Below, piece by piece: positions 1 to 64,000 of a DNA stretch of 64,000 nt. The notes beneath the pieces were generated by a model. It was not told where the DNA came from. It ran no database searches and worked only from the letters and a program-made list of their open reading frames with translations. Source of the stretch: Bdellovibrio sp. ZAP7. Its GTDB lineage: Bacteria > Bdellovibrionota > FAC87 > UBA2466. How positions within the stretch are numbered: the first letter of the stretch is position 1; every line of letters starts with the position of its first letter. Position numbers and translations under genes: made by a program. The stretch is from assembly GCA_945878405.1 (NCBI GenBank), contig CAMCTJ010000004.1, forward strand, positions 1 through 64,000, read 5' to 3'.

Positions 1-318
1 TTATACTCAGCCCAACAAACCTTTTGCGGCAATCATTGATTATGAGATGAGATAGAAATAGCCCTCTGTCTGAACTTAGCCAGTTACCTTTCAAGCTTAT
101 TGGGAGACTGACACACTCTCTCTCGGAGCAGTCTCTAAAATTTCGACGACTGCACCCACCCATTCAGGTTCAGCATTGAGTGATGGAATTAAAGTCAATT
201 CGAACACCTAATTATAGCAAATCAATCCCCTACCTTTACAGCTAGTAAAAGGCGAGAGGCATGGCACCTAATGGCACCGAACGGTAATTCTTTGATTCAT
301 CTTGGAAATGCTAAAGTC
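1..318. other. Intergenic stretch, no supported gene
   Basis: No convincing gene is seen. The longest readable frame is a 36-codon minus-strand GTG frame at 97..207 with no ribosome site and no recognisable family. A short tandem of an ATGGCACC octamer (two copies two bases apart, near 258..275) is present. The tRNA that follows is transcribed towards this region, so it may hold the tRNA 3' trailer. Confidence 0.6.
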
Positions 319-395
<77 letters not shown>

Positions 396-407
396 AAGAG
401 AACGGGC

Positions 408-436
408 ACTATAAGGGAATTCTCTTTTCTTTTAAA
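408..436 (-). promoter_or_regulatory. Promoter for tRNA-Val
   Basis: On the minus strand TTTAAA (431..436) is followed after 17 bases by TATAGT (408..413), about 12 bases before the mature tRNA 5' end. The -10 and spacing are good; the -35 is only a partial match. Inferred from consensus. Confidence 0.5.
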
Positions 437-493
437 GGATTTATTCAAGAAAACCGCGATTTTCCCACTCTCCAAGTGGGACTCAGAAACCAC

Positions 494-521
494 TTGAAAC
501 TCTTCATCTTTTCCCGATAAT
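494..521 (+). promoter_or_regulatory. Promoter for trxA
   Basis: TTGAAA (494..499), a 16-base spacer and GATAAT (516..521) lie 30 bases ahead of the thioredoxin start. A small hairpin, TCCCACT/AGTGGGA at 463..481, sits just upstream between this promoter and the divergent tRNA promoter. Confidence 0.6.
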
Positions 522-550
522 AGAGGCTCAACAATTTAAAGGAGTACTCG

Positions 551-883
551 ATGGGCTCAGAATTAATTTCTCACTTAAACGATGCAAACTTTGCTGATGT
601 TGTTGAAAAAAGCACAGGCCCAGTTCTTGTCGATTTTTGGGCTGAGTGGTGCATGCCCTGTCGAGCTCTTGCTCCTGTCATCGACGAACTGGCGAACGAG
701 TTCAAAGGAAAAGTTCAATTTGCCAAATTAAACGTAGATGAATCTCGAGAAATTCCTGCAAAGTTTGGAATTAGAGGAATCCCCACTTTGATTCTTTTTC
801 AAAACGGAAAAAAAGTAACCGAATTAGTTGGAAATCAACCCAAAGAAAAAATTAAATCTTTGCTCACTTCTCTGAATACGTGA
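551..883 (+). CDS. trxA: Thioredoxin, WCMPC active site
   Basis: A cytoplasmic dithiol-disulfide oxidoreductase of 110 residues, the normal single-domain thioredoxin size. The active site is W33-C34-M35-P36-C37, preceded by the usual FWAEW context, and the cis-proline is in GIPT (P78). Classical thioredoxins have WCGPC, so Met in the dipeptide may shift redox potential or partner choice. The start follows a good GGAG ribosome site. It has its own promoter, and its last 20 bases overlap the 3' end of the convergent HNH gene. Family assignment is firm; trxA as opposed to a paralogue is likely but not certain. Confidence 0.93.
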   Translation: MGSELISHLNDANFADVVEKSTGPVLVDFWAEWCMPCRALAPVIDELANEFKGKVQFAKLNVDESREIPAKFGIRGIPTLILFQNGKKVTELVGNQPKEKIKSLLTSLNT

Positions 884-1403
884 CCGAATGATTGGAAGAA
901 AGATAGGGAGCCCATGCTTCCTGTTCTTCTTTTGCGCGGAGACTTCTTAATATTCCCGGTAACCAGTGCGGCCTGCGGGGTTGTTTAAAAATAATAAATC
1001 CCACTTCTTCAACACTGCGATGCCCTTTTTTCTGATTGCATCGAATACAAGCCGTTACAATGTTGTCCCACGTTTTTTTACCACCGTGGACAACCGGATG
1101 AACATGGTCCAAAGTCAGGTCTTTTTCAGAAAAACAAACATAACAGTACTGACACCGATAATCGTCGCGAGCATAAACATTGGCTCTTGAAAATCGGATC
1201 ACGGGTGCATGTTTTTTTAAGTTTACCCAGCGACGCATTCTGATGACGGCGGGAACTTTAAACTCTTCGGAGACAGTGTGAATTTTTGCCCCGTACTCTT
1301 CTAAAATTTCAACTTTGCCTTGGAAGATTAAAGAAAAAGCACGCTGCCAACTAACTACCCTCAGGGGCTCGAAGCCTGCATTTAACAGAAGAGTTTTTTG
1401 CAT
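864..1403 (-). CDS. HNH endonuclease family protein
   Basis: A 179-residue protein of the stand-alone HNH family common in bacterial chromosomes. The nuclease core carries a zinc pair C84-x2-C87, the catalytic D99-H100 (LDHVHP context), N114 in TWDN, and a second pair C119-x2-C122 followed by N and K. The N-terminal half (NAGFEPLRVVSW) is typical of chromosomal HNH proteins thought to act in DNA repair or metabolism. It is not beside a methylase, which argues against a restriction system. Substrate unknown. No clear ribosome site precedes the ATG. It overlaps trxA tail to tail by 20 bases. Confidence 0.85.
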   Translation of the reverse strand: MQKTLLLNAGFEPLRVVSWQRAFSLIFQGKVEILEEYGAKIHTVSEEFKVPAVIRMRRWVNLKKHAPVIRFSRANVYARDDYRCQYCYVCFSEKDLTLDHVHPVVHGGKKTWDNIVTACIRCNQKKGHRSVEEVGFIIFKQPRRPHWLPGILRSLRAKEEQEAWAPYLSSNHSVTYSEK

Positions 1404-1436
1404 AGGTCGAGTACTGATATCAGTTTAAGGGGTTGC

Positions 1437-1883
1437 TTATTTGTTTTGCAATCCCGTTCTACGAAAGACTTCATCGCCCAGCATAAAAGTTTGATACTCG
1501 AGAGGGGGCAAACTGGCCAAATCTCTGCCCTCAACTTCCCTTGCTAGAGAAGAGGTTTCTCCCACATAATCCACTCGAAGCGCACCAATTTTTACTCGCA
1601 GAACATGCCAGGGAGCGCCTGATTGGCCATTAATCACGGGGATTTGCCGATAAACCTCTAAGCTTTCCCCTGATTGAAGCCCGTCTCTTTCCCCAAGGTC
1701 GATAAAATACTCTTTAGGAGGTAGCGGATCCGCATCAGTCATTCGAATTTTACGCTGAACCTGAATAATACTCCCGGAACCTCTTACACCCGCTGCAAAC
1801 GGGGACTGGATCAGAATGATCATTAAAATGAGTAGAAGGGTTCTCACAGTAAGCTTTTCGGCTGAATGTGAAAAAACCTTCAC
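1437..1883 (-). CDS. Exported protein of unknown function, FlgT-C-like segment
   Basis: 148 residues from a GTG start. Residues about 13-32 form a hydrophobic signal (TLLLILMIILIQSPFAAG), so the protein is probably exported; an alternative GTG start at 1847 would give a tighter signal peptide. The mature part has a pattern (YFIDLGERDGLQSGESLEVYR...) resembling the small beta domain at the C-terminus of FlgT and similar envelope proteins, where 'LG..DGL..G..L.V' recurs. It follows rsmI on the same strand with a 6-base gap. The DNA over the start holds an inverted repeat (1864..1887). Function unknown. Confidence 0.7.
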   Translation of the reverse strand: MKVFSHSAEKLTVRTLLLILMIILIQSPFAAGVRGSGSIIQVQRKIRMTDADPLPPKEYFIDLGERDGLQSGESLEVYRQIPVINGQSGAPWHVLRVKIGALRVDYVGETSSLAREVEGRDLASLPPLEYQTFMLGDEVFRRTGLQNK

Positions 1884-1889
1884 ATTCTT

Positions 1890-2714
1890 CTACTTTCGCA
1901 AAGCTTTTTCCTTTTGCAGAGCATTATACACTTCTGAAGCTGAAACCTGTGCTTTTTCAGCGACTGTTTTTGCCCACTCTTTATCGGAGAGCAGTCGATC
2001 CTGAACTTCGTTTTCCCACTCGGCTTTGTTCTCAATTTTTCCCGGATGAATAAGAACTGTAAACTCGCCTCTTTCTTGAATGTCTTCCAGATTCAATGAA
2101 TCCAATGAGATTAAAGAAAATTCTTCAAACTGTTTCGTCATTTCTCTTCCCAGAAATATTTTCCCCTCTGGAAATTCGTTTTTTATCTCCTCTAACGATT
2201 CCCGAATTCTTCGAGGAGATTCAAAAAAACAAACAGGTACAGGCCAGTTTCGGATTTGACTCCAAAGACGTTTTCTGTCTTTGGATGAACTAGGTAAAAA
2301 CCCAACAAAATGAAAAGCAGTTTCAGAAAATCCAGAAACAGAAATGAGGGTAGTTACTGCGGACGGTCCAGGAACAGGCACCACCGAAATCCCCTCTTCT
2401 CGAGCGGCTTCTACCAAATAAGATCCTGGATCAGAGATGGAGGGCATGCCTCTATCACTGACAAATCCAACAGAGCTTTGCTGTAACACTTTCAAAGCAA
2501 ACTCCGTGGCGTCTTTCATATTGTGAGAAGAATACGAATGAAGCTTTTTCCCCTCTAAAGAAATCCCCAAAAGATTGAGCAATTTTGAAATCTCGCGAGT
2601 GTCCTCAGCAAAAATGTGAGGTAAATCCTGTAGATGCTGGCGGGCGCGGAGCGTAATGTCTTCGAGGTTTCCGAGCGGCGTTCCAATAATATATAATTTA
2701 TTAATCGTCTTCAT
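1890..2714 (-). CDS. rsmI: 16S rRNA (cytidine1402-2'-O)-methyltransferase RsmI
   Basis: Methylates the 2'-OH of C1402 in 16S rRNA using SAM. The N-terminus has the family signature IIGTPLGNLEDITLRA, followed by EDTRE and the DRGMPSISDPG loop of the tetrapyrrole-methylase fold. Length about 274 residues fits. I chose the ATG at 2714 over the GTG at 2723 because an AGGTGG ribosome site lies five bases before the ATG and would be inside the longer version. The C-terminal 60 residues are the usual helical tail. It is divergent from the STAS gene with only 23 bases between starts, so promoter and ribosome sites are shared in that gap. Confidence 0.93.
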   Translation of the reverse strand: MKTINKLYIIGTPLGNLEDITLRARQHLQDLPHIFAEDTREISKLLNLLGISLEGKKLHSYSSHNMKDATEFALKVLQQSSVGFVSDRGMPSISDPGSYLVEAAREEGISVVPVPGPSAVTTLISVSGFSETAFHFVGFLPSSSKDRKRLWSQIRNWPVPVCFFESPRRIRESLEEIKNEFPEGKIFLGREMTKQFEEFSLISLDSLNLEDIQERGEFTVLIHPGKIENKAEWENEVQDRLLSDKEWAKTVAEKAQVSASEVYNALQKEKALRK

Positions 2715-2737
2715 TCTCACCACCTAACGAGGAATCC

Positions 2738-3139
2738 ATGATAATCCGAGCCAGACAAGAAGGAAACACAGTCATTTTTAATTTAGAAGGTCATTTAGAT
2801 TTTGAAACCATAGTGCAGTTTGAAGACAGCTGCCGTCGAATCCTCACTCAAGATTCCAAGCCTCGAATTGTCGTAAACATGGAAACCCTTCGTTTTGTGG
2901 GAAGCAGTGGAATCAGTCAGTTTGTGGACGTCTTAAAAACTATCAACAATCGAGATTGCAGACCAAAACTCGTCAGTGTTTCCAGCGAATTTGAGAAGAT
3001 TTTGAGAGCGCTTGAGATAAAACGAAACCCCTTTGACATCTTTGAAAATGAAACTCAAGGATTGTCAGCTTTTGATGCTCCTCAACCGACTCAAGCCGAT
3101 GCCCCTGCCCTTAAAATGAAGAAAAAGGGAACTGCTTAA
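2738..3139 (+). CDS. STAS-domain protein (anti-sigma factor antagonist type)
   Basis: 133 residues. Residues 1-110 form a STAS domain: beta strand VIFNLEGHLDFET, then IVVNMETLRFVGSSGISQF, in which S56/S57 of GSSG occupy the phosphorylation site of SpoIIAA-type antagonists; the usual Asp before the serines is Gly here. Residues 111-133 are a short Pro/Ala/Lys tail. Such proteins bind anti-sigma kinases or act in signalling complexes; no partner kinase is adjacent. The start has a GAGG ribosome site. Role inferred from family. Confidence 0.82.
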   Translation: MIIRARQEGNTVIFNLEGHLDFETIVQFEDSCRRILTQDSKPRIVVNMETLRFVGSSGISQFVDVLKTINNRDCRPKLVSVSSEFEKILRALEIKRNPFDIFENETQGLSAFDAPQPTQADAPALKMKKKGTA

Positions 3140-3141
3140 AC

Positions 3142-3570
3142 TTAACTCCCCTCTTGAATTTCAAACTCGTTGATTGTCGCTCGAACCTGGCCTGGACTTT
3201 TCTTTGATTCAACAACCTCAATTTGAAGAAATAAAATTCGGTAACTCTTCCCACTTTTTGCTGTCATCAGTTTAGCTAACATTTTCAGCTTTCGTATTTT
3301 TGAGTGGGAAATCCACCAATCGGTCTTACGCGAAGTATATTTTCTACCCCGAACTTCGACCACCCACCGCGCACCCGTTTGAGGATCGTGCGCAACCAGG
3401 TCGATTTCCCCCGATTTAAAACGGAGGTTCCGACTCATCACTTTCCATTTTTTTTTAGTCTCTAAATAGTGAAAGGCACAATTTTCACACAGGCGTCCAA
3501 GAAAAACTTTTTCTGTGGATGGCAGAAAGCCCTTTGGCTTGCAGATGCTGGCGGTGTAACACGCTTCCAT
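3142..3570 (-). CDS. YraN/UPF0102 family putative nuclease
   Basis: Small protein of the UPF0102 (YraN) family, which has a restriction-endonuclease-like fold. The core GEIDLVAHD...RWVVEVRGRK contains the conserved acidic and E-x-R/K residues. It overlaps the end of rnhB, as often seen for yraN next to rnhB. The start is uncertain: ATG at 3570 gives 142 residues and an 86-base overlap; ATG 3612 or TTG 3615 would be longer. The conserved domain itself begins near GRLCENCAF, close to the rnhB stop, and no standard start codon was found there. Function of the family is not settled. Confidence 0.75.
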   Translation of the reverse strand: MEACYTASICKPKGFLPSTEKVFLGRLCENCAFHYLETKKKWKVMSRNLRFKSGEIDLVAHDPQTGARWVVEVRGRKYTSRKTDWWISHSKIRKLKMLAKLMTAKSGKSYRILFLQIEVVESKKSPGQVRATINEFEIQEGS

Positions 3571-4087
3571 ACCCTTTGTGTCTAGCAAATTCGTAACCAG
3601 GGTATTTTTCATCAAAGTCTGTCATTAACTGATCTCGAAAGACTTTCGCTAAAATAGAAGCAGCTCCGATTGAAACCGAGTGTTTATCTCCTTGAACGAT
3701 AGCTTTTTGCGCAATCTCAAGATCGATTTTGGCTCTTCCATCAACGAGGAGATAATCTGGTTTGAGAGTCAGTTTTTCGACCGCTCTTTTCATTGCCAAC
3801 CGGGCGGCATGGTAAATATTAATGTCATCGATTTCTTCGACACTTGCCATTCCAATAGCGAAATCTAAAGCACATTCTTCAATCTGCGTTTTTAAGAGTT
3901 GTCGCTTTTTGGGTGTGAGAAGTTTGGAATCTGTAATTCCCGGAGGAATTTGATTGAGATCTAAGATGACAGCAGCAGCTACGACTGGACCTGCTAGGCA
4001 GCCCATTCCCACTTCATCTAGGCCAGCAATACACTGATAGCCCTGTTTTTGGGTAGCCTGCTCCCACTGAATCGTTTGATTGAGCAC
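3485..4087 (-). CDS. rnhB: Ribonuclease HII
   Basis: Cleaves the RNA strand of RNA-DNA hybrids and removes misincorporated ribonucleotides. 200 residues. The active-site acidic residues are D24 and E25 (AGLDEVGMG), D116 (LLVDGR) and D134 (VQGDKHSVSIGAASILAK), with the same spacing as characterised RNase HII enzymes. GTG start 11 bases after the rplS stop, so it is probably co-transcribed in the order rplS-rnhB-yraN. This rplS-rnhB-yraN order is familiar in many bacteria. Confidence 0.95.
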   Translation of the reverse strand: MLNQTIQWEQATQKQGYQCIAGLDEVGMGCLAGPVVAAAVILDLNQIPPGITDSKLLTPKKRQLLKTQIEECALDFAIGMASVEEIDDINIYHAARLAMKRAVEKLTLKPDYLLVDGRAKIDLEIAQKAIVQGDKHSVSIGAASILAKVFRDQLMTDFDEKYPGYEFARHKGYGSVLHRQHLQAKGLSAIHRKSFSWTPV

Positions 4088-4098
4088 TCAGGTGCTAC

Positions 4099-4581
4099 TT
4101 ACTTCTTAGGTTGAGCGTCTTTTGGATTAGCAGAAGTTGCGGTATCTCCGCCTGTAATTTCTGTTCCTTGAGTCATCATGCTTTCATCTGTTTGAGCTGC
4201 TGTTGGCTCGGCCATCAAGTCAGCAAAAGTTTCAGATTCTTTCAATCGAGCTTTTTTACCTTTTAAGCTTCTCAGGTAATACAGTCGTGAACGTCGAACA
4301 TCACTTGAAGTTTCAACTTCAATGCTATCGACGACAGGTGAATGGATCGGAAAAATCTTTTCGACTCCCACGCCCTCAGAAATTTTTCTGACGGTAAACA
4401 TTGCGCCAGGGCCACGTCCTGACTTTGGTTGTTTTGCGATAACCACGCCTCTAAAAGCTTGTAGCCGCTCTTTATCGCCTTCTTTCAACCGAATGTTTAC
4501 AACAACTCGGTCTCCAACTTGAAAGTTGGGGCGTTTCTTTTCTTGAGAACGGTTAACGGCATCAATAATATGGTTCTGCAC
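4099..4581 (-). CDS. rplS: 50S ribosomal protein L19, extended C-terminus
   Basis: L19 sits at the 30S-50S interface. Residues 1-115 match the family: [40 protein letters not shown], then [11 protein letters not shown]. Residues about 116-160 are an acidic/Thr-rich tail not usual for L19, which is about 115 residues. Start is GTG at 4581, decided by AGGAG seven bases upstream. Its usual operon mates rpsP, rimM and trmD are absent; it heads its own transcript from a well-formed promoter and is followed by rnhB and yraN. Confidence 0.95.
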
Positions 4582-4602
4582 GGGTAATCTCCTAGGCGGC
4601 CG

Positions 4603-4631
4603 ACTGTAGAAAAAACACTGGCCAAGGTCAA
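4603..4631 (-). promoter_or_regulatory. Promoter for rplS-rnhB-yraN
   Basis: Minus strand TTGACC (4626..4631), a 17-base spacer and TACAGT (4603..4608). Predicted transcription start lies about 15-20 bases before the GTG of rplS, giving a short leader. Confidence 0.72.
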
Positions 4632-4688
4632 GAAAAAATCCACAGGGCCTTTCTTCTTAAACCCTTAAAATCTCACGGCCTTTCAGCT

Positions 4689-4717
4689 TTGACAGAAGAT
4701 GGGAGTCACTCTAGACT
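4689..4717 (+). promoter_or_regulatory. Promoter for the hotdog-purM-purN operon
   Basis: TTGACA (4689..4694), a 17-base spacer and TAGACT (4712..4717), 26 bases upstream of the GTG start of the hotdog gene. Confidence 0.75.
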
Positions 4718-4743
4718 TCGGGCACTAAAGACGAGGAAAAACG

Positions 4744-5133
4744 GTGCAATCATCAAAGCTTCGAGTTCGAATTTCCCATAAAGATGTCCACTACGGTGGG
4801 CAACTCGTTTGTGGCAGTAAGGTGTTGGAATTCTTTGGAGATATAGCCACCGAGCTCCTCATTCAACACGACGGGGATGAGGGGTTATTCCGGGCCTACG
4901 ATAAGGTTGAGTTTCTGGCTCCAGTCCGAGCCGGGGATTACCTAGAAATCGAAGGAAAAATCACCCAAGTAGGAAACACTTCTCGAAAAATGGAATTTAC
5001 GGCCAAGAAGGTTATTGAAGCCGCTCCCCAAATCAGTCCCAGCGCAGCTGTTGTTCTGAAAGAGCCTGTTTTAGTAGCTACGGCCTCTGGCACCTGCGTT
5101 GTTCCGAAGGAACTTCAGCGTAAAAAGACATGA
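4744..5133 (+). CDS. Hotdog-fold enzyme related to 3-aminobutyryl-CoA ammonia-lyase
   Basis: 129 residues, GTG start with a GAGG ribosome site. The sequence from [15 protein letters not shown] through [33 protein letters not shown] and [10 protein letters not shown] strongly resembles Kal, the hotdog ammonia-lyase of lysine fermentation that acts on 3-aminobutyryl-CoA. No other lysine-fermentation gene is in the window, so the true substrate may be another acyl-CoA thioester. Its stop overlaps the purM start by 4 bases, so it is translationally coupled to purine synthesis, which is an unusual pairing. Fold confident; reaction only by similarity. Confidence 0.78.
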
Positions 5134-6170
5134 GCCGCACCTATCAAGAAGCCGGTGTCGATACAAACAGAGCAGAAAGGGTTTTGAGTCGTTTTGGGAA
5201 TTTTCTTAAAGATCGCCCAAAAAATCCTAACCTTTTAAGTGGCATTGGCCCTTTTGCTTCCTGTTTTTCATTAAAAGAACTTTTAACTGACTATGAAGAT
5301 CCGCTTTTAGTTACCGCCTGTGATGGGATCGGAACCAAATTAAAATTGGCTCTCGACTGGGGAGATATTTCTCGATTGGGTGAAGACCTGGTGGCGATGA
5401 ATGTGAATGATCTTTTGTGTGTTGGAGCTACTCCCCTTCTTTTTCTCGACTACTTCGCTTGTGGTTCCTTAAAAGAGGAACAGCTCTTTACGCTTCTTAA
5501 AAGTATTCAAACAGGGTGTGAACTGGCGGGATGTTCTTTGGCCGGAGGGGAAACCGCTGAGATGCCTGGTCTCTACCAGGAAGAAGATTTTGATCTCGGG
5601 GGATTCTCGGTTGGACTAGCCGATCGGAAAAAGGTTTTAGGCGGAGAGAAAGTTCGCCCGGGAGATGTGTTAATCGCTCTTTCGTCCTCAGGACTCCACT
5701 CCAATGGATACTCTTTGATGAGAAAGCTTATTGAAAAAACGGGAATTTCACCAGAAGGATCCACTCCCTTTGGAACGGGAACTTGGAAAGAAACTTTATT
5801 AAAACCCACTTTGATTTACGTTTCTGCTTTGAAGCCCCTTTTGCCCTCGCTATCAGGACTAGCTCACCTCACAGGAGAAGGACTTCTGGGAAATCTCCCC
5901 CGAGTGCTCCCCGCGGGAACTAAAGCGGTTGTGAACTCACGGAAATGGAATCTCCCTCCTCTCTTTGAATGGATTCAAAAAGAAGCGAACCTTCCGATGC
6001 TCGAAATGTTAAACACCTTCAATTGTGGAGTGGGGATGATTGCTGTTACGAATCCTTCTCATTCTGATACAGTTTTGAAACACTTAGAAAGCACCGGAAT
6101 CCGAAGTTGGATCGTCGGTGAAGTTGAAAAGACCTCTGAAGTTGAGCCATTTGTCGATTGGGTAAAATAA
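5130..6170 (+). CDS. purM: Phosphoribosylformylglycinamidine cyclo-ligase (AIR synthetase)
   Basis: Fifth step of purine synthesis: ATP-dependent closure of FGAM to AIR in the cytoplasm. 346 residues, the usual length. Begins [17 protein letters not shown] and carries GIGTKLKLA, the nucleotide region [23 protein letters not shown], and GGETAEMPG. The ATG overlaps the hotdog-gene stop (ATGA), and its own last 13 bases overlap purN. The trio therefore forms one operon. Confidence 0.97.
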
Positions 6171-6763
6171 AAAGACAAAAAGCAGTCGTACTGGCCTCGG
6201 GAAGAGGCTCCAATTTTGAAGCGCTCGTTCGCGCGGAAAAAGCAGGAGTTATTTCTCCTTTTGAGATTATCGGCTTAATTTCTAATCAACCGGATTCGGG
6301 CGCAAGGGAACTGGCTCGCAATTTTTGCATTCCTGAAGTTTTGGTAAACTCACAACCATTCAAGAGCCCACGAGGATTTGATCGTTCTCATTATGAGAGC
6401 GAACTTCTGAAATGTTTAACGGCTCTCAAACCTGATTGGATTTTTTTAGCGGGATACATGTTGGTTTTGGGACCTGAGATCATCGCGGCTTTCCCAAAAA
6501 GGATCCTTAACATTCACCCCTCTTTGTTACCAAAACATCGAGGGCTTCGGGCTCAGAAACAAGCAATTGATGCAGGGGATAGAATCGCTGGGTGCTCGGT
6601 TCATTATGTGACAGAAGAATTAGATGGAGGCCCTATCGTCCTTCAAAAAAGCTTAGAAATATTGCCTGACGATACAGAGGAAACCCTAAGTAAAAGACTC
6701 TTACCGCTAGAACACGAAACCTATATTGAAGCTCTTCAGCAGATAGCAAAAGAACTCAACTAA
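6158..6763 (+). CDS. purN: Phosphoribosylglycinamide formyltransferase
   Basis: Transfers a formyl group from 10-formyl-THF to GAR. 201 residues. Starts at a TTG at 6158 inside the end of purM; no ATG lies before the conserved VVLASGRGSNFEALV, so a non-ATG start is required. The catalytic region NIHPSLLPKHRG gives the Asn and His, and the Asp lies in the EELDGGPIV loop. Coupled to purM by a 13-base overlap. Confidence 0.95.
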   Translation: MGKIKRQKAVVLASGRGSNFEALVRAEKAGVISPFEIIGLISNQPDSGARELARNFCIPEVLVNSQPFKSPRGFDRSHYESELLKCLTALKPDWIFLAGYMLVLGPEIIAAFPKRILNIHPSLLPKHRGLRAQKQAIDAGDRIAGCSVHYVTEELDGGPIVLQKSLEILPDDTEETLSKRLLPLEHETYIEALQQIAKELN

Positions 6764-6765
6764 CC

Positions 6766-6954
6766 TTATTTAAACTGGTGAGCCACCTGAAAAACCACGT
6801 ACAAAAGCAGCAACTTAGAGAGAATCGTTAAAGCAACTCGTGACTTATTGGGCTTGGGGAATCGTTTATATAACTGAAGACGCGTGGCTGGTCCCTCAAC
6901 CCCTTTTCCACCCTGAATGAGCCGCAAATGTGATCTGAGTTGAGTTCCGTTCAT
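6766..6954 (-). CDS. Small single-pass membrane protein, unknown
   Basis: About 62 residues from the ATG at 6954; an in-frame start at 6972 would add six residues and overlap the upstream gene. A basic N-terminal part (SHLRLIQGGKG..., YKRFPKPNKSR) is followed by one transmembrane segment at the C-terminus (VALTILSKLLLLYVVFQVA). It follows the MaoC-type gene on the same strand at once and ends two bases from purN, so it occupies the space fully. No family recognised; a genuine gene is plausible but not proven. Confidence 0.45.
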   Translation of the reverse strand: MNGTQLRSHLRLIQGGKGVEGPATRLQLYKRFPKPNKSRVALTILSKLLLLYVVFQVAHQFK

Positions 6955-6956
6955 CG

Positions 6957-7367
6957 CTAAGGGGTAACACACCGCACACTTCTGATCAAGGCCTCCCCTT
7001 GTGTGGTGGTTTCGCCCGCTTGATTTTCAATAGAAAGAGAAACATGAAGAGAATCCCCTTCTGTTTTTTTTATTCGGCCCTTGGTTGTGAGTACATCTCC
7101 AGGAAAAGTAACCTTTCGAAAACGAGATGAAAACTTTTCAACGGTATACTCCTCAATGGGAAAATTCGTGCGAATGGCTTCGGCTAAAAACGCCATGGAT
7201 AGCATCCCGTGAGCAATAACCGAAGGATATCCAGCCGCTTTGGCAAATTCGGGATCTAGGTGAATGGGATTGGGATCTAGTGCAGATGACCCATAGAGTT
7301 TCAGAAGGTCGGCTGAGAGGGGGCCCTTTTTAATTTCTTTGATATTCTGTCCTTCAACCCAGCTCAT
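6957..7367 (-). CDS. MaoC-like (R)-specific dehydratase, HadB-type subunit
   Basis: 136 residues of the hotdog MaoC family. The catalytic hydratase-2 motif appears as D-P-N-P-I-H-L-D followed by YPSVIAHGMLSMAFLAEAI, giving the Asp/His pair. It interconverts (3R)-hydroxyacyl and trans-2-enoyl thioesters. It overlaps by 4 bases with the upstream gene encoding a half-dehydratase domain. Together they resemble the mycobacterial HadA-HadB heterodimer in fatty-acid elongation. Substrate chain length not predictable. Confidence 0.82.
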   Translation of the reverse strand: MSWVEGQNIKEIKKGPLSADLLKLYGSSALDPNPIHLDPEFAKAAGYPSVIAHGMLSMAFLAEAIRTNFPIEEYTVEKFSSRFRKVTFPGDVLTTKGRIKKTEGDSLHVSLSIENQAGETTTQGEALIRSVRCVTP

Positions 7368-7732
7368 GGAGCCTCTCCTTGTTTCAAACGAATCACCATC
7401 TGGGCCTCTGAGGTCACTTTGAGCTCTCCTTCGGACTTTACGAGGGTTTCTAGAACAACAAATTGCATCCCCCGCTTCTCTCGGTTTTCCTTAATTCGTG
7501 TAGTAATTTCTGGAACATCCCCGACTTTTAAAGAGGCGTGATACACGTATGACTGATCGGTATGGAGCAGCTGCTGGATATCGACTTTTAGGTCAGTTAA
7601 CAGAGCAAATTCCAATTCTCGAAAACGAGTCGCAAAGGTCAGAGGAAAACCTGCTGTTTCAGTTAAAGTAGCTTTTCTGAAAAGCTCTACTTCTTTCTCG
7701 GTGATCGCACTTAAAGTAAGGGTTTTTTCCAT
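7364..7732 (-). CDS. MaoC-like dehydratase N-terminal-type subunit (HadA-like)
   Basis: 122 residues resembling the non-catalytic hotdog half of two-subunit 3-hydroxyacyl dehydratases (MaoC N-terminal dehydratase family). Features include PLTFATRFRELEF near residue 30, YVYHASLKVGDVPEITTRIKE and a mid-protein GMQFVVLET. It partners the next gene, joined by a 4-base start/stop overlap. It lacks the catalytic Asp/His loop that its partner has. Assignment from fold pattern and context. Confidence 0.72.
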   Translation of the reverse strand: MEKTLTLSAITEKEVELFRKATLTETAGFPLTFATRFRELEFALLTDLKVDIQQLLHTDQSYVYHASLKVGDVPEITTRIKENREKRGMQFVVLETLVKSEGELKVTSEAQMVIRLKQGEAP

Positions 7733-7809
7733 GTTGTGTTTTTCTTTATTTGAGCTAGTCTGCCCCCCATCCTAAGTCATAAGAAAGGATTTCTGCAAGG
7801 TTGTTGTAA

Positions 7810-8550
7810 ATGAGCACGTCGGTCTTAATTTTATATGCCCTATGCATTTTCGTGACGGCCTTTTTAGGGGGATTGGTCCCTCTCTTAATTCCTACGAAAA
7901 ATGACAATCACTTGAAGTTGTTTGTGAGTTTAGGGGCGGGTTTATTACTGGGGATGTCCTTCTTGCACATGCTACCTGAGGCAAGCCACTTACTCCCAAA
8001 CTCGTTCGGACTTTGGTTTCTCATTGGTTTTGTGATCTTATTGATTTTGGAAAGGTTCATTATGATCCATGCGTGCGAAGAGCACGGGTGCCACTACCAC
8101 ACCGTAGGGATGGCAGCTTTCTCAGGACTTGCGATTCATGGAGTGATTGAGGGGCTCGCTTTAGGCTCGAGTCTTGTTTTGCCTCCCCTGGCCTTCCTAG
8201 TACTCGTTGCCATTCTGGCGCACAAAGCTCCATCGGGTTTTGCGCTGACTTCCATCTTGAGATTGGCTGGAAAATCAAAGGGGCAAATACTCTTGTTTTC
8301 ACTCGGGGTGGCGCTCTCAGGCCCTTTGGGACTTCTTCTGGCTTACTTTTTTCTGCAAAGCCAAGAATACCAATCGGCTGCAGGTTGTTTGTTGGCTCTT
8401 TCGGCTGGGACCTTTGTCTATATTGGAGCTTGTGATCTTCTCCCGGAACTCCATCGCGCAAGCGGGGAAAAGCTCAAAAGATTGGCTGTCTTTATCTTGG
8501 GTCTCTTAATTAGCTACGGCAGCGGCGCTTTACTCGAACACCATCACTAA
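7810..8550 (+). CDS. ZIP-family divalent metal transporter
   Basis: 246 residues with about eight hydrophobic segments. Helix four and five motifs typical of ZIP are visible: HGVIEGLALGSSL and HKAPSGFALTSIL, which supply the metal-binding His, Glu and His residues. A cytoplasmic His-bearing loop (MIHACEEHGCHYHT) probably senses or binds metal, and the protein ends HHH. Imports zinc or related cations across the inner membrane. Stands alone between divergent and convergent neighbours. Confidence 0.9.
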   Translation: MSTSVLILYALCIFVTAFLGGLVPLLIPTKNDNHLKLFVSLGAGLLLGMSFLHMLPEASHLLPNSFGLWFLIGFVILLILERFIMIHACEEHGCHYHTVGMAAFSGLAIHGVIEGLALGSSLVLPPLAFLVLVAILAHKAPSGFALTSILRLAGKSKGQILLFSLGVALSGPLGLLLAYFFLQSQEYQSAAGCLLALSAGTFVYIGACDLLPELHRASGEKLKRLAVFILGLLISYGSGALLEHHH

Positions 8551-8552
8551 AA

Positions 8553-10307
8553 CTATTTTTGCCCTGAGGGCATTCTTTCATCAGCAAGTGATGCAAGTTT
8601 TTTCTGAACTTTTCGAGCCATTTCTTTATCTTTGCTTGAAGCCAGTTCGGCAGCTTTTTTGTAGAACTCCTTAGCTTTCGCGTACTCTTTTTGCTTTTCG
8701 TACACATCGCCGAGGTGTTCGACGATAATGGCTTCATCCGGCTGCAGGGCTGCAGCTTGCTCGAGAGTTTCTTGGCTTTCTTTGAGTTTTCCCTTTTTAA
8801 ATAATATCCACCCCAAAGAGTCGACAATAAAACCGTCATTTGGTTTCAGACCCATGGCTTTTCGAACAAGACTCTCAGCTTCATCGAGATTTTCACCCAT
8901 CTCAGCGTAGAGATATCCAACGAAATTGAGGGCGTGAACATTGTTGGGATTGATAGAGATAAGCTGCTTCATCGTTGCAACAGCACCTGCTTTATCTCCC
9001 ACTTTGTCTTGTAAACCGCCTTTGAAGTAAGTGAGCTTTTCGCTTTTCGGAAAGAGAGTCAGGGCCTTTTCGATGACTCCCAAGGACTTTACATACTCCT
9101 TTTTCGCTTCGAAAAAGGTAGCGTGCATGTCATAGAACTCTTCTTCTTTTGGATTCTTCTCCATGAGATTTTTGCTAAAGCTTAACCCCTCATCATATTT
9201 TTTTTGTTCTTTGAGAATAAATCCAATGTGCAGAGAAGCTTCCTTGAAGAGATTTGAATCCTTCTTCACTTTCTTAAATTCTTTCAAAGCCTCATTGAGC
9301 TGCTTTGACTCTTCTAAAACCCACGCTAGGTAAAAGCGTACATTGTCTGCACTGGGTTCTTCCTTAAGAATAGTCTCGAAGGATTTTTTTGCAGCTGTCA
9401 GGTCTTTTTTCTCAAAATAAATAAGACCGATTTTTACGCGGGCAGTGTAGTCATCGGGCTCAACTTTTTCATATTCAACCAGCTCTTGAAGCGCTTTGTC
9501 GTTTTGACCCGATTGAAGATAGAGTTGCGCTAGTCTTTTTTTGTAAGGCCCACTGCCCTGAATGCGGCTATAAACTTTTATGGCCTGTTCCGTCTCGTTG
9601 AGTTTTTCAAAGATAAGTCCCAGGGCAGTTCCCGCCTCAACAAAACTGGGTTTGAGCGTGAGTGCTTTATCTAAGTCAGCTTTTGCTTTTTCGATATTCT
9701 CTTGCTCAATATACATTCTTGCTCGGTAAAAAAGAGCCATGACATTTTCTGGGTTTGTCTCAATGAGCCGGCTCAATGTTTCGATACCCTCAACCACCTG
9801 CCCCCGTTCCGCATCAAGAATTCCAATGAGAAGAGGAGCTTTTGAATTTGTAGGATCAAGCTCAGAGATTTTTTTGTATTGTTCTTTGGCTTCGTCGTAC
9901 TTCTTAAGAGAGGCATAGATTCCTGCGAGGGTACTTCGGTAGTCGGTATTGTTGGGCTCTAAGTCAACGGCCTTTTTGCCATACTCCTCAGCTTTTTCAG
10001 GCTGATTCACTCGTAAATAGGCCTCGGCAAGTTGGGAGTTTACAGTAGAGCTTTGCGGATCTGATTTTCGCGCTTGTTCAAGAAAAGGTAGTGCTGCTTC
10101 GAAGTCTCCTTTCAAGAGGAGTTCTTTTCCGCGGATATAGGCCATCCCCCCGTCATCCTGTCCCAGCTCACTTTCGCTGGAGGCTGGATCTGCTCCGTAA
10201 GTGCTTGCGCACACCCAGAGAATCAGAAGGGTTGAAAACAAGAGACTACACTTTTTTATGAATAGAGTTTTCACGAAGAGCTTTTCGGAAAGGTCTAAAA
10301 AAACCAT
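8553..10307 (-). CDS. Large periplasmic TPR-repeat protein
   Basis: 584 residues. N-terminal signal sequence (core CSLLFSTLLILWVCAS, about residues 20-36), then tandem 34-residue TPR helices across about residues 50-570, recognisable by repeats such as AEAYLRVNQPEKAEEYGKKA and GYLYAEMGENLDEAESLVRKA. The tail is Lys-rich. A GTG at 10274 would place the signal peptide at the very start and is an equally good start. Resembles envelope TPR scaffolds that tether secretion or adhesion complexes in predatory and gliding bacteria. Partner unknown; the 3' end is two bases from the ZIP gene. Confidence 0.85.
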   Translation of the reverse strand: MVFLDLSEKLFVKTLFIKKCSLLFSTLLILWVCASTYGADPASSESELGQDDGGMAYIRGKELLLKGDFEAALPFLEQARKSDPQSSTVNSQLAEAYLRVNQPEKAEEYGKKAVDLEPNNTDYRSTLAGIYASLKKYDEAKEQYKKISELDPTNSKAPLLIGILDAERGQVVEGIETLSRLIETNPENVMALFYRARMYIEQENIEKAKADLDKALTLKPSFVEAGTALGLIFEKLNETEQAIKVYSRIQGSGPYKKRLAQLYLQSGQNDKALQELVEYEKVEPDDYTARVKIGLIYFEKKDLTAAKKSFETILKEEPSADNVRFYLAWVLEESKQLNEALKEFKKVKKDSNLFKEASLHIGFILKEQKKYDEGLSFSKNLMEKNPKEEEFYDMHATFFEAKKEYVKSLGVIEKALTLFPKSEKLTYFKGGLQDKVGDKAGAVATMKQLISINPNNVHALNFVGYLYAEMGENLDEAESLVRKAMGLKPNDGFIVDSLGWILFKKGKLKESQETLEQAAALQPDEAIIVEHLGDVYEKQKEYAKAKEFYKKAAELASSKDKEMARKVQKKLASLADERMPSGQK

Positions 10308-10382
10308 GACCGAACTAATGTGGTGTAATCTTCATATTCAGCGCTAGTTTAAGTTCCTGAAATCACATGGACACTCTTCTCC

Positions 10383-10411
10383 TTATTTCCTTCACAATCT
10401 GTCGATATACT
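10383..10411 (+). promoter_or_regulatory. Possible promoter for the solenoid lipoprotein gene
   Basis: TTATTT (10383..10388), 17 bases, then a good TATACT (10406..10411), 49 bases ahead of the ATG. The -35 is poor. No ribosome site precedes the gene; the leader is U-rich instead. Confidence 0.4.
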
Positions 10412-10460
10412 AGTCAGATAAGTACCCATGGCAGAGTAGAACGTTTTTTGGTAGATTTTC

Positions 10461-12833
10461 ATGAGAGCTCTTCACCAATCACAACTCGGCAGAACCTTAT
10501 CCGCCCTTGCACTGTTTTCAGTTGTGGGCTGCTCCAGAATTGTGAGTCCTGGTGGGTCCGCGGGTGGAAACACTCTTTCCGGCATTGTTCAATTAGCGCG
10601 AGTCTCTGGGGCAACGATTTCAGTTTTTGAAATGCAAAGTGATGGTAGCAAGGGCCCTCTCCTCGCTAGTACTACAACTAATTCGAATGGAGATTACACA
10701 GTTAACCTGGGAAAATACTCAGGCCACGTTATCATCGAATCGGTGGGAGGCTCTTATAGTGATGAAGCCACGGGTGCCACAAAAACCGCTTCCCTTCTCT
10801 CTGCTATTTCTGAAGCCAGCTCCGCTACCAACGCTCCTGTAACACCCATGTCGACCCTTGTAAAAGAGCGAACACTTGCGCTTCTCGCTACAAGCTCTCT
10901 GTCAGAAGCAAAAACCCAAGCTGTTTCCGAAGTAGCAGGACTTTTTGGAGTGAGCGCAGAAGACTTATTGGTCATTCCCACTTCGGCGACTGCCCTTTCG
11001 TCACTAAACACGAGAGCCACACGAGCCGCTCTGGGCCTAGCTGCCTTTTCATACTTTTTAAAAGACTTTCGACATGCAGATTCTGAAGTGTCGGTTGATG
11101 ATGCCCTTTCGGCTCTAGCAGAGGACTTAAAGGACGACGGACAAATCAATGGAAGCACTTCAAGCACCGTTGCTAAGAAACTTGCCATGGAATGGAGAGC
11201 TTCCATGGCAGCCGCAAAGACCGCTGCAAGTGCCAATAGCAATCTCGTTTTTAGTAAACTCTCAAGTGAAATCCTCGCGGAGGTTTCCAGCACTACCCTC
11301 GATACAGGAAGCGAACTCGATGGACTTCAAGAAGACGGAAGCTTCTACATCAATGGCGTGAATACTGGCCTGCAAGGAGGAACAGGTCTCTTCATCGAAA
11401 AGTATTATTATTTGGGTGGACTCGCCCAAGTAGAAAACGGCCCGATGGAAGATGGCTATTATTACAAGGACGGGGAGAAGGCTAACGAACCCATCGGGGG
11501 AATCAACTACGCAAATGGGGAACTGGCGAATGGCGTTGCTGGCAGCGGACAGATGTATTTTTATGCAAATGGTAAATTAATTGGAACTTATGATGGAAGC
11601 ATGGCCAGCAACGGATATGGGACGGTTACGTTTACCACGGTCCCCGACGCGACTTTTAGTTACAACGGCTATCTCAACTTTGTACTGACCGATATTCACC
11701 TGAGTGCTGGAGCTACCTTAACCACCAATGGAACTATTACATTCAACGGCAGCTCAAACAACTACGGCACCGTGAATGGAGGGGAAACCACCTTTAACGA
11801 TAGCGCACTTAACATTGGTACTATCACGGGAACTGTCACGTTCAATGACAACTCACGAAACTATATGGATGGGATAGTCGGGACTGGAAATGCGACCTTC
11901 AACGATTCGTCGTACAATTTTGGCACCGTGGGCGGCAACGCTACTTTCAACAACTCTTCGTTCCAATACGGCTGGGTCGGTGGAAATGTTACGTTAAACG
12001 ATAGTTCAACCACGGGTGGGGATGTGGGTGGCGCTATCACCGATAACCGTATCGCTTCCTGTAACGATGATTGTTATCTAGAAGGGTCGTCCCCTACCTA
12101 TGCTCAAGGGCTTAATCTCGGAACAAAACGCCAAGGACCTGGGGGCACGATTCTAACGCTTCAATACGCCAATGGTTCATCTGGTTTCAAAATCTGGAAG
12201 GAGGACAATGGAAATCGTATTTTGAATGCTACGGGCCTGATTGCAAACGGCTGGCAGAAAATGCTGGTTTCAGCAGGCACAGCCTTTAGTGCATCTGACT
12301 TCACGGCAGGAAGTAATATCGCGGGAAGGGTTTGTCCCACTCACGTGTTTCTCAACCATGATAACATGACTGCAACAAATCGATGCGTATATTATGACGA
12401 GGGGAATACAGCGCAAACTCTTGATGCTGACTCCTCCACAGGTCAAGAAGGTTTAGACTGGCTCACGGAGTGGGATAGTTTCTCTACCGGGCAAGGATCG
12501 GCTTCATCTTATTATGAAGGCAATATTAATACGTGTGCTGATAAAGGCATGAGGCTACCCACGGTATACGAAACGACTGCGGAACAGTTCGAAGATTATT
12601 TACCCACGGGAGATGGCATTTCTCCCACCTGGGCGGGTGGTACCAATGGCGTACCTGGCGTCTCTTCCTCACAGACCTGGACTGCGTCTGCCTCTGCCGA
12701 TGCTCCGTTCATTTATTATTCTTGGTCAGGCTCTAATAGCGGGGCCGCTTATAGTTACGCTCCGGACCCCGAGGCCGAAGAGCAGGAAGTCGATGATTCA
12801 CTTTCAGTCCGCTGCGTCCTCCCCTCTCACTAA
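10461..12833 (+). CDS. Surface lipoprotein with beta-solenoid repeats and lectin-like C-terminal domain
   Basis: 790 residues. Lipobox VVGC with Cys24 as acylation site. Residues 35-90 look like a carboxypeptidase-regulatory beta sandwich (SGATISVFEMQSDG...). Residues 90-280 are Ala/Ser-rich helical. Residues 280-400 have YwqK/MORN-2-like 'YANGKLIGTYDG' strands. Residues 424-526 hold about six 16-residue repeats of the form xxTFNDSSxNxGTVGG. Residues 530-790 resemble DUF1566/formylglycine-enzyme-like lectin folds (CADKGMRLPTVYET, WTASAS, SVRCVLP). This layout suits a cell-surface adhesin anchored in the outer membrane. Function inferred. Confidence 0.8.
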   Translation: MRALHQSQLGRTLSALALFSVVGCSRIVSPGGSAGGNTLSGIVQLARVSGATISVFEMQSDGSKGPLLASTTTNSNGDYTVNLGKYSGHVIIESVGGSYSDEATGATKTASLLSAISEASSATNAPVTPMSTLVKERTLALLATSSLSEAKTQAVSEVAGLFGVSAEDLLVIPTSATALSSLNTRATRAALGLAAFSYFLKDFRHADSEVSVDDALSALAEDLKDDGQINGSTSSTVAKKLAMEWRASMAAAKTAASANSNLVFSKLSSEILAEVSSTTLDTGSELDGLQEDGSFYINGVNTGLQGGTGLFIEKYYYLGGLAQVENGPMEDGYYYKDGEKANEPIGGINYANGELANGVAGSGQMYFYANGKLIGTYDGSMASNGYGTVTFTTVPDATFSYNGYLNFVLTDIHLSAGATLTTNGTITFNGSSNNYGTVNGGETTFNDSALNIGTITGTVTFNDNSRNYMDGIVGTGNATFNDSSYNFGTVGGNATFNNSSFQYGWVGGNVTLNDSSTTGGDVGGAITDNRIASCNDDCYLEGSSPTYAQGLNLGTKRQGPGGTILTLQYANGSSGFKIWKEDNGNRILNATGLIANGWQKMLVSAGTAFSASDFTAGSNIAGRVCPTHVFLNHDNMTATNRCVYYDEGNTAQTLDADSSTGQEGLDWLTEWDSFSTGQGSASSYYEGNINTCADKGMRLPTVYETTAEQFEDYLPTGDGISPTWAGGTNGVPGVSSSQTWTASASADAPFIYYSWSGSNSGAAYSYAPDPEAEEQEVDDSLSVRCVLPSH
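11728..12036 (+). repeat. Six in-frame 16-codon beta-solenoid repeats
   Basis: Each unit reads approximately (T/N)-x-T-F-N-(D/G/N)-(S/N)-S-x-N-x-G-T-V-G-G. The DNA copies have diverged while the protein pattern is kept, indicating selection on structure rather than recent tandem duplication. Confidence 0.8.
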
Positions 12834-12839
12834 AAGGTA

Positions 12840-12875
12840 CCACTAAAAGGTACGGCCTACCTTTTGGTGGTTTTA
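12840..12875. terminator. Bidirectional intrinsic terminator
   Basis: A 13-bp stem (12840..12852 with 12858..12870, one G-U-type mismatch) and loop CGGCC is followed by TTTTA on the plus strand; A-runs lie upstream for the minus strand. It lies between the solenoid lipoprotein gene and the convergent ubiB-like gene, whose stop codon begins right after the stem. Confidence 0.8.
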
Positions 12876-14219
12876 GCGGCGGAGCGGATTATACGATTTG
12901 ATAAGACTCTTCGCTACGACTGGCACTGCCACTTTAAAAATGGACACTTTCGGATCCAGCCCCTTCGCAACTCCTTCAATAATGAGACACGACCTAATCA
13001 TCATTACATACCGGTTGGGAATATAAATTTGATTCTGTCTTGCAATGGCAAGCAGTTGGTTTACGAGCTGATCGAGTTTTGCTTTTTCTAATCCTTTGGC
13101 TTTGACTTCATCTAACATTGCTTGAATGTCAGTTTCAAATTCATCGTATTTTGTATCAGGACTTGGCTGGCCTAACTGATAAAGCGACTCAGCCAACTTT
13201 TTACGATCTCTTTTGACTGTCGCCATCAGTACTTGAAGAAAAAGCTTTTTGTCTTTGGGATCGAGCTGGCCTACCAGCCCCGTATCAATGAACCCCATTC
13301 GCCCCTCTTCTTCTACAAAAAAGATATTGGCGCTGTGAGGATCCGCATGAAAAAACCCATGTTCAAAGATCTGCTCAAAGACAGCTGAAAGACTTTTAAA
13401 AGCAGCTTGCTTAGCGCTCCGTGAACCCTTTTTAAGATCAGCAACTGGTTTGCCCCGCATGGGCTCCAATACAATCACTTTCGAAGTGCTGAGTTCAGGG
13501 TAGTATCCCGGAAACACTACATCTGATCCGCTTAATATTTTGCGATAATTTTTTTTAAATTGCTCAATGTTTTTTGCTTCTTCTTTGTAATCAATTTCTC
13601 TTAACGTCGACTCCCTGAAATCTCGGTACATCTCACCTAGGCCTAGCTTAGGAAATGCCAAAACAGTCGGCTTAATAAACCACTCCAAAAGCTTCAGATC
13701 GAGCCGAATCGTTTTAGCAACTCCGGGCTTTTGTACTTTAATCACCACACTGCTTCCGTCTTTGAGTGTCGCTCTATGGCATTGCCCAATACTTGCTGAT
13801 CCGAGAGGTTCACTTTCTATCGAAAGGATTTGCTCAGCTACTTTTTTCTTTCCTAATTCTTTGTTCAATATTTTCTTTATCTCTCGCAAGGAAACAGGCC
13901 GAACTCGAGAGAAAAGAACTTCTAATTCTTTCGCCACTCCCTCGCCGACAATATCCGGCCGCGTCGCTAACACTTGCCCTAACTTAATAAACGTGGGGCC
14001 CATTTCTTGAAAAGTTCTTGCTAGGTTTTGTCCAAAGACAGAATCAAACCGAGTGTGATTGACAGACTGTGGAGCCACCCAAGTAACTCCCCTTTTCCCA
14101 AATTCAATTCCCAAAGAAGTCACACTGCCTGCGATTCCATAACGGGACAAGCACCAGAGGAGTTCGTGATAACGCGCAATTAAGCGCACGGGCTCCGTAA
14201 AAGTTCCAAACAAGTTCAT
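12873..14219 (-). CDS. UbiB/ABC1 (AarF) family atypical kinase
   Basis: 448 residues of the ABC1/UbiB protein-kinase-like family. The invariant KxGQ motif is at K79-L-G-Q (FIKLGQVLATRPD), followed by the ExD-region, the VVIKVQKPGV nucleotide-binding Lys, GFFHADPHSANIFF as catalytic and metal loop, and GFIDTGLVG. In proteobacteria the family supports ubiquinone synthesis; no other ubi gene is adjacent. UbiB usually ends with two membrane helices; here the C-terminus is short with only a weakly hydrophobic stretch. It shares an intrinsic terminator with the convergent lipoprotein. Confidence 0.88.
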   Translation of the reverse strand: MNLFGTFTEPVRLIARYHELLWCLSRYGIAGSVTSLGIEFGKRGVTWVAPQSVNHTRFDSVFGQNLARTFQEMGPTFIKLGQVLATRPDIVGEGVAKELEVLFSRVRPVSLREIKKILNKELGKKKVAEQILSIESEPLGSASIGQCHRATLKDGSSVVIKVQKPGVAKTIRLDLKLLEWFIKPTVLAFPKLGLGEMYRDFRESTLREIDYKEEAKNIEQFKKNYRKILSGSDVVFPGYYPELSTSKVIVLEPMRGKPVADLKKGSRSAKQAAFKSLSAVFEQIFEHGFFHADPHSANIFFVEEEGRMGFIDTGLVGQLDPKDKKLFLQVLMATVKRDRKKLAESLYQLGQPSPDTKYDEFETDIQAMLDEVKAKGLEKAKLDQLVNQLLAIARQNQIYIPNRYVMMIRSCLIIEGVAKGLDPKVSIFKVAVPVVAKSLIKSYNPLRR

Positions 14220-14341
14220 ATTTTTTTATCGGCGATTTAGCGCTTACGCCTGAATGTGAAGAAACCTTCATCTTTTTTCCGTTTTCCCGAACGATTTTGC
14301 TTAGTTAACTGCGGAATTCATCCGATGAGAGTAAGGAATCT

Positions 14342-15214
14342 ATGAAACGGAAATACACATTGCTGCTTCTTCCCATTCTGAGCCTCTTAGGCTGCGGGCT
14401 CTACCTTTGTTTCAGATTCAGCAGCACGAGTAGGAAACCTCATTTTTCCAAAAATCTTTTCAGTGCTACCTATCCGGTTCATCACCGATTCATTGAAGAG
14501 ACTTCGCAAATGCGAGCTCATCATAAGATCTCGCCAGAAAATGAAAATCTTATCCAGGTTTCCACTTTAAATGCCGGAGAAACTTTAGGGATTCCTCAGT
14601 CGCTTCTGTGGTGTCTCATGTTTCAGGAAAGTCGACTGAATCACCTTTCAGGACTTAAAGAAGGAAAACTCAGTACAGGTCTCGGCCAGTTTTCAGTTTC
14701 TGCATTCTTTGAACTAAATCATCACCTGCCGCGGTACATTTCTGCGCCACAAACCACTATCGCGTCTATTTTGGGTTCGGATATTCGACCCCTTTCTTCA
14801 GATATCAACGATACCTCATCCCTCAACTCATATTATTTTATTCCCACTGCAGTCACAGCGACTGCGCTTTATCTCAATAATCGCTGGATTCAACTTGCGA
14901 GAATTGCCGATGACCGTGGCCTTTCCTACTCCCCCGAAGTTCTCTGGGCTTGGGCCGCTCTTTCCTACAATAAAGGCGGAAGAACTGTGCTTGCCCTTTG
15001 GAATCAGATCGAGGCTAAACGAGGCCCGGCAGGCCTTTCGAGTGCCTTGACAACCAAAGCCTCTTTTCTTTCTTCGGCCTTAAATCACAACTTAGTCAAT
15101 CAAGCCTTGCGAAGCATTTGGTCGAACCGATTACTCGCTGGTTACTCCAGCGAACTCATCACCCACGTCGAAAACATTAGAGATTGTGCCCTAAACAAGG
15201 AGGAATCCTTATGA
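14342..15214 (+). CDS. Membrane-anchored lytic transglycosylase-like protein
   Basis: 290 residues. Hydrophobic N-terminus (LLLLPILSLLGCGLYLCF) acts as anchor, and LLGC could be a lipobox at C18. The catalytic region has E96 in WCLMFQESRLNH, then STGLGQFSVSAF and a late AALSYNKGG, the E...GLGQ...YN pattern of SLT-type lysozyme folds. It probably cleaves peptidoglycan glycan strands. It leads a three-gene overlapping operon with a membrane protein and TonB, so it may open the wall for the TonB complex. Fold moderately sure. Confidence 0.75.
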   Translation: MKRKYTLLLLPILSLLGCGLYLCFRFSSTSRKPHFSKNLFSATYPVHHRFIEETSQMRAHHKISPENENLIQVSTLNAGETLGIPQSLLWCLMFQESRLNHLSGLKEGKLSTGLGQFSVSAFFELNHHLPRYISAPQTTIASILGSDIRPLSSDINDTSSLNSYYFIPTAVTATALYLNNRWIQLARIADDRGLSYSPEVLWAWAALSYNKGGRTVLALWNQIEAKRGPAGLSSALTTKASFLSSALNHNLVNQALRSIWSNRLLAGYSSELITHVENIRDCALNKEESL

Positions 15215-15720
15215 AACCAAAAACCCTAAAAGAAATCAAAGTCGTTGCCTTACTACTCGGACTTCTCTTAGTTCCGGTCTTAATTACTTCGTACGTAAGG
15301 GAAAACGTTTCAGTACAGACTCCTATTTCCGCTGACAGCTTAGATGAACTCGCTCAAGCCTATCGAAAGAGTGGCATCGACCAATTCCTAAGCGCGAAGC
15401 GGGTCCTAAAAAAGAGGGTCTCATTCAATTTAAGAAATGATGACGACTCAAAAGCACAAATGGCTGCAATGAATATCGCAGTCTATATGTTTCCTGAGCT
15501 ACTACATGAAACCCATTTAGAAAAACAATACGCCGAGGAAAACTTTAAACCGCTTCAAGTCAAAATCGAATCAACTCCTGGAACCCGAGAAGCTCAAGAC
15601 AACTTTGAAGAATTAAGAAACTTAGTTTGGACTTATGAAAATCCAAAACAAAACGAGCAAGGCCTTTCTGAATACGCCAATGAAATGCTCAAAGTGTATG
15701 GAGCTCTTAGCTGGAAATGA
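15211..15720 (+). CDS. Single-pass membrane protein of unknown function in TonB operon
   Basis: 169 residues from the ATG at 15211, chosen because AGGAGG lies at proper distance and the ATGA overlaps the previous stop. One transmembrane helix near the N-terminus (VVALLLGLLLVPVLITSY), then a mostly alpha-helical, charged periplasmic part of about 140 residues. No recognised domain. Translational coupling on both sides suggests it belongs to the same envelope complex as the transglycosylase and TonB. Confidence 0.8.
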   Translation: MKPKTLKEIKVVALLLGLLLVPVLITSYVRENVSVQTPISADSLDELAQAYRKSGIDQFLSAKRVLKKRVSFNLRNDDDSKAQMAAMNIAVYMFPELLHETHLEKQYAEENFKPLQVKIESTPGTREAQDNFEELRNLVWTYENPKQNEQGLSEYANEMLKVYGALSWK

Positions 15721-16649
15721 AACCCTCGAGGCATATTCATTTTGCGATTCTTTTTTCGCTCTTTATTCACTTAGCGGTACTTTTGTACCACTTTGATCTC
15801 CTGCCCTCGACACTTTCAGAGCCAAGCCAAAAGAAACCAGAGTTTATTGAGCTCAGCCAGTTACCGGTTCCACAAGAGCAGTTGAGATCCAAAACAGCTC
15901 CAGAAAAGCGCGAGAACCAGATAGTCGAAACCGAAGATTCGGGAAACCAGGAAGTCGACCCCAACGCAAATCTCCTCAGTGATAAAAATCAAAAAGCCCA
16001 AGTGCAAACCCGAGCTCAGAGGACTGATGCTTTTCAAAATGGTGGCGGAATGGGGCCTAAGAGTGAGGATGAACAGGAGTCAGAAAATGAAAACCAAGCA
16101 ACTGATTCTGTGACTTTGGATGTTGGCTCCTCTCCAGAAAAGAAAAAAGATTGGAAAACTCTTTCTCTTAAAGATCTCAGTGTTAATGGAGATGGAAATC
16201 AGGCCTCAGCTTCAGATGATTACCTACCCAATGTAGCTCCCGGGGAAAGAACTATTTTGAGCACACGCGAGTTTAGATATTTCTCGTACTATAACCGCAT
16301 TAAGGACCTCCTCCGCCAGCATTGGAAGCCCTCAATCGAGAGAGAAGTATCCAAGCTCTGGGGTAAGGGCCAGATGCTCAGAGAAAATGAATTGGTCACT
16401 CGAGTTTTGGTGCTCTTAGATAAAACAGGGCAAGTTCAAAAGATTTCGAAAATAGGAGCCTCCGGAGTGACTGAAATTGACGAAGTGGCCGTTCAAGCTT
16501 TCCATCAAGCTTCCCCATTTCCGAACCCACCGGTCGGTCTTGTCGAAGCGGATGGCTACGTTCGAATTAACTGGGATTTTATTCTACAAACTGCGGCGGC
16601 CCCGCAAATTCAATTCAGACCGAATCCCAATTCAGCTCGTTTTCGCTAA
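15717..16649 (+). CDS. tonB: TonB-like energy transducer
   Basis: 310 residues. N-terminal anchor helix IHFAILFSLFIHLAVLLY, a long charged Gln/Glu-rich periplasmic linker (about 50-180), and a C-terminal TonB domain (about 210-300) with YYNRIKDLLRQHWKP, VLVLLDKTGQVQKISKIGASG and DEVAVQAFHQASPFPNPP. It passes proton-motive energy from ExbB/ExbD to outer-membrane receptors. ATGA overlap with the gene before. A TonB receptor gene lies convergent downstream, and exbB/exbD-type genes are at 59.4 kb. Confidence 0.9.
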   Translation: MKPSRHIHFAILFSLFIHLAVLLYHFDLLPSTLSEPSQKKPEFIELSQLPVPQEQLRSKTAPEKRENQIVETEDSGNQEVDPNANLLSDKNQKAQVQTRAQRTDAFQNGGGMGPKSEDEQESENENQATDSVTLDVGSSPEKKKDWKTLSLKDLSVNGDGNQASASDDYLPNVAPGERTILSTREFRYFSYYNRIKDLLRQHWKPSIEREVSKLWGKGQMLRENELVTRVLVLLDKTGQVQKISKIGASGVTEIDEVAVQAFHQASPFPNPPVGLVEADGYVRINWDFILQTAAAPQIQFRPNPNSARFR

Positions 16650-16650
16650 C

Positions 16651-17748
16651 CTATCGAAGAAACTCCATCTGGTAGGGTGGCAACTGGAGATCCCAGTTGA
16701 GATCAGTTCTTTGCTGCAGATTAGTTTCATCCCAGATTCTAATCTTTGGCTCAACGGGATTGCCATCAGCGACATAAATCAGCCCCGCCTCTTTATCGCG
16801 AAGAATCTGACGAAAATGATAGCCAGATGAAGACCACAGTGTCCGTAGCCTCAGGCCAGTTTCGAAATCAAACACAATCAGTTCTGTCTGGGGTTTTGAG
16901 ATGATGGCGAGGCATTCTTTTGAACTGATACATTCAAAATCAACGAGATCTCCCCCTAGTTTGTTTTCAGTCGTTAAAAATCCAAGGGATTCTTTTTTCT
17001 CGGGATCGATTATCTCAATCCCTCCATCGAGCTCACTCTGGCTCCCCACCAAACCCGCATCAGCAACTAGCCACTTTCCATCTGGCGAACTCTTGAACTC
17101 AGTCACTGGATTGCTTCCTTTCATATCCAGAACCTCTGCAATCAAATCGGTGTTTGTATCGATTATAACAATCTGAGCCGTTCCTACGGGGGCAAAAGAA
17201 CCGGTTTGATTAAGCTTTTGTAACTGTATCCACAAATGGTTTCCCTTAAGAATCATTCGAGCCGATTCGGGAGTTCCATCAGTATCTGAAAACTGCGACA
17301 GGTTAATCCGTCTGATTATCGTTCCAGTCGCTAGGTTTACTTTTAGCAACTCGGGGATTTGCAAACAGCTCACATAGGTGTTCTCCCCAACGATAACCAT
17401 ATCCTGAGGGTTCGCTCCTACTCCTAAGGAAAACTGCTGGAGAGTTTTACCCGTCTTCCGATCAATTCTTTGAATATTGTCAGCCCCTAAACGGTTGATC
17501 ACAAAAATGTCTGAAGTCTCATCAAATGACTTAACCACCGCGTCCGAGAACACGGGCGAAAAACTCAGCTGCGCTAAACGGTTCTCAACATCAAAAAGAG
17601 CTAAGGCTCCGGTCTGATAGTTCGTGGTAGTGACAGCAAGTGTTTTACCCGATTTCTGAACTTCCAAAATGGGCATTCCCAATCTGAGTCCACATCCGGT
17701 CAGAAAAAAAATGACGCCAAGGTAAATGGTTATAAATCGTAAATCCAT
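16651..17748 (-). CDS. Beta-propeller lipoprotein (YncE/YVTN type)
   Basis: 365 residues. Signal with lipobox LTGC (C19). The mature part has repeated four-strand blades with patterns like SGKTLAVTTTNYQTGALALFD, VIVGENTYVSCLQIPELLKVN and IIDTNTDLIAEVLDM, typical of a seven-bladed YVTN propeller. The start overlaps the end of the TonB-receptor gene by 19 bases. Propeller lipoproteins paired with TonB receptors often bind the same ligand at the surface or periplasm; the ligand is unknown. Confidence 0.82.
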   Translation of the reverse strand: MDLRFITIYLGVIFFLTGCGLRLGMPILEVQKSGKTLAVTTTNYQTGALALFDVENRLAQLSFSPVFSDAVVKSFDETSDIFVINRLGADNIQRIDRKTGKTLQQFSLGVGANPQDMVIVGENTYVSCLQIPELLKVNLATGTIIRRINLSQFSDTDGTPESARMILKGNHLWIQLQKLNQTGSFAPVGTAQIVIIDTNTDLIAEVLDMKGSNPVTEFKSSPDGKWLVADAGLVGSQSELDGGIEIIDPEKKESLGFLTTENKLGGDLVDFECISSKECLAIISKPQTELIVFDFETGLRLRTLWSSSGYHFRQILRDKEAGLIYVADGNPVEPKIRIWDETNLQQRTDLNWDLQLPPYQMEFLR

Positions 17749-19649
17749 GTCACACCTACTCTTCTTCCTGAAGTGGGATACCCATTCACCCCACTGATAT
17801 ACTTTGATACTTCTACTCCCGTCACTGCGGCGCTGGCGAGAGTTAAGTTGAACAAGTTCTGAATATTAAGTTCAAATTGTCCGGCAGCTTTGACTTTAAG
17901 TCTCAGATAAAAGTCGTGTAAGTGGTAAGGAGCTAATTGTTCTTGATTTGCTTTATCTAAATAAGAGGCCGAGAAGAAAGAAGCTCGATATCCCGCTCCC
18001 CAACTTTCTCGGTTTGTTCCCATCTCCCAACGAACACTGAGCGGAAAGCGGTAGGGCAAATCCTTTCCCTTCTCAGCGGCGATAGCAGATTCATTGCGCG
18101 TCCAAAGCCAAGTCATAGAGGGACGACAAAAAAAGCCGGAAGCACTTTCAACTGCCAGTGATAGTTCTTGGCCCAGCCAAGAGGCCATCCCGATATTCTC
18201 AGCCCTTTGAACGTCCGGACCTACTTGTGAAAAAGTAATTAAGTTTTTTGCTCTCGCCCCAAACACTGAGTAAGACAAATAACTCTTTACCGTGCTTGAA
18301 ATAAAAACCGGAGACCATTTCATTCCTAACTCTGCTTTGGTGGCTGTTTCTGATTGAAGGCTAGAATTTGAAACCAATCCCAACTGATTTCCATGAAGCT
18401 CAGAGAGCGAGGGATGCCTAAAGACAGCTCCGCCGAACCCAAACACCCGAACAGCACTTGAGGGAACCATTTCAAAGCCCAACCGAGGTGATGAGTCCCA
18501 TACAGAATCAGTTAAGGTAAGCAAGTAAGCCGGTTTAAGTGTGAATGACTCGCCCAAAGCGATGTGCAGTGAGCCTGAAGCTGGGAGCTCAACCCGCTCA
18601 AATGAAAATTGACGACGGTTTTCACTCGCACCCTCAAACCGGTATTTAGAATAGTTGATTCCTAGAGCGAAAAGACTACGCCACTGGGGCTCTTTCCATT
18701 CTAAAGAGACTCTTGCCCCTCCCGTAGTGTTTAAAGAGGACTCTTGACGAGTTCCTTGAAGTTCATCTTCGCGAAAACGAAAAAAAACGACTCCCTCTCC
18801 CGATAAACTCTCAGTCAGAACAGTGGTCCCTCGAACCGCACTTAAACTATTCCAATCCTGTAACCGATGGCTTTCGGGTTTATTAATGGGTCCAGGTGTT
18901 TCAGCAGTCTGAAAAGAGTTGAGCGAAAACAAATGCACCTTACTTCCGCCATTTTGAAAACGAAAAGAAGGCAGAAGTGAGAGCCGTCGGTAACTATTAT
19001 TTTCTCTCTCTTTCAACTGATCGTCATTTGAATTGAAGGGAGTGGACTGGTTATCGAGGTAAGAAAAGTTTTCCTTCGCTTGCTCGTATTCGAAGTCAAA
19101 ATTAACTGAAGACAAAAGGTTTGCTTGAGAACTTACTCTGAGTAGCCCAAGATTTCCCACCTGAGCCAGTACTTTTCCTCGATTTACTCTCTCTTTTAAA
19201 TGAAGATCGATACCTCCCCCCAAACTATTCGAAAGGAATGCGGCCGGGACTGCTTCAGAGTAGATGTCTACTTCTTGCGGGGCTAACTTCGGAATCAAAG
19301 AAAGATTATCCGAGAGAAACACAGGCTCAGTCAGGGGAATCCCCTCGACGAAAACCAGTGTCTGAGTGGAATCCATACCGCGAAGAGAAAAAGTAGGAGG
19401 AGCAGAACCCGTTAGAGCTGGCATCGCCTGCACGGAGGGACTGGCAACTAACACTTGAGAAAGAGACCGCGAGCTCTCTCCCTCAAGCGAAATCCGCTCT
19501 CCCAAGGACTCTGTCGTGCTCGTTACCAGGGAATCTTCCTCTGGGCGTGTGTCATTTATCGTCACTTCGGGAAGAGAAATGACTTCCGCTGGAGTAGCCC
19601 AGGCCCAGAGGGGAACGGTAATCATTAATATAATCAGGTACTTAGACAT
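17730..19649 (-). CDS. TonB-dependent outer-membrane receptor
   Basis: About 639 residues from the ATG at 19649, which starts right before a clean signal peptide (KYLIILMITVPLWAWA); an in-frame TTG at 19667 is possible. A plug domain follows (about 40-150: SRSLSQVLVASPSVQ, TFSLRGMDSTQTLVFVEGIPL) with a TonB-box-like stretch PEVTIND just after the signal, then about 22 beta strands to the C-terminus, ending in the aromatic-rich VGVTWIYDL. Imports a scarce ligand such as a metal chelate or cobalamin; the ligand is not shown by the sequence. Confidence 0.92.
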   Translation of the reverse strand: MSKYLIILMITVPLWAWATPAEVISLPEVTINDTRPEEDSLVTSTTESLGERISLEGESSRSLSQVLVASPSVQAMPALTGSAPPTFSLRGMDSTQTLVFVEGIPLTEPVFLSDNLSLIPKLAPQEVDIYSEAVPAAFLSNSLGGGIDLHLKERVNRGKVLAQVGNLGLLRVSSQANLLSSVNFDFEYEQAKENFSYLDNQSTPFNSNDDQLKERENNSYRRLSLLPSFRFQNGGSKVHLFSLNSFQTAETPGPINKPESHRLQDWNSLSAVRGTTVLTESLSGEGVVFFRFREDELQGTRQESSLNTTGGARVSLEWKEPQWRSLFALGINYSKYRFEGASENRRQFSFERVELPASGSLHIALGESFTLKPAYLLTLTDSVWDSSPRLGFEMVPSSAVRVFGFGGAVFRHPSLSELHGNQLGLVSNSSLQSETATKAELGMKWSPVFISSTVKSYLSYSVFGARAKNLITFSQVGPDVQRAENIGMASWLGQELSLAVESASGFFCRPSMTWLWTRNESAIAAEKGKDLPYRFPLSVRWEMGTNRESWGAGYRASFFSASYLDKANQEQLAPYHLHDFYLRLKVKAAGQFELNIQNLFNLTLASAAVTGVEVSKYISGVNGYPTSGRRVGVTWIYDL

Positions 19650-19766
19650 CTCAAAAACCAGGCTCAAAAAGCTACTATCCTCTTACGCCAAGGAAATCCC
19701 CCTTTCAATAAATTTTCTAGAAACTGAATGGGATTTTGGGTTATGTTCCCGCCAACGAGGACACCT

Positions 19767-20339
19767 ATGGAAAAAGTACAAATCAGTTTAGAATTTACTC
19801 CCAATCCCAACACTCTCAAATTTGTTGTGAATACCCGCTTCATGGAGCGAGGAACTGCTAATTTCCTCTCTGCTTCACAAGCACAGGGAAAATCGGCTCT
19901 AGCTGAAGGGCTTTTCAAAGTGCCTGGTGTATCCGCTGTTATGATCGGCCCCAATTTCATCACGATTACAAAAGCAGTTGATGGCGACTGGGATGTTGTA
20001 GCTGAACAAGTTCCCCAAACAGTAGAGAAACATCTTGAAGCTGCTTTGCCAGTGTTTTCGCCAGACTATGATCCTGCAGGGCCAGCCACGGTCTCTTCTA
20101 AACCTGAGGATCAGGAAATTGAGAAAAAAATTCGTGAAATTTTAGATAATGAAATTAGACCCGCAGTTGCGATGGATGGCGGAGATATTACTTTTGGGAA
20201 ATATGAGGACGGGGTAGTTTATTTGTCTCTTCAAGGAGCCTGTAGTTCTTGTCCGAGCAGCACAGCAACTTTGAAAATTGGAGTTGAGACCCGAATCAAA
20301 GAACTCATACCTGAAGTTAAAGAAGTTGTTCAGTTCTAA
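19767..20339 (+). CDS. Fe-S cluster carrier, Nfu type
   Basis: 190 residues from the ATG at 19767, chosen over an upstream in-frame ATG because GAGG lies seven bases before it. Residues 1-95 are the Nfu N-terminal domain (EFTPNPNTLKFVVN). Residues 115-190 are the NifU C-terminal domain with C159-x2-C162 (GACSSCPSS), which binds a bridging 4Fe-4S cluster between two protomers. It delivers clusters to apoproteins in the cytoplasm. The last 23 bases overlap the convergent protease gene. Confidence 0.92.
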   Translation: MEKVQISLEFTPNPNTLKFVVNTRFMERGTANFLSASQAQGKSALAEGLFKVPGVSAVMIGPNFITITKAVDGDWDVVAEQVPQTVEKHLEAALPVFSPDYDPAGPATVSSKPEDQEIEKKIREILDNEIRPAVAMDGGDITFGKYEDGVVYLSLQGACSSCPSSTATLKIGVETRIKELIPEVKEVVQF

Positions 20340-21069
20340 AACTGAATCGACCCATTACGAATAAAACAATTAAAAGAATCAAAACAGCTATCAGTCCAGT
20401 TGTCGGAAGCTTGGTTTGCGTCTGATGAACTGAGGCACACCCCAAAGCTCCTCCTAGAACATTTCGGGGATAGAGTTGGGAGATCCCGTCTTGATCATCT
20501 TGAGTCACTAAAAGAAACTCTTTATTCAGTTGAAAATACATGAGGGAATCCGGATCTCCACTATGGCCCAGTCCTAAAACGTGGCCAATTTCATGTCCGA
20601 TGATGAGCTCCACTTCTCCTGGAGCCAATTGAGAGAGTTCCGCAAGAGCGCCCGGTTGGGCATTCAAAACGAGACCTGAGTAGTGAACATACCCCTCCGA
20701 GTTTTCATCAAAATAAGGAACAAATCCCAAAATCGCATTCGCATTCACACTGCCGTAATCACTCAGTTGCTGCGAACACAGAATTAAAGGTACTTGAGTG
20801 GCTGTTTTGGCTCTAAATTGGGCATCACCATCTGTCGCGACTGTGGCGGAACGAACAATTTCTAAATCGGTATTGGGAATCCCATTCCAAGCTCGAATGG
20901 CATTATCGATCCGTTGGTAAAGTTCACTTTCCGGGATTGTACAATGGGTTGGGTTGACATAAAAAGTGAGTTTCTTTTGTTTCCAACCATAGGTATTTGA
21001 TCCCATGTGGGTCCAAGCGTGCACAAAAGCTGAAGTAAAAAGAAAGCAAAGAATAATCCTTTTTTTCAT
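20317..21069 (-). CDS. Secreted metzincin (matrixin-like) metalloprotease with LPTTG-type C-terminal tail
   Basis: 250 residues. Signal peptide 1-18 (IILCFLFTSAFVHA). Zinc motif HEIGHVLGLGH gives H159, E160, H163 and H169, with Met-turn M177 in SLMYF: the M10-like metzincin pattern. The tail after residue 205 reads GGALGCASVHQTQTK, then LPTTG (221-225), a hydrophobic helix (LIAVLILLIVLFVMG) and a basic end (RFSFR). This is the three-part layout of a cell-wall or CTERM sorting signal. Short for a protease, so it may act on a small envelope target. The ATG overlaps the upstream gene's stop. Confidence 0.87.
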   Translation of the reverse strand: MKKRIILCFLFTSAFVHAWTHMGSNTYGWKQKKLTFYVNPTHCTIPESELYQRIDNAIRAWNGIPNTDLEIVRSATVATDGDAQFRAKTATQVPLILCSQQLSDYGSVNANAILGFVPYFDENSEGYVHYSGLVLNAQPGALAELSQLAPGEVELIIGHEIGHVLGLGHSGDPDSLMYFQLNKEFLLVTQDDQDGISQLYPRNVLGGALGCASVHQTQTKLPTTGLIAVLILLIVLFVMGRFSFRTEQLL

Positions 21070-21650
21070 AAATCGATGACCACTTTTCCAAGTCCACGAA
21101 CTCTTCGTTTACTTGCGTTTAAGTACTCTGAGAAAAGAAACCCAACTTGTAATCCCACTCTTTTGCTAAATTTCCACTCCAGACTCAGAGAAGCAGTGGG
21201 TAATACGACTTGAGTCCATCTGGAGGGAGTATAGAAAGTACTCGTCCCAGTTCCATTTCCGAGTGAAACCGCTTCACCTTTTGAGCAAAACATTTCCCAA
21301 AGAAGCCCGTTTCCAAGCCCCAACGAAAGTGGTTTTGAAAGTTGAATGTCTAGGTTCAGGCCAAAATGCGACGTAAAGGCAAGCGTTGTGCCATCAAAGC
21401 CCTTTCTCCAAGGGAGCAAAACAAAAGACTCTGGTCGTAAGGAAAACCGATTAGAAAGCTTCAATGTCTTACTGACCCCTAACAAACCCTGAGTCTCACT
21501 CACTTTCGAAGCAAACCCAGGCGGTGCGCTTAACCTCTGTTCCAAATTACTCACTGAGGCGCCTACGTGAAGCTTCCAACCCGCGGCAAAGAGCGAAGAG
21601 CTGCTAAAAATAAGGATGGAGGCTAGGAAAGAGAGTGAAATATTTTTCAT
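21066..21650 (-). CDS. Small outer-membrane beta-barrel protein
   Basis: 194 residues. Signal peptide 1-23 (SFLASILIFSSSSLFAA). The mature protein alternates hydrophobic and polar residues over about eight strands, with aromatic girdles (FSLRPESFVLLPW, LGLGNGLLWEMF, LSLEWKFSKRVGLQVGFLF), fitting an OmpX/OmpW-size barrel. It ends VVIDL, without the usual terminal Phe. Four-base overlap with the metzincin gene implies co-expression. Specific role unknown. Confidence 0.72.
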   Translation of the reverse strand: MKNISLSFLASILIFSSSSLFAAGWKLHVGASVSNLEQRLSAPPGFASKVSETQGLLGVSKTLKLSNRFSLRPESFVLLPWRKGFDGTTLAFTSHFGLNLDIQLSKPLSLGLGNGLLWEMFCSKGEAVSLGNGTGTSTFYTPSRWTQVVLPTASLSLEWKFSKRVGLQVGFLFSEYLNASKRRVRGLGKVVIDL

Positions 21651-21739
21651 GATGGGGTGGAAGATTTATTTTAACGGTTCAAACGAACAAAATCCCCTCT
21701 CTCGAAAGACCGAACGCGTCACTTAATTGCGAGAACTTT

Positions 21740-21748
21740 TGTTATAAT
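21740..21748 (+). promoter_or_regulatory. Extended -10 promoter element
   Basis: TGTTATAAT is a full extended -10 (TGnTATAAT), 41 bases ahead of the outer-membrane protein start. No good -35 at 16-18 bases; extended -10 promoters can do without it. Confidence 0.5.
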
Positions 21749-21789
21749 TAAAATAATTCCATCACTTAGGAACCTTACCGGAGATAAAA

Positions 21790-22518
21790 ATGGGATGCTT
21801 CAAGATGAACGGATGGCTTACCAGTTTAGTATTAATCGGATTGCTCACAACGGGAATCGTCGCCCGTGCGGAAGAAGATTACTCGGAAGATGAAACAACC
21901 GAAGAATCAGTGTCAGATGCGGAAGAGGCACCTCGTATTTTGAAACCCGTAAACAAGAAATCAAAACCCAAACCTAAACCACGAAAATATTTTTCAGACG
22001 ATACCCCGCGAACCGATGCGGGAATTTTTCATGTGGCATTTGCTCTCGGAGGAAATGTCTATATTGAACCCAAACTCAGCGCCACAACGGGGGATTTTGC
22101 GGACGACTACTTCAAAGATTTTGGCTACCAAGGTGGGGTTTATTTTGATTATGACTATTCTCGAATGACCGAAAACATCCCCTTAGCTCTTCGAGGCTTT
22201 GTCGGCTACAAATATGCTCTTAACTCAACCCACATTTTTGCTGTTGAGGGAATGGTTCGTCGCATGTTTCAAGTCTCTCAAAATACTGATTTCGGGTTAG
22301 GGGCCGGGCTAAGCTTAGCGACTTGGTTTAGAAGCCAAACCGTAACCGTAGATGGCGAAACTTCTCAAATTGACCAAACCGTACTCCTTCCTACGTTTAT
22401 CCTTGGGGCGGGCTTTGACTTTAATCCCTTCATGGTCGACCTGAAATGGATGATTCACCGCTTTGGGGTGGGAGAGACCGTGATGGGGGCTGAGTTCTAT
22501 TTTGGGGTTCGCCTGTAA
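21790..22518 (+). CDS. Putative outer-membrane protein with acidic/KP-rich N-terminal linker
   Basis: 242 residues, start set by GGAG seven bases upstream. Signal about 1-27 (WLTSLVLIGLLTTGIVARA), acidic stretch 28-47, a Lys/Pro linker (NKKSKPKPKPRK), then from about residue 75 a barrel-like domain of alternating strands (HVAFALGGNVYIEP, ALRGFVGYKYAL, MVDLKWMIHRFGV) ending FYFGVRL, a plausible C-terminal barrel signature. No named family. 18 bases before the sensor kinase, so possibly co-transcribed with it. Confidence 0.72.
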   Translation: MGCFKMNGWLTSLVLIGLLTTGIVARAEEDYSEDETTEESVSDAEEAPRILKPVNKKSKPKPKPRKYFSDDTPRTDAGIFHVAFALGGNVYIEPKLSATTGDFADDYFKDFGYQGGVYFDYDYSRMTENIPLALRGFVGYKYALNSTHIFAVEGMVRRMFQVSQNTDFGLGAGLSLATWFRSQTVTVDGETSQIDQTVLLPTFILGAGFDFNPFMVDLKWMIHRFGVGETVMGAEFYFGVRL

Positions 22519-22536
22519 TTCTGCTATAAGAGCGGG

Positions 22537-24309
22537 ATGCCACAGCTCTCGCTGACTGTCAGACTTCTTTTATCCCTGCTATTGCTCTGGGTTCCTCTCC
22601 AGAGCTTCGATCAATGGCTCTATGATCATTTGTTTCGTTTACGTCCCAAAGGCGCTGCAGAATCTCAGTACGTTTTACTTCGGGTATCTGATGGAAAGCT
22701 CAATCAATTAGGAGTAACGGACGAGTCTGAATTAAAACAAGCTTCTCTTCCCCCAGAAAGCGGAAACTATTCTCTTTGGCACCAACGTTTCTATGGGCGG
22801 CTCATTAAGAAACTAAATATCTCGAGCGCTCGCCTGATAGTTTTTACCGGTTTTTTTGATTGGGTTGCACCTCATGCCTCGCCCCCCGATTCCAAAACCC
22901 CCCTTATTTTTTCTTCTATGATTGATGATGAGGGGAAACTCGTCCCACCCCCGCAAAGACTCAGTCCTACGGCTAATTATGGTTTTAATAATCTCTTCGT
23001 AGATCCTGATAATGTCTTTAGAAAAACCCCTTTGATTTATTCCTCGGGAAAATCACTCGCTCTTCAGGTGCATGAGGTCATTGCAAAAGCTAAACCCATG
23101 GGAGATTTGATTAAACCGATTCACGTTTTCTTTCAGGGCCCTTCGGGATCTTTCACGAACTATGATGCTTGGGACATCCTCGAAGGAAATACGAATCCAG
23201 ACGTTTTCAAAGACAAGATAGTTCTCATTGGACGAGAAGGTAGCCCCTCTCACGATCTCGAAACTCCTATGGGGAGGATGTCGCGACTTGAAATCCAAGC
23301 CAATATCATCGACACCTTTCTTTCCAATAAAGAAATAAGCTTTCTCCCCTCCCCGCTGAACCGGCTCGTTGCCTTTGTGTGTATCGTGCTTTCAGTGTTA
23401 ACTATTCTTTTTTTTCCGCTCTCGGTTGCCTGGGGGTTACTCCTCACTTTGGCACTCGCCCTGACTGGAGCGGCTTTTGTGTCTCTCATTTGGTTCAAGG
23501 TTTGGATCAGCTTAGCAAGTCCTCTCTTTTGCATTTTAGGAACTCACCTCATTCTTGTGGGTTTTAAAATTGGGCGCCAAGAGGAAAAACAATGGAGGAT
23601 TCAGGAGGAATCTAAATATCTTCGAGAAATGGATCAGTTCAAGAACAACTTTGTCTCTTTGTTCAGTCATGATCTCAAGACCCCCATCGCAAAGATCAAA
23701 GCAATCGTCGACCGTCTCAGGCAAGAAAATCCGGACTTGAAGTCGGGTCTCGAAGAAGGGCTGGTAGGAATCGAAAAAGCTAATGGGGAGTTAGCTCGTT
23801 TGATTTCCGATATTTTACGTGTGACAAAAATGGAGTCCATGCCGATTGAACCTGCAAAAGAAGTAGTAGATATCAACCGACTTGTGGAAAATGCCATTCA
23901 AAGACTCAAGTTTCTTTTTGATGAGAAAAACATTTCAATCGTACAAAACTTGGAGCCTCTGTTTTCAATGGAAGGGGATCCTCAGTTACTTCTTGAAGTA
24001 ATCACCAATCTTTTAGAAAACGCTGTTAAGTATAGTCCGCCCCACTCCAAAGTAATTGTCCAGACACAAGAAACTGACGGCAAAGTAAGCGTTCATGTTT
24101 TTGATGAAGGCCCGGGAATACCGGAAGAGGAACTTCCCCGCGTGACGAGTAAGTTTTATAGAGGAAAAGCAGCGAGTGAGACGACTCGAGGCTCAGGCCT
24201 CGGTTTATATTTGGCAAAGTACTTTGTTGAGCTTCACGGTGGCAACCTGGATATTCAGAGTAAATTGGGAGTTGGCACCCATATCAGTTTCACTTTGCCA
24301 ATCCGCTAA
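22537..24309 (+). CDS. CHASE2-domain sensor histidine kinase
   Basis: 590 residues. Membrane segment 7-21, periplasmic CHASE2 domain about 25-270 (DQWLYDHLFRLRP..., IVLIGREGSPSHD, ANIIDTFL), then three membrane helices 273-345. Cytoplasmic HisKA domain with phospho-acceptor H378 (LFSHDLKTPIAKIK) and HATPase domain with N-box NLLENAVKYS, then DEGPGIP and GSGLGLYLAKY. Senses an extracytoplasmic signal and phosphorylates a regulator, most likely the sigma-54 activator encoded next, 115 bases downstream. Signal unknown. Confidence 0.93.
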   Translation: MPQLSLTVRLLLSLLLLWVPLQSFDQWLYDHLFRLRPKGAAESQYVLLRVSDGKLNQLGVTDESELKQASLPPESGNYSLWHQRFYGRLIKKLNISSARLIVFTGFFDWVAPHASPPDSKTPLIFSSMIDDEGKLVPPPQRLSPTANYGFNNLFVDPDNVFRKTPLIYSSGKSLALQVHEVIAKAKPMGDLIKPIHVFFQGPSGSFTNYDAWDILEGNTNPDVFKDKIVLIGREGSPSHDLETPMGRMSRLEIQANIIDTFLSNKEISFLPSPLNRLVAFVCIVLSVLTILFFPLSVAWGLLLTLALALTGAAFVSLIWFKVWISLASPLFCILGTHLILVGFKIGRQEEKQWRIQEESKYLREMDQFKNNFVSLFSHDLKTPIAKIKAIVDRLRQENPDLKSGLEEGLVGIEKANGELARLISDILRVTKMESMPIEPAKEVVDINRLVENAIQRLKFLFDEKNISIVQNLEPLFSMEGDPQLLLEVITNLLENAVKYSPPHSKVIVQTQETDGKVSVHVFDEGPGIPEEELPRVTSKFYRGKAASETTRGSGLGLYLAKYFVELHGGNLDIQSKLGVGTHISFTLPIR

Positions 24310-24424
24310 GCATCTGTTTTTATTTTATTTTCTGACCAGAAGACCACCTTGCCACTTGTGATTACACCCAACATCTGATAACACCGTCTCAGTTTTATCC
24401 CGATTTTCCAAGAGGCAAAAGACC

Positions 24425-25834
24425 ATGTATTCCATTCTGGTCGTCGATGACGAGCATGATTTACGAAAGCACATCGTCACTCTTCTTTCTTCTCGAGGAT
24501 ATCAAGTAGATGAAGCAGCAGACGGAATGGAAGCAGCTGAAAAATTAGCTCACAAACAATATCCTTTGGTCCTCTGCGATGTCCGCATGCCTCGAATGAA
24601 TGGCATCGAACTTCTTCGACATGTTCAAATCAAGGAATACTCCTCCACGGTTGCACTAATCACTGCGCATGGGAATATCCGCGAAGCAATTGATGCTATT
24701 CGCGAAGGGGCTTTTGATTACATCGAAAAACCAATCAATGAGTCCATTCTCGTTGAACTCGTCCAAAAAGCTGAACGTGCTTATCACATGATTTTCAACA
24801 TGGCTTATTCGGCTCCCGTCTTAAATCCGGGCAGTCCCACGGAAGCCATTGGAAAAAGCCGAAGCATGAAATCTATTTTTCAAATGGTGGAACGCCTTGG
24901 AAGAGTCGACACTTCGGTTTTGATTCGCGGGGAGAACGGAACAGGCAAGGAGCTAGTCGCAAGGGCTATCCATTTCAATGGTTCCAGAAAAAATGGACCC
25001 TTTGTTGCAGTTAATTGCGCCGCTATCACTGACACTTTGATTGAAAGTGAACTTTTTGGTCATGAAAAAGGGGCTTTCACGGGCGCAGACCAAAGAAGAA
25101 TTGGGAAGTTCCAATTTGCCTCCGGCGGTACTCTTTTCCTTGATGAAATTGGAGAAACTACTGCCGCTCTTCAAGTCAAATTACTTCGCGTTCTTCAAGA
25201 CCAGTGCTTCACCCCCTTGGGATCAAACCGAGAAGTCAAAACGGATGTTCGGGTGATTGCTGCAACCAACCGCGATTTGGAATCCGCTATCAAACAGGGC
25301 CGATTTAGAGAAGACTTATTTTACCGTCTTAATGTCATGCCCATTTTTCTTCCGCCACTACGAAATAGACAAGAGGATATAGCTCCACTCGTTCACCACT
25401 TTATCGACAAATTCAATCTCAGACATTCAAAGCATATCGACGCTATCAGTCCTGAAGCTTTGAGCGCTCTTGAACAATTTAATTGGCCTGGCAATATTCG
25501 CGAGCTTGAAAATGCCATCGAGCATGCATTTATTCTAGAAACCAGCAACCAGATTACTTTTTTCAGCTTGCCAGATTATTTACGAAAAGTTTCGAAGAGA
25601 AAACCAAGCATCCGCCGAATTGATTCCGCCTCTTCTTTTGAGTTTATGGATTGGGAAAGGCGCAAAGAAGACTTTGAACGCGATTTTATCATTCAAGCCC
25701 TCAAGCGCTTTCAAGGGCGCATCAATATGACTGCGGACCAATCAAACATTCCCAAGAACACACTTTTGAGAAAAATTAAGAAATATCAGATCAAGCCATC
25801 TGACTATGGAGCCAAGGAGCTCAGCTTTGAGTGA
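24425..25834 (+). CDS. Sigma-54-dependent response regulator (NtrC class)
   Basis: 469 residues. Receiver domain 1-120 with D8/D9 and phospho-acceptor D52 (CDVRMPRMNG). AAA+ domain about 140-380 with Walker A GENGTGKE, the sigma-54 contact loop GAFTGA (216-221), Walker B GGTLFLDEIGE and sensor NWPGNIRELENA. Fis-type helix-turn-helix at the C-terminus (MTADQSNIPKNTLLRKIKKY). Activates sigma-54 promoters on phosphorylation by the upstream CHASE2 kinase. Its last codons hold the ribosome site and start of kynA. The one clear sigma-54 promoter in the window is at 52.26 kb, a possible but unproven target. Confidence 0.95.
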   Translation: MYSILVVDDEHDLRKHIVTLLSSRGYQVDEAADGMEAAEKLAHKQYPLVLCDVRMPRMNGIELLRHVQIKEYSSTVALITAHGNIREAIDAIREGAFDYIEKPINESILVELVQKAERAYHMIFNMAYSAPVLNPGSPTEAIGKSRSMKSIFQMVERLGRVDTSVLIRGENGTGKELVARAIHFNGSRKNGPFVAVNCAAITDTLIESELFGHEKGAFTGADQRRIGKFQFASGGTLFLDEIGETTAALQVKLLRVLQDQCFTPLGSNREVKTDVRVIAATNRDLESAIKQGRFREDLFYRLNVMPIFLPPLRNRQEDIAPLVHHFIDKFNLRHSKHIDAISPEALSALEQFNWPGNIRELENAIEHAFILETSNQITFFSLPDYLRKVSKRKPSIRRIDSASSFEFMDWERRKEDFERDFIIQALKRFQGRINMTADQSNIPKNTLLRKIKKYQIKPSDYGAKELSFE

Positions 25835-26609
25835 ACAACAATCCCCACTAACCTACGGAAGTTATTTAAAAGTAGATGAACTTTTGTCGTTACAAGATCC
25901 GCAGTCGAATCCTGTAGCTGCGGATGAGTTACTGTTTATCATTATTCATCAGTCGTACGAACTGTGGTTCCGATTGGTAATTAGTGAACTAGATAAAGTA
26001 GTCACTTTGTTAGAACACCAGGATTTAATTCCAGCCTTTCATCTTCTTGAAAGAGTATCTTTGGTTTTCAAGTCCCTCATTCAACAGATCGATATTTTAG
26101 AAACGATGACTCCCGTAGCGTTCAATCAATTTCGAGCTAAAATCAACCCTGCAAGCGGCTTTCAAAGCTGGCAATTTAGAGAGTTAGAACTTTTGGCCGG
26201 AGGAACCCCACAAGACTATTCTCGTTTTGCCTCCCTTGAACCTGAATGGTTTCACAAATTACAGAAACGAGGCAATCAGCCTAACTTGAGATCAAGTTTT
26301 ATTAAATTGCTTCAAAAGAGAAAGCTATTGAGTGAATCCTTTACACCAGAGGCTTTTCAAAAAGCTCTCCTCTCGATTTATAACAAACCTATTCAAGATG
26401 AGCTTCAAACTCTTTGTGAGTTTTTAATTGGTTTTGATGAACAGATCCTTTTGTGGCGTTTCAGACATGTTCAAATGGTCGAACGCATGATTGGAATGAA
26501 GCATGGGACAGGAGGCTCTTTAGGAGTCCCTTACCTAGAAAGCACCCTACGGAAGAAATTTTTCCCTGAACTCTGGGAAGCTAGAACGCAGATGGGCGTT
26601 TTGAATTAA
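25827..26609 (+). CDS. kynA: Tryptophan 2,3-dioxygenase
   Basis: Heme enzyme opening the indole ring of L-tryptophan to N-formylkynurenine. About 260 residues. Signature LTYGSYLKVDELLSLQ, the heme-region HQSYELWFRL, RVSLVFKSLIQQ, FQSWQFRELE and the C-terminal HGTGGSLGVPYLES are all present. I prefer the TTG at 25827, which has AAGGAG seven bases upstream and overlaps the regulator's stop; the ATG at 25806 has no ribosome site. It is therefore coupled to the sigma-54 regulator gene. Its 3' end overlaps the convergent kynB-fusion gene by 29 bases. Confidence 0.95.
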   Translation: MSEQQSPLTYGSYLKVDELLSLQDPQSNPVAADELLFIIIHQSYELWFRLVISELDKVVTLLEHQDLIPAFHLLERVSLVFKSLIQQIDILETMTPVAFNQFRAKINPASGFQSWQFRELELLAGGTPQDYSRFASLEPEWFHKLQKRGNQPNLRSSFIKLLQKRKLLSESFTPEAFQKALLSIYNKPIQDELQTLCEFLIGFDEQILLWRFRHVQMVERMIGMKHGTGGSLGVPYLESTLRKKFFPELWEARTQMGVLN

Positions 26610-28116
26610 GAAGAAGAGCCCTCACTGGACTGGCATCTCCGCCTTCGATTTTCAGTGGAAAGGCTACAAGCTCGTAAATTCCCGGCTCCACGCGATCTAA
26701 AATCAAGCCCTCTAAAATAGCCATTCCAGTTTTTAAAGTAGCTTTGTGGCTTGCAAGTTCCTTAGATTCAAACAGATCAATAGACGGCGTATCAATTCCC
26801 ATCAAGATAACTCCCTCACCGGATAAATACTCAATGAGGCTAGCTGAAAAAGCACAAAAATCTGTATTGAACTGATTCGGATCTGGAAAAGAATTGGTTT
26901 TAAACAAAACTCTGGGGGCAACTATCTTTAGCCCTTGAATATCTTCAATCGTAATTTCAGTATGGGGTGTCTTGATGACTTCAATGATTTGACAAGCCCC
27001 CTCATATTTCCAAAGCTCTACTTGGTCGATTCCGTTTTTTCCCTTCCCAAAGTGATTGGGTGAGTCCGCATGAGCGCCTACATGAAGAGTTGTGTTAATC
27101 GAAGAAAGAGTCATATGCTTTCCTTCTTCGATATTTAAAACGACCTTTCTGGAGAACGCCTCATCGCCCGGCCAGACGGCGATTTTCGAGTTCAGAGAAG
27201 GACTGATATCGATCCATTTTTTCTTTGAGGGTTCAAAAGGCTCATACCGGTATTGAATGCTTTGCCCTTCCGGAACGGGCACGTCGCACTGAAGCCCCAG
27301 TTTTTCTAAGACCGGCTTGACCGCTAAGGCAGCTGCTGCCGGCTGATAGCCAGATGCGGTTTTAACCACGACCCCCAATCCTTGCGGGTAAGTAGAGTTG
27401 GGTAAAAGCCCAATACCCAAGAGGCCATCGGCTCCTTCTTTAGCAATAAGATATTTCTGATTTGTTTTCATGAGCCGGCTATCAATTCGCTCTGGGCCCC
27501 CGATCCAATCGGGGTGGGAAATCATGAGATCTCGAATGGTTTGCAATTGAGGATCTATCGCGCCTTGAGCCAAAACCTGAAACAAACGAGCCATTTGATC
27601 CAGACGTAAAACAGGGCTCGGAAGTTTGCACCCATCGACAACAAATTCAAAAGACTCTTCTGGCTCTCCGAGCATTCGAGAAAGTGTTCTCAATACACTC
27701 TGATGAAAGGGGTGACTCTGAGTCAGGTAGCCTTCAATGGGCCAACCTCTGTTTTGACAGGTCTGAGCGATCGCTAAATGCTTTGGAAAACAAGCATGGG
27801 CCACAGGCAGATGAAGTCGACTCACCAGCTCAGCCACTGGGGATTGAGAGGTCCACCGCTTTAATTGATCCACTTGATCTGCATGAGCTGAAATAGATCC
27901 CAAGGCAGCCACATGCCACTCCTGTAACGTTTTCAATTCCAAGTGGCCCATCGCTAAGAACTGAAAGGGCTTTAAAAGAGAACGGGCAGGATAACGACTG
28001 TTGACTTCCGATGTATGAAAAATGGTCTTTGAACCATCAAAGACCCAGATTTCTCCAGAAATAAGAACTTCCGGAAAGCCATTTCGATTCAATTGATAAA
28101 GAGGCGTCGGATTCAT
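26581..28116 (-). CDS. Fusion: asparaginase II-type amidohydrolase + kynurenine formamidase (KynB)
   Basis: 511 residues. Residues 1-295 match the L-asparaginase II (AnsA/ReAV-type, SxxK) family: S46-x-x-K49 in ARSLLKP, SGSISAHAD-like LGSISAHAD, C163 in VVDGCKLPSP, AKEGADGLLGIG and VVKTASGYQ. Residues 300-511 are a complete cyclase/KynB domain with metal motif H345-x3-H349-x-D351-x3-H355 (HVGAHADSPNHF), then GIDTPSIDLFES and the C-terminal IEGGDASPVRALL. The second domain hydrolyses N-formylkynurenine to kynurenine and formate, the product of adjacent kynA. The job of the first domain is unclear. Last gene of a guaB-guaA-LLM operon. Confidence 0.88.
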   Translation of the reverse strand: MNPTPLYQLNRNGFPEVLISGEIWVFDGSKTIFHTSEVNSRYPARSLLKPFQFLAMGHLELKTLQEWHVAALGSISAHADQVDQLKRWTSQSPVAELVSRLHLPVAHACFPKHLAIAQTCQNRGWPIEGYLTQSHPFHQSVLRTLSRMLGEPEESFEFVVDGCKLPSPVLRLDQMARLFQVLAQGAIDPQLQTIRDLMISHPDWIGGPERIDSRLMKTNQKYLIAKEGADGLLGIGLLPNSTYPQGLGVVVKTASGYQPAAAALAVKPVLEKLGLQCDVPVPEGQSIQYRYEPFEPSKKKWIDISPSLNSKIAVWPGDEAFSRKVVLNIEEGKHMTLSSINTTLHVGAHADSPNHFGKGKNGIDQVELWKYEGACQIIEVIKTPHTEITIEDIQGLKIVAPRVLFKTNSFPDPNQFNTDFCAFSASLIEYLSGEGVILMGIDTPSIDLFESKELASHKATLKTGMAILEGLILDRVEPGIYELVAFPLKIEGGDASPVRALLLNSKRPSAF

Positions 28117-29291
28117 AAGCGTGGGACTACTTCAGTAAAAAAGAGTTTCATCTGGTCCTGAATTTCTGCGTTATCCAATTGGTTAAACTCAAACCATAAC
28201 ATCAACCTGTCGTCTTTATGAAACCCTCGCAGCCCTCCTGGTTTCATCTGTTCGCAAATTTCAGCGGGATCTCCTACTAATGCTCGTTGAAGAAGAACCG
28301 TTTTATCCGGAACCTGTGTAGTCCCTCTCATCGCCTCAATGTAATTATCCAAAACATGGTCAGCTAGTTGATACGCTTTATCGCGATTTTGATTTATGAA
28401 GACCATCACCGTGCGGGGCAACCGATCGCGGCTCCAATTCCGAGATGCCTCGGCACATTTGCTTACCATGTTTTGATGAAGTTCTTCGATTTTTTCGGGG
28501 GAGGTGAATGACAAATTGAAAAGACTGAGATCCCAATATTTTAGTCCCCACTCGAGCGCCAGCGGATCATGAGAGCCTAGAACGATTTCAAGATATTTCA
28601 ACTCCTCCGTCTTAGGCATGACTTTTAACAGCTCAAATTCCCAACGTTTTTTAACCGTTACCGGTGCGTTGTATTTCCTTATCAGGTTTGGATCGCTAAT
28701 TTCCTTGGGATCAATCATCCACGTCTTTGTTTCCTGACTGCTCAACGCTCCACCACTCAGAAGTCGAAGAAAAATCTCAAGCGCCTCTAAAAAAATGTAT
28801 CGCTTCATCAAAGGCCATAGGTCTTTCTCTGTTTGATCCCTCGGCACAATCTGAAACGGTATGTTCTGAAATGGAAAACGTCCGGCCGCTACCCCGATTC
28901 GAAGCTGTCGATTCCACTTCCCTACTTCTTGATTTAAGAAACTGAGAAATCTCACCCGCTCAGCACTCGCGATGGGGCCCCCGCTCCCTCCCACAATATT
29001 GTGAATTGCAGTTCCAAACCCGACCCGCTTGGTACGATTAAAAAGAAGTTGAGCCATCTGAAACGAATCAGAGTTCAACCCCACTTCCCCTGCAAAATTT
29101 GGAATTGTGGCAACGCTCGTTTTTTTCTGGGTCTCAGAGGAAAAATGGCTTTCAGCACACCACACGGTGTCTACCCCTAGAGACTCTGCAAGGATGGCTT
29201 GATCAAAAAAGTTTGCAAACGCCTTAGAAACTCCGAGGGATCGTCCTTTAATTACTGGATCGCTAATGGAATGAAATAAATCGAAAATCAT
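28113..29291 (-). CDS. Luciferase-like (LLM) flavin-dependent oxidoreductase
   Basis: 392 residues of the bacterial-luciferase/F420 superfamily with a TIM-barrel core. N-terminal AILAESLGVDTVWCAESHFS, RVGFGTAIHNIVGG, then RLRIGVAAGRFPFQ are typical. It is longer than many because of an insertion around 165-230. Members oxidise varied substrates with FMN and O2. It begins 3 bases after guaA stops and overlaps the asparaginase-KynB gene by 4, so it is translationally linked to both. A substrate related to tryptophan or kynurenine is a guess from context. Confidence 0.82.
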   Translation of the reverse strand: MIFDLFHSISDPVIKGRSLGVSKAFANFFDQAILAESLGVDTVWCAESHFSSETQKKTSVATIPNFAGEVGLNSDSFQMAQLLFNRTKRVGFGTAIHNIVGGSGGPIASAERVRFLSFLNQEVGKWNRQLRIGVAAGRFPFQNIPFQIVPRDQTEKDLWPLMKRYIFLEALEIFLRLLSGGALSSQETKTWMIDPKEISDPNLIRKYNAPVTVKKRWEFELLKVMPKTEELKYLEIVLGSHDPLALEWGLKYWDLSLFNLSFTSPEKIEELHQNMVSKCAEASRNWSRDRLPRTVMVFINQNRDKAYQLADHVLDNYIEAMRGTTQVPDKTVLLQRALVGDPAEICEQMKPGGLRGFHKDDRLMLWFEFNQLDNAEIQDQMKLFFTEVVPRL

Positions 29292-29294
29292 TCT

Positions 29295-30836
29295 CTATTC
29301 CCACTCAATAGTCGCAGGTGGCTTCGAGGAGACATCGTAAACCACTCGATTAATACCAGGAACCTCATTGATGATTCTGTTAGAGATCTTCGCCATTGTC
29401 TTTTTATCGAAATCATACCAATCCGCTGTCATTCCGTCTCGGCTAGTAACCGCTCTTAAAACAACGACCGATTCATAAGTTCTAGAATCCCCCATGACCC
29501 CAACGGCTTTGATGGGTAACATCACCGAAAAAGCCTGCCAAATCTTCTCGTACTCTCCAGAAGTTCTCAATTCTTCTATAAAAATTGAGTCTGCGTCTCT
29601 CAAGAGATCCAAACGTTCGGGATTTATTTTTCCAATGATTCGAACCGCTAAGCCCGGGCCTGGAAAGGGATGTCGTCCGATTATCGCCTCGGGAACTCCT
29701 AAACTTCTTCCCAGAGCCCGAACTTCATCTTTAAATAGCTCTCGAAAGGGCTCAATCAGTTTAAGCTTCATTCTTTTTGGTAGTCCGCCCACATTGTGGT
29801 GAGTTTTGATGGTGTGCGAGGGCCCTTTGACCGATACACTCTCGATTACATCCGGATACAAAGTACCCTGGGCTAAAAAAGCGGCCCCGGGAATGCGTTT
29901 GCATTCTTTTTCAAAAACCTCGACAAAAGTTTTCCCAATGATTTTTCTTTTTCGCTCAGGATCAGTTACGTTTTGAAGTCGCTTTAAAAAAAGAGCGCTC
30001 GCATCTACTACCTTAACTGAGACTCCTTGAGTTTTTAGAAAAGCTTTTACTTCTTTGGCTTCGTTTTTTCGAAGCAATCCGTTGTCCACTAAAACGGGGT
30101 GAAATTTTTTGCCGAGAACTTTCCCCAAGAAAACTGCCAAAATAGTGGAGTCAACTCCTCCACTGATCCCACCAATGACCTGGGCACTCCCTACTTTCTC
30201 TAAGATCTCCTGCGTTTTCTGAGATAAAAAATTTTCAATTTTCCATTGCGGTTTCAGGCCGGCGACCTCAAAGAGAAAATTCTCAATGATTTTTTTACCG
30301 ATGGGAGTATGGGCTACTTCAGGATGGAACTGAACCGCATGAAGATGACCCTTCTCTATTCCCACAACGCATTTTTCACTTTGGGCCGTCACTTCGCAAT
30401 CATGGGGTACTTTCTCAACGCTATCGCCATGGCTCATCCACACGGTTGCCTTTTGGCCAGGCTTAAACCCTTTAAAAAGTCCGGAAGCTTTTACGATTTC
30501 TATCTCGCAAGCACCGTACTCTCTCGCAGTTCCGGTACCAACCTTTCCTGCTTTGAGATGAGAAAGGAGTTGCATACCGTAGCAAATGCCAAGAATGGGA
30601 ATATCCCATTCCAAAAGTAACTTATTTAGTGAAGGCGCTGTTTTAGCGCTAACACTTGATGGCCCACCCGACAAAATAACCGCTCTCGGGTTTTTAGCTT
30701 TCAACTCTTCAAGACGGATGTGGTACGGCTCGATTTCGCAAAAAACTCCCGACTCTCGAACCTGACGGGCAATTAATTGAGTAAACTGGGATCCGAAATC
30801 GAGAATAATGACAGGGGTTGTATTTTCTTTAATCAT
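29295..30836 (-). CDS. guaA: GMP synthase (glutamine-hydrolysing)
   Basis: Converts XMP to GMP. 513 residues. Class I glutamine amidotransferase domain 1-190 with nucleophile C85 (GICYGMQLL) and the His/Glu of VQFHPEVAHT; ATP pyrophosphatase domain with P-loop GGISGGVDST; C-terminal dimerisation domain ending KPPATIEWE, the normal end of the family. Its ATG lies 8 bases inside the end of guaB, so the two are coupled. Confidence 0.98.
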   Translation of the reverse strand: MIKENTTPVIILDFGSQFTQLIARQVRESGVFCEIEPYHIRLEELKAKNPRAVILSGGPSSVSAKTAPSLNKLLLEWDIPILGICYGMQLLSHLKAGKVGTGTAREYGACEIEIVKASGLFKGFKPGQKATVWMSHGDSVEKVPHDCEVTAQSEKCVVGIEKGHLHAVQFHPEVAHTPIGKKIIENFLFEVAGLKPQWKIENFLSQKTQEILEKVGSAQVIGGISGGVDSTILAVFLGKVLGKKFHPVLVDNGLLRKNEAKEVKAFLKTQGVSVKVVDASALFLKRLQNVTDPERKRKIIGKTFVEVFEKECKRIPGAAFLAQGTLYPDVIESVSVKGPSHTIKTHHNVGGLPKRMKLKLIEPFRELFKDEVRALGRSLGVPEAIIGRHPFPGPGLAVRIIGKINPERLDLLRDADSIFIEELRTSGEYEKIWQAFSVMLPIKAVGVMGDSRTYESVVVLRAVTSRDGMTADWYDFDKKTMAKISNRIINEVPGINRVVYDVSSKPPATIEWE

Positions 30837-32301
30837 TGGGTCGGTAGTTCGGAGCTTCTTTCGTCACAAATACATCATGCACGTGAGATTCACGAAGACC
30901 TTGAGGAGAAATTCTGACGAACTCAGCTTTATCACGAAGTTCGGCGAGATTTTTGCAGCCCAAATACCCCAAGCCGGCTCGAACTCCTCCCACTAATTGG
31001 AACAACACTTGAAGTAATTCCCCTCGATAAGGAACCATTCCTTCAATGCCCTCAGGGATGAGTTCTCCATCGTCGACCCCCGATTGCCCATATCGATCTC
31101 GGTTTCCTTCTCTCAGGGCTTCGATTGAACCCATACCTCGATAAACTTTGTAAGTCCGTCCTTGATAGTAAACCGTCTCACCTGGCGCCTCATCGGTTCC
31201 AGCAAGAAGGCTCCCGATCATGACCACATCTGCACCAGCGCCTAATGCCTTCACAATATCGCCCGAATACTTAATTCCACCATCCGCAATGAGACATCTA
31301 CCAAATTTTTTTGTAATCGGTGCGCAGTTTTGGATTGCAGTAAACTGAGGAAGCCCCACGCCCGCAACGATCCGAGTGGTGCATATGGAACCTGAACCCA
31401 TCCCAACTTTTATTCCATCTGCGCCAGCTTCGCAAAGAACCTGAGCCCCTTCTGCGGTTGCTACGTTCCCCGCCAAAATGGGAAGATCTTTAAACTTACT
31501 TTTTGCCCATTTGACTACTTCTACGACATTCTTCGAGGCTCCATGAGCAGTATCGACTGCTATGAAATCCACTCCGGCAGCAACTAACGCCTCGATTCTA
31601 TTTAAAGCCTCAGTTCCAGTTCCAACAGCGGCTCCAACTCTCAGCCTTCCTTGGTTATCGCGATTGGCTTTGGGATAGCGAATCCCTTTCTCAATGTCTT
31701 TGATTGTAATAAGTGCTTTGAGTTTTCCTGCCTTATCAACTACCGGCAATTTCTCAATACGGTGCTTATGCATCAGTCGGACTGCATCTTCTATGGAGAC
31801 GGTCTCCGCCGCAGTAACCAGTCTTTCAAAGGGAGTCATCACTTCAGTGATGGGACGCTTTAGGTTTTCTTCAAACCTGAGATCGCGGTTGGTCACCAGT
31901 CCGGCAAGTTTTCCCGACTGCAAAACAGGGAGACCTGAAATTCCGAATTTTTTCATTAACAGCAAGGCTTCATTAACTGTGGAATTAGAAGGAAGCGTGA
32001 CCGGATCCAGAATCATCCCGCTTTCACTTTTTTTAACTTTTTCTACTTCAAAAACTTGTTTTTCGATTGAGAAACTTCGATGAATCACTCCCGCTCCACC
32101 AGCTCGAGCCATAGCAATAGCCGTTCGACTTTCAGTTACTTTGTCCATGGCAGCTGAAATGATGGGAATTCCCAAAAAGATTTGTGAAGTTAGGCGAGTG
32201 GACAGTTCTACTTCTGGCGGAACCACCTCAGAATATCTGGGCACCAGCAATACATCATCGAATGTTAAGCCATCTATTAATTCGATCTTAGAAAGGGTCA
32301 T
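30829..32301 (-). CDS. guaB: IMP dehydrogenase
   Basis: NAD-dependent oxidation of IMP to XMP, the committed step to GMP. About 490 residues from the ATG at 32301 (a TTG three bases earlier is in frame). [13 protein letters not shown] at the N-terminus, a CBS pair at about 95-205, the catalytic loop [15 protein letters not shown], and [20 protein letters not shown]. First gene of a four-gene operon guaB-guaA-LLM-[asparaginase::kynB] with a matching promoter upstream. Confidence 0.98.
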
Positions 32302-32321
32302 CAAGCTCTCTTTGAGAAACC

Positions 32322-32350
32322 ATGGTAAAGAGCCCTTGAGGGGCCGTCAA
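32322..32350 (-). promoter_or_regulatory. Promoter for guaB operon
   Basis: Minus strand TTGACG (32345..32350), 17 bases, TACCAT (32322..32327), about 20 bases ahead of the guaB start. A TATAAT on the plus strand at 32404..32409 may serve the divergent glycosyltransferase, though no -35 partner is clear. Confidence 0.65.
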
Positions 32351-32422
32351 CAATTGCGCAGCGCCCCTGGGACAAATCTTTCCCTTTTCGAACAAAGTTT
32401 CGATATAATTTGCTTATTCACC

Positions 32423-33199
32423 ATGAAAACTGAAATGTCTCTTTCTTCTAATTCGTTACAACTCTCTGTAGTTGTGCCCTGTTTTAACGAAAACCCTCAT
32501 CTTGAAGTGGTTTTGCTGGGTTGGCTTCAAGAACTCAGGGAACAGGCTCTGTCTTTTGAGATTATCGCGGTAAACGATGGTTCATTAGATGGAACCGGTA
32601 GGACCCTCGACAAACTTCGAAAAGAGAACCCCGAAATTCGCTTGGTCCACCAGCTCAACACGGGAAGCGTCAGAGCCTATCGAAGAGGCTACGAAATGGC
32701 CCGAGGACAGTATGTATTGTCGATAAGCGCCAATGGCCGCTGTGAACCTTCCGATTTTTCATCGCTTTGGAACAAAAGATTGGGCAGCCAATTGGTCCTT
32801 GCCCAGCGCACCCATCGCCTGGATAGTTTTTTATCACGCAAATTGAGTTCATTTTTAAGCTCTTTAGCCTATCGATTGTTTAATTTAAAAGTAGAAGAAC
32901 CCGGGATAGGTTTCAGACTTTTTATGAGAGAACCCGTTCTGCCCTTAGTGGGACAGATACCGATTGAATCACATAGTTTTCACTGGGCAGTCACTGTTTT
33001 AGTTGGTCAGAATTATCCCTCTGGAATCTCAGAGGTTAAAGTGCCCTACCGACACCGCATTGAACGAAAATCTCCATTCAGACGAACCAGCCTTCTCAAA
33101 TCCGGCTGGTTGCATCTAAAAGAGGCTGTTTCGCTCAAATGGCAAGTACGGGGCAGCTTGGCACCTCGCGCCACACAACTCATTCAAGGAGTTTCTTAA
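32423..33199 (+). CDS. GT2-family glycosyltransferase-like protein, degenerate metal motif
   Basis: About 258 residues from the ATG at 32423; upstream codons in this frame run into the guaB promoter region and are not coding. GT-A fold features: LSVVVPCFNENP, IIAVNDGSLDGTGRTL, RGYEMARGQYVLSISANG. In DPM1-type transferases the last motif ends in the metal-binding DAD/DxD; here residues 102-105 read S-A-N-G, so the key aspartates are missing. No C-terminal membrane helices. It may be inactive, metal independent or a binding protein. The divergent neighbour is guaB. Confidence 0.78.
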   Translation: MKTEMSLSSNSLQLSVVVPCFNENPHLEVVLLGWLQELREQALSFEIIAVNDGSLDGTGRTLDKLRKENPEIRLVHQLNTGSVRAYRRGYEMARGQYVLSISANGRCEPSDFSSLWNKRLGSQLVLAQRTHRLDSFLSRKLSSFLSSLAYRLFNLKVEEPGIGFRLFMREPVLPLVGQIPIESHSFHWAVTVLVGQNYPSGISEVKVPYRHRIERKSPFRRTSLLKSGWLHLKEAVSLKWQVRGSLAPRATQLIQGVS

Positions 33200-33228
33200 T
33201 AAGGTCGATAGGCATTCTGGAGGACCTT

Positions 33229-33648
33229 ATGAAGAATGCCGCTCTAAAAAAACCTAGCACTGCCACCAAGAAAGTAACCACAGCTAAGAAAGTAGTAGCG
33301 AAAGTTAGCGATAAGAAAGAAAAGACCTGCTCGGCCCCCTCCTGCAAGAAGGAAGCAAGTAGCCAAGGTTACTGCCGTCTTCACTATATCTCTAATTGGA
33401 AACACATTCGATTTAACGAGAAAGTTAAAGCCGAGCGCCGGCTAAATGCCTATGTAGATAGAATTGCCAAAAAGTATCCACAGGACTTCTTGGAAAAAAT
33501 TAAAGAAACTCTCGAAGATGAAAAAAAATTCAAAGAAATGGTTTCTGAATTGGATATTGAATTAGACATGAGCCCCAAGGAAACTGACGACGAATTTTTA
33601 GCGAAATTTCTAAGAGCAGTTAAAACTGGTAGCGGCAGTTCCGATTAA
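33229..33648 (+). CDS. Lys-rich protein with small CCCH zinc motif
   Basis: 139 residues from ATG 33229, set by a GGAGG ribosome site. Residues 1-32 are Lys/Ala/Thr-rich (KKPSTATKKVTTAKKVVAK), like histone-H1-type nucleoid tails. A compact motif follows: C34-x4-C39-x9-C49-x2-H52 (CSAPSCKKEASSQGYCRLHY), a likely zinc site. Residues 60-139 are charged and helical, ending acidic. Might bind nucleic acid; no named family. Tail-to-tail 4-base overlap with the rhodanese gene. Confidence 0.8.
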   Translation: MKNAALKKPSTATKKVTTAKKVVAKVSDKKEKTCSAPSCKKEASSQGYCRLHYISNWKHIRFNEKVKAERRLNAYVDRIAKKYPQDFLEKIKETLEDEKKFKEMVSELDIELDMSPKETDDEFLAKFLRAVKTGSGSSD

Positions 33649-34016
33649 TGGCTTGTGGGAAGCCCCTGAGCAACCCACTCCAGCATGCCACCTGTCATTG
33701 AGTAGGTAGCCTCATACCCAAGACTTAAGCTCTCTTCAGTTGCTTTGGCCGAGCGTTTACCACTTCGGCAAACGAAAACAATTCTCTCTTTGCGATTTCC
33801 CGACTTTAAAAACCCACTTAATTGGGGGCCCAAAGTCATCAGCTCTGCCCCTTCAATGTATCCGCTTTCTCCCGAAAATTCCTCAGGGGTTCTGACATCA
33901 ATCAATCGAATAGATCCCTTTTGTTCAAAGACTTGAGCGGGCGACAATTCGGAAATAGAAGTACCGAACCCTAACTGAGTTAAAAACATCAAAACCGTTG
34001 CAAATAACTTTTTCAT
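33645..34016 (-). CDS. Exported single-domain rhodanese
   Basis: 123 residues. Signal peptide 1-18 (LFATVLMFLTQLGFG), then one rhodanese domain: IRLIDVRTPEEFSGESGYIEGA and the active loop C83-R-S-G-K-R-S. Likely a periplasmic sulfur or selenium carrier or a thiol-handling protein. Its start overlaps the stop of the C25 peptidase gene by 4 bases; gingipain-type peptidases have a catalytic Cys, so a thiol partner is conceivable (inference). Confidence 0.88.
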   Translation of the reverse strand: MKKLFATVLMFLTQLGFGTSISELSPAQVFEQKGSIRLIDVRTPEEFSGESGYIEGAELMTLGPQLSGFLKSGNRKERIVFVCRSGKRSAKATEESLSLGYEATYSMTGGMLEWVAQGLPTSH

Positions 34017-36244
34017 TTTGTTGCCTCCGCCATCGAAAAAACAATATGCCTCTCTCGAGGAGCTCCCTCATCATTCACCAGTTTAATCATATATTCCTTC
34101 CCAGGTGCAAGCTCTGTCTCTGGGTCTAAAGAAATTGAAGCGGATCGATTTTCAGTTAGGGATTCTGTTTTAATGAGCTTTTCCCCAGAAAAACCATCTT
34201 CCGACAAAACGAGCTCAAACACTTTAGCCGTAACGGGTCCCTCTGCCTTTGAGACTGGAAAATGATTGGGAGTTTTGTCCTTTTTTTCCACAACCAGTCG
34301 CGGAAAGCCGGTCGAATTGTCGAAATGCTCAAATTCAGACTTCGCAAGACTATACCCTCGATCGCCCTTGGCCTCACGGATAACTGGCAACAAGGGATCT
34401 CCCAAAAGCTCGGTAATTAAATAGGTCCAGCGATGACTGAACTCCTCCATGTCGTTCCCTTGTGTCTGAGAGTATTTTTGCAAGGTATCGATCAATACCT
34501 CTCCCAGATTTTTTCCATGACTGACACGATAATTTTCAACAAACCCGTCAAAGAGCTGAAGTCCATGAGTGGTTCCCAAAACCTCAACGTTTCCATTTTC
34601 ATCCACTTCAGTTTCGGGGGAACCGAGTCCACTTCTCGCTCCACCGATGTAAGCAATCGCGCCTGCTTTGGACCTCAACAGTGCCGTACCAACAGAGACG
34701 ACTCCCCACTGTCCCATATCACTGATTGTATCGTCCAAAAGGAGCGATTCATCAAAAGCTGCATTGATACAAGCAACAGAAACCACGAGCGGTGGCAAAC
34801 TATCCTCTTTGGCTTCCGTGTTCTGGATATCGTAAGAAGAGATAAACTCATCTCCTGCAAACCATCGATTTCCTAGACCATGGTCGAGATAATAGACAAG
34901 CGAAGCTTTCTCATCTCCAGCGACAAGTTTTCTGATATCCGCTTTAGAAAAAGTTCCTTCTGTTTGAAAATGCTTGGTTGTCCCTTTCCAATCGGCATTC
35001 TCTTTATTTACGGTAACTAATGTGCCTAACTCACCAATATACAAGGGACTGCTCTTGAAGGCTCTGCCACCATAGAGTGCCAACTCATTCTGTGCCTGCT
35101 TTTGATTTCGCAACCACTTCCGTGCTTTATCAAGGTAAATGCTAACCTGTTTCTGAGAAGAAAAAGGAAGTCTTCCTACGGCCAAGCGGGGCTCTAAACA
35201 CCGTTTTCCAGCACCATAACACTGGTCGGTAACCCCTTTTTCATCAAATGAAGATTTGTCCGAAAAATAATAACTCGGGGGAATATTTTCTGAATTACCT
35301 AATAGGATTACGTATCGAAAACGAGAATCCTCATCCGATCTCTTTCTTAAAAAAGAAATGATTTTTTTCGCAGTGACGAAATCGTAGCCTGAATGATCCT
35401 CAGGGTTAAATTTTTTAACGACCCCCTCAAACTCTTCTGGGTTTTTGTAACCGTCCGGAAGCTCTTTTTCATCGATTGGACTGGCCTCTTCTGCAATCGA
35501 CTCTACGGTAACGATTTCACTTTCTGCTTTCAGCATTTCCCGATGAAACTGCTGGAGCTCTTTTGCTCCAGCCAAAAGTTTTTCAGAAGTCACAATTAAA
35601 GCTGGCTTATGGGCAACGGGTGTTTCCTTTTGCTCTGTTTTCTCTAACCGTAAAGCCCAATCTCCTTCCACTAAACTTAAAACTTTTCCCGTTTTTGTTT
35701 CGACTTGTATCGGAAACACTGAAACAGTGACCGTGTTTCCAATTTGGTGGCTGTCAAAGAGTTTTCCGGGAAAATAGTCACCGACTTCTGGTTCTTGAAA
35801 CTGAAGCCGCTTTTTTCCCCAAATTAAAGGCTTTGAAGCTTGGGCTAAATCAATCTTTTCTTCAGAGATTTCAAACTGCGGTTTTTCTAAACTTAGATGT
35901 GCTTTCTTCCCGCGGGGAACCGTAAAAACATAGGTAAGCAACGGAACTCTCGGACGACCCCAGGCCGAAATGGTTTTAGCATTAGCAAGTTGAGGAAGAA
36001 ACTTTCCGTTTTTTAAGCGCTTAAATGACGGTCTATCTAATCGAAACGATTGGGTCCGAGCCTTATTTTTTATTTGAGGAAGTTTATCCTGATCTTTCTG
36101 GAGGACGTTCTTAACTCGTTCATACGAGGTTCCGGAAAGAGCCTTAAAAGTAATCTTGGTTGGCTGTGGGGTTCGCCCACAGGAAATTATCAAAATCGCT
36201 GAAAAACCTTGGAAAAGTAACCAAACGAGCTTTGATTGCCTCAT
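34013..36244 (-). CDS. C25 (gingipain-type) cysteine peptidase lipoprotein
   Basis: 743 residues. Lipobox IISC with C22, so an envelope lipoprotein. A pro-region about 30-210, then a caspase-like gingipain catalytic domain: KPALIVTSEKLLAGAKELQQFH, SRFRYVILLGNSENIPPSYYF, LAVGRLPFSS, catalytic H455 in YYLDHGLGNRWF and C492 in SVACINAAFDES. An Ig-like beta domain closes the protein (650-743). The family cleaves after Arg or Lys in gingipains; specificity here is unknown. No type IX sorting tail is seen. The leader hairpin covers its ribosome site. Confidence 0.87.
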   Translation of the reverse strand: MRQSKLVWLLFQGFSAILIISCGRTPQPTKITFKALSGTSYERVKNVLQKDQDKLPQIKNKARTQSFRLDRPSFKRLKNGKFLPQLANAKTISAWGRPRVPLLTYVFTVPRGKKAHLSLEKPQFEISEEKIDLAQASKPLIWGKKRLQFQEPEVGDYFPGKLFDSHQIGNTVTVSVFPIQVETKTGKVLSLVEGDWALRLEKTEQKETPVAHKPALIVTSEKLLAGAKELQQFHREMLKAESEIVTVESIAEEASPIDEKELPDGYKNPEEFEGVVKKFNPEDHSGYDFVTAKKIISFLRKRSDEDSRFRYVILLGNSENIPPSYYFSDKSSFDEKGVTDQCYGAGKRCLEPRLAVGRLPFSSQKQVSIYLDKARKWLRNQKQAQNELALYGGRAFKSSPLYIGELGTLVTVNKENADWKGTTKHFQTEGTFSKADIRKLVAGDEKASLVYYLDHGLGNRWFAGDEFISSYDIQNTEAKEDSLPPLVVSVACINAAFDESLLLDDTISDMGQWGVVSVGTALLRSKAGAIAYIGGARSGLGSPETEVDENGNVEVLGTTHGLQLFDGFVENYRVSHGKNLGEVLIDTLQKYSQTQGNDMEEFSHRWTYLITELLGDPLLPVIREAKGDRGYSLAKSEFEHFDNSTGFPRLVVEKKDKTPNHFPVSKAEGPVTAKVFELVLSEDGFSGEKLIKTESLTENRSASISLDPETELAPGKEYMIKLVNDEGAPRERHIVFSMAEATK

Positions 36245-36246
36245 AG

Positions 36247-36268
36247 TCCCCCTAAACCCAATGGGGGA
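36247..36268 (-). promoter_or_regulatory. Hairpin over the ribosome site of the C25 peptidase gene
   Basis: On the minus strand TCCCCC and GGGGGA pair (6 bp, 10-base loop) directly before the ATG at 36244. The right arm is the only Shine-Dalgarno-like sequence (AGGGGG), so folding would hide it. Confidence 0.45.
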
Positions 36269-36350
36269 GTTTTACCAGATTTTGATAATGCGCCGCAACA
36301 CAAAACTAGGATTTTCCCAGCGCCTGCTTGAAGCCAAGTGACAAAAAGGG

Positions 36351-36380
36351 TTGCGTAAATGGGGTAAATGCCGTTATATA
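36351..36380 (+). promoter_or_regulatory. Promoter for rplC
   Basis: TTGCGT (36351..36356) and TATATA (36375..36380) with 18-base spacing (17 if TTATAT is used). Leaves a leader of about 88 bases before the L3 start, in which no autoregulatory fold is obvious. Confidence 0.55.
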
Positions 36381-36474
36381 CAGCAGATTCTCTTAAAACA
36401 AAGAGATAAGAAAGAGACGCAGGGCTGGATTTTCTTTTATTTTCAGCTCTTTATCGAAGTAGAGGAAACGCAAA

Positions 36475-37149
36475 ATGGCACTTGGAATTTTAGGCCGAAA
36501 AGTAGGCATGACACAGATTTTTGATGATAACGGTGCTTTAGTCCCCGTGACAGTTATCGACACTACCGATTGCATGATTTCTCAGGTTAAAACTCAGGAC
36601 AAAGATGGGTACCAAGCCCTTCAAGTAGCAGTCGGAAATCGCAAACCACAAAATGTTAATAAAGCGACAGCTGGTCACTTTAAAAAAGCTGGAATGGCAG
36701 CTAAATCACAGCGACAAGAATTTCGTTTAGAATCCACCGCGGACATGAGCGCTTTCAAAGCAGGACAAGCTCTAAACGTTGGAATGTTCCAAAAAGGTGA
36801 CAAAGTGGATGTTGTAGGAACTTCCAAAGGTCGAGGAACCCAAGGGGTGGTTAAACGTTGGGGATTCCATGGTGCGGATGCAACTCACGGGGTTTCTGAC
36901 TACTTCAGACACGGGGGCTCGAACGGAGCTAATACATTCCCTGGTAAAGTGATCAAAAACAAAGGGATGCCGGGCCGCATGGGCGATGTCAGAACCACAA
37001 CTTTGAATCTAAAAGTTTTGGAAGTGAAAGAATCCGACAACCTTATTTTGGTTAAGGGTGCCATCCCAGGACACATTAACTCTTGGGTAATGGTCCGCCC
37101 CACAAACCGAAAAGTCGCTCCTACTGATCGCACTTTCGTTAAAGCTTAA
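36475..37149 (+). CDS. rplC: 50S ribosomal protein L3
   Basis: Early-assembly 23S rRNA-binding protein near the peptidyl-transferase centre. 224 residues. GILGRKVGMTQIFDDNGALVPVTVI, the central GTSKGRGTQGVVKRWGF, and GRMGDVRTTTLNLKV are diagnostic; the Gln methylated by PrmB in E. coli is in the GTQG loop. Good GAGG ribosome site. Normally second gene of the S10 operon, but here it stands alone with its own promoter; rpsJ, rplD, rplW and rplB are not next to it. The 3' end overlaps the convergent methyltransferase by 11 bases. Confidence 0.97.
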   Translation: MALGILGRKVGMTQIFDDNGALVPVTVIDTTDCMISQVKTQDKDGYQALQVAVGNRKPQNVNKATAGHFKKAGMAAKSQRQEFRLESTADMSAFKAGQALNVGMFQKGDKVDVVGTSKGRGTQGVVKRWGFHGADATHGVSDYFRHGGSNGANTFPGKVIKNKGMPGRMGDVRTTTLNLKVLEVKESDNLILVKGAIPGHINSWVMVRPTNRKVAPTDRTFVKA

Positions 37150-38113
37150 CCGCTAGCCACTGGCTGATAGGATTCAAGGCACTCTCAAAATCCTTGGGAA
37201 CCGCTGCGGTCTTTTGCCATTTCCAGCTTCCACTTTCCTCAAGAACTTTTTCTGATTTCTTTTGGAATAAGTTTGAATCCCACTCAGAGAAATTACACGA
37301 AAAGAAAAGGACTCCCCCGGTGCTTACAAGAGGAGTTAACGCTCTCAAGAGCCGGTCTAGGTCTTTCTTGAGACTGAACACTCCGCCTTCTTTGGTCCTA
37401 GAAAAACTGGGGGGATCAACAATGATCAAATCGTATTTCGTCCCTTTCTTCTCGCATCTTTTTAAGAACTCAAAACAATCTTGAGCGATAAACCGATGAA
37501 GCTTTAAATCCAGTGTATTCTTTTCAAAATTCTTTTTGCCCCAATCTAAATATTTTTTTGAAAGATCAACACTCGTTGTAATTGCCCCTTGAGTAGCACA
37601 AGCCACACTAAAACCACAGGTATAAGCAAAGAGATTCAGCACTTGTTTTCCTGCCGCTATTTCACCTAAGAACTTCCGATTCTCTCTCTGATCTAAAAAA
37701 ATCCCTGTGGAATAACCGGCGAAGGGTTGAATTTCGTAAAAGTTTCCATTCTCACAAACGACAATTTCCGAACTCGCTGGTTTTCCAACGAAGGGCTCAG
37801 ATGAATAGTAATCGCTGCCTGCTGTCTGGTGACTACGATCCTTAACAAAAACCTTTTTATAAACGCTGGTGGCTTTCCTTGCATTGATCAGCCATTCGGC
37901 TATGGCTTTGAGTGTAGGTTCGTCAATTTGAGCTTCTTCTTCAAAAATCTGAAAAATGATCACGTCTGAAAACTGCTCTATCACTAGCCCGGAAATGCCC
38001 TCGTTAGCCCCATTAAACAATCGAAAACAATTGGTATCTGCCGGAGCTCGTTCGAAAAGCTCACGCCGCTGTTCGAGCGCCTTTTGAATAAATGGTTTCC
38101 AATTAATACTCAT
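37139..38113 (-). CDS. Class I SAM-dependent RNA methyltransferase, RlmI/RlmK-like
   Basis: 324 residues. N-terminal RlmI-like region (LFNGANEGISGLVIEQFSD), followed by a Rossmann methyltransferase domain: VLNLFAYTCGFSVACATQGA as SAM motif I, then SVDLSKKYLDWGKKNF and YDLIIVDPPSFSRTK as motif IV (DPPS). Probably methylates a cytosine of 23S rRNA; the PUA domain of RlmI is not evident. Its ATG lies 11 bases inside the preceding pseudouridine synthase gene, giving an RNA-modification pair beside rplC. Confidence 0.87.
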   Translation of the reverse strand: MSINWKPFIQKALEQRRELFERAPADTNCFRLFNGANEGISGLVIEQFSDVIIFQIFEEEAQIDEPTLKAIAEWLINARKATSVYKKVFVKDRSHQTAGSDYYSSEPFVGKPASSEIVVCENGNFYEIQPFAGYSTGIFLDQRENRKFLGEIAAGKQVLNLFAYTCGFSVACATQGAITTSVDLSKKYLDWGKKNFEKNTLDLKLHRFIAQDCFEFLKRCEKKGTKYDLIIVDPPSFSRTKEGGVFSLKKDLDRLLRALTPLVSTGGVLFFSCNFSEWDSNLFQKKSEKVLEESGSWKWQKTAAVPKDFESALNPISQWLAVKL

Positions 38114-38816
38114 CCCAAAACCTTTTCACAGAATTTAATTCATCCGGGAGAACAAAAACCAGCGTCTCTTTGGTTGTGGGATGTTTAAACCCTAATTCAG
38201 AAGCAACGAGGGCGATAGAACCTTCTCTAAAAAAACGACTCGCTCCATAACGTCCATCTCCCACAATCGGAAAACCAAGATGAGCCATCTGCGCTCGAAT
38301 CTGGTGCCGGCGACCAGTGATTAAATCCACTTCCACCAAAGACAGGCCCTTTTTCACTCCCAAAACACGATAGTTGAGTTCCGCTTTTTTTGTATCTTTC
38401 ATCGGCTCCTGAAATACCTCACTCCGCCCGCTCCCAGGATCCGTTAAATAATGAATACAATTTCCACCAGGAGTAGTGAATTCACCTTGTACAAGGATCT
38501 GATATTTTTTTGCCATTTCTTTAGCACGAATTTGTTCAGATAGCCGACTGGCTCCTTTGCTGGTTTTTGCAAACACAACGAGTCCCGCAGCGGGACGGTC
38601 AAGTCGATGGACCATTCCCAAAAAAACCTTTCCTGGTTTTTGATATTTTTCTTTTAGCCATTCGCATATTTGAAGAAACAAAGTAGGGCTTCCAGACTGG
38701 TCCGATTGAATCAACAACCGGTGAGGTTTAAACACCACAAGGACATGATTGTCCTCATAAACCACTTTCAGAGCACCCTCTAAGCCATCAATATCTTTAC
38801 TTTTATCCGAACCCAC
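38103..38816 (-). CDS. RluA-family pseudouridine synthase
   Basis: 237 residues, GTG start. Catalytic D73 in VHRLDRPAAGLVVFAKT, the family's HRLDxxxxG motif, and the RNA-binding VDLITGRRHQIRAQMAHLGFPIVGDGRYGAS. No S4 domain, so closer to the short RluA/RluC-like subgroup. Converts specific uridines in rRNA or tRNA; the site is not predictable. Overlaps the RlmI-like gene by 11 bases. Confidence 0.92.
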   Translation of the reverse strand: MGSDKSKDIDGLEGALKVVYEDNHVLVVFKPHRLLIQSDQSGSPTLFLQICEWLKEKYQKPGKVFLGMVHRLDRPAAGLVVFAKTSKGASRLSEQIRAKEMAKKYQILVQGEFTTPGGNCIHYLTDPGSGRSEVFQEPMKDTKKAELNYRVLGVKKGLSLVEVDLITGRRHQIRAQMAHLGFPIVGDGRYGASRFFREGSIALVASELGFKHPTTKETLVFVLPDELNSVKRFWDEY

Positions 38817-38834
38817 TTCTTGACCACAACCTTC

Positions 38835-38863
38835 TTGATTTGGTTTCTCTTTACCCGTATACC
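38835..38863 (+). promoter_or_regulatory. Promoter for rsmG, near-leaderless
   Basis: TTGATT (38835..38840), 17 bases, TATACC (38858..38863). The expected transcription start falls only a few bases before the ATG at 38873, with no room for a ribosome site. Confidence 0.55.
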
Positions 38864-38872
38864 CTACCCCTC

Positions 38873-39583
38873 ATGAAAAATCGCCGAGAACAATTCTACC
38901 GCAAAAAGCCTACAGGTCCTCGTATGAATCCCACCAAAGAAAGCATGGACCAAATGCTCAAGGCAGCTAAGATCGTTCTCAACCCCACTCAACTGGAGCA
39001 ACTGTGGAAATATCACCAGTTGATTCGAAAGAGAAACGAAGACCGCGAACTGACCCGAATCGTGGGCTTCGAGCCAATGGTTGTTAAACACTATATCGAC
39101 TGCATGATTTTAGGCCAATTTTGGAAATTTCCCTCCCCTATCGTGGATGTGGGGTCGGGTGCTGGGTTTCCGGGAATTCCCCTTAAAATTTTGTTTCCCT
39201 CTTTAAAGATGATCTTGGCAGAGCCACGCCCCAAGCGAATCGAATTTTTGAATGAAGTGATCCAGGAACTTGGTTTAAAAGACATTGAAGTGTTTGAACA
39301 TAAAGTGGTTAGCCGAAGTTTCACGACGCCAGTTAAAGCCGTAATTACGAGAGCAGTGGAGACAATGGACAAAACAGCTCTTCGCACCTCGGGAGCTTTA
39401 GAGGTGGGAGGACAGTTAATTTTTATGAAGGGTCCGAACGCTGATGATGAAATAGAAGAAATGAAAAAGCGGTTTGGAAATACTTTCACGTTAATTTTAG
39501 ATAAAGCTTACAACCTTCCGAAAACTGAACACCAACGTCGTTTGGTAGTTTTTTGTAGAACTAGTGAAGAGTCTCTGAAATAG
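38873..39583 (+). CDS. rsmG: 16S rRNA (guanine527-N7)-methyltransferase
   Basis: About 236 residues from ATG 38873 (ATG 38924 also possible). SAM-binding PIVDVGSGAGFPGIPLKILFP, LAEPRPKRIEFLNEVIQELGL and the late ITRAVETMDK are the RsmG hallmarks; the N-terminal helical region (LEQLWKYHQLIRKRN) fits too. Modifies G527 of 16S rRNA; loss gives low-level streptomycin resistance in other bacteria. Not beside gidA/mnmG or parAB as in many genomes. Its last 23 bases overlap a convergent TPR gene. Confidence 0.92.
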   Translation: MKNRREQFYRKKPTGPRMNPTKESMDQMLKAAKIVLNPTQLEQLWKYHQLIRKRNEDRELTRIVGFEPMVVKHYIDCMILGQFWKFPSPIVDVGSGAGFPGIPLKILFPSLKMILAEPRPKRIEFLNEVIQELGLKDIEVFEHKVVSRSFTTPVKAVITRAVETMDKTALRTSGALEVGGQLIFMKGPNADDEIEEMKKRFGNTFTLILDKAYNLPKTEHQRRLVVFCRTSEESLK

Positions 39584-40055
39584 TTCGGACAGCTTCCTGA
39601 ATAGCCGAGTCATCGGGGCAATAGCTCAAAGCCTTTCTGAACTCTTGAAGTGCTCGAACTGGAAGATTTCTACTTAAGAAGATTCGACCTAAATTGATGT
39701 GAGGATAATGGCGGGCATCATAATTTTTGGCCTGAATCGCTTTTTGGAACCAATCTAAAGCCTCATCCTCACGCCCTAACACAACTAAATAGGAACCGAT
39801 ATCATTGTACGGATTTCCCAAGTCAGGATCGATTTTTATCGCTTTTTTACAAAGAGAAACAGCTCTTTCAATGTTGCCCAGCTGGTACTCCATCCACCCC
39901 CAATAGGTAAATGACTCGGCGGTTTGCCATTCCTTATTAGCTTTTCGAAACGACTCTCGAGCTTCCTCGTACTTGCCCTCTGCAACTAGTTTCAATCCTG
40001 AGTCGATCAATATTTGGGAACGACGATGATTTAGGCTGATAACCTCTTTGCTCAT
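39561..40055 (-). CDS. Small TPR-repeat protein
   Basis: 164 residues with four TPR units covering most of the protein: VAEGKYEEARESFRKANKEW, WMEYQLGNIERAVSLCKKAIKIDPD, YLVVLGREDEALDWFQKAIQ and IFLSRNLPVRALQEFRKALSYCPDD. No signal peptide, so cytoplasmic. Third gene of a tight dnaK-eno-TPR series (31-base gap to eno). Possible adaptor for chaperone or enolase; function unknown. Confidence 0.85.
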   Translation of the reverse strand: MSKEVISLNHRRSQILIDSGLKLVAEGKYEEARESFRKANKEWQTAESFTYWGWMEYQLGNIERAVSLCKKAIKIDPDLGNPYNDIGSYLVVLGREDEALDWFQKAIQAKNYDARHYPHINLGRIFLSRNLPVRALQEFRKALSYCPDDSAIQEAVRTISETLH

Positions 40056-40086
40056 AAAGATATTTTCACCCTACTTTGAAAGACAA

Positions 40087-41394
40087 TCAAGCAGTGAAGG
40101 CACGAAAGAAAGGAATACAGGTTCCGCGCCGCAGGGCACCTTCTTCAATTCGCAGGAGCTCATTATATTTAGCGGTTCTTTCGCCGCGGGAAAGCGAGCC
40201 AGTCTTGATTTGTCCACAACCACTTCCCACAGCTAAGTGAGCAATGGTAATGTCCTCTGTCTCTCCCGATCGGTGAGAAACAATGCTGCGATAACCGTGT
40301 TTTTTTCCTAACAACATGGTTTCCATTGTTTCCGATAGAGACCCAACTTGATTCACCTTGATGAGAATGGCATTCCCCACTTTTTCTCGGATCCCTTTTT
40401 CAAGGTATTTCTTTTGGGTCACAAATAAGTCATCTCCCACCAATTGCGTGGACTTTCCTAGAGTTTGGGTAAGCTTTGCCCAACCATTCCAGTCATTTTC
40501 ATCGAGCCCATCTTCAATACTGACCAGTGGATACTTCTTTCTAAGCGACTCATAAAACTCAATAAGCTCCTGTGAATTAACACTGGAAGCGCCCTTCCAA
40601 CGGAAGTCATACAAGACTTTTTCTTTGTTGAAGAAAGAACTGGAAGCAACATCCAGTGCCAAGCTAATTTGCTTGCCCAGGTGATAGCCTGCTTTCGTAA
40701 TCGCCTCGCAGATAAGCTCGATTGCCTGCTCGTTGCTCTCTAAGTTAGGAGCAAAGCCGCCTTCATCTCCTACGGCTGTTGAATAGTGAAGATCATGAAG
40801 TCGATTCTTTAAGTGATGGAACACCTCAGTGCCGGCTCTTAATGCTTCAGAGAAACTCTCAAACCCATGCGGAACAATCATGAACTCTTGAATTTCGAGG
40901 CCATTATTTGCATGGACCCCCCCGTTCAAAATATTCATTAAAGGAGTGGGCATTGAGAGGTCTTTGGAACTGAGACCCATCATCTCATTAAAGATCCAAT
41001 AAAGTTCACGCTTTTGAGATGCGGAAAGAGCATGAGCATAAGCCAATGAAACACCCAGAATGGTATTCGCTCCGAACTTCTTTTTTTGATCTGTTCCGTC
41101 TGCCTGAATCAAACAGTGATCGACGGCTTTCAAGTCAGCGAAAGATTTTCCAACGAGTATCCTAGCGACTTCGTCTTGAATGTTCCGAACAGCCTTTAGA
41201 ACACCCTTTCCTAAATATCGCTTCGGGTCACCATCACGCAGTTCTAAAGCTTCGTGCTCTCCTTTGGAGGCTCCCGACGGAACCATCGCCCTGCCGCGGC
41301 TCCCATCCGAAAGCTGAAGTTCAACTTCCAAAGTGGGAGTTCCGCGGGAGTCTAATACTTCACGTCCGAAGAGACTACTGATGCTGAGAGCCAC
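40087..41394 (-). CDS. eno: Enolase
   Basis: Glycolytic 2-phosphoglycerate dehydratase and, in many bacteria, an RNA-degradosome partner. 435 residues, GTG start with AAAGGA upstream. ISSLFGREVLDSRGTPTLEV, VPSGASKGEHEALELRDGD, the catalytic Mg region VSIEDGLDEND and LVGDDLFVT, and SHRSGETEDITIAHLAVG are all intact. It follows dnaK by 24 bases on the same strand, so the two are probably co-transcribed, an uncommon pairing that would place enolase under heat-shock control. Confidence 0.97.
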   Translation of the reverse strand: MALSISSLFGREVLDSRGTPTLEVELQLSDGSRGRAMVPSGASKGEHEALELRDGDPKRYLGKGVLKAVRNIQDEVARILVGKSFADLKAVDHCLIQADGTDQKKKFGANTILGVSLAYAHALSASQKRELYWIFNEMMGLSSKDLSMPTPLMNILNGGVHANNGLEIQEFMIVPHGFESFSEALRAGTEVFHHLKNRLHDLHYSTAVGDEGGFAPNLESNEQAIELICEAITKAGYHLGKQISLALDVASSSFFNKEKVLYDFRWKGASSVNSQELIEFYESLRKKYPLVSIEDGLDENDWNGWAKLTQTLGKSTQLVGDDLFVTQKKYLEKGIREKVGNAILIKVNQVGSLSETMETMLLGKKHGYRSIVSHRSGETEDITIAHLAVGSGCGQIKTGSLSRGERTAKYNELLRIEEGALRRGTCIPFFRAFTA

Positions 41395-41418
41395 TGCGTT
41401 TTCCTTTGTTTATCAGAC

Positions 41419-43329
41419 TTAGTTAGGAGAACCCTTATCTTCTCTGAACTCGGCTTCGATTGGCTCATCTTCCTTTTTCCCTGAAGGTGAACCTGTTCCA
41501 GCGTCTGCGCCTTCAGCTCCCCCTTGTGCAGCTGATGCAGATTTGTACATCTGCTCTGCAATTTTGTGAGAGAGAGTTGTTAACTTTTCAGAAGCTGCTT
41601 TCATTTCCGTCAGCTCGTCTTTAGCGAGAGCTTCTTTTGCAACTTTTAAAGCAGAATCCACTTCTTCTTTCATCGTGGCCTCAACTTTATCGCCGTTTTC
41701 CTTAAGAAGCTTTTCGGTACTGTAAACTAAGTTATCCAGATTGTTTTTTACAGTTACTTTTTCTTTCTTTACCTTATCTTCTTCAGCGTGAGACTCGGCG
41801 TCTTTAACCATTTTATTGATTTCAGAATCCGACAAGCCGCTGCTTGCTGTGATTTTCACAGACTGTTCTTTGCCAGTCGCTAGGTCTTTAGCGGCTACAT
41901 GGACAATCCCGTTGGCATCGATATCAAAGGACACTTCAATTTGAGGTACCCCTCGAGGAGCGGCTGCTAAACCCGTTAATTGGAAACGAGCCAAAGTACG
42001 GTTGTCATAAGCCATTTCTCTTTCGCCTTGAAGAACGTGAATTTCAACAGTGGTCTGACTGTCTTCAGCCGTTGAGAACACCTGGCTCTTTCGACTTGGA
42101 ATAGTGGTATTTCTCTCAATAAGTCTTGTGCAGACATGCCCCAGAGTTTCGATTCCTAGAGACAAGGGAGTTACGTCCAAGAGCAGAAGATCTTTTACTT
42201 GTCCGCTAAGCACTCCACCTTGGATAGCAGCCCCGACTGCAACTACTTCATCAGGATTAACACTTCGATTGGGTTCCTTTCCAAAAAACTTTTTAACAGC
42301 TTCTTGAATTTTTGGAACTCGAGTGGACCCTCCCACTAAAACCACTTCGTCAATGTCACTGGCTGAGAGACCAGCGTCTTTTAAGGCTTGTTGACAGGGC
42401 TTCATGGAGCGTTCCACTAAATCCTCAATGAGCTGCTCAAACTTCGAACGACTCAATTTTATTTGAAGATGTTTGGGACCGCTTGCATCCGCAGTAATAA
42501 AGGGGAGATTAATCTCTGTCTCCATCATGGATGACAACTCAATCTTCGCTTTTTCAGCGGCTTCTTTGAGACGCTGTAGGGCCATTTTGTCCTTAGACAA
42601 ATCAATTCCCTGATCTTTTTTGAATTCTGCAATCAGCCATTCAATAATTTTTTGGTCTAAATCGTCACCGCCTAAATGGGTATCGCCATTAGTCGATTTA
42701 ACTTCGACAACATTGTCACCAACATCGAGGATAGATACGTCAAACGTTCCCCCCCCAAAGTCGTAAACTGCAATTTTTTGTTCTTTCTTCTTATCGAGAC
42801 CGTAAGCTAGTGCAGCTGCGGTTGGTTCATTGATAATCCGTTTGACTTCTAAGCCAGCTATTTTTCCGGCATCTTTAGTAGCTTGTCTTTGAGCATCGTT
42901 AAAGTAAGCAGGCACCGTAATCACAGCTTCTTTAACTTCGGTTCCCAAATAATCTTCAGCGCATTTTTTAAGCTTTTGAAGAATCATCGCAGAAATTTCA
43001 GGAGCGGTGTATTCCTTACCTCGAATATCAATCGCGACATCATTTCCGTGATCAATGACTTTATAAGGAACAAGTTTTTTCTCTCCCGAAATTTCTTCGG
43101 GTCTTCGTCCCATAAAACGCTTCACCGAATAAATGGTGTTCTCAGCATTTGTGATAGCCTGGCGCTTAGCTACTTGACCGACCAGACGGTCTCCATCTTT
43201 TGTAAAAGCAACAACCGAAGGGGTCGTTCGTCCACCCTCTTCATTCGCAATCACTTTCACTTCGCTACCTTCCATGACTGCGACACAAGAGTTAGTGGTT
43301 CCTAAATCGATTCCAATAATTTTTCCCAT
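41419..43329 (-). CDS. dnaK: Chaperone DnaK (Hsp70)
   Basis: ATP-dependent folding chaperone of 636 residues. [58 protein letters not shown] and [13 protein letters not shown] form the ATPase domain (1-385); linker [17 protein letters not shown]; substrate domain to about 505; helical lid and Gly/Ala tail to 636. The neighbours grpE and dnaJ, often adjacent, are absent. Promoter at 43358..43386 has both vegetative and heat-shock character. Followed by eno. Confidence 0.98.
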
Positions 43330-43357
43330 TTCATTCTCCTTAACAATCTAGTGCCCC

Positions 43358-43386
43358 TAATATGGGGGTTGAGATCTCGATGTCAA
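43358..43386 (-). promoter_or_regulatory. dnaK promoter, sigma-70/sigma-32-like, inside an inverted repeat
   Basis: Minus strand TTGACA (43381..43386) and ATATTA (43358..43363), 17 apart. The -10 region also reads CCCCATAT, matching the E. coli sigma-32 -10 consensus CCCCATnT. A perfect 10-bp inverted repeat, AATATGGGGG (43359..43368) and CCCCCATATT (43396..43405), brackets the promoter and could be an operator. No CIRCE element is present. Confidence 0.68.
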
Positions 43387-43457
43387 CCTTTTGGGCCCCC
43401 ATATTTCTCATAAGTCCCTGAAACGGCAAGAGTTTTGATTTTTTTTTAGAGGATCCC

Positions 43458-43485
43458 TTGACTCTCTCGGGACTCAACCTAGATT
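43458..43485 (+). promoter_or_regulatory. Promoter for fmdB-type gene
   Basis: TTGACT (43458..43463), 16 bases, TAGATT (43480..43485), 26 bases before the ATG at 43512. Confidence 0.6.
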
Positions 43486-43511
43486 GTGAAACGAAAAATA
43501 AGGAACTTTGT

Positions 43512-43757
43512 ATGCCTTTGTATGAGTACGACTGTGATAGCTGCAAAAAACATCTGGAGGTAATTCAAAAATTTTCGGATGCTGCTTTGGTAACCTGCCC
43601 TGAATGTGCCGGGAGCTTAAGCAAACGGCTTTCCTTAACCAGCTTCCAATTAAAAGGAAGCGGTTGGTATTCGACCGACTATAAGAAGTCGACGAATAGC
43701 TCAGATAAAGGCGCATCAAGCACGGAGACGAGCCCGGCAAAAACTTCAAAAGATTAA
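43512..43757 (+). CDS. FmdB-family zinc-ribbon protein
   Basis: 81 residues from the ATG at 43512, which has AAGGA at the right distance. The FmdB zinc ribbon MPLYEYDCDSCKKHLEV...VTCPECAGSLSKRLS gives two C-x2-C pairs. The tail is Ser/Thr/Lys-rich and disordered. First described as regulators near formamidase genes; most are of unknown role. It is upstream of groESL with a 113-base gap. Confidence 0.88.
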   Translation: MPLYEYDCDSCKKHLEVIQKFSDAALVTCPECAGSLSKRLSLTSFQLKGSGWYSTDYKKSTNSSDKGASSTETSPAKTSKD

Positions 43758-43870
43758 GTGATTTCAAGATTTTAAGCTTTCTCACTTGACTTTTAAGATG
43801 CTGCACGGCACAACCTCCACGCTTGGAAAGTTTCAGTGGTTAAAACTTTATTATTAATAAGGAGATGGTC

Positions 43871-44161
43871 ATGAACATTCGTCCTCTACACGATCGCGTT
43901 ATCGTAAAGCGATTTGAAGAAGAAGAACGTACCAAAGGCGGAATTATCATTCCTGATAACGCCAAAGAAAAACCCCAACAAGGCGAAATCATTGCGGTTG
44001 GAGCCGGCAAAGTTATGGAAGACGGTCGCAAAGTAGCACCTGAAGTAAAAAAAGGTGATCGTGTTCTATTTGGAAAATATTCTGGCACTGAAATCAAAGT
44101 TGAAGGTGTCGAATACTTAATGATGCGCGAAGAAGACATTCTCGGCGTTGTTGAAAAGTAA
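43871..44161 (+). CDS. groS: Co-chaperonin GroES
   Basis: 96 residues from ATG 43871, preceded by AAGGAG at six bases; the in-frame ATG at 43865 lies in the ribosome site itself. [29 protein letters not shown] (mobile loop) and [24 protein letters not shown] are standard. Forms the heptameric lid on GroEL, encoded 25 bases downstream. No CIRCE repeat is visible upstream. Confidence 0.98.
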
Positions 44162-44174
44162 GATTAATTTTTAA

Positions 44175-45845
<1,671 letters not shown>

Positions 45846-45870
45846 GCTTAGCCTAGGCTAATCACCTTAA

Positions 45871-45905
45871 ACGGGCTATCCTTTCGGGATAGCCCGTTTT
45901 TTTTT
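45871..45905 (+). terminator. Rho-independent terminator of groESL
   Basis: Perfect 11-bp stem ACGGGCTATCC/GGATAGCCCGT, 5-base loop TTTCG, then a run of nine T. The ABC-importer gene begins right after it. Confidence 0.95.
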
Positions 45906-45918
45906 GCCTGAGGATCTC

Positions 45919-46932
45919 ATGACCTTAAAAAAAACCAGCCTTCTCTTGTTGCCTCTGATCATGCTGGTTCTTTTTTATTGGAATTCTAAAAGCCAGGAAA
46001 ACAAAGAGGTCATCTGGATCTATGCCTCCATTTATAAAGAAGTTATTTCTGAATTTGATAAAGCTCTGAAAGAAAAATTTCCATCAGTCCAGGTACGTTG
46101 GTATCAATCGGGGAGTGAAAATGTTGCAGCCCGAGTGAACGCTGAGCTTTCAACGGGTAACTCTCAAGCTGATCTCATTATGACCAGTGACCCTTTCTGG
46201 TTCGTGGAGTTAAAAAAGGCAGGACACCTTCTTTCATATTTTTCCCCTACTGCAGCCCCTTTAGAACCCCGGTACAAAGATGGAGAAGGAGCTTTTCTCA
46301 TCAATCGTATTCCAGTAGGGGTTATCGCATATGAGAAAACGCAAGTCTCTGAAACAGACGCCCCAAAAACTTGGGACGACCTACTAGCAACCCGCTGGCG
46401 TAATAAAATAAGCATGCCTAGTCCGTTAGAAAGTGGAACCGCCCTCACCTTTGTCTCTCAGTTGGTCAGAAAAAAAGGTTGGGGTTATTTTGAGGCCCTA
46501 AAAAGAAACAATCTGCTTTCTTCGGGAGGAAACTCTTCGGTGATTCAAAGAATTGAAACGAAAGAGACGCCTATCGGAATCGTTCTCCTGGAAAATGCCC
46601 TTCAAGCGCAAAAGCGAGGGGCCCCTATTAACATTGTGTATCCCGCAGAAGGGGTTATTCCAGTCCCGTCTCCCATTGCTATATTAGCGCAAACCCGCAA
46701 CCCTGATTTATCTCGTCAAATTTATGATTTTTTTTCAACTGATGAGGCCCAAGCCATCTTTCTAAAAGCCAATGTTTACTCACCCTTTCGTAAGCAACTG
46801 GCGCCTGAGTCAGCCAAATCCTTTTCTGAAATTGAAAAGACAGAGTTCGGATGGAATGCTAACATTCTGGAAGAGTTCAATCGAACAAAAGAAGATACAA
46901 AAAAAACTTTTACTAAGCTGATTTTGCAATAA
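45919..46932 (+). CDS. ABC importer substrate-binding protein, iron(III)-type
   Basis: 337 residues from ATG 45919 (GAGG upstream); an upstream TTG would lie in the terminator. N-terminal hydrophobic helix (LLLLPLIMLVLFYW) without a clear cleavage site suggests membrane tethering. The mature fold is class-II periplasmic binding protein of the FutA/AfuA group: WIYASIYKEVISEFDKAL, QADLIMTSDPFWFVELKKAG, PKTWDDLLATRWRNKISM, and late AIFLKANVYSPFR. Works with the permease (1-base gap) and ATPase that follow. Iron is likely, other anions or polyamines possible. Confidence 0.85.
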   Translation: MTLKKTSLLLLPLIMLVLFYWNSKSQENKEVIWIYASIYKEVISEFDKALKEKFPSVQVRWYQSGSENVAARVNAELSTGNSQADLIMTSDPFWFVELKKAGHLLSYFSPTAAPLEPRYKDGEGAFLINRIPVGVIAYEKTQVSETDAPKTWDDLLATRWRNKISMPSPLESGTALTFVSQLVRKKGWGYFEALKRNNLLSSGGNSSVIQRIETKETPIGIVLLENALQAQKRGAPINIVYPAEGVIPVPSPIAILAQTRNPDLSRQIYDFFSTDEAQAIFLKANVYSPFRKQLAPESAKSFSEIEKTEFGWNANILEEFNRTKEDTKKTFTKLILQ

Positions 46933-46933
46933 C

Positions 46934-48562
46934 GTGCCGATATTCTCACCTAAAACTTCTTATTTTCTAACTTGGGTTGTTGTCTTTTTAGTTTGCGTGC
47001 TTCCTCTTCTGACGATGGGAGTTCGAATAATCCCTCACCCAGAACTCATTTCTCTAATCTGGGAACCCAACGTACTGAAAAGCCTGATGGTTACCTTATC
47101 TGTAGGCTTTGCTAGTTTGTTTTTAGCCCTGCTTATCGGCGTACCGGTGAGTTACCTCATTTCACGCACCAACATAGGGGGAAAAAGTTTTTTTGGGTTT
47201 TGGTTACTTTTTCCTTTTTTCGTCCCTTCCTATCTTTTTGCAATTGCCTGGGTTGTGCTTGCCTTACCCCAAGTGGGAATCTTAAATCGCCTTTTGGGAA
47301 AAGATTGGCTCAACATCTATTCATTTTGGGGATTAGTTTGGGTAACGTGTAATGCCTACTTTCCAGTCATTGTGAATACTCTCTCAAAGAGTTTTGCTAG
47401 TATGGATTCCAGCCTTGAAGAAGCGGCCCGGATTTGTGGTGCCTCTCCAGGTCGGGTCTTTTTTAAAGTAACCCTTCCTTGCCAAACCTCAAGCATGATT
47501 GGAGCAGGCTTAGTTTTCTTGTTTATCACTCTTTCCTCGTTTGGGATTCCGGCCATCGTGGGAAACCCGGCAAAACTCTATGTCTTAACGACTCAGATTT
47601 TTACCTATTCCAAAATGGGAGGAATTACCGGGATCGATCAAGCATTCGTTGTCTCACTCTGGTTGATAGTCTTTTCGCTACTTTTAACTACCATCGGCCG
47701 AAAATTAAAACAGAAGCATGCGGTGGCTCTAACACTTGGGAAAATGACCAAACACTCATTGATGGACCTGGGAAAGTGGCGATTTCTCTGTCAGGGCTTT
47801 TTATTTTGTCTTTTTTTGTTTTTCATTGTTCTCCCCTTGGGCGCAATCATTCTCAGTTCATTTTTTTCGGTGGCAGGAACTTTGAGTTGGTCTAACCTCT
47901 CATTGCAACACTATCGATATCTATTTCAACTTCAAGAGACTCGGAATGCAGTCACTAATTCGTTAAGCTTGGCTTTTTTAGGCGGGATCACCTGTTGCGC
48001 CCTAGGCCTTCTGATTACTTTTTTTAGCCACCGAAGTAATTTTTGGGGAAAAGCGACAATTGAAAAAGTTAGCTCGTTACCCTTTTCAATACCGGGTACC
48101 GTAATCGCTCTCGCTTTTCTTGTTAGCTTTGGTAGCGGCTGGGGTATTAAAGAGATCAGTTTGTTGGGTACTCCCTTCCTTATTTACCTTACCTATATCG
48201 CTAAGGATCTTGCTATCGCCGTTCAAACCCTTGGCCCCGCATTGAACCAAATTGACAAAAACCTCGAAGAAGCGGGACGAGTGTTTGGCGCGACCACTCT
48301 GGGAGTTGTCGATCGCATTTTATTTCCAATTCTTTTTCCAGTATTAAAGAGCGTTTTCTTTTTATGTGCTCTTCCGATGCTTTCGGAACTTACCATGTCA
48401 GTGCTTCTGTTTGGACCAGGCACAGAGACTTTAGGAACTCTCATTTTCCAACTTCAAGATTATGCAAGTCCGCTGGCTGCTTGCGCACTGGCAAGCCTAC
48501 TCGTTGTTTTCCTGGGTTCTGGAATGTTTATCGGTCGGTATTTTGCTAGGGGACAAACATGA
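46934..48562 (+). CDS. ABC importer permease, FbpB-like fused double domain
   Basis: 542 residues from a GTG start, about 12 transmembrane helices. It is a tandem of two binding-protein-dependent permease domains, each with an EAA loop: EEAARICGASPGRVFFKVTLP (about 155-175) and EEAGRVFGATTLGVVDRILFP (about 440-460). This double form is typical of ferric-ion (FbpB/SfuB) permeases. Overlaps the ATPase gene by 4 bases. Confidence 0.92.
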   Translation: MPIFSPKTSYFLTWVVVFLVCVLPLLTMGVRIIPHPELISLIWEPNVLKSLMVTLSVGFASLFLALLIGVPVSYLISRTNIGGKSFFGFWLLFPFFVPSYLFAIAWVVLALPQVGILNRLLGKDWLNIYSFWGLVWVTCNAYFPVIVNTLSKSFASMDSSLEEAARICGASPGRVFFKVTLPCQTSSMIGAGLVFLFITLSSFGIPAIVGNPAKLYVLTTQIFTYSKMGGITGIDQAFVVSLWLIVFSLLLTTIGRKLKQKHAVALTLGKMTKHSLMDLGKWRFLCQGFLFCLFLFFIVLPLGAIILSSFFSVAGTLSWSNLSLQHYRYLFQLQETRNAVTNSLSLAFLGGITCCALGLLITFFSHRSNFWGKATIEKVSSLPFSIPGTVIALAFLVSFGSGWGIKEISLLGTPFLIYLTYIAKDLAIAVQTLGPALNQIDKNLEEAGRVFGATTLGVVDRILFPILFPVLKSVFFLCALPMLSELTMSVLLFGPGTETLGTLIFQLQDYASPLAACALASLLVVFLGSGMFIGRYFARGQT

Positions 48563-49287
48563 GTAGCGTTACATTGGATTCAATCTCAAAAATTTATGGG
48601 GAACAGACGATCATTCCGCCTCTCTCCCTGGAAATTAAACCCGGTGAATTTTTGAGTCTTTTGGGGCCCTCCGGCTGCGGAAAAACTACTCTCATTCGCA
48701 TGATTGCAGGTCTCGAACTTCCAACTCAAGGGAAAGTGATTATTGGGGATCAAACCGTTTTTGATTCTACCTCGCAACACTTTGTTCCGCCTGAAAAGAG
48801 AAATTTAGGAATGGTTTTTCAAAGCTATGCTCTTTGGCCACACCTCAACGTTTTTGAAAATATCGCCTTTCCATTAAGATGCAGAAAGGTGCCTCAGTCT
48901 GATATTGAAGGCAAAGTGGAAAGCGCTTTAGAAGAAGTTCAACTTCATGGTTTGGGAAAGAGAAAGCCCAATGAATTATCTGGGGGCCAACAACAACGAG
49001 TAGCCCTTGCTCGAGCACTGGTGGCGAGACCGAAAGTATTACTTCTGGATGAACCCCTCTCAAATTTAGATACCAATCTGAGAGAGGAAATGTGTGAGCA
49101 AATTGGAAAGCTAAAGGCTCAGTTTCCAATGACCATGATTTATGTAACTCACGATCAAAATGAAGCGGTACGTTTGAGTGACCGAATTGCTATCTTAAAT
49201 AAGGGAAAAATTGAGCAACTGGGGACTGTACAGGAATTAAGAAACAGTCCCAAAACAGAATTCGTCCGCGGTTTTTTCCGAGTTTAA
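48559..49287 (+). CDS. ABC importer ATPase, FbpC-like
   Basis: 242 residues. Walker A GPSGCGKTT (36-44), Q-loop MVFQSYALWPH, signature ELSGGQQQRVALARAL, Walker B VLLLDEPLSNLD and H-loop YVTHDQNEAVRLSD. It stops after the ATPase core and lacks the C-terminal regulatory domain that FbpC and PotA carry (350 residues). Energises the permease upstream. Confidence 0.94.
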   Translation: MSSVTLDSISKIYGEQTIIPPLSLEIKPGEFLSLLGPSGCGKTTLIRMIAGLELPTQGKVIIGDQTVFDSTSQHFVPPEKRNLGMVFQSYALWPHLNVFENIAFPLRCRKVPQSDIEGKVESALEEVQLHGLGKRKPNELSGGQQQRVALARALVARPKVLLLDEPLSNLDTNLREEMCEQIGKLKAQFPMTMIYVTHDQNEAVRLSDRIAILNKGKIEQLGTVQELRNSPKTEFVRGFFRV

Positions 49288-49299
49288 GGCCCGTTGAAT

Positions 49300-49797
49300 C
49301 TACTTAGACAGTGCAATCAGCGACAAGGTAAACCCGGTCATCGCCGCCATAAAACTAGTAATCAATGAGATAGTTTGAATGTCTCTTCTCCAGTTAAAGG
49401 GAACATTTACGATATCCCCGTCCTGAAGTTTAGGAATTCGTCCGCCATCTTTCATAAGATCTTGCAGATCAACATCAATCAGGTCCTGCTGTCCTCTTCT
49501 TCTGATACTGATTCCATTGAGCTTGGAATTATCTCCATAACCTCCTGCGTAGAGGATAGAGAAAAGGAGATCGGTCCCCTCGGGAACATAGTGAACTCCT
49601 TGTTGGGGAATGGCTCCAAACATAAGGACACGTATTAAAATTTTCCCGTAACCCTGACCATGAACGAACTCTCCAGATCCCTGCTGGTGAGAGGGGGAAA
49701 TCTGAGCAAATTTATCTTCAACAGACTCTGCTCGTAATTGAGGTGCTCCTAAAATAAGAACTCCCACTAATAAACGACACATAAATTTGGTGATCAT
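49300..49797 (-). CDS. SLBB-domain exported membrane protein
   Basis: 165 residues. Signal peptide 1-23 (LLVGVLILGAPQLRA); a beta-grasp SLBB-type domain about 50-130 (VLMFGAIPQQGVHYVPEGTDLLFSILYAGG..., DLQDLMKDGGRIPKLQDGDIVNVP), and a C-terminal transmembrane helix (SLITSFMAAMTGFTLSLIAL). SLBB domains occur in polysaccharide export proteins (Wza-like), but the PES domain is absent and no export cluster is adjacent. Role uncertain. Confidence 0.78.
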   Translation of the reverse strand: MITKFMCRLLVGVLILGAPQLRAESVEDKFAQISPSHQQGSGEFVHGQGYGKILIRVLMFGAIPQQGVHYVPEGTDLLFSILYAGGYGDNSKLNGISIRRRGQQDLIDVDLQDLMKDGGRIPKLQDGDIVNVPFNWRRDIQTISLITSFMAAMTGFTLSLIALSK

Positions 49798-49841
49798 GCC
49801 CCCCCCTTTTTATTGGCTAACTGAAGAACCCATTATACAGA

Positions 49842-51398
49842 CTATTTCAAAGTCTTCCAATTCTGAAGCAGATGAGCCATCAAACGAACCATAACTCCAG
49901 CGCCGTGCTTCGACGAAAAATAATTTCTATCTTTTCGATGAGAAGCAGAGCCTGCAATATCGAAGTGGACCCAGGGATATTTTTTATCCATGAAGAACTT
50001 TAGAAACGTGCCTCCTTTTTGGGAGCCTGCTTCTCGTCCACCAGAATTTCGAATGTCGGCATAATGGCTTTTGAGATCCTCTTCATATTCATCATAAAGA
50101 GGAAGTTCCCAAACTCGTTCATCTGTGGCTTCGGAAGCCGCCTTAATGACTCCGATGAGCCCCTTATGAGTTCCCATAATTCCGGTCGTTACGGTTCCCA
50201 ATGCGACGATTACTGCTCCCGTAAGAGTTGCAAAATCAACAATGGCTTGTGGGTTTTGTTTTTGAGCGTACTCCAGAACATCCGCAAGAACTAATCTGCC
50301 TTCAGCATCTGTGTTGGTAATCTCTACTGTTTTTCCACTGACCGACCGTTGGATATCACCGGGCTTTTGAGCTTTGCCTCCTGGCATATTTTCGACAGCA
50401 CCGATGTAGCCGATAACATTCACAGGAAGTTTTAGTTTGGCACAAGCCTGCATGACTCCGGCAACAGTGGCTGCTCCCATCATGTCATATTTCATTTCTT
50501 CCATTCGATCGGAAGGTTTTAAGGAAATTCCACCCGAATCAAAGGTAACGCCTTTTCCTACCATCACAAAAGGACGATCGGTTTTCCGGCCCCCCTTATG
50601 TTCCATCACAATGAGTTGTGGCTCTTGAGCTGAACCTTTAGCTACTCCTAAAAGAAGTCCCATTCCTTCTTTTTCCATTTCTTTGGCACCTAAAATTTGG
50701 CAGGTTAGCCCATTACTTCGAGCCATTTCCTGACACAAACGAGCCAATTCTTTTGGAGTCAAAGCATTTCCGGGCTTATCTCCTAACAAACGAGTGAAGA
50801 AAATCGACTCGACCAGGGCTCGCGCTTTGTCTCGGGCCTTTTCAAAATCTTTTCCTTTGAGCCCGACTAATTCAATTCCTTGTGGATAAAACAGGCTCTT
50901 GTCTTCTTTTTTAAACTCCCGATAGTCATAACTTGCTAAAAGATATCCCTCGCAAAACGCCTGAAGGGAATAAGCTCGTTTGGATTCTCTAACCGTATTA
51001 AGGATGCTTTGAATATCTAAGGTAACGTCTTTTAAGTGTTCTTTTTTCTGAAAATGATAAGTAGCAGCTCCCACCTGACGCAAGGTGTCCGTATCCAGAG
51101 CTGTTTTCTTGCCCAAACCAATAAGACCCAGGTTTGAAGCCGTTCCAAACCGGTAGGCTCTGATTAATAAGGTCTCATTCTTTTTTCCCCAGAAGCAGTT
51201 AGCCCCTTTTAAATAGTTTTCTAGGTCACTCAGTTCTTTGATCTTCTTCCCAGCGAACACTGGAAGATCATGGGTAACAACTTCTTCCTTCTTTTCCTTG
51301 CCCTTTTCTTTGGGCTCCGCTTGGAAAAAAGCTAACAGAGCTGCTGAAGGTGCTTGTACTTTGCTAAGGGGGTTTAAAGAAATTTCTGGTAGAGCCAT
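49842..51398 (-). CDS. pepA: Leucyl aminopeptidase (M17)
   Basis: 518 residues. Catalytic domain with the dinuclear metal ligands in VGKGVTFDSGGISLKP, the KYDMMGAATVAGVM block and the M17 signature NTDAEGRLVLADVL. N-terminal macro-like domain about 1-180. Releases N-terminal amino acids from peptides in the cytoplasm; PepA can also bind DNA in E. coli. It stands 84 bases from the next minus-strand gene upstream. Confidence 0.95.
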   Translation of the reverse strand: MALPEISLNPLSKVQAPSAALLAFFQAEPKEKGKEKKEEVVTHDLPVFAGKKIKELSDLENYLKGANCFWGKKNETLLIRAYRFGTASNLGLIGLGKKTALDTDTLRQVGAATYHFQKKEHLKDVTLDIQSILNTVRESKRAYSLQAFCEGYLLASYDYREFKKEDKSLFYPQGIELVGLKGKDFEKARDKARALVESIFFTRLLGDKPGNALTPKELARLCQEMARSNGLTCQILGAKEMEKEGMGLLLGVAKGSAQEPQLIVMEHKGGRKTDRPFVMVGKGVTFDSGGISLKPSDRMEEMKYDMMGAATVAGVMQACAKLKLPVNVIGYIGAVENMPGGKAQKPGDIQRSVSGKTVEITNTDAEGRLVLADVLEYAQKQNPQAIVDFATLTGAVIVALGTVTTGIMGTHKGLIGVIKAASEATDERVWELPLYDEYEEDLKSHYADIRNSGGREAGSQKGGTFLKFFMDKKYPWVHFDIAGSASHRKDRNYFSSKHGAGVMVRLMAHLLQNWKTLK

Positions 51399-51482
51399 GC
51401 TGGATTCTCCTCTTAATTAACTTATCTAAAACAGTTATTTTAAGGGAGTTCAGCTAAGATTGACAATCAATCTGCTTATTTT

Positions 51483-52007
51483 TTATTGCGCGCCAGCTTG
51501 TACGAAATGAATGGAATGACCGATGGGGGAAGGAGAATAGGCCCCTTTTTTAAAGGCCGAGATAAAAGTTCTGGCGTGGTTTTCATCTTGAAAGGTAAGC
51601 CTGTGCACCATGTTCAAATTCATGGTTTTCCAAAAAACGACCTCTTTGCCCATCTCTTTCCGGGACCATAGATTTTCTAAAGAGTCATTATACTCTGGGT
51701 TAACTCCGGGCTTGAGATTGAGTTGTTCCCTGGCGAATGCAACGGCTTGAATGGGAGACGAAAAAACTTTTACTTCACTAGTTAAATCAGTGTTCACCCA
51801 ACGCAGAACATACCGTTGGCCCTCTTTAGAAAGGGCTGCCCGTAATGAAACCGGTTCTGTTTGTTTCCAGATGAAGCGAAGAAAGAAAACTTCGCCGATG
51901 ATAAAACCGATCAGGAACAACTTTGAAATTTTAGATTCAAATTTAAACATCCTCCCTATAGAAAGCAAAAGAAAGGCCGAGGCTTTGCATGTGTTTTTCC
52001 CTTTCAT
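51483..52007 (-). CDS. Membrane-anchored protein with SPOR-like periplasmic part, unknown
   Basis: 174 residues from ATG 52007; the ATG at 51950 (155 residues) is an alternative with a GGAGG abutting it. One transmembrane segment (KLFLIGFIIGEVFFLRFIW), then a soluble domain with two similar halves (SSPIQAVAFAREQLNLKPG and QDENHARTFISAFKKG) reminiscent of SPOR-type alpha/beta repeats. No confident family. No ribosome site precedes the longer start. Confidence 0.65.
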   Translation of the reverse strand: MKGKNTCKASAFLLLSIGRMFKFESKISKLFLIGFIIGEVFFLRFIWKQTEPVSLRAALSKEGQRYVLRWVNTDLTSEVKVFSSPIQAVAFAREQLNLKPGVNPEYNDSLENLWSRKEMGKEVVFWKTMNLNMVHRLTFQDENHARTFISAFKKGAYSPSPIGHSIHFVQAGAQ

Positions 52008-52260
52008 TTCATTAGTTTAACTTTTTTGAGTTTGCCGGTTTGCGATGAACTTTTTTGCAGTTGCCAACGGTGTATTCATCAAGTTTTGAGGTTCTATTTT
52101 GGTCCTTGCTTGCAACACGGCAAGGTGTTGGAATTACAATTATTTTTAGGGATCAGTTCTGAACCCAAAATGAGACCAGTTTTGTGATTGAATTAAAATC
52201 TTTCCGGTTCTGAAACCCTTGAAATCACGCCCAAAATAACGCTTTGCACATTAAATAACT

Positions 52261-52276
52261 TGGCACGCTAGTTGCT
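52261..52276 (+). promoter_or_regulatory. Sigma-54 (RpoN) promoter
   Basis: TGGCACGCTAGTTGCT matches the sigma-54 consensus TGGCACGRNNNTTGCW at all but one position, with correct GG-GC spacing. Predicted start is near 52287, ahead of the leader and pilG. It is the only such match I noticed in the window. It would need an NtrC-class activator such as the one encoded at 24.4 kb. Confidence 0.85.
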
Positions 52277-52306
52277 CTCAGACTCAGTAACTTCTGAGAT
52301 GGAAAA

Positions 52307-52339
52307 CAAATTTTACTCAGGAGAGTTAGTAAAAATTTG
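52307..52339 (+). promoter_or_regulatory. Leader hairpin 1
   Basis: CAAATTTTACT pairs with AGTAAAAATTTG (11 bp with one bulged base, 10-base loop CAGGAGAGTT) about 20 bases after the expected sigma-54 transcript start. The GGAG in the loop resembles a ribosome site with no start codon behind it. Confidence 0.6.
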
Positions 52340-52429
52340 AGAGAGGGTTCCGGGATCAAGGGTCTTTCACTCCATTCATCCCCCCCAAACCTGTTGCTGA
52401 AGGCTTGAGATTTCGGCTAACCCTCTCTC
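52339..52429 (+). ncRNA. Leader hairpin 2: long stem, possible sRNA or regulatory 5' UTR
   Basis: A perfect 11-bp pairing GAGAGAGGGTT (52339..52349) with AACCCTCTCTC (52419..52429) is extended inward by CCGGGATC with GATTTCGG (two G-U pairs). The loop is about 45 bases and includes a run of six C. No U-run follows, so it is not a standard terminator. Either a structured leader of pilG or a processed small RNA; inferred from base pairing only. Confidence 0.5.
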
Positions 52430-52476
52430 TAAACAAAACTCTACTTTTAGATAATTCCCCGATAAAATTATTCCCT

Positions 52477-53427
52477 ATGACGAAGAGAATCACACCCGTA
52501 CTTGTGATGTTGGGATTTTTCTGTCTTCTGGGTAGTAAAGTTCTTTTTCAAAATCAGCTTCAAAAGATAGATGCTCTTAAAGGCCCCGATACCGATGAGT
52601 TCAAAGTTAGCTATCGGGGAGATTCCCTGAAAAAACTTTCTTTTGGCTATGATAATTTTTTATCGAGTCTTTTATGGATACGCCTGCTTCAAGAAGCTAA
52701 ATATACCCCGATAAAAGGTAATTCTGTAAGTTGGGAATACTCGGAAGTAGAGGCGGTCACCACTTTAGATCCTAATTTTGACTCAGCTTATAATTTTGGT
52801 TCCCTTTATGTTTCTTTTTTTAGAAGAGATAAGCTTGGGGGAAAGAAGCTTCTTGAAAAATGGGTTAACCATTCACCGACTTTTTGGAAACCCCATCATA
52901 TGCTTGGCATGCATTACTTTTTGGAACTTGGTGACTACGCCCATGCCGCTCCTCACATCCTCAGAGCCTCTCAATTACCAGGCGCCCCTCCTTACATTGC
53001 CTCTTTGGGGGTCGGGTTACTAGGCCAATCTGGCGCAAGCCTCTTTGTACTTCAATCGGCTTGTGAACTTTTTGAAGCCGCCACGGGACGCGAGGCACGA
53101 GTGCGATTAGCGAGAAGAGTAAGGGGTCTTCGTTGGCATTTAGAAAAACAAAGTTGGGAAACTGCCTTAGCGAAATTCAAAAAGACAAATAACGGATCGC
53201 TTCCCCACTCGCTGGCCGAACTGAATCCTTTTTTGAAAACGGAACCAAGTCGAGACATTAGTTCGGTCATTCCTCATCTTGGTAAATCCGAGGCCTTACA
53301 AATTCTTTTCTCTGAAAAGTTTCAATTTAATCTGAGTAAAGATCGGAAAACCATCGAAGCCATGAAACCAGACCAAGCTAAGGAATTTGAAAACATTGGC
53401 GTTCACCTACAAAAGGAATCACCATGA
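52477..53427 (+). CDS. pilG: PilG-like TPR protein of the pilGHI complex
   Basis: About 316 residues from ATG 52477 (an upstream TTG would lie in the leader hairpin). N-terminal anchor helix (VLVMLGFFCLLGSKVLF), then helical repeats (YDNFLSSLLWIRLLQEAKYT, DSAYNFGSLYVSF, HHMLGMHYFLELGDYAHAAPHILRASQLPGAPPY). Placed as PilG by order: it precedes an ABC ATPase, an ABC permease and prepilin peptidase, as pilG-H-I-D do in Myxococcus, where they are needed for pilus assembly or export. Symbol by synteny, moderately sure. Confidence 0.7.
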   Translation: MTKRITPVLVMLGFFCLLGSKVLFQNQLQKIDALKGPDTDEFKVSYRGDSLKKLSFGYDNFLSSLLWIRLLQEAKYTPIKGNSVSWEYSEVEAVTTLDPNFDSAYNFGSLYVSFFRRDKLGGKKLLEKWVNHSPTFWKPHHMLGMHYFLELGDYAHAAPHILRASQLPGAPPYIASLGVGLLGQSGASLFVLQSACELFEAATGREARVRLARRVRGLRWHLEKQSWETALAKFKKTNNGSLPHSLAELNPFLKTEPSRDISSVIPHLGKSEALQILFSEKFQFNLSKDRKTIEAMKPDQAKEFENIGVHLQKESP

Positions 53428-54350
53428 GCATGGATCACAAGACCGATATTCTGATTCAGGGAGTTTCTAAAATATTTCGAACCGGCTTTGGCAAAAGCAA
53501 GATCGGGGTTCAAAACCTTAATCTTGAAGTTCCTAAAGGTCAGGTCGTTGGTCTTCTCGGCCCAAATGGTTCGGGAAAATCAACTACCATAAAAATGATC
53601 CTGGGCTTTTTAAGACCAACGAGCGGAAAGATTTCGGTTTGCGGACACCAAGTTCCTAGCCAAATCACTCGCTCATTTATTGGTTACCTTCCAGAAAACC
53701 CAAGATTTCCAAAATTTCTATCCGGCAGGTCACTTTTAACTTTTTACGGGAGGTTATTGTCACTATCGGGAAAAGAACTAGAGACGCGGATCGATTTTTT
53801 GCTGGATCTCGTAAATTTAAAAGGGGCAAGCGATGAAAAGGTCCAGGGCTATAGCAAAGGAATGACCCAACGTTTGGCAATCGCACAAGCTTTGATTAAT
53901 AAGCCCCGTCTGCTTATCTTCGATGAACCCATGAGCGGATTAGATCCCTTGGGAAGAAAAGATATTCGAAGTTTGATAGGTCGCATCCACTCGGAGCTAC
54001 CCGAAGCGAGCATTTTTTTTAGCTCCCATATTTTGGAAGATATTGAACAACTCTGTTCCATGGTTGCTCTTCTCAAAAAGGGTCAATTACAGACCTTCTG
54101 TTCAATCGATGAGCTCTTAAAATCGGACAATCAGAAGTTTGAAGTTTCTGTCCGAACTTCGAAGGAAACGGAAGTCAAAACCTTAAATGGGACGGACGAA
54201 CTCATCGAATTTCTCAGCCAATCGAAGTCAAAAGGCTTTTTGGTAAGCTCCATCAACTCTCAGAGAAGAACCCTCGAGGAGGCTCTGTTTAGGGATGGAA
54301 ACGCTGGAATGAAGCTCAATCGCACGGGCTCTCCGGAGGTTCAACCATGA
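53424..54350 (+). CDS. pilH: ABC transporter ATPase, PilH-like
   Basis: 308 residues. Walker A GPNGSGKST (46-54), signature YSKGMTQRLAIAQALI in place of LSGGQ, Walker B LLIFDEPMSGLD and H-loop FFSSHILEDIEQL. Typical ABC-2 exporter ATPase with a C-terminal extension of about 80 residues. ATGA overlap with pilG and 4-base overlap with the permease. Works with PilI; role in type IV pili known from Myxococcus. Symbol by synteny. Confidence 0.78.
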   Translation: MSMDHKTDILIQGVSKIFRTGFGKSKIGVQNLNLEVPKGQVVGLLGPNGSGKSTTIKMILGFLRPTSGKISVCGHQVPSQITRSFIGYLPENPRFPKFLSGRSLLTFYGRLLSLSGKELETRIDFLLDLVNLKGASDEKVQGYSKGMTQRLAIAQALINKPRLLIFDEPMSGLDPLGRKDIRSLIGRIHSELPEASIFFSSHILEDIEQLCSMVALLKKGQLQTFCSIDELLKSDNQKFEVSVRTSKETEVKTLNGTDELIEFLSQSKSKGFLVSSINSQRRTLEEALFRDGNAGMKLNRTGSPEVQP

Positions 54351-55111
54351 AAAAAGTATTTTCGATTAGTCTGATTACTTTGAAAGAGCTTTTACATGAG
54401 AGAGTTTTTTATCTCCTTGGAGGTTTTGCTCTGCTTGCGGTTGGGCTTTCGCTTTTACTGGGGGACTTAACTTACGCAGAACAATCTAAAATTACCCTCG
54501 ATTTTCTTTTGGCTGGCATCGAATTAACGAATCTTTTGTTTTCGGTGTTCATGGGCATTACGTTATTGCACCGGGAACTTAATTTAGGGTGGATAGCGAT
54601 GGTTTTATCAAAGCCCGTATCCCGGACCAGTTTTCTCTTGGGAAAATTTCTGGGGCAAGCTTTTGTTCAGGGTTTAGTAATTCTCATGATGGGACTTCTC
54701 ACTTGGGGACTTTGTTCTATGAATGCAATCGTGATTGTTCCCAAATCACTTTTCCAAAGTCTTCTACTGATGTTTTTTGAAGGAATGATCATGAGCTCGA
54801 TAGTTTACATTTTTGCCGTGAATTTAGGGGCTCTGCTTGCAGCTGCAAGCAGTCTCATCGTTTATGCTCTCGGAAACTTTACCGAGGGCGCCGAAAAGAC
54901 AAACCAAGCTCTACAGCAGAGCCCGATATGGACGGTCCTCAAAGGGGTCATTCCTAATTTTAGAGTGCTAAACATGAAGACATTGGCGGCTTATGGACTT
55001 TCTATTGAGTGGAACTTGGTGGGAATCCTTTTCCTATACACACTGATTTGCTGTTTTATGTATTTTGCAGCAGCAGCCGTGAGTTTCTCTAGACGGGACA
55101 TTTTCACTTGA
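54347..55111 (+). CDS. pilI: ABC-2 type permease, PilI-like
   Basis: 254 residues with six transmembrane helices (VFYLLGGFALLAVGLSLLLG, LLFSVFMGITLLHRELNLGW, FVQGLVILMMGLLTWGL and so on), the ABC-2/NosY-like membrane partner of the preceding ATPase. Overlaps both neighbours by 4 bases. Symbol from the conserved pilG-H-I-D order. Confidence 0.75.
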   Translation: MKKVFSISLITLKELLHERVFYLLGGFALLAVGLSLLLGDLTYAEQSKITLDFLLAGIELTNLLFSVFMGITLLHRELNLGWIAMVLSKPVSRTSFLLGKFLGQAFVQGLVILMMGLLTWGLCSMNAIVIVPKSLFQSLLLMFFEGMIMSSIVYIFAVNLGALLAAASSLIVYALGNFTEGAEKTNQALQQSPIWTVLKGVIPNFRVLNMKTLAAYGLSIEWNLVGILFLYTLICCFMYFAAAAVSFSRRDIFT

Positions 55112-55866
55112 ACCTATTATTTGCAGCCATCTTAGGTCTGATTTGGGGAAGTTTTTTCAACGTTTGTATTTTTCGGATTCCCCAAGAAAAATCGGTTGTC
55201 CGAAACCGCTCTCATTGTCGTTCCTGCCACAAAGCTTTGAAGTGGTATCACAATATTCCTGTCCTCAGTTTTGTTCTTCTTCGAGGCAAGTGCGCCTTTT
55301 GCCAATCCAGAATCTCTATCCAGTACCCAATCGTGGAAATCATTTCCTCGGTTGTTTTTTCTTATTTGTGGCTAGTCTATGGCTGGTCTTGGTCATGGTT
55401 GTTCTACACGGTGTTTGTTTCGATGCTTTTAATCATCACTGTGATAGATCTCCATCACATGATCATCCCAGATGAGCTGAGCTTATCGGGAATTCTCGTA
55501 GGGTTTATTTCAGTATTTTTTACGGGCGAAATGGTTTGGTGGGAGTCGCTTCTCGGAGCTGCTCTCGGCGGTGGGATTTTTCTGGGAATCGCTATGCTCT
55601 ATGAAAAAATGGCGAAACAGGAAGGGCTGGGAGGCGGTGATATTAAATTGTTAGCCATGATAGGGGCGTGGCTGGGGATACAGTCGATTTTAGTTGTCAT
55701 TGTAATTTCGAGTGCCCTGGGTTCGATTGTGGGAATTTCATTGATGCTCTTCAAACGAAAAAATTTAAAAACAGCAATTCCCTTTGGACCTTTTCTTGCG
55801 ATTGCAGCTATTATTTATTTGATTTGGGGAGTCCCCATCAGACAACGGTTATTTCCAGATCTTTAA
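55108..55866 (+). CDS. pilD: Prepilin peptidase/N-methyltransferase
   Basis: 252 residues, TTG start overlapping the previous stop (TTGA). WGSFFNVCIFRIP at the N-terminus, zinc cysteines C37-x2-C40 and C62-x2-C65, the two aspartyl-protease residues D114 (VIDLHHMIIPDE) and D178 (GLGGGDIKL), and eight membrane segments. It cleaves and methylates type IV prepilins in the inner membrane. Its substrates are not in this window. Confidence 0.94.
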   Translation: MNLLFAAILGLIWGSFFNVCIFRIPQEKSVVRNRSHCRSCHKALKWYHNIPVLSFVLLRGKCAFCQSRISIQYPIVEIISSVVFSYLWLVYGWSWSWLFYTVFVSMLLIITVIDLHHMIIPDELSLSGILVGFISVFFTGEMVWWESLLGAALGGGIFLGIAMLYEKMAKQEGLGGGDIKLLAMIGAWLGIQSILVVIVISSALGSIVGISLMLFKRKNLKTAIPFGPFLAIAAIIYLIWGVPIRQRLFPDL

Positions 55867-55878
55867 TTTGGGTACGAA

Positions 55879-56865
55879 ATGAAGAAGTCCGAAATTGTTG
55901 TGTTGGCAGGAGGCAATGGCTACATCGGTGGAACTGCGGCTTTTGCACTCCAAGAGGCGGGCTTCGTTCCCGTAATCATCGACAATTTTTCAACCAGTAA
56001 GAAAGGGGCTTTGAAAGGGTTCGAGATTCTTGAGGCCGAGCTGACAGATTTTTCAAAAACAAAAAGTGTCCTTAAAAAAGTGGGGCCGATTGCCGGGATC
56101 ATTCACTTTGCCGCTAAAGCCCTTGTTCCCGAAAGCTTCAAAATCCCCGGCCTTTATTACACAAACAATCTCGTCTCAACTGTTAATCTGGCTGAAGTTT
56201 CAGTCGACTTAGGAATTCCGGTTTTTCTCCATTCTTCAAGTTGTGCCGTTTACGGTGTGCCAAAAGAGGTTCCCATTCCAGAGACAGCTTCGCTTCAAGC
56301 AAGCTCTCCCTATGGTGATACTAAAATAATGGCAGAGATTCTTCTCGATCGATACCATCAGATGGAAAAGCTAAAGGTGCTTCACTTAAGATATTTTAAT
56401 CCAGCTGGAGCTTGGCCCAAGTATTTTTGGGGAGAAGCACACGATCCGGAAACGCATCTGATTCCCAACCTGATTTTGTCGGCTATCAAAAATGAGCCAG
56501 TTTCTCTTTTTGGCGATGGATACTCAACCCCTGATGGTTCGTGTATCCGAGATTTTATTCATGTCGTAGATTTAGCTGAAGCTCATGTAAAAGCTCTCCA
56601 AATGCTTCTCGCGGGAAAAACCATGCCGCCCCGCCTAAATATCGGTCGAGGCGAGGGTTCTTCCGTTCTCCAAGTGATCCAAACTGCCGAAAAAGTGCTC
56701 GGAAAGAAAATCCAGGTCAGAAGAGAGCCAGCCAGAGCGGGAGATCCGCCTCAGTTAGTAGCCGACGTTACTTTAATGAGAAAAGTCCTAGATTGGATGC
56801 CGGCAAAAAGTCTTTCAAATATGATTGAAGATGATTGGACTTGGCGGTCTTCAACTGTAAAATAA
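55879..56865 (+). CDS. galE: UDP-glucose 4-epimerase-like
   Basis: 328 residues. NAD-binding VVLAGGNGYIGGTAAFALQE, IDNFSTSKKGAL, the catalytic Y145-x3-K149 (SPYGDTKIM) with Ser in LHSSSCAVYG, LRYFNPAGAWP and RDFIHVVDLAEAHVKAL. Converts UDP-sugars for surface polysaccharide or lipopolysaccharide. The nucleotide loop reads GGNGYIGG rather than GGAGYIGS. It follows pilD by 12 bases. Close relatives act on UDP-GlcNAc or UDP-glucuronate, so the substrate is not fixed. Confidence 0.88.
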   Translation: MKKSEIVVLAGGNGYIGGTAAFALQEAGFVPVIIDNFSTSKKGALKGFEILEAELTDFSKTKSVLKKVGPIAGIIHFAAKALVPESFKIPGLYYTNNLVSTVNLAEVSVDLGIPVFLHSSSCAVYGVPKEVPIPETASLQASSPYGDTKIMAEILLDRYHQMEKLKVLHLRYFNPAGAWPKYFWGEAHDPETHLIPNLILSAIKNEPVSLFGDGYSTPDGSCIRDFIHVVDLAEAHVKALQMLLAGKTMPPRLNIGRGEGSSVLQVIQTAEKVLGKKIQVRREPARAGDPPQLVADVTLMRKVLDWMPAKSLSNMIEDDWTWRSSTVK

Positions 56866-56869
56866 ATCT

Positions 56870-57097
56870 ATGCAATCCTCTCCACAAAGTCCGCTTCAAG
56901 AAGGCTGGGAAAAGTGCAGCAGCTGTAAAAAAGTGCTCCTCTGGGGAGCGAAATGGTACAAATGCTCGGTTTCCACCTGCAATCGAGTCCGATTTCACCT
57001 TCAATTTTGTAGCGTGGAATGTTGGGATGCCCATGTCCCTGGGCAAAACCATCGGACCGCCCACTGTACCGAGCAAAACGCTCCAAAAAAGCCCTAA
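56870..57097 (+). CDS. Small MYND/HIT-like zinc-finger protein
   Basis: 75 residues. Cysteine pattern C16-x2-C19, C32-x4-C37, C47-x3-C51, then H61-x4-C66 (FCSVECWDAHVPGQNHR), close to the cross-brace MYND finger common in eukaryotes. A binuclear zinc fold is likely, serving protein-protein contact. Starts 4 bases after galE, 98 bases before the pyrophosphatase. A real gene by its ordered Cys/His and placement; role unknown. Confidence 0.75.
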   Translation: MQSSPQSPLQEGWEKCSSCKKVLLWGAKWYKCSVSTCNRVRFHLQFCSVECWDAHVPGQNHRTAHCTEQNAPKKP

Positions 57098-57134
57098 ACC
57101 CCCTAAAATTATTTAAAATCAGTATTTTTGATGC

Positions 57135-57163
57135 TTGCCACCCAAGTTTTACTCCGGCATAAC
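57135..57163 (+). promoter_or_regulatory. Possible promoter for hppA
   Basis: TTGCCA (57135..57140), 17 bases, CATAAC (57158..57163). A 7-bp inverted repeat ACCCAAG/CTTGGGT (57140..57170) overlaps the spacer and -10. Confidence 0.4.
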
Positions 57164-57195
57164 CTTGGGTTTTCTAAGTTTATGAGGGAGGAAAA

Positions 57196-59307
57196 ATGCT
57201 AGTAGTGATTTTTGCTTTGGCGGGCGCCGGAATTCTGACCGCAGTCTATTTGTCCAGATTTGTGATGGCCCAAGATTGTGGAACCCAGAAGATGCAGGAC
57301 ATCTCAAACGCGATTAAAGAAGGGGCCGAAGCTTTCCTCCGAAGAATGAACAAAACCATTTTCGTGCTAAGCGTGGTTTTTGCTGTTTTTCTCTACGCCT
57401 TCTACGTAAAGTTCAAAGGACAAGAAATCGCAGTCAACATGACCATCGGCTTCCTGTTAGGAGCTTTGTCTTCTGCTCTTTCTGGTTTTGTGGGAATGTA
57501 TGTTTCCATCCGGTCTAATATTCGGACAGCTGCAGCAGCAACCAGCAGCTTGTCTAAAGCGCTTCAAGTCTCCCTACGCGGGGGAGCGGTTTCTGGCTTA
57601 GCCGTAACTGCCCTGAGCCTTTTAGGAGTCGCTGGCCTCTTTGTTCTTTTCGGTGGAAAAGAAGATATGGGAGCCACAGACTTAAAGAATATTGCTCTCC
57701 AATTAGTTGGTTATGGATTCGGAGCCAGCTTTGTAGCTCTCTTCGCTCAGTTAGGTGGCGGAATTTATACCAAAGCTGCTGACGTCGGAGCGGATCTCGT
57801 TGGTAAAGTGGAAGCTGGAATCCCTGAAGATGATCCAAGAAATCCAGCAGTAATTGCAGATCTAGTGGGCGACAACGTCGGAGACTGTGCCGGTCGTGGA
57901 GCAGATCTCTTTGAATCAACTGCTGCAGAAAACGTTGGAGCGATGGTTCTTGCTTCTTTCTTGGCGATTAAAAACCCAAATATTCCCGTCACTGTTGTTT
58001 TCTTCCCTCTGGTTGCTAGAGCCTTTGGCATCGTAGCTAGCATCGTGGGTCTCTTCGCAGCGAAAATGAAAAATGAAGAACAAGATCCGATGGAAGCTTT
58101 AAACAAAGGTTACTATGTAACTACCATTCTCGCGATTGCTGGTTTCTATGCAGCAGTTAAGTGGTTGCTGCCTTTCTCCGGAGCTAATTGGTATTTTGCC
58201 TGCGGAGTAGTTGGCGTAATCACGAGCTTTATTTTCGTTTGGATTACTCAATATTACACTGAGTACAAATACCGACCCGTTCGTTCGATTGCGGATAGCT
58301 CCTTAACTGGTCCTGCTACCAATATCATCAGCGGCATTGCAGTTGGGCTTGAGTGCACAGCTGCTCCGGTTGTAGTTATTTCGTTAGCTCTTTACCTTTC
58401 TTACTGGATGGGCAATCAAGCTCTGCCTGAAGGAGGCCTCTTCGGAACAGCCGTGGCTACGATGGGAATGCTATCGACAGCAGCTTATGTTCTCGCGATG
58501 GATACTTTCGGTCCTATCACTGACAACGCGGGTGGAATCATAGAAATGTCTGGTCAACCAGAGGATATTAGAAAACGTACTGACCGATTGGATTCTGTTG
58601 GTAATACAACAAAAGCCCTTACTAAGGGCTATGCAATCGGAAGTGCTGCTCTTGCTGCTTTCTTGCTGTTCTCTGCTTACATGGATGAAATCACTGATCT
58701 CACCGGAAAAGCTTTCACCTCTGTCGACTTAGCAAAGTTGGAAGTCTTCATTGCTGCACTCATCGGAGCAACACTCGTATTCGTGTTCTCTGCTCTTGCT
58801 ATCAAAGCAGTGGGCAATGTAGCCCAAACCGTGATTAAGGAAGTTCGTCGTCAATTTAAGTCCAATACGGGAATCATGGCTGGTACGAGCAAACCAGATT
58901 ACGGCGCATGCGTAGACATCGTAACCAAAGGCTCCTTGAAAGCGATGGTCGCCCCTGGGGTACTTGCGGTTAGTGTTCCTATTGCAGTAGGCGTTATTTT
59001 CCGAGCCCTTGCTTCTCCAGAACAAGGTAGTTTGGGTGCTGAAGCAGTAGCTGGTTTCTTAATGGTTGGAACGATTACCGGTATCTTGATGGCAACTCTG
59101 CTTAACAATGCAGGGGGTGCTTGGGATAACGCTAAGAAATATATTGAAACTGGCGTACACGGTGGAAAACGATCCGATGCCCATAAAGCAGCGGTTGTGG
59201 GAGATACAGTGGGTGACCCGTTTAAAGATACTGCCGGTCCTTCCCTACACGTTCTCATCAAGCTTTTGTCCACCATTACTTTGTTAATGGCTCCGCTCTT
59301 TATCTAA
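57196..59307 (+). CDS. hppA: Membrane-bound proton-pumping pyrophosphatase, K+-independent type
   Basis: Couples pyrophosphate hydrolysis to ion pumping across the inner membrane. 703 residues, about 16 helices. Signature motifs DVGADLVGKVEAGIPEDDPRNPAVIADLVGDNVGDCAGRG split across the active site, and a second GDTVGDPFKDTAGPSL near the end. K473 and T476 (GNTTKALTKG) are the residues that mark K+-independent, H+-pumping enzymes; K+-dependent ones have Ala and Gly. Strong GGGAGG ribosome site. Confidence 0.97.
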   Translation: MLVVIFALAGAGILTAVYLSRFVMAQDCGTQKMQDISNAIKEGAEAFLRRMNKTIFVLSVVFAVFLYAFYVKFKGQEIAVNMTIGFLLGALSSALSGFVGMYVSIRSNIRTAAAATSSLSKALQVSLRGGAVSGLAVTALSLLGVAGLFVLFGGKEDMGATDLKNIALQLVGYGFGASFVALFAQLGGGIYTKAADVGADLVGKVEAGIPEDDPRNPAVIADLVGDNVGDCAGRGADLFESTAAENVGAMVLASFLAIKNPNIPVTVVFFPLVARAFGIVASIVGLFAAKMKNEEQDPMEALNKGYYVTTILAIAGFYAAVKWLLPFSGANWYFACGVVGVITSFIFVWITQYYTEYKYRPVRSIADSSLTGPATNIISGIAVGLECTAAPVVVISLALYLSYWMGNQALPEGGLFGTAVATMGMLSTAAYVLAMDTFGPITDNAGGIIEMSGQPEDIRKRTDRLDSVGNTTKALTKGYAIGSAALAAFLLFSAYMDEITDLTGKAFTSVDLAKLEVFIAALIGATLVFVFSALAIKAVGNVAQTVIKEVRRQFKSNTGIMAGTSKPDYGACVDIVTKGSLKAMVAPGVLAVSVPIAVGVIFRALASPEQGSLGAEAVAGFLMVGTITGILMATLLNNAGGAWDNAKKYIETGVHGGKRSDAHKAAVVGDTVGDPFKDTAGPSLHVLIKLLSTITLLMAPLFI

Positions 59308-59345
59308 TTGGACTAAAGAGTGGCTAAGTCAGGTTGATCTGTTAT

Positions 59346-59392
59346 CCTAGGTCTTGTTAGCCTCTATGTTTTAGAGCGCTATCAAGACTAGG
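59346..59392 (+). promoter_or_regulatory. 20-bp hairpin covering the exbB ribosome site
   Basis: 59346..59366 pairs with 59372..59392: 20 base pairs with a bulged G (59351), a bulged C (59377) and one T-T mismatch, loop TGTTT. The right arm ends in AGG of the AGGAG ribosome site (59390..59394). No T-run follows, so it is not a terminator. A translational or RNA-stability control element is likely. Confidence 0.65.
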
Positions 59393-59401
59393 AGAACAGG
59401 G

Positions 59402-60028
59402 ATGGAAACCACACTTTGGGGAACTTTTCTACGCGGTGGCTGGATCATGTGGCCGCTGCTTATTTTTTCAATCGTCAGTTGGACTATTATCTTTGAAAGA
59501 ATCGTCTTTTTTCTTACTTTCCGACCCAAGTTAAAAAATCTAGCCGATTCTCTTTCTCAGAGTGTTCGAGCAGGAGATTTAGCAGCTGCTCGTCAGATTT
59601 GTCACTCTCAACGACCAGAACTCAGTGAGCTCTTTTTAGGGGCTATTGATAATAAGCGACCACGAGAACTTTCTGAGCGCACCGTAGAGCGAAGTCGACT
59701 GAGACTCATGGGGTATCTTAAAAAAAATCTTTGGATTTTAGGAACGATCGGAAGCGCAAGCCCCTTCGTAGGTCTTTTAGGAACGGTTGTTGGGATTATC
59801 CGCGCCTTTCACGACATGGCTGAAAAAGGAGCGGGCGGTTTCACTGTAGTCGCAGCTGGTATCTCAGAAGCTCTTATCGCAACTGGTGCAGGTCTCATTG
59901 TCGCTATCGTTGCCCTGCTAACTTACAACATCTTCATAAACGCGGCGAATCAGACACTCAGTGGAATGAAACTAACCTTAGATGAGCTTTTAGACCTCTC
60001 TCACGATAAATCGGTAACTCAAGCTTAA
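59402..60028 (+). CDS. exbB: ExbB/TolQ-family proton-channel protein
   Basis: 208 residues, three membrane helices (IMWPLLIFSIVSWTIIFERIVFF; near 115-140; near 160-180). Characteristic LWILGTIGSASPFVGLLGTVVGIIRAF and ISEALIATGAGLIVAIVALLTYN. Together with the ExbD-type protein (13 bases downstream) it uses proton flow to drive TonB or TolA. TonB at 15.7 kb is the candidate partner; tolA, tolB and pal are not here. ExbB versus TolQ is not certain. Confidence 0.9.
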   Translation: METTLWGTFLRGGWIMWPLLIFSIVSWTIIFERIVFFLTFRPKLKNLADSLSQSVRAGDLAAARQICHSQRPELSELFLGAIDNKRPRELSERTVERSRLRLMGYLKKNLWILGTIGSASPFVGLLGTVVGIIRAFHDMAEKGAGGFTVVAAGISEALIATGAGLIVAIVALLTYNIFINAANQTLSGMKLTLDELLDLSHDKSVTQA

Positions 60029-60040
60029 GGGGAATGAATC

Positions 60041-60463
60041 ATGGCCATTCGTATTGGTGATACCGAAGAAGATTCGATTGTAGCTGAGATAAATATCACT
60101 CCCCTCACCGATATTTTTCTCGTGCTTCTCATCATTTTTATGATTTCCAGCTCTGCAATGCTGGAAGGTGGATTGAATGTAAAACTTCCTTCTGCCAAAT
60201 CCAGTGCTGTCGCTCAGAACTCAGCAGGAAATCCTATCTACGTCACGATCAACAAAGAAGGACAGATTTTAGTCGATAAAGAAACCACAGATGAGAAAGG
60301 CCTCGCACAGTCGATTAAAGCTGCTTTAGCCAAATCCTCAGAAAAAATCGTTGTGATCCGGGGCGACGAATCTATCTTTCTGGGTAAGGCAGTAAAAATC
60401 ATGGATGCTGCTCGCGACGCTGGCGCCGAAAAAATAGCGATTGCCACTCAACCATCAAAGTAA
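60041..60463 (+). CDS. exbD: ExbD/TolR-family protein
   Basis: 140 residues: short cytoplasmic N-terminus, one membrane helix starting INITPLTDIFLVLLIIFMI, in which D of PLTD is the proton-carrying Asp, then a periplasmic domain (GNPIYVTINKEGQILVDKE, VIRGDESIFLGKAVKIMDAARDAGAEKIAIAT). Partner of the ExbB-type protein just upstream. It stops exactly at the edge of the convergent acyltransferase gene. Confidence 0.92.
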   Translation: MAIRIGDTEEDSIVAEINITPLTDIFLVLLIIFMISSSAMLEGGLNVKLPSAKSSAVAQNSAGNPIYVTINKEGQILVDKETTDEKGLAQSIKAALAKSSEKIVVIRGDESIFLGKAVKIMDAARDAGAEKIAIATQPSK

Positions 60464-62188
60464 TCAGTCAAACGGAATATAAGTCGAATAAGGCATGATA
60501 AGGCGCTTAACCCTTTTTTTCGTATAAGGCTTTGCCCTTTGGGCTAACTTCAGAATACCTGCATCTCTCAAAGACGGATGCTTGGTAATTCTTGAATAAA
60601 CCTGTTGTGCTTTTCCTCTCTGATCTTTTAAGTCAAAAATTCTTGCCTGATATAAAAGCACTTCAAAATATTCAGGAGGATAGTTTTGAAATCGGTACTT
60701 TTTCATTTTTTGTTCAACGGCTTGTTCAGCTGACTGTAACCACTCTAAAGAGGAGTCCAGCTCTCCATCGATTCTCAAATTCACCAAAGAAGCAACCAGC
60801 GCAGCTTCTGGAGTAAAGCTTTGATCGAGACTCATCTTCAAACGCTCCAAAGCTTGCGAAAAATCTTCATCAAATGCGGCCACAAAACTCAAAATGTACT
60901 CTTCTTTGGCTTTGCGATTTTCTTCCGACTTAAACTGGTAAGGTGATAAGACAGTTTCTGATGGACGATAGGTGCCAGCAAATAATTCACCCAAATCATA
61001 TTCGCGATACCCTCGCAAATGAATGGGACAGTTCCCTTCGGCCAAATACAGCTTCATAGCGACGGGATCAACCACATAACTTTGGATGTTATAAACTTGG
61101 GAGACCGTTCGATTGACGATTTTTTCTTCATTCCAAAAACCATCGGTATGATCGCTCAAGGCCTGAACCGCAGATTCCGGTGACAAATCCTCTAAGCGTT
61201 TTCGAATATTATTATCAAGAGTCTGTCTTCTCCAGAAATTGTCCCAGTTCATCCGTTCAGTGGTTGCATAATCCTTGTTTTTAAGCGCTTCTGATTGAAA
61301 AAAGTTTGAGTGACTGAGCACTCCCCCTTCGTCTCTTAACCAACGAACTCCTGCTCCCTTAGGATGTGCCTCAAAAATGAATCCATTCTGAGTTTTTCCA
61401 TCTGCTACGACGAAAGCCCATGAGGAAGCTAAGCGAGCGTCTTTCAAAATCTCCATTGCTTTTTCGAGCGTATCCGCTTCGGAAAGTAATCTCTCAGAAA
61501 TAACAAAGGGAAGACTTCCCTTCCAATCCGTTTGTACTGAATAATGCTGGTGCAGAGAGACAGTGAGTCCCGCTTCATTGATGCCAGAAATCCCCGCTAG
61601 AGGAACTCCAGCAGAAGTAAACCCAATGTATTTTAATCCCTTAACTGGTTTCGTGACTTGAAGGACTTGATACCGATCCCAATAGGCAACTCCAGGGAAA
61701 TCCAAATTTCTTCCATGAAGAAAACGGCTTCCTCTTGCGATGAAACTGGAGCAACCAAATCGCGGAGGCTGAGTTGCTGGTATTCCTAATCGAGGATTTA
61801 ACTTGATCCAATGCGCTTGAAGCATGGGCAAAAGATCCGGCAAAATTAATGTAGTTATAAAATTCTCTTCCGGAATATGACTTGCCTCAGAAACTCCACG
61901 CACTCGCTCACAAAGACTTGCTGGAATTTGCGAAACTAAAGACTTTGCTAAAACTGCATCAATACCCTTGCCCAAAAGCCGATAACCCAGTTTTTCAAAA
62001 GGATTTATTTCCTTGGGATTCAGAATGCGCCTAAAAAACCCATAATAGAATGGCGCCATTCCCAATTGCACCGAGTCCCCGAGCTGCTCTGCATGCTGCT
62101 TTCCCATTTGGACATCAGTTCCCTCAACAAAAATCACCTGCGTTTTTCGATTGGGATAAGGATGACGGTTATTCGGAGAATTTTTCAT
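60464..62188 (-). CDS. C45-family autoproteolytic acyltransferase/hydrolase-like protein
   Basis: 574 residues. N-terminal nucleophile hydrolase of the acyl-CoA:6-aminopenicillanate acyltransferase (C45) type: C146 in RFGCSSFIARG is the probable nucleophile released by self-cleavage, followed by LHGRNLDFPG, GFTSAGVPLAGISGINEAGLTVSLHQH. Residues 420-540 are a helical, TPR-like extension. No signal peptide, so cytoplasmic. Similar proteins hydrolyse amide bonds of acyl-amino compounds; substrate unknown. Divergent from a membrane protein gene with only 20 bases between starts. Confidence 0.82.
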   Translation of the reverse strand: MKNSPNNRHPYPNRKTQVIFVEGTDVQMGKQHAEQLGDSVQLGMAPFYYGFFRRILNPKEINPFEKLGYRLLGKGIDAVLAKSLVSQIPASLCERVRGVSEASHIPEENFITTLILPDLLPMLQAHWIKLNPRLGIPATQPPRFGCSSFIARGSRFLHGRNLDFPGVAYWDRYQVLQVTKPVKGLKYIGFTSAGVPLAGISGINEAGLTVSLHQHYSVQTDWKGSLPFVISERLLSEADTLEKAMEILKDARLASSWAFVVADGKTQNGFIFEAHPKGAGVRWLRDEGGVLSHSNFFQSEALKNKDYATTERMNWDNFWRRQTLDNNIRKRLEDLSPESAVQALSDHTDGFWNEEKIVNRTVSQVYNIQSYVVDPVAMKLYLAEGNCPIHLRGYREYDLGELFAGTYRPSETVLSPYQFKSEENRKAKEEYILSFVAAFDEDFSQALERLKMSLDQSFTPEAALVASLVNLRIDGELDSSLEWLQSAEQAVEQKMKKYRFQNYPPEYFEVLLYQARIFDLKDQRGKAQQVYSRITKHPSLRDAGILKLAQRAKPYTKKRVKRLIMPYSTYIPFD

Positions 62189-62192
62189 GGCG

Positions 62193-62201
62193 TGGTATAC
62201 T
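62193..62201 (+). promoter_or_regulatory. Extended -10 promoter, leaderless start
   Basis: TGGTATACT is an extended -10 element ending eight bases before the ATG at 62209. The transcript would begin at or next to the start codon, and no ribosome site exists upstream. Confidence 0.5.
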
Positions 62202-62208
62202 TTGCGTC

Positions 62209-62865
62209 ATGGCTTATCAATTTGCATCTCATCAGAGAACCTTTCAACAAGCCATGCTCCATTTCCCCTGGCTTTTCATAGCCCAAATACCTGAAGGACT
62301 TTTAAGCCTCATTCAAAAATACTTTGAAACTGAATGGGCCGATTCCCCCAAGCTTGCCTTCTTAATACTTTATCCTCTTTATTGCGCGTCAGCCGCAATT
62401 TGTTCGGCAGCTACTTTCGTTATCATCAGAAGCCAATCGGAAACCCCAATATCTTTTCGATATCTTACCAAAGAACTCTTTCCCAAAATTAACTTTTTGA
62501 TTCTTACTTCTTGGCTTCTGGGTCTAGTAATGATTCCGGCGACTCTATTATTTTTTCCCGGAATCTGGGTACTCAGCCAATATCTCTTTCTTCCCTTCTG
62601 CATCGTAACAGCCCCGAAACAAAGCTGGTCATCTTATTTTAGTCTTTCAAAAAGTCTTGCAAGTACTCATCGCCAAGTTTGCTTACTGACAGCCTTCTTA
62701 AGTTTTTATGTAACTCTTATGTCCTACTTTGGAATGGGGATTTTGTCCCATTGGGTAGATAGTTCTCTTCTACTTTTGGCCCTAGAGGCGATCTTGGGAA
62801 TGCTGCTCTCCGTGGCTCTAACAACTTGGACAGCGACTCTTTATCTGGAGGTCTCACAGAAATGA
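62209..62865 (+). CDS. Multi-pass inner-membrane protein, unknown
   Basis: About 218 residues from ATG 62209; the open frame continues upstream but only through the opposing acyltransferase gene. Five or six hydrophobic helices (LAFLILYPLYCASAAICSAATFVII, FLILTSWLLGLVMIPATLLFFPGIWVL, LLTAFLSFYVTLMSYFG and LLLLALEAILGMLLSVALTTWTATLYL). Pattern of glycerophosphodiester-phosphodiesterase-like membrane domains, but not diagnostic. Start/stop overlap with tldD (ATGA). Confidence 0.75.
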   Translation: MAYQFASHQRTFQQAMLHFPWLFIAQIPEGLLSLIQKYFETEWADSPKLAFLILYPLYCASAAICSAATFVIIRSQSETPISFRYLTKELFPKINFLILTSWLLGLVMIPATLLFFPGIWVLSQYLFLPFCIVTAPKQSWSSYFSLSKSLASTHRQVCLLTAFLSFYVTLMSYFGMGILSHWVDSSLLLLALEAILGMLLSVALTTWTATLYLEVSQK

Positions 62866-64000
62866 AACAACTCGCAGACACCCTCAGTTCAGTTCTTGAG
62901 AAAGCACCTTGTTGGGCTGAAGCTAGATTTCACAGAAGACAGAGTCAGTCTTTGCAAGTTCAGAAAGGACTCGTTAAACAAGCCAAATCCAGTATCACCG
63001 CAGGAATTGGTATCAGATGTTTGGTAGATGGAGCGTGGGGGTTTTCATCTACTTCCCATTTATCTGCCTCTTCGATTGAACAAGCCCTGAAACGTGCATT
63101 TGAATGTGCCCGCTCGCTGAGCCAGGTAAAAAAATCAGCTGTTAAACAGTTACCGCAAATCGCATTGGCCAAGGGCGAGTTTGTTCTAAAGGGATACGAA
63201 GAACTCCAAAACATGTCCCTCGAGGAAAAAATGGCAGCCGTAATTAAGGCAGAGGCCCAGACAAGGGGCCGGTCTTCCCTGATCCAAACTTCAACATGCG
63301 GTTATAACGAACAATTTGAAGATAAAATTATCGTAACCACCGATGGGGCAAAGGCCATTTCTCGCCTTTGTCGGAATGAAATGCGCTTGTCGGCTATTGC
63401 GGCCGATCATGGAGAAATGTCTGAAGGCCAGCATACGGTGGGAAGAACTGGTGCTTGGAATTGTTTGTTTACCGAGCACTCCATCGATCAAATGGGCGAA
63501 GAAGCTGTAAAGTTGGCAGTTGAGCTGCTCAAGGCTCCCAAAATTCCTGGTGGACTGGCAACTTTGATTCTTTCTCCCGCCATGGTGGGACTTTTGTCTC
63601 ATGAGGCAATTGGCCACACCGTGGAAGCCGACTTTGTTTTATCTGGCTCAGTCGCCCAAGGAAAGCTGGGCCAGAGGGTAGCGAGTCCCTTAGTAAATCT
63701 CTGTGATGCGGGCTTCGTAGAAGGACAACCTTTCGCCGGAGGCGCCCTCTTAGTGGATGATGAAGGGGTGCCAACACAGAATACGATGATTATTAAAAAT
63801 GGGATTCTGGAATCTTACCTTCACAACCGGGAATCCGCTGCTGCATTTGGAGTCGCCCCGACGGGTAATGCGAGAGCATGGCTTTATCAAGATGAACCCC
63901 TGATTCGGATGCGAAATACGTTTGTTCTTCCAGGAAATCAAACCCTACAGGAAATTATAGAAAGTACTGAGGACGGTTATCTCATTGATTGCCCCTTGGG
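62862..64000 (+). CDS. tldD: TldD-family metalloprotease (cut by window end)
   Basis: Partial: first about 380 residues from ATG 62862, running off the window. TldD/PmbA family, Zn-dependent peptidase working as a TldD-TldE heterodimer that degrades unfolded small peptides and matures microcin B17 in E. coli. Domain one 1-150 (SLQVQKGLVKQAKSS, GIGIRCLVDGAWGFSST); catalytic H247-E248-x3-H252 (LLSHEAIGHTVEADF), marking it as the catalytic TldD rather than TldE; then VDDEGVPTQNTMIIKNGIL. The ATG overlaps the stop of the membrane protein. Confidence 0.92.
   Translation, partial: MKQLADTLSSVLEKAPCWAEARFHRRQSQSLQVQKGLVKQAKSSITAGIGIRCLVDGAWGFSSTSHLSASSIEQALKRAFECARSLSQVKKSAVKQLPQIALAKGEFVLKGYEELQNMSLEEKMAAVIKAEAQTRGRSSLIQTSTCGYNEQFEDKIIVTTDGAKAISRLCRNEMRLSAIAADHGEMSEGQHTVGRTGAWNCLFTEHSIDQMGEEAVKLAVELLKAPKIPGGLATLILSPAMVGLLSHEAIGHTVEADFVLSGSVAQGKLGQRVASPLVNLCDAGFVEGQPFAGGALLVDDEGVPTQNTMIIKNGILESYLHNRESAAAFGVAPTGNARAWLYQDEPLIRMRNTFVLPGNQTLQEIIESTEDGYLIDCPL

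Follow-up and report, generated by a model that had tools for sequence, protein, structure and literature searches.

Gene content of the locus

The minus strand of the window (the whole 64,000-nucleotide stretch that was analysed) carries two overlapping genes, which encode a predicted outer-membrane beta-barrel and, immediately downstream, a metzincin-type metalloprotease (Table 1). The protease was identified as a matrixin in a profile search, in which PF00413 scored 54.9 bits against a cut-off of 24, and it contains both the HExxHxxGxxH motif and the Met-turn of this family. Residues H159, E160, H163, H169 and M177 were invariant across 23 aligned homologues, and the solved chains nearest to the metzincin profile were MMP-1 and MMP-8, which cover approximately residues 145-204. 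Homologues were detected in 39 of 59 relatives. The predicted structural model of the protease, built from 7 sequences, reached a mean pLDDT of 61 and was poor in the tail around Cys211.

Table 1. Position of the features described in the window.
Feature	Position	Strand	Basis or remark
Barrel CDS, 194 aa, eight-stranded beta-barrel of the outer membrane (predicted), near-obligate partner located upstream of the metzincin	21066..21650	minus	Locus comparison and predicted model
Barrel loop L3, residues 124-144, KGEAVSLGNGTGTSTFYTPSR, predicted extracellular	21219..21281	minus	Predicted model and conservation
ATGA overlap, 4 bases, barrel stop and metzincin start	21066..21069	minus	Sequence
Metzincin CDS, 250 aa, matrixin family (M10)	20317..21069	minus	Signal-like N-terminal helix and Cys-type C-terminal tail
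Signal-peptide-like N-terminus, residues 1-18	21016..21069	minus	Sequence and aligned start of the conserved domain; boundary inferred
HEIGHVLGLGH, zinc-binding motif, residues 159-169	20563..20595	minus	Sequence and homologue alignment
LGGALGC, residues 205-211; Cys211 invariant (signature G-C-[GAS]-x-[VI])	20437..20457	minus	Homologue alignments
LPTTG, residues 221-225; chance resemblance to the sortase motif, unconserved	20395..20409	minus	Sequence and homologue tails
C-terminal hydrophobic helix, residues 225-239	20353..20397	minus	Tail scan
Short C-terminal tail GRFSFRTEQLL, net charge +1	20320..20352	minus	Sequence and tail scan

An Nfu/NifU-type scaffold gene (19728-20339; PF01106, PF08712) lies convergent with the metzincin gene, the 3' ends of both genes overlapping by 23 bases. 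An Nfu-like neighbour was found at the metzincin in most loci of the same family (f1), and other genes occupy this place in other families. Beyond the Nfu gene, the minus strand encodes a TonB-dependent receptor (17730-19667; PF00593, PF07715).

The barrel and metzincin genes are inherited as a pair

No Pfam match was obtained for the 194-aa barrel protein of the window. Almost every homologous locus has a counterpart of it upstream of the metzincin, and 29 of these counterparts were used to build a search model. Co-occurrence was then scored in 240 panel genomes of the phylum, each at least 90% complete, where full metzincins were those with a best E-value of 1.8e-34 or lower (the next match had 1.9e-25, and the 1e-30 cut was chosen after the scores were known). 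Both genes were present in 113 genomes and neither in 126; the protease was never found alone, and the barrel was found alone once, as a fragment at a contig end (G012). Metzincin matches under the full-protease cut (1.9e-25 to 2.9e-21) were detected in three genomes that carry no barrel (G175, G128, and G125). Twenty-four of the 113 pair genomes were identified as having contributed sequences to the barrel model; 89 remain without them, of which at most four more may also be sources.

The pair is nearly universal in the family of the analysed genome (f1), and co-occurrence is therefore uninformative there. In other families, genomes with both genes and with neither numbered, respectively, 10 and 43 (f6), 70 and 7 (f9), 6 and 25 (f12), 4 and 15 (f8), and 3 and 8 (f13), with no single-gene genome. 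This repeated joint absence within several families is a stronger point than Fisher's p, which ignores phylogeny.

The two genes also keep their arrangement. Among the barrels listed, 145 of 150 are followed directly by a metzincin on the same strand, the five exceptions being found in G220, G206, G080 and G012, together with a weak second match in the analysed genome, and 31 genomes carry at least two pairs. Barrel and metzincin trees agree (r=0.87 over 43 pairs), and shuffling of partners within 9 multi-pair genomes gave a maximum r of 0.864 in 5000 trials. As shuffled values always fell under 0.87, paralogous pairs stay with their own partners. Thus, barrel and metzincin genes share their inheritance, their duplications and their absences, and there is a very high probability that their products work together.

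A scan of named genomes recovered at least 62 metzincin loci. Among those listed, six combine a Bdellovibrionota-type title (Oligoflexaceae, Bdellovibrionales, Bacteriovoracaceae twice, Oligoflexia, and Bdellovibrionaceae) with a Cys tail, and the barrel was found in all six; it was found in none of the other 56 metzincin loci listed. A locus titled Oligoflexia (L139) encodes an untailed metzincin and has no barrel. Also among the loci listed, two from Myxococcales (L133 and L142) passed the tail test with a Cys, and two assigned to Deltaproteobacteria or Proteobacteria (L155 and L175) have MYXO-like ends by eye.

Other tailed metzincins were observed in the phylum. The Cys-tailed metzincin of G030 (L022:482-1872; GGGCGTI, helix and basic end) has no barrel, and a different 189-aa secreted protein is encoded upstream with a 4-base overlap. 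In G047, a 558-aa metzincin with FCGV, a helix and an RRRIR tail (L030:535-2211, minus strand) lies near a gene for a 262-aa protein that ends in a helix of its own and RRK, with no Cys (L030:2286-3074, minus strand). The latter two genes are perhaps another tailed metzincin module of the phylum.

Predicted fold of the barrel and conservation of loop L3

The predicted barrel model, obtained from 7 sequences with a mean pLDDT of 75, consists of eight long strands and a hairpin. Both Foldseek and VIA-align 2 grouped it with NspA, OmpA, OmpW, Ail and OmpX, with a Foldseek E-value of 3.6e-7 for NspA and VIA-align 2 Z-scores of 15.5-15.8 for OmpA/OmpW/NspA-like folds (149-152 residues, rmsd 2.9-3.4). 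The Pfam family OMP_b-brl (PF13505) was matched by 4 of the 29 barrel members, at best with 6.6e-6, the member in the window giving no match, and a search of the PDB by sequence returned no solved structure related to the barrel.

The best conserved element is loop L3, which joins strands 5 and 6 of the model: its mean information over 61 sequences was 2.10 bits, compared with 0.75-1.62 in the other barrel elements. Asn132, Gly133, Phe139 and Pro142 are nearly fixed within its consensus, LNNGxxTxxFxxP. The usual orientation of small eight-stranded barrels places a loop of this type outside the cell, and L3 is thus predicted, from this orientation and the model, to be extracellular. Since an eight-stranded barrel is too narrow for an export pore, the protein was read as a holder, regulator or substrate.

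A conserved Cys in the metzincin tail

The original prediction described the C-terminus of the metzincin as a sortase signal preceded by GG..GC. The elements it listed are there: LPTTG, encoded by the minus-strand bases CTTCCGACAACTGGA, is followed by the hydrophobic helix LIAVLILLIVLFVM and preceded by LGGALGC, and the tail announced as basic does close the protein, although with a net charge of a mere +1. What is conserved is another matter. The two same-genus homologues (58-61% identity) read RVPWAAL and TVPSEGL at the position of LPTTG, and, of 67 distinct tails from homologues, 2 contain LPxTG; three more sequences had been dropped from this set (two with an unplaceable tail and one without Cys). 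LPTTG is thus, as judged from these tails, a coincidence that plays no part in sorting. The sortase-like tail is a false lead, situated 10 residues from the real conserved signal and beside a more unusual gene pair.

That signal is the Cys of GGALGC, which was invariant in all 23 aligned homologues. Cys211 lies just past the MMP-alignable catalytic part, which ends at about residues 200-204, and ahead of the C-terminal helix. The usual form of the signature in the 67 tails is G/S-C-[G/A/S]-x-[V/I]. The Cys tail is kept in 49 of the 50 loci that were read, some of which belong to the same genomes as other counts; in the exception (L204), the C-terminus runs on differently. Fourteen of 29 homologues contain just three Cys, namely, two invariant ones in the catalytic domain plus that of the tail, which gives a hint on the question of a Cys211 disulfide.

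The succession of an invariant Cys, a helix and a basic end reproduces the arrangement of MYXO-CTERM tails and, judging by sequence, the metzincin tail has the layout of Cys-type sorting signals such as MYXO-CTERM and JDVT-CTERM. Synerg-CTERM, also present in NCBIfam titles, and CGP-CTERM are the names of other signals of the Cys type. The CTERM idea raised for this diderm protein is supported in kind by the conserved GC signature, transmembrane helix and basic tail.

No second tailed protein was found in the same genome among 772 ORFs in 851,794 of 2,236,690 bases (38%), with a tail scan that recovers 18 of the 23 known tails at its stricter cut, and the MYXO-CTERM model TIGR03901 had no match at E<=1 in this genome. 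The absence of both a sortase-like enzyme and any other protein with the tail had been proposed to indicate simply a membrane anchor. Within the 38% sample, the metzincin is indeed alone; nonetheless, its tail is kept across the phylum, and "just an anchor" therefore does not follow. A 239-aa protein from another contig of this genome (L107:6235-6954, contig C8) has a helix at its C-terminus followed by a strongly basic tail (MRAKKKTQKSKKA), with no Cys.

A putative surface-protease unit and the alternatives

The near inseparability of barrel and protease across the phylum suggests an undescribed surface-protease unit. We give even chances to a two-gene module of Bdellovibrionota whose barrel holds its partner matrixin, once processed at the Cys tail, at the outer membrane. 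The matrixin would cross the inner membrane by Sec and would be retained there by its C-terminal helix. By analogy with MYXO-CTERM/JDVT-CTERM signals, it would next be modified at the GC signature, probably lipidated and probably cut, and would then reach the outer membrane, where the barrel would hold it through the conserved LNNGxxTxxFxxP loop, resulting in a surface-displayed protease. The type II secretin GspD (T2SS), which scored above cut-off in the analysed genome, the sole one checked, is in line with this route. Docking to the barrel at the outer surface, taken together with Cys-linked processing of the tail, might equally prove right or wrong. Held more tentatively is the view that a dedicated barrel displays one matrixin via its extracellular loop after Cys-tail processing by an enzyme other than a sortase, exosortase or rhombosortase, and not necessarily a CPBP myxosortase; this would represent an undescribed two-component system and a further Cys-type signal.

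The tail could instead be a plain inner-membrane anchor whose helix is never removed, so that the protease would face the periplasm, where the barrel or other proteins of the envelope would be its targets during biogenesis. A helix and basic residues are enough for an anchor, the tight pairing is also compatible with a partner that serves the enzyme as its dedicated substrate or in a chaperone-like role, and no CPBP or exosortase is common to all carriers (for sortases, this statement concerns the analysed genome only). However, a bare anchor needs no invariant GC-[GAS]-x-[VI] lying, in most members, about 8-21 residues ahead of the helix. One member (L013/L194) keeps the Cys despite a degenerate helix, and the most conserved element of the barrel is located on the predicted outer side. 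This explanation was considered rather unlikely.

Cleavage of a lipidated GC tail by a myxosortase-type enzyme, as MrtX does in Myxococcus, with a barrel incidental to processing, appears unlikely. The genome encodes a single CPBP protease, a member of the myxosortase superfamily (229 aa; contig C5, 144471-145157) that contains EExxFR and HxxxN motifs and has orthologues in 13 of the 14 genomes of the family. Its NCBIfam matches were led by ABC_perm_CPBP, MrtJ and Mrt_core, the last two being its best Cys-signal models, and the metzincin itself weakly matches the "myxosortase-dependent metalloprotease" model (NF041905, MXAN_2677/2678; 34 bits, with the equivalog cut-off of 250 not reached). 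Against this, all matches of the CPBP protein are far under cut-off (Mrt scores of 30.6 of 75 and 28.9 of 100), and no cut-off for a myxosortase (MrtX/C/P) was reached. The CPBP gene and the metzincin lie on different contigs (C5 and C4), so that there is no adjacent MrtJ-type CPBP.

The distribution of CPBP points in the same direction. PF02517 was found in 144 of the 240 panel genomes, with CPBP and full metzincin together in 81, metzincin only in 32, CPBP only in 63 and neither in 64, and no association between them was observed within families f6, f8, f9, f12 and f13. The 32 CPBP-negative genomes among the 113 protease carriers include G103, a one-contig genome rated 100% complete, and a myxosortase is therefore not the general answer. 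Furthermore, 24 loci were read from CPBP-negative genomes, and all but L204 have the Cys tail (23 of 24). The tail is thus kept in CPBP-negative carriers, and CPBP is therefore not required in general, although it may act on the metzincin tail in the analysed genome.

CPBP had been regarded as a candidate general partner in a first panel, where it was present in all 24 genomes with a tail read on a full protease; this candidate failed in the 240-genome panel. The tailed G030 of the first panel (88% complete) was without CPBP. No convincing tailed protein was found beside CPBP genes among the loci searched, in which a 154-aa ORF encoding a Cys and a helix, and no basic end, occurred twice (L038/L053). 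Directly downstream of the CPBP gene of the analysed genome, on the same strand, lies a gene for a 62-aa pilin-like protein with a class III signal peptide (L001:1272-1460, contig C5; PF04021 at 23.8 bits, cut-off 23.7).

Processing by an exosortase/archaeosortase or by a rhombosortase-like rhomboid, for which the GG ahead of the Cys and the presence of two rhomboids in the genome could be invoked, is very improbable. The search recommended for such enzymes returned no match to TIGR04178 in this genome (15 of 240 in the panel), and the rhomboids scored 33.4 and 16.9 bits against a rhombosortase (TIGR03902) cut-off of 84, the better one being closer to GlpG than to rhombosortase; a GlpG-type rhomboid may act on the metzincin tail. 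Finally, anchoring to peptidoglycan or a pilus by a sortase can practically be dismissed, even though LPTTG, the helix and the short basic tail follow one another as in a sortase signal, given the loss of LPTTG in both congeners, its rarity among homologous tails and the zero matches to PF04203 in the analysed genome (95.75% complete), with 3 of 14 control genomes positive.

Few systems are known for keeping single secreted enzymes on a diderm surface. A protease so rarely separated from its own barrel, with the pair present in 113 of the 240 genomes sampled, points to receptor-style anchoring or to a device for activity control. The conservation of the Cys-type tail where no CPBP was found suggests that the lipidating or cutting enzyme may still await discovery, and near-complete CPBP-negative carriers offer a place to search for it. 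Predatory bacteria belong to Bdellovibrionota, and their surface proteases are of interest.

Comparison with known systems

A literature search found no description of the barrel-matrixin pair nor, for Bdellovibrionota, of a Cys-type tail, subscription journals being thinly covered; the accessible part of PMC12724312 mentions CTERM once, in a reference. Taken singly, both proteins resemble known families. The metzincin has the same PF00413 catalytic domain as matrix metalloproteinases and other matrixins (M10), but differs from matrix metalloproteinases in being bacterial and in having a signal-like helix and a Cys-type membrane tail. The barrel shares its predicted fold with small eight-stranded outer-membrane proteins (the OmpA barrel, OmpW, NspA, Ail, and OmpX; Z up to 15.8), but it has no sequence relative in the PDB, a PF13505 match in few members, a loop motif of its own and a near-obligate protease neighbour.

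Among sorting systems, GlyGly-CTERM/rhombosortase (Vibrio VesB), as far as the accessible description goes, likewise retains at the surface a secreted protease whose C-terminal helix can be cleaved off, and the window metzincin can be likened to it by layout. In contrast, the signature found here has an invariant Cys, and the rhomboids of the genome are GlpG-like.

According to the accessible part of the study by Guo, Haft and Wall (2025; PMC11980579), MYXO-CTERM, with its myxosortase MrtX, is the tested example of Cys-type sorting signals, and tailed proteins number dozens per myxobacterial genome. The window metzincin likewise has a short invariant-Cys signature, a C-terminal helix and a basic end; both cases involve surface hydrolases of diderms, the surface site being inferred here, and matrixins are named as myxosortase-dependent in the NF041905 title. 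The differences from what is described there are the lack of a TIGR03901 match and of a second tailed protein in the sampled 38% of the genome, the many metzincin carriers without CPBP, and a partner that is an outer-membrane barrel. In the same source, JDVT-CTERM/MrtJ is presented as a two-gene pair whose second gene encodes a CPBP protease. The window pair similarly joins a Cys signature and one dedicated tailed protein in a two-gene unit; its second gene, however, encodes the barrel, and the only CPBP protease of the genome is encoded on another contig.

Follow-up and report, generated by a model that had tools for sequence, protein, structure and literature searches.

The presence, in a Bdellovibrio genome, of an asparaginase II-type domain on the same polypeptide as a kynurenine formamidase raises the question of what the two activities may have in common. 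The locus was analyzed within a window of 64,000 nucleotides, i.e. the whole stretch from position 1 to 64,000 of contig CAMCTJ010000004.1 of Bdellovibrio sp. ZAP7 (GCA_945878405.1). The fusion is encoded by a 511 residue uninterrupted open reading frame (26581-28116, minus strand), the two halves of which correspond to Asparaginase_II (PF06089) and to KynB. The relevant features, along with the match supporting each of them, are the following:

25806..26609, plus strand: tryptophan 2,3-dioxygenase, TDO (PF03301, E 3e-58; TIGR03036, E 2e-65)
26584..27222, minus strand: kynurenine formamidase KynB, C-terminal half of the fusion, residues 299-511 (TIGR03035, E 2e-57)
27229..28116, minus strand: asparaginase-II-like (class 3, ReAV-type) hydrolase domain, N-terminal half of the fusion, residues 1-296 (PF06089, E 7e-44)
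27628-27630, minus strand: third zinc ligand, C163 (ReAV alignment)
27778..27792, minus strand: CFPKH motif, with zinc ligands C109 and K112, plus H113, corresponding to C135, K138 and H139 of ReAV (ReAV alignment)
28113..29291, minus strand: luciferase-like flavin monooxygenase, LLM, the upstream partner (PF00296, E 3e-13)

The fusion is present as a single copy in its own genome. Single-ORF fusions, featuring 44-60% identity to that of the window, are also present in nine other genomes or MAGs, which rules out an assembly or frameshift artefact. Carriers belong to the window genus (G001 and G002), to g5 and g6, which are its sister genera, and, within the order, to a further family (G014); a Polyangiaceae MAG has the fusion as well. 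A stop between the domains was looked for in relatives, where the fusion instead recurs as a single ORF. Since all fusions group as one clade in the tree (support 100/99), one fusion event suffices; the result is a new domain architecture, built from known families. In the AlphaFold2 model of the fusion (mean pLDDT 92, pTM 0.75), the top fold matches of the N-terminal half are the ReAV/ReAIV class-3 asparaginases, while the C-terminal half matches the KynB crystal structures 4cob, 4cog and 4co9 with a TM of 0.92-0.93 (on the target). About 22 residues, found in the other fusions directly ahead of the CFPKH motif (27793-27810), are missing in the window protein, where the frame is intact.

Both halves appear equipped for catalysis. 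The C-terminal one matches TIGR03035 (arylformamidase) at full length, over residues 300-502, scoring 194 bits against a curated cut-off of 223; PF04199 also matches (E 1e-15). In BaKynB, the binuclear zinc is held by H50, H54, D56, H161 and E173, and H60 is the catalytic residue (PMC4243253): the corresponding residues are all present, as H345, H349, D351, H457, E469 and H355, respectively.

For the N-terminal half, the PF06089 score is 150.5 bits, versus a curated cut-off of 25, with the best stretch at residues 104-276 and the N-terminal part also aligning. Both Ser-Lys tandems of ReAV (Ser48-Lys51 and Ser80-Lys263) are conserved, as S46-K49 and S74-K226, together with Arg47 (R45) and the zinc ligands Cys135, Lys138 and Cys189 (C109, K112 and C163); further equivalents are H113 (H139), Y130 (Y156), D161 (D187) and D230 (D267). 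R45, S46, K49, S74, H113, Y130, D161, K226 and D230 are invariant across 16 relatives. The first-pass annotation, made from the letters of the window alone, had described two complete halves and a full KynB metal motif, and the residues found agree with it on both points. It had also correctly indicated S46/K49 and C163, but the lysine it named, K252, is to be replaced by K226, the equivalent of K263 of ReAV; R45, S74, C109 and K112, absent from its list, are all present. The possible loss of zinc ligands relative to ReAV was looked for by alignment and is ruled out for the fusions, which keep them all.

Recognition of the aspartyl moiety by ReAV depends on Arg47, the zinc ligands and Asp187 (PMC12292245, PMC12951835). 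This set is conserved in the fusions, where the machinery for aspartyl recognition and for the formation of a beta-aspartyl-enzyme is, judging from the residues present, intact. Elsewhere the sequences diverge: position 249 (ReAV numbering), Cys in ReAV/ReAIV, is Asp in every operon or fused relative examined, and Asn134 is replaced in nearly all members of the clade, the exception being one Bdellovibrionales subgroup without zinc ligands. The zinc ligand Lys138 is changed to Glu in archaeal and planctomycete stand-alone forms, and all three ligands are gone in some Bdellovibrionales stand-alone forms. In the tree, the window half falls outside ReAV/ReAIV: its clade (support 100/99, with long-branch warnings) is distinct from theirs, and from the ordinary asparaginases of the same phylum.

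The conserved ReAV catalytic and zinc residues would fit a true L-asparaginase whose chemistry is unrelated to kynurenine, the fusion to KynB serving co-regulation or the stability of an oligomer. The separation of the clade, along with the changes at positions 249 and 134, is left unexplained by such an assignment.

In the window, the stop codon of LLM overlaps the ATG of the fusion by 4 nt, while TDO is convergent with the fusion, their 3' ends overlapping by 29 nt; the TDO-fusion arrangement is conserved across the family and in G014, from the same order. Two genes lie upstream of TDO (22537-25834, plus strand), one for a CHASE2 sensor histidine kinase and one for an NtrC-type (sigma-54) response regulator, the latter overlapping the beginning of TDO by 29 nt. 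In relatives (e.g. loci L031, L033, L035, L036, L039, L040) kinase, regulator and TDO follow one another in the same order, which suggests two-component control of tryptophan breakdown. No Rfam family was found near the locus.

Stand-alone homologues of the asparaginase-like half were first met in seven genomes of the phylum, within operons, of varying completeness, coding for an SDR, LLM, an aldehyde dehydrogenase, two LigB-type proteins, the asparaginase-like protein and RidA, with the addition, in some of them, of KynB or TDO. An alignment of the asparaginase-like half, used to scan the contigs of GTDB, led to at least 509 confirmed relatives, of which 80 were kept for locus reading. Their hosts include Poseidoniales and other euryarchaeal MAGs, Planctomycetota, Bdellovibrionota, Myxococcota, Acidobacteriota, Latescibacterota, Vampirovibrionales and, among Pseudomonadota, Alteromonas and Pseudoalteromonas denitrificans. 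In the 80 loci kept of at least 509, many of the loci being truncated by contig ends, LLM is found 69 times, in 65 cases directly upstream of the asparaginase-like gene (within 150 nt). The semialdehyde dehydrogenase is found in 62 of these loci, the dioxygenase subunits in 49 and 48, RidA, often adjacent to the asparaginase-like gene, in 48, the SDR in 46, KynB in 22 and TDO in 17.

The LigB-type pair corresponds to the beta (best PDB E 5e-113; next-best family 4e-12 or weaker) and alpha (E 3e-44) subunits of 2-aminophenol 1,6-dioxygenase. The archaeal LigB protein is a beta subunit as well (E 1e-111), and the aldehyde dehydrogenase of the operons is 2-aminomuconate 6-semialdehyde dehydrogenase (E 2e-125). 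The window LLM is 40% identical to the LLM of these aminophenol operons.

Some loci deserve a separate description. In Marine Group II (Poseidoniales) and other euryarchaeal MAGs (L107, L108, L112, L116 and others), LLM, the asparaginase-like protein, semialdehyde dehydrogenase, 2-aminophenol dioxygenase and RidA are encoded in one cluster. In L042 (7232-8515, minus strand) an alpha-type LigB subunit of 2-aminophenol dioxygenase is fused to a RidA domain, and is followed by KynB. The SDR gene, conserved near or upstream of LLM, is exemplified by L046 (2474-3148), with equivalents in 46 of the 80 loci. One cluster (L106) lies on a contig labelled as a Klebsiella pneumoniae MAG: it groups with planctomycete and uncultured sequences and is probably a mislabelled bin.

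The vicinity of 2-aminophenol dioxygenase and semialdehyde dehydrogenase genes may also suggest a role for the asparaginase-like half downstream of ring cleavage, as 2-aminomuconate deaminase or as some other amidase, a reading first raised by the g6 operons. This assignment was rejected, and we regard it as most improbable: a RidA-type deaminase gene is present in the same operons (48 of the 80 loci, and KynU-type operons as well), the window genus has neither a 3-HAO nor a LigB-type dioxygenase able to produce 2-aminomuconate, and operon order pairs the asparaginase-like gene with LLM. RidA and the dehydrogenase cover the steps following ring cleavage. Operons with TDO, KynB and 2-aminophenol dioxygenase, and without kynureninase or 3-HAO, need enzymes leading from kynurenine to 2-aminophenol, and LLM and the asparaginase-like protein are thus left for this conversion.

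Across the phylum, 192 genomes were evaluated for these genes: 22 contain LLM and 38 contain kynureninase (TIGR01814), with no overlap. All 22 LLM genomes contain TDO, as compared to 129 of the 192 overall (P 8e-5, genomes being treated as independent). Among TDO carriers, 6.3 genomes with both LLM and kynureninase are expected and none is observed (P 2.6e-4, again with genomes treated as independent; at the genus level, P 9e-5, with genera treated as independent). In the 32 genomes checked for it, 3-HAO was not found in any LLM genome. An asparaginase-like relative is present in all 13 LLM genomes tested, the match in G114 being weaker (E 1e-38) and not linked to LLM.

This pattern bears on the assignment of the N-terminal half as a true L-asparaginase, which leaves unexplained the strict pairing of LLM and asparaginase-like genes, the 2-aminophenol operon context and the exclusion of kynureninase; on these grounds we consider it unlikely. 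The scavenging asparaginase sharing regulation with tryptophan breakdown, proposed by the first-pass annotation, fails in the same way, in that it accounts neither for the LLM pairing and the 2-aminophenol genes, nor for the absence of kynureninase.

A further fact in favour of a true L-asparaginase is the presence of an intact asparaginase half in KynU-type genomes without LLM. These are found in genera g5 and g6, where KynU and 3-HAO are present in all genomes but G007. In nine loci (L033, L034, L035, L036, L038, L067-L070) the intact fusion is found along with KMO-like, KynU, 3-HAO and ACMSD-like genes. The KMO-like and ACMSD-like genes, which adjoin KynU/3-HAO where the locus was read, are assigned by context and sequence appearance, the sole NCBIfam match of the former being the related VioC family. 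No LLM of this kind was found by the LLM query in g5 and g6; a single PF00296 match, missed by the query, is present in g6 (G012). The possibility of a degenerate relic in KynU-type genomes was not supported: the ratio of asparaginase to KynB half evolution is 1.09 in g6 versus 1.33 in the LLM-type genus, as read with saturated dS. Being intact and, within g6, not noticeably faster-evolving than the KynB half, the asparaginase half of these two genera is probably still in use.

Taken as a whole, these data indicate that the fusion is probably a bifunctional enzyme from a branch of tryptophan catabolism replacing kynureninase, where kynurenine is converted to L-aspartate and 2-aminophenol by LLM and the asparaginase-like half. 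Kynurenine may be described as asparagine with an aryl group replacing the amide nitrogen; once an oxygen is inserted, the aryl group, which could not leave as such, can depart as a phenolate, and Baeyer-Villiger oxidation is a known reaction in the luciferase-like superfamily. It is from genomics and such chemistry that we infer what LLM catalyses, what the asparaginase-like half hydrolyses, how the steps are ordered, and any channelling. TDO would convert tryptophan to N-formylkynurenine, to be deformylated to L-kynurenine by the KynB half. LLM, depending on reduced flavin, would then insert an oxygen into the bond joining the ketone carbon to the aryl ring, producing the 2-aminophenyl ester of the beta-carboxylate of L-aspartate, which may undergo an acyl shift to N4-(2-hydroxyphenyl)-L-asparagine. 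The asparaginase-like half would hold the aspartyl moiety via zinc and Arg45, as ReAV holds Asn; attack of Ser46/Lys49 on the side-chain carbonyl would expel 2-aminophenol, and hydrolysis of the beta-aspartyl-enzyme would release L-aspartate. In most relatives, 2-aminophenol would be cleaved by 2-aminophenol 1,6-dioxygenase and further processed by 2-aminomuconate-semialdehyde dehydrogenase, a RidA-type deaminase, a decarboxylase and a hydratase. KynB and the hydrolase, joined in one protein, would bracket the LLM step and could limit the loss of a reactive ester.

In the window genus, of the whole route, only TDO, the fusion and LLM are found. Neither a LigB-type (2-aminophenol) dioxygenase, nor kynureninase or 3-HAO, was found there, and no close semialdehyde dehydrogenase is present (best about 40%, versus 57-59% in g6). 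Since the ring-cleavage enzyme is absent, the route probably stops at 2-aminophenol in this genus, with aspartate and formate as the gain.

The first-pass annotation was right in outline in placing the asparaginase-like half in the kynurenine pathway, a placement backed in dozens of genomes by gene linkage. The kynurenine-pathway amide it suggested as substrate is better specified as the inferred product of LLM acting on kynurenine, a beta-aspartyl ester or the corresponding anilide; its proposal of channelled formyl/ammonia chemistry found no support.

The folds nearest to the LLM model (pLDDT 92) are those of bacterial luciferases and of flavin monooxygenases, type II Baeyer-Villiger enzymes among them. 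Baeyer-Villiger enzymes are not singled out by these matches: those of type II rank no higher than 29-43, and 3,6-diketocamphane monooxygenase, though matched, does not stand out. A search with a relative of the window LLM found no sequence relative in PDB. LLM overlaps TDO in G072 and KynB in G093. In Pseudoalteromonas denitrificans the gene order is TDO, a flavin/ferredoxin-reductase-type oxidoreductase, LLM and the asparaginase-like gene, where the reductase-type gene beside LLM fits a two-component flavin monooxygenase.

The overlaps of LLM with TDO or KynB, and its TDO and reductase-type neighbours in P. denitrificans, count in favour of the proposed route, as do the immediate succession of LLM and the asparaginase-like gene in 65 of the 80 loci, which span archaea and many bacterial phyla, the 2-aminophenol genes in the operons, the constant association of LLM with TDO and never with kynureninase, and the retention of the ReAV aspartyl-recognition set while positions 249 and 134 changed. 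Against it count the LLM fold matches and the lack of a PDB relative, the intact asparaginase half of g5/g6 without LLM, the window genus without 2-aminophenol dioxygenase, the Lys138 to Glu change in archaea and planctomycetes, the loss of zinc ligands in some Bdellovibrionales and the SDR of many operons, which has no place in the scheme.

The same chemistry might take place in a different order, with LLM and the asparaginase-like domain acting on N-formylkynurenine, and KynB then deformylating 2-formamidophenol. KynB belongs to the arylformamidase family, the fusion joins both hydrolases and LLM adjoins TDO in some genomes, as this order would have it; in G093, on the other hand, LLM overlaps KynB and not the asparaginase-like gene. 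We regard this order as quite unlikely, and retain deformylation as the step preceding LLM.

The pathway pointed to by the fusion appears to be undescribed and widespread. In the open-access literature, subscription papers lying outside the search, no link was found of kynurenine with Baeyer-Villiger cleavage to 2-aminophenol, nor any asparaginase relative tied to kynurenine breakdown; a paper on an aromatics microcompartment, dealing with 2-aminophenol meta-cleavage, mentions neither kynurenine nor asparaginase (PMC10470539). On balance, we favour the existence of an undescribed kynurenine route, common to Poseidoniales and many bacterial phyla, where LLM and an asparaginase-like beta-aspartyl hydrolase replace kynureninase, the hydrolase being fused to KynB in the window lineage. 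If so, an unrecognised branch of tryptophan breakdown would exist, with relatives of the hydrolase in at least about 500 GTDB genome stretches, including those of abundant ocean archaea, and many "asparaginase II" and "LLM flavin monooxygenase" annotations would be wrong. The route would explain kynurenine degradation in organisms with TDO and KynB but without kynureninase, and would be a natural source of 2-aminophenol. It would also be unusual in that an oxygenase converts a ketone to the ester analogue of asparagine, and thereby makes it cleavable by an asparaginase-type enzyme.

Bacterial KynB (TIGR03035; 4cob/4cog/4co9) shares fold and binuclear zinc residues with the C-terminal half, but is usually a stand-alone protein of about 210 residues, rather than half of a 511 residue one. 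ReAV/ReAIV of Rhizobium etli (PF06089) are similar to the fusions in fold, Ser-Lys tandems, Arg47, Asp187 and zinc ligands; the asparaginase-like half differs in its separate clade, in the change of Cys249 to Asp and the replacement, in most members, of Asn134, in being fused to KynB or paired with LLM, and in the leaving group, which would be 2-aminophenol instead of ammonia. The KMO-KynU-3HAO route also starts from tryptophan via TDO and KynB, but LLM co-occurs neither with KynU (192 genomes) nor with 3-HAO (32 genomes), and the proposed products are aspartate and 2-aminophenol, in place of the alanine and (3-hydroxy)anthranilate of the kynureninase route. With the 2-aminophenol meta-cleavage (amn) pathway, finally, the operons of relatives have in common the two subunits of the dioxygenase, the semialdehyde dehydrogenase, RidA, a decarboxylase and a hydratase; the differences are the window genus, devoid of the dioxygenase, and the linkage of the operons to TDO, KynB, LLM and the asparaginase-like gene, because of which 2-aminophenol would here derive from tryptophan.

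Follow-up and report, generated by a model that had tools for sequence, protein, structure and literature searches.

6C RNAs are defined by two stem-loops, each of which carries a run of cytosines in its loop. In the 6C RNA/B11 of mycobacteria and other actinobacteria the stem-loops present at least six cytosines, and the C-rich loop of B11 pairs with G-tracks beside ribosome binding sites (PMC12395582). sX13 of Xanthomonas is reported to carry loops of 4C/5C and to repress, independently of Hfq, mRNAs with a GGGG motif, among them that of pilH (PMC3771888). The most conserved part of GsrN from Caulobacter is a C-rich loop, which base-pairs with the G-rich leader of an mRNA (PMC5869019). Pxr of the myxobacteria is described as an intergenic sRNA with several stem-loops, an apparent sigma-54 promoter and paralogues (PMC5568312). 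From the related predator Bdellovibrio bacteriovorus, merRNA and the AP sRNAs are known as intergenic RNAs (PMC3627812).

The RNA analysed here lies in an intergenic region of a stretch of 64,000 nucleotides from Bdellovibrio sp. ZAP7 (contig CAMCTJ010000004.1, assembly GCA_945878405.1), here called the window. An earlier note on this DNA had proposed a possible new sRNA or riboregulator at this place, and the proposal is supported by compensatory changes in relatives and by the absence of a corresponding family in Rfam. As a type of regulator, the RNA resembles the known C-loop sRNAs in its predicted features. Its presentation of at least six cytosines is shared with 6C RNA and B11, from which it differs in an extra invariant AAAACCUGUUGC and in its predicted sigma-54 control. 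Unlike B11, whose active loop is located in an intrinsic terminator, it has one C-loop and no terminator, and unlike the two C-loops of 6C RNA its C-run occurs in the main hairpin only, the 5′ loop being ATGGAAAAC...; with cmscan, the 6C family of Rfam gave no match at the gathering score or at E values up to 10. The RNA can be likened by description to sX13, which is also highly structured with a C-rich loop and whose reported Hfq independence fits the lack of an Hfq match here, but sX13 has three loops of 4-5 C and no sigma-54 link is mentioned in the part of the report cited (PMC3771888). Furthermore, pilG and pilH of Xanthomonas are response regulators, whereas the genes adjoining the present RNA encode an ABC transporter. 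With GsrN, likened again by description, it has a conserved C-rich loop and control by an alternative sigma factor in common (PMC5869019); GsrN in turn is under sigma-EcfG, has its C-loop at the 5′ side and is confined to the Caulobacteraceae by sequence search, whereas the present RNA has a sigma-54 promoter. Pxr, judged from its description, is similar in its intergenic position, multiple stem-loops, apparent sigma-54 promoter and paralogues, and differs in having three stem-loops in about 108 nt and a position downstream of nla19, with no C-rich loop reported in the sections consulted (PMC5568312). merRNA and the AP sRNAs share the intergenic location, but merRNA holds a c-di-GMP riboswitch and three of the AP sRNAs have sigma-28 (FliA) promoters. 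Sigma-54 control, the extra invariant segment, the synteny with pilus genes and the set of siblings are the unusual points of this RNA.

Gene neighbourhood of the RNA

The region 52299-52429 of the window is flanked on one side by a divergent pair of genes on the minus strand, encoding an M17 aminopeptidase and a 174-aa protein, and on the other side by an operon on the plus strand. The first gene of this operon (52477-53427, plus strand), a neighbour that lies outside the RNA, encodes a pilG-like protein of 316 aa and is followed by genes for an ABC ATPase, an ABC-2 permease and a prepilin peptidase. Judged by this gene order, the operon resembles pilG-H-I-D of Myxococcus. By protein search a pilG-like orthologue was found in 14/14 genomes of the family, and the pilG-H-I-D-like gene order is kept wherever the contig extends far enough. 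The position of the RNA is constant in 15 orthologues, with the M17 peptidase/174-aa pair on one flank and the pilG-pilH-pilI-pilD-like operon on the other, and it lies upstream of pilG on the same strand in 15/15 genomes. A search of genome contigs for related loci with the pilG-like protein as query returned nothing, while a DNA pattern for the core did give matches; those in named records came from MAGs assigned to Bdellovibrionales or 'Deltaproteobacteria', of which several originate from lakes and groundwater.

Sigma-54 promoter and 5′ hairpin

Upstream of the hairpins a -24/-12 promoter sequence, TTGGCACGctagTTGCT, is present on the plus strand at 52260-52276 (also given as TGGCACGCTAGTTGCT, 52261-52276), and the RNA is predicted to start at about 52286-52287. 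The sigma-54 start assumed in the earlier note was confirmed at the sequence level. The genome contains 22 such sites in comparison to 3 for the reversed control as well as one rpoN gene. The promoter is kept at a suitable distance in the relatives: in each of the 15 orthologues it precedes the main stem by 49-108 nt, with two sites deviating from the consensus (TGGCCC in G002 and GTGC in G287). By eye, several of the sigma-54 sites in the genome are followed by genes for exported proteins, and a FliM-like gene also has one upstream.

Given the predicted start, the RNA would open with a 5′ hairpin (52291-52323, plus strand). Its arms CTTCTGAG (52291-52298) and CTCAGGAG (52316-52323) enclose the loop ATGGAAAACAAATTTTA with a GGA motif. 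Across the three genomes of the genus its pairing is complete (100%), and 3 of the pairs are compensatory. In genus g7 a hairpin with an unrelated stem sequence and a GG(A) loop is found at the same place; in other genera the 5′ hairpin is not clear in all cases. Two details of the earlier description had to be given up in this part of the RNA. The 5′ boundary at 52299 falls in the loop of the conserved 5′ hairpin, and the 11-bp AT-rich first stem is broken without compensation in both congeneric genomes, with 70% of cells paired and covariation at the level of shuffles.

Structure and covariation of the main hairpin

The main stem-loop (52337-52431, plus strand) is a conserved structured RNA. 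Its outer stem consists of the left arm GAGAGAGGGTT (52339-52349) and the right arm AACCCTCTCTC (52419-52429), whose perfect 11-bp pairing had been recognised before and is prolonged by inner pairs up to the loop that holds the C-run noted earlier (C7, 52380-52386). The sequence scored 39.6 bits with covariance model R1 and 70.7 bits with R2, a model that includes this sequence.

The decisive support for this hairpin is comparative, whereas its folding energy is only modestly unusual (z = -1.9; 7/200 shuffles fold equally well). For the comparison a covariance-model alignment of 15 sequences was used, which replaces MAFFT alignments in which the right arm was misplaced. The search for compensatory changes that had been suggested as a check gave a clear outcome over the 15 orthologues: double changes were found at 22/27 pairs and 93% of cells were paired, exact figures that are biased upward because the alignment is fitted to the structure, and 0/500 shuffles matched these values. 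When the pairing partners were shifted by one column, paired cells fell to 54-57%. The outer helix is 98.9% paired, RNAalifold was in agreement, and by eye the outer stems differ in sequence among orthologues while their complementarity is kept.

Distribution of the RNA

A covariance model built from 7 sequences (R1) was run against 369 genomes of the phylum and matched all 14 genomes of the family, spread over 7 genera, as well as G287 from a sister family, with a single copy in each. With the second model, built from 15 sequences, true matches scored 52-103 bits and the background at most 26 bits. Outside its order the RNA was not found in the 369 genomes by the covariance models; weak matches in G303, G200 and G071 sit within coding regions, and those in G311/G313 turned out to be a different C-loop hairpin. 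When the 14 family genomes were searched at the DNA level, long matches were confined to the same genus and most other genera gave a match of about 24-33 nt over the C-rich loop with 85-92% identity. Inspection of the upstream regions revealed this loop together with a long hairpin ahead of every pilG-like orthologue. The shape of the RNA and the sequence of its loop are retained across one order.

The search of Rfam yielded no family at the gathering score and nothing meaningful at E values up to 10, which rules out a known RNA family. Neither a known aptamer, in view of the missing Rfam match, nor an expression platform of a metabolite riboswitch was found. In sequence and structure this is a family new to Rfam and, as far as found, confined to one order.

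The conserved C-rich loop

The terminal loop CTCCATTCATCCCCCCCAAACCTGTTGC (52370-52397, plus strand), closed by CUUUCA/UGAAGG, is conserved and is the proposed interaction site. In the 15 sequences the loop of about 28 nt is nearly invariant and has the layout UUCCAUUC-C6-10-AAA(A)-CCUGUUGC. Almost invariant in 15 genomes are C6, the AAACC stretch and CTGTTGC; the essentially invariant parts are six or more C, A3-4 (one AAT), CCTGTTGC and GA. A C-run of at least 4-6 nt exposed in a hairpin loop is present in 15/15 orthologues, ranging from C6 to C10. This near-invariance of the loop is found while the neighbouring 316-aa protein is only 35-42% identical between genera. Since the length of the C-run varies from 6 to 10 and not in multiples of three, the loop is non-coding, and a small coding ORF was ruled out by these changes out of frame.

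That there is no functional RNA at all, and that the signal comes from an inverted repeat in the DNA, from a terminator or from a small gene that codes for protein, appears very improbable. Palindromes and C-runs can have other origins, and C-rich loops occur also in some terminators elsewhere in the phylum. The compensatory changes at 22/27 pairs around an asymmetric invariant loop speak against this, as do the sigma-54 promoter that is always upstream, the missing U-tract, the C-run lengths that break the reading frame and the occurrence of just one copy, at one locus. It was also considered whether terminators of this genome generally have C-rich loops, and none was seen in the window's 8 terminator-like hairpins.

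Possible partners of the loop were searched in the genomes. With CAACAGGTTTNGGGG and one mismatch allowed, the 14 genomes returned the gene itself and scattered single sites, and no conserved extended complement of the loop; a single conserved extended antisense target was for this reason dropped. No conserved G-tract was found at the starts of neighbouring genes. Kissing of the 5′ loop with the C-loop of the same RNA was rejected as well, the two being complementary by eye in G009 and not across genera.

A simple C-run seed would require neither the length nor the degree of conservation of this loop, and a protein ligand would for that reason be equally possible. The RNA might then serve as a sponge or scaffold for a C-specific KH or cold-shock protein, or for CsrA through the GGA of the 5′ loop. 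We regard this as improbable. It would fit a long and nearly invariant loop of which the siblings share only the C-run, and 5′ loops with GGA recur in genera g1 and g7; the motif is however not universal (GGU in G009, unclear in G002 and G287), and the characterised C-loop sRNAs act via base pairing.

The region between the hairpin and pilG

In the window the main hairpin is followed by TAAACAAAACTC. A U-run directly 3′ of the hairpin is absent in all 15 orthologues. Due to the lack of a U-tract after the right arm no intrinsic terminator is evident, the hairpin itself was ruled out as an intrinsic terminator, and the transcript could continue into pilG. The stretch between the hairpin and the start codon comprises 44-127 nt and is C-rich and G-poor in most genomes. 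No conserved expression platform, such as a terminator or a sequestered Shine-Dalgarno sequence, was found between the hairpin and pilG. Most orthologues have a TAnAAT-like element ahead of the start codon, in the window as a putative -10 element TAAAAT (52463-52468, plus strand); it suggests a separate promoter for pilG, with a weak -35 region and a promoter score that is no better than that of shuffles in most genomes. If TAAAAT is a real -10 element, the pilG-like mRNA would be near-leaderless and without a Shine-Dalgarno sequence (window 52463-52477).

These observations bear on the question whether the RNA is a cis-acting 5′ leader of the pilG-H-I-D-like operon, that is, whether a sigma-54 transcript runs into pilG and its loop is bound by a protein or ligand. 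We consider this rather unlikely, albeit with several points in its favour: the RNA is single copy and always upstream of pilG on the same strand (15/15), no terminator separates the hairpin from pilG, and the invariant loop looks like a binding site for a ligand or protein. Against a leader stand the variable spacing to the start codon without a conserved platform, terminator or visible Shine-Dalgarno sequence to sequester, the possible separate -10 element, and a sibling hairpin in the same genome that has no downstream gene on its strand.

Sibling RNAs with C-rich loops

That sibling (class B) is located behind a sigma-54 site without a following ORF (G000 C3:117346, L080; feature span 117346-117500, L080 1501-1650 and L140). 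Its hairpin, TTGAGAGAGGCGGGTTG-loop with C6-CAACCTGTCTCTCTCAA, has a 17-bp stem and is flanked by a 64-aa ORF, which has a sigma-54 site of its own, and by a convergent gene (GNAT-like by eye), and hence class B is not the leader of a downstream gene. In the orthologues of G006 and G007 17/17 stem positions are paired, with compensatory base differences and a near-identical loop over the three species. A pattern in which CCCCCC follows a sigma-54 promoter at a distance of 86-146 nt matched 13/14 family genomes, compared to 1 match for the reversed pattern, and 14/15 genomes of the order (G287 counted) in contrast to 54/354 elsewhere in the phylum. Some matches lie inside ORFs and the others belong to classes A (the main RNA), B, C and D. 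Class C is a sigma-54 RNA of genus g7 whose end hairpin resembles an intrinsic terminator, having a C6 loop and then a U-run (L146, L152, L159). Class D consists of UUUGCCUCGUCCCUACCCCCCAAUGCUCUUGAGAAAGAGC followed by another hairpin and is found in genera g3, g4 and g7, with a version in the sister-family genome G287 (L135, L136, L141, L143, L145, L156, L164, L165, L167). The siblings have only the C-run in common. The position of class B, together with the two further classes in the order, would be the strongest support for a free-standing RNA.

In the distant family f22 a sequence-distinct hairpin (class E) with the loop UUCCUCCCCCC(n)AAUCCC is situated between ppx/gppA-like and MATE-like genes, names that refer to G311, in which the flanks were tested. 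This hairpin, CAGAUGAUCUGGGA...UCCCAG.UCAUCUG, has a C-rich loop with a variable number of C and was located at L101-L109 in G305, G307, G309, G311, G312, G313 and G315, with copies at two contig ends in G307. Other families of the Bdellovibrionota (L169, L175, L179, L180, L181) have hairpins with C-rich loops and terminator-like structures behind sigma-54-like sites. These structures may reflect a wider tendency or chance.

Proposed mode of action

Taken together, we lean towards a trans-acting sRNA that is activated by sigma-54, works without Hfq and pairs through its C-rich loop with G-rich sites of mRNAs. Such a pairing sRNA is favoured because the stem needs only to pair, the C-rich loop is invariant, the promoter belongs to an alternative sigma factor, siblings are free-standing and no Hfq was found (PF17209 gave no match in the genome, which is 96% complete). 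By analogy, binding of the C-rich loop to G-rich sites, as put forward in the earlier note, appears to be the best-supported mechanism, and in its mode of action the RNA is likened to 6C/B11, sX13 and GsrN with membership in none of them established. An enhancer-binding protein would activate sigma-54 and so bring about synthesis of an RNA of about 145-155 nt (roughly 52287-52435), as part of a regulon that would also comprise exported proteins and the FliM-like gene; its function would be distinct from that of the adjacent pilus operon. The working part would be the loop of about 28 nt, and the stem of the long hairpin would need only to pair. The exposed C-run would pair, without Hfq, with G-rich stretches near the ribosome binding sites of targets, whose translation would be blocked or altered. 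Transcription, the 3′ end, the pairing with G-rich mRNAs and the identity of the targets are what we infer. The RNA would belong to a small group of sigma-54 RNAs, siblings within the order, all of which present a C6 run.

A more tentative extension is that sigma-54 drives in this order a set of RNAs (classes A-D), mostly without evident common ancestry, that share a single-stranded C6. The C-run might serve these bacteria, which apparently have no Hfq, as a common recognition code, read by G-rich ribosome binding sites of a surface/motility regulon or by a dedicated C-binding protein.

The present analysis adds a covariation-supported RNA family that is absent from Rfam, in uncultured Bdellovibrionota, a lineage for which next to nothing is known about post-transcriptional control. 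The structural alignment can be used as an Rfam seed, and the invariant loop together with the siblings makes the pairing idea directly testable. Moreover, the RNA connects C-loop sRNAs with sigma-54 and with the gene neighbourhoods of type IV pili, and if the proposed mechanism is true, the same C-loop/G-tract strategy would have arisen in bacteria without detectable Hfq.
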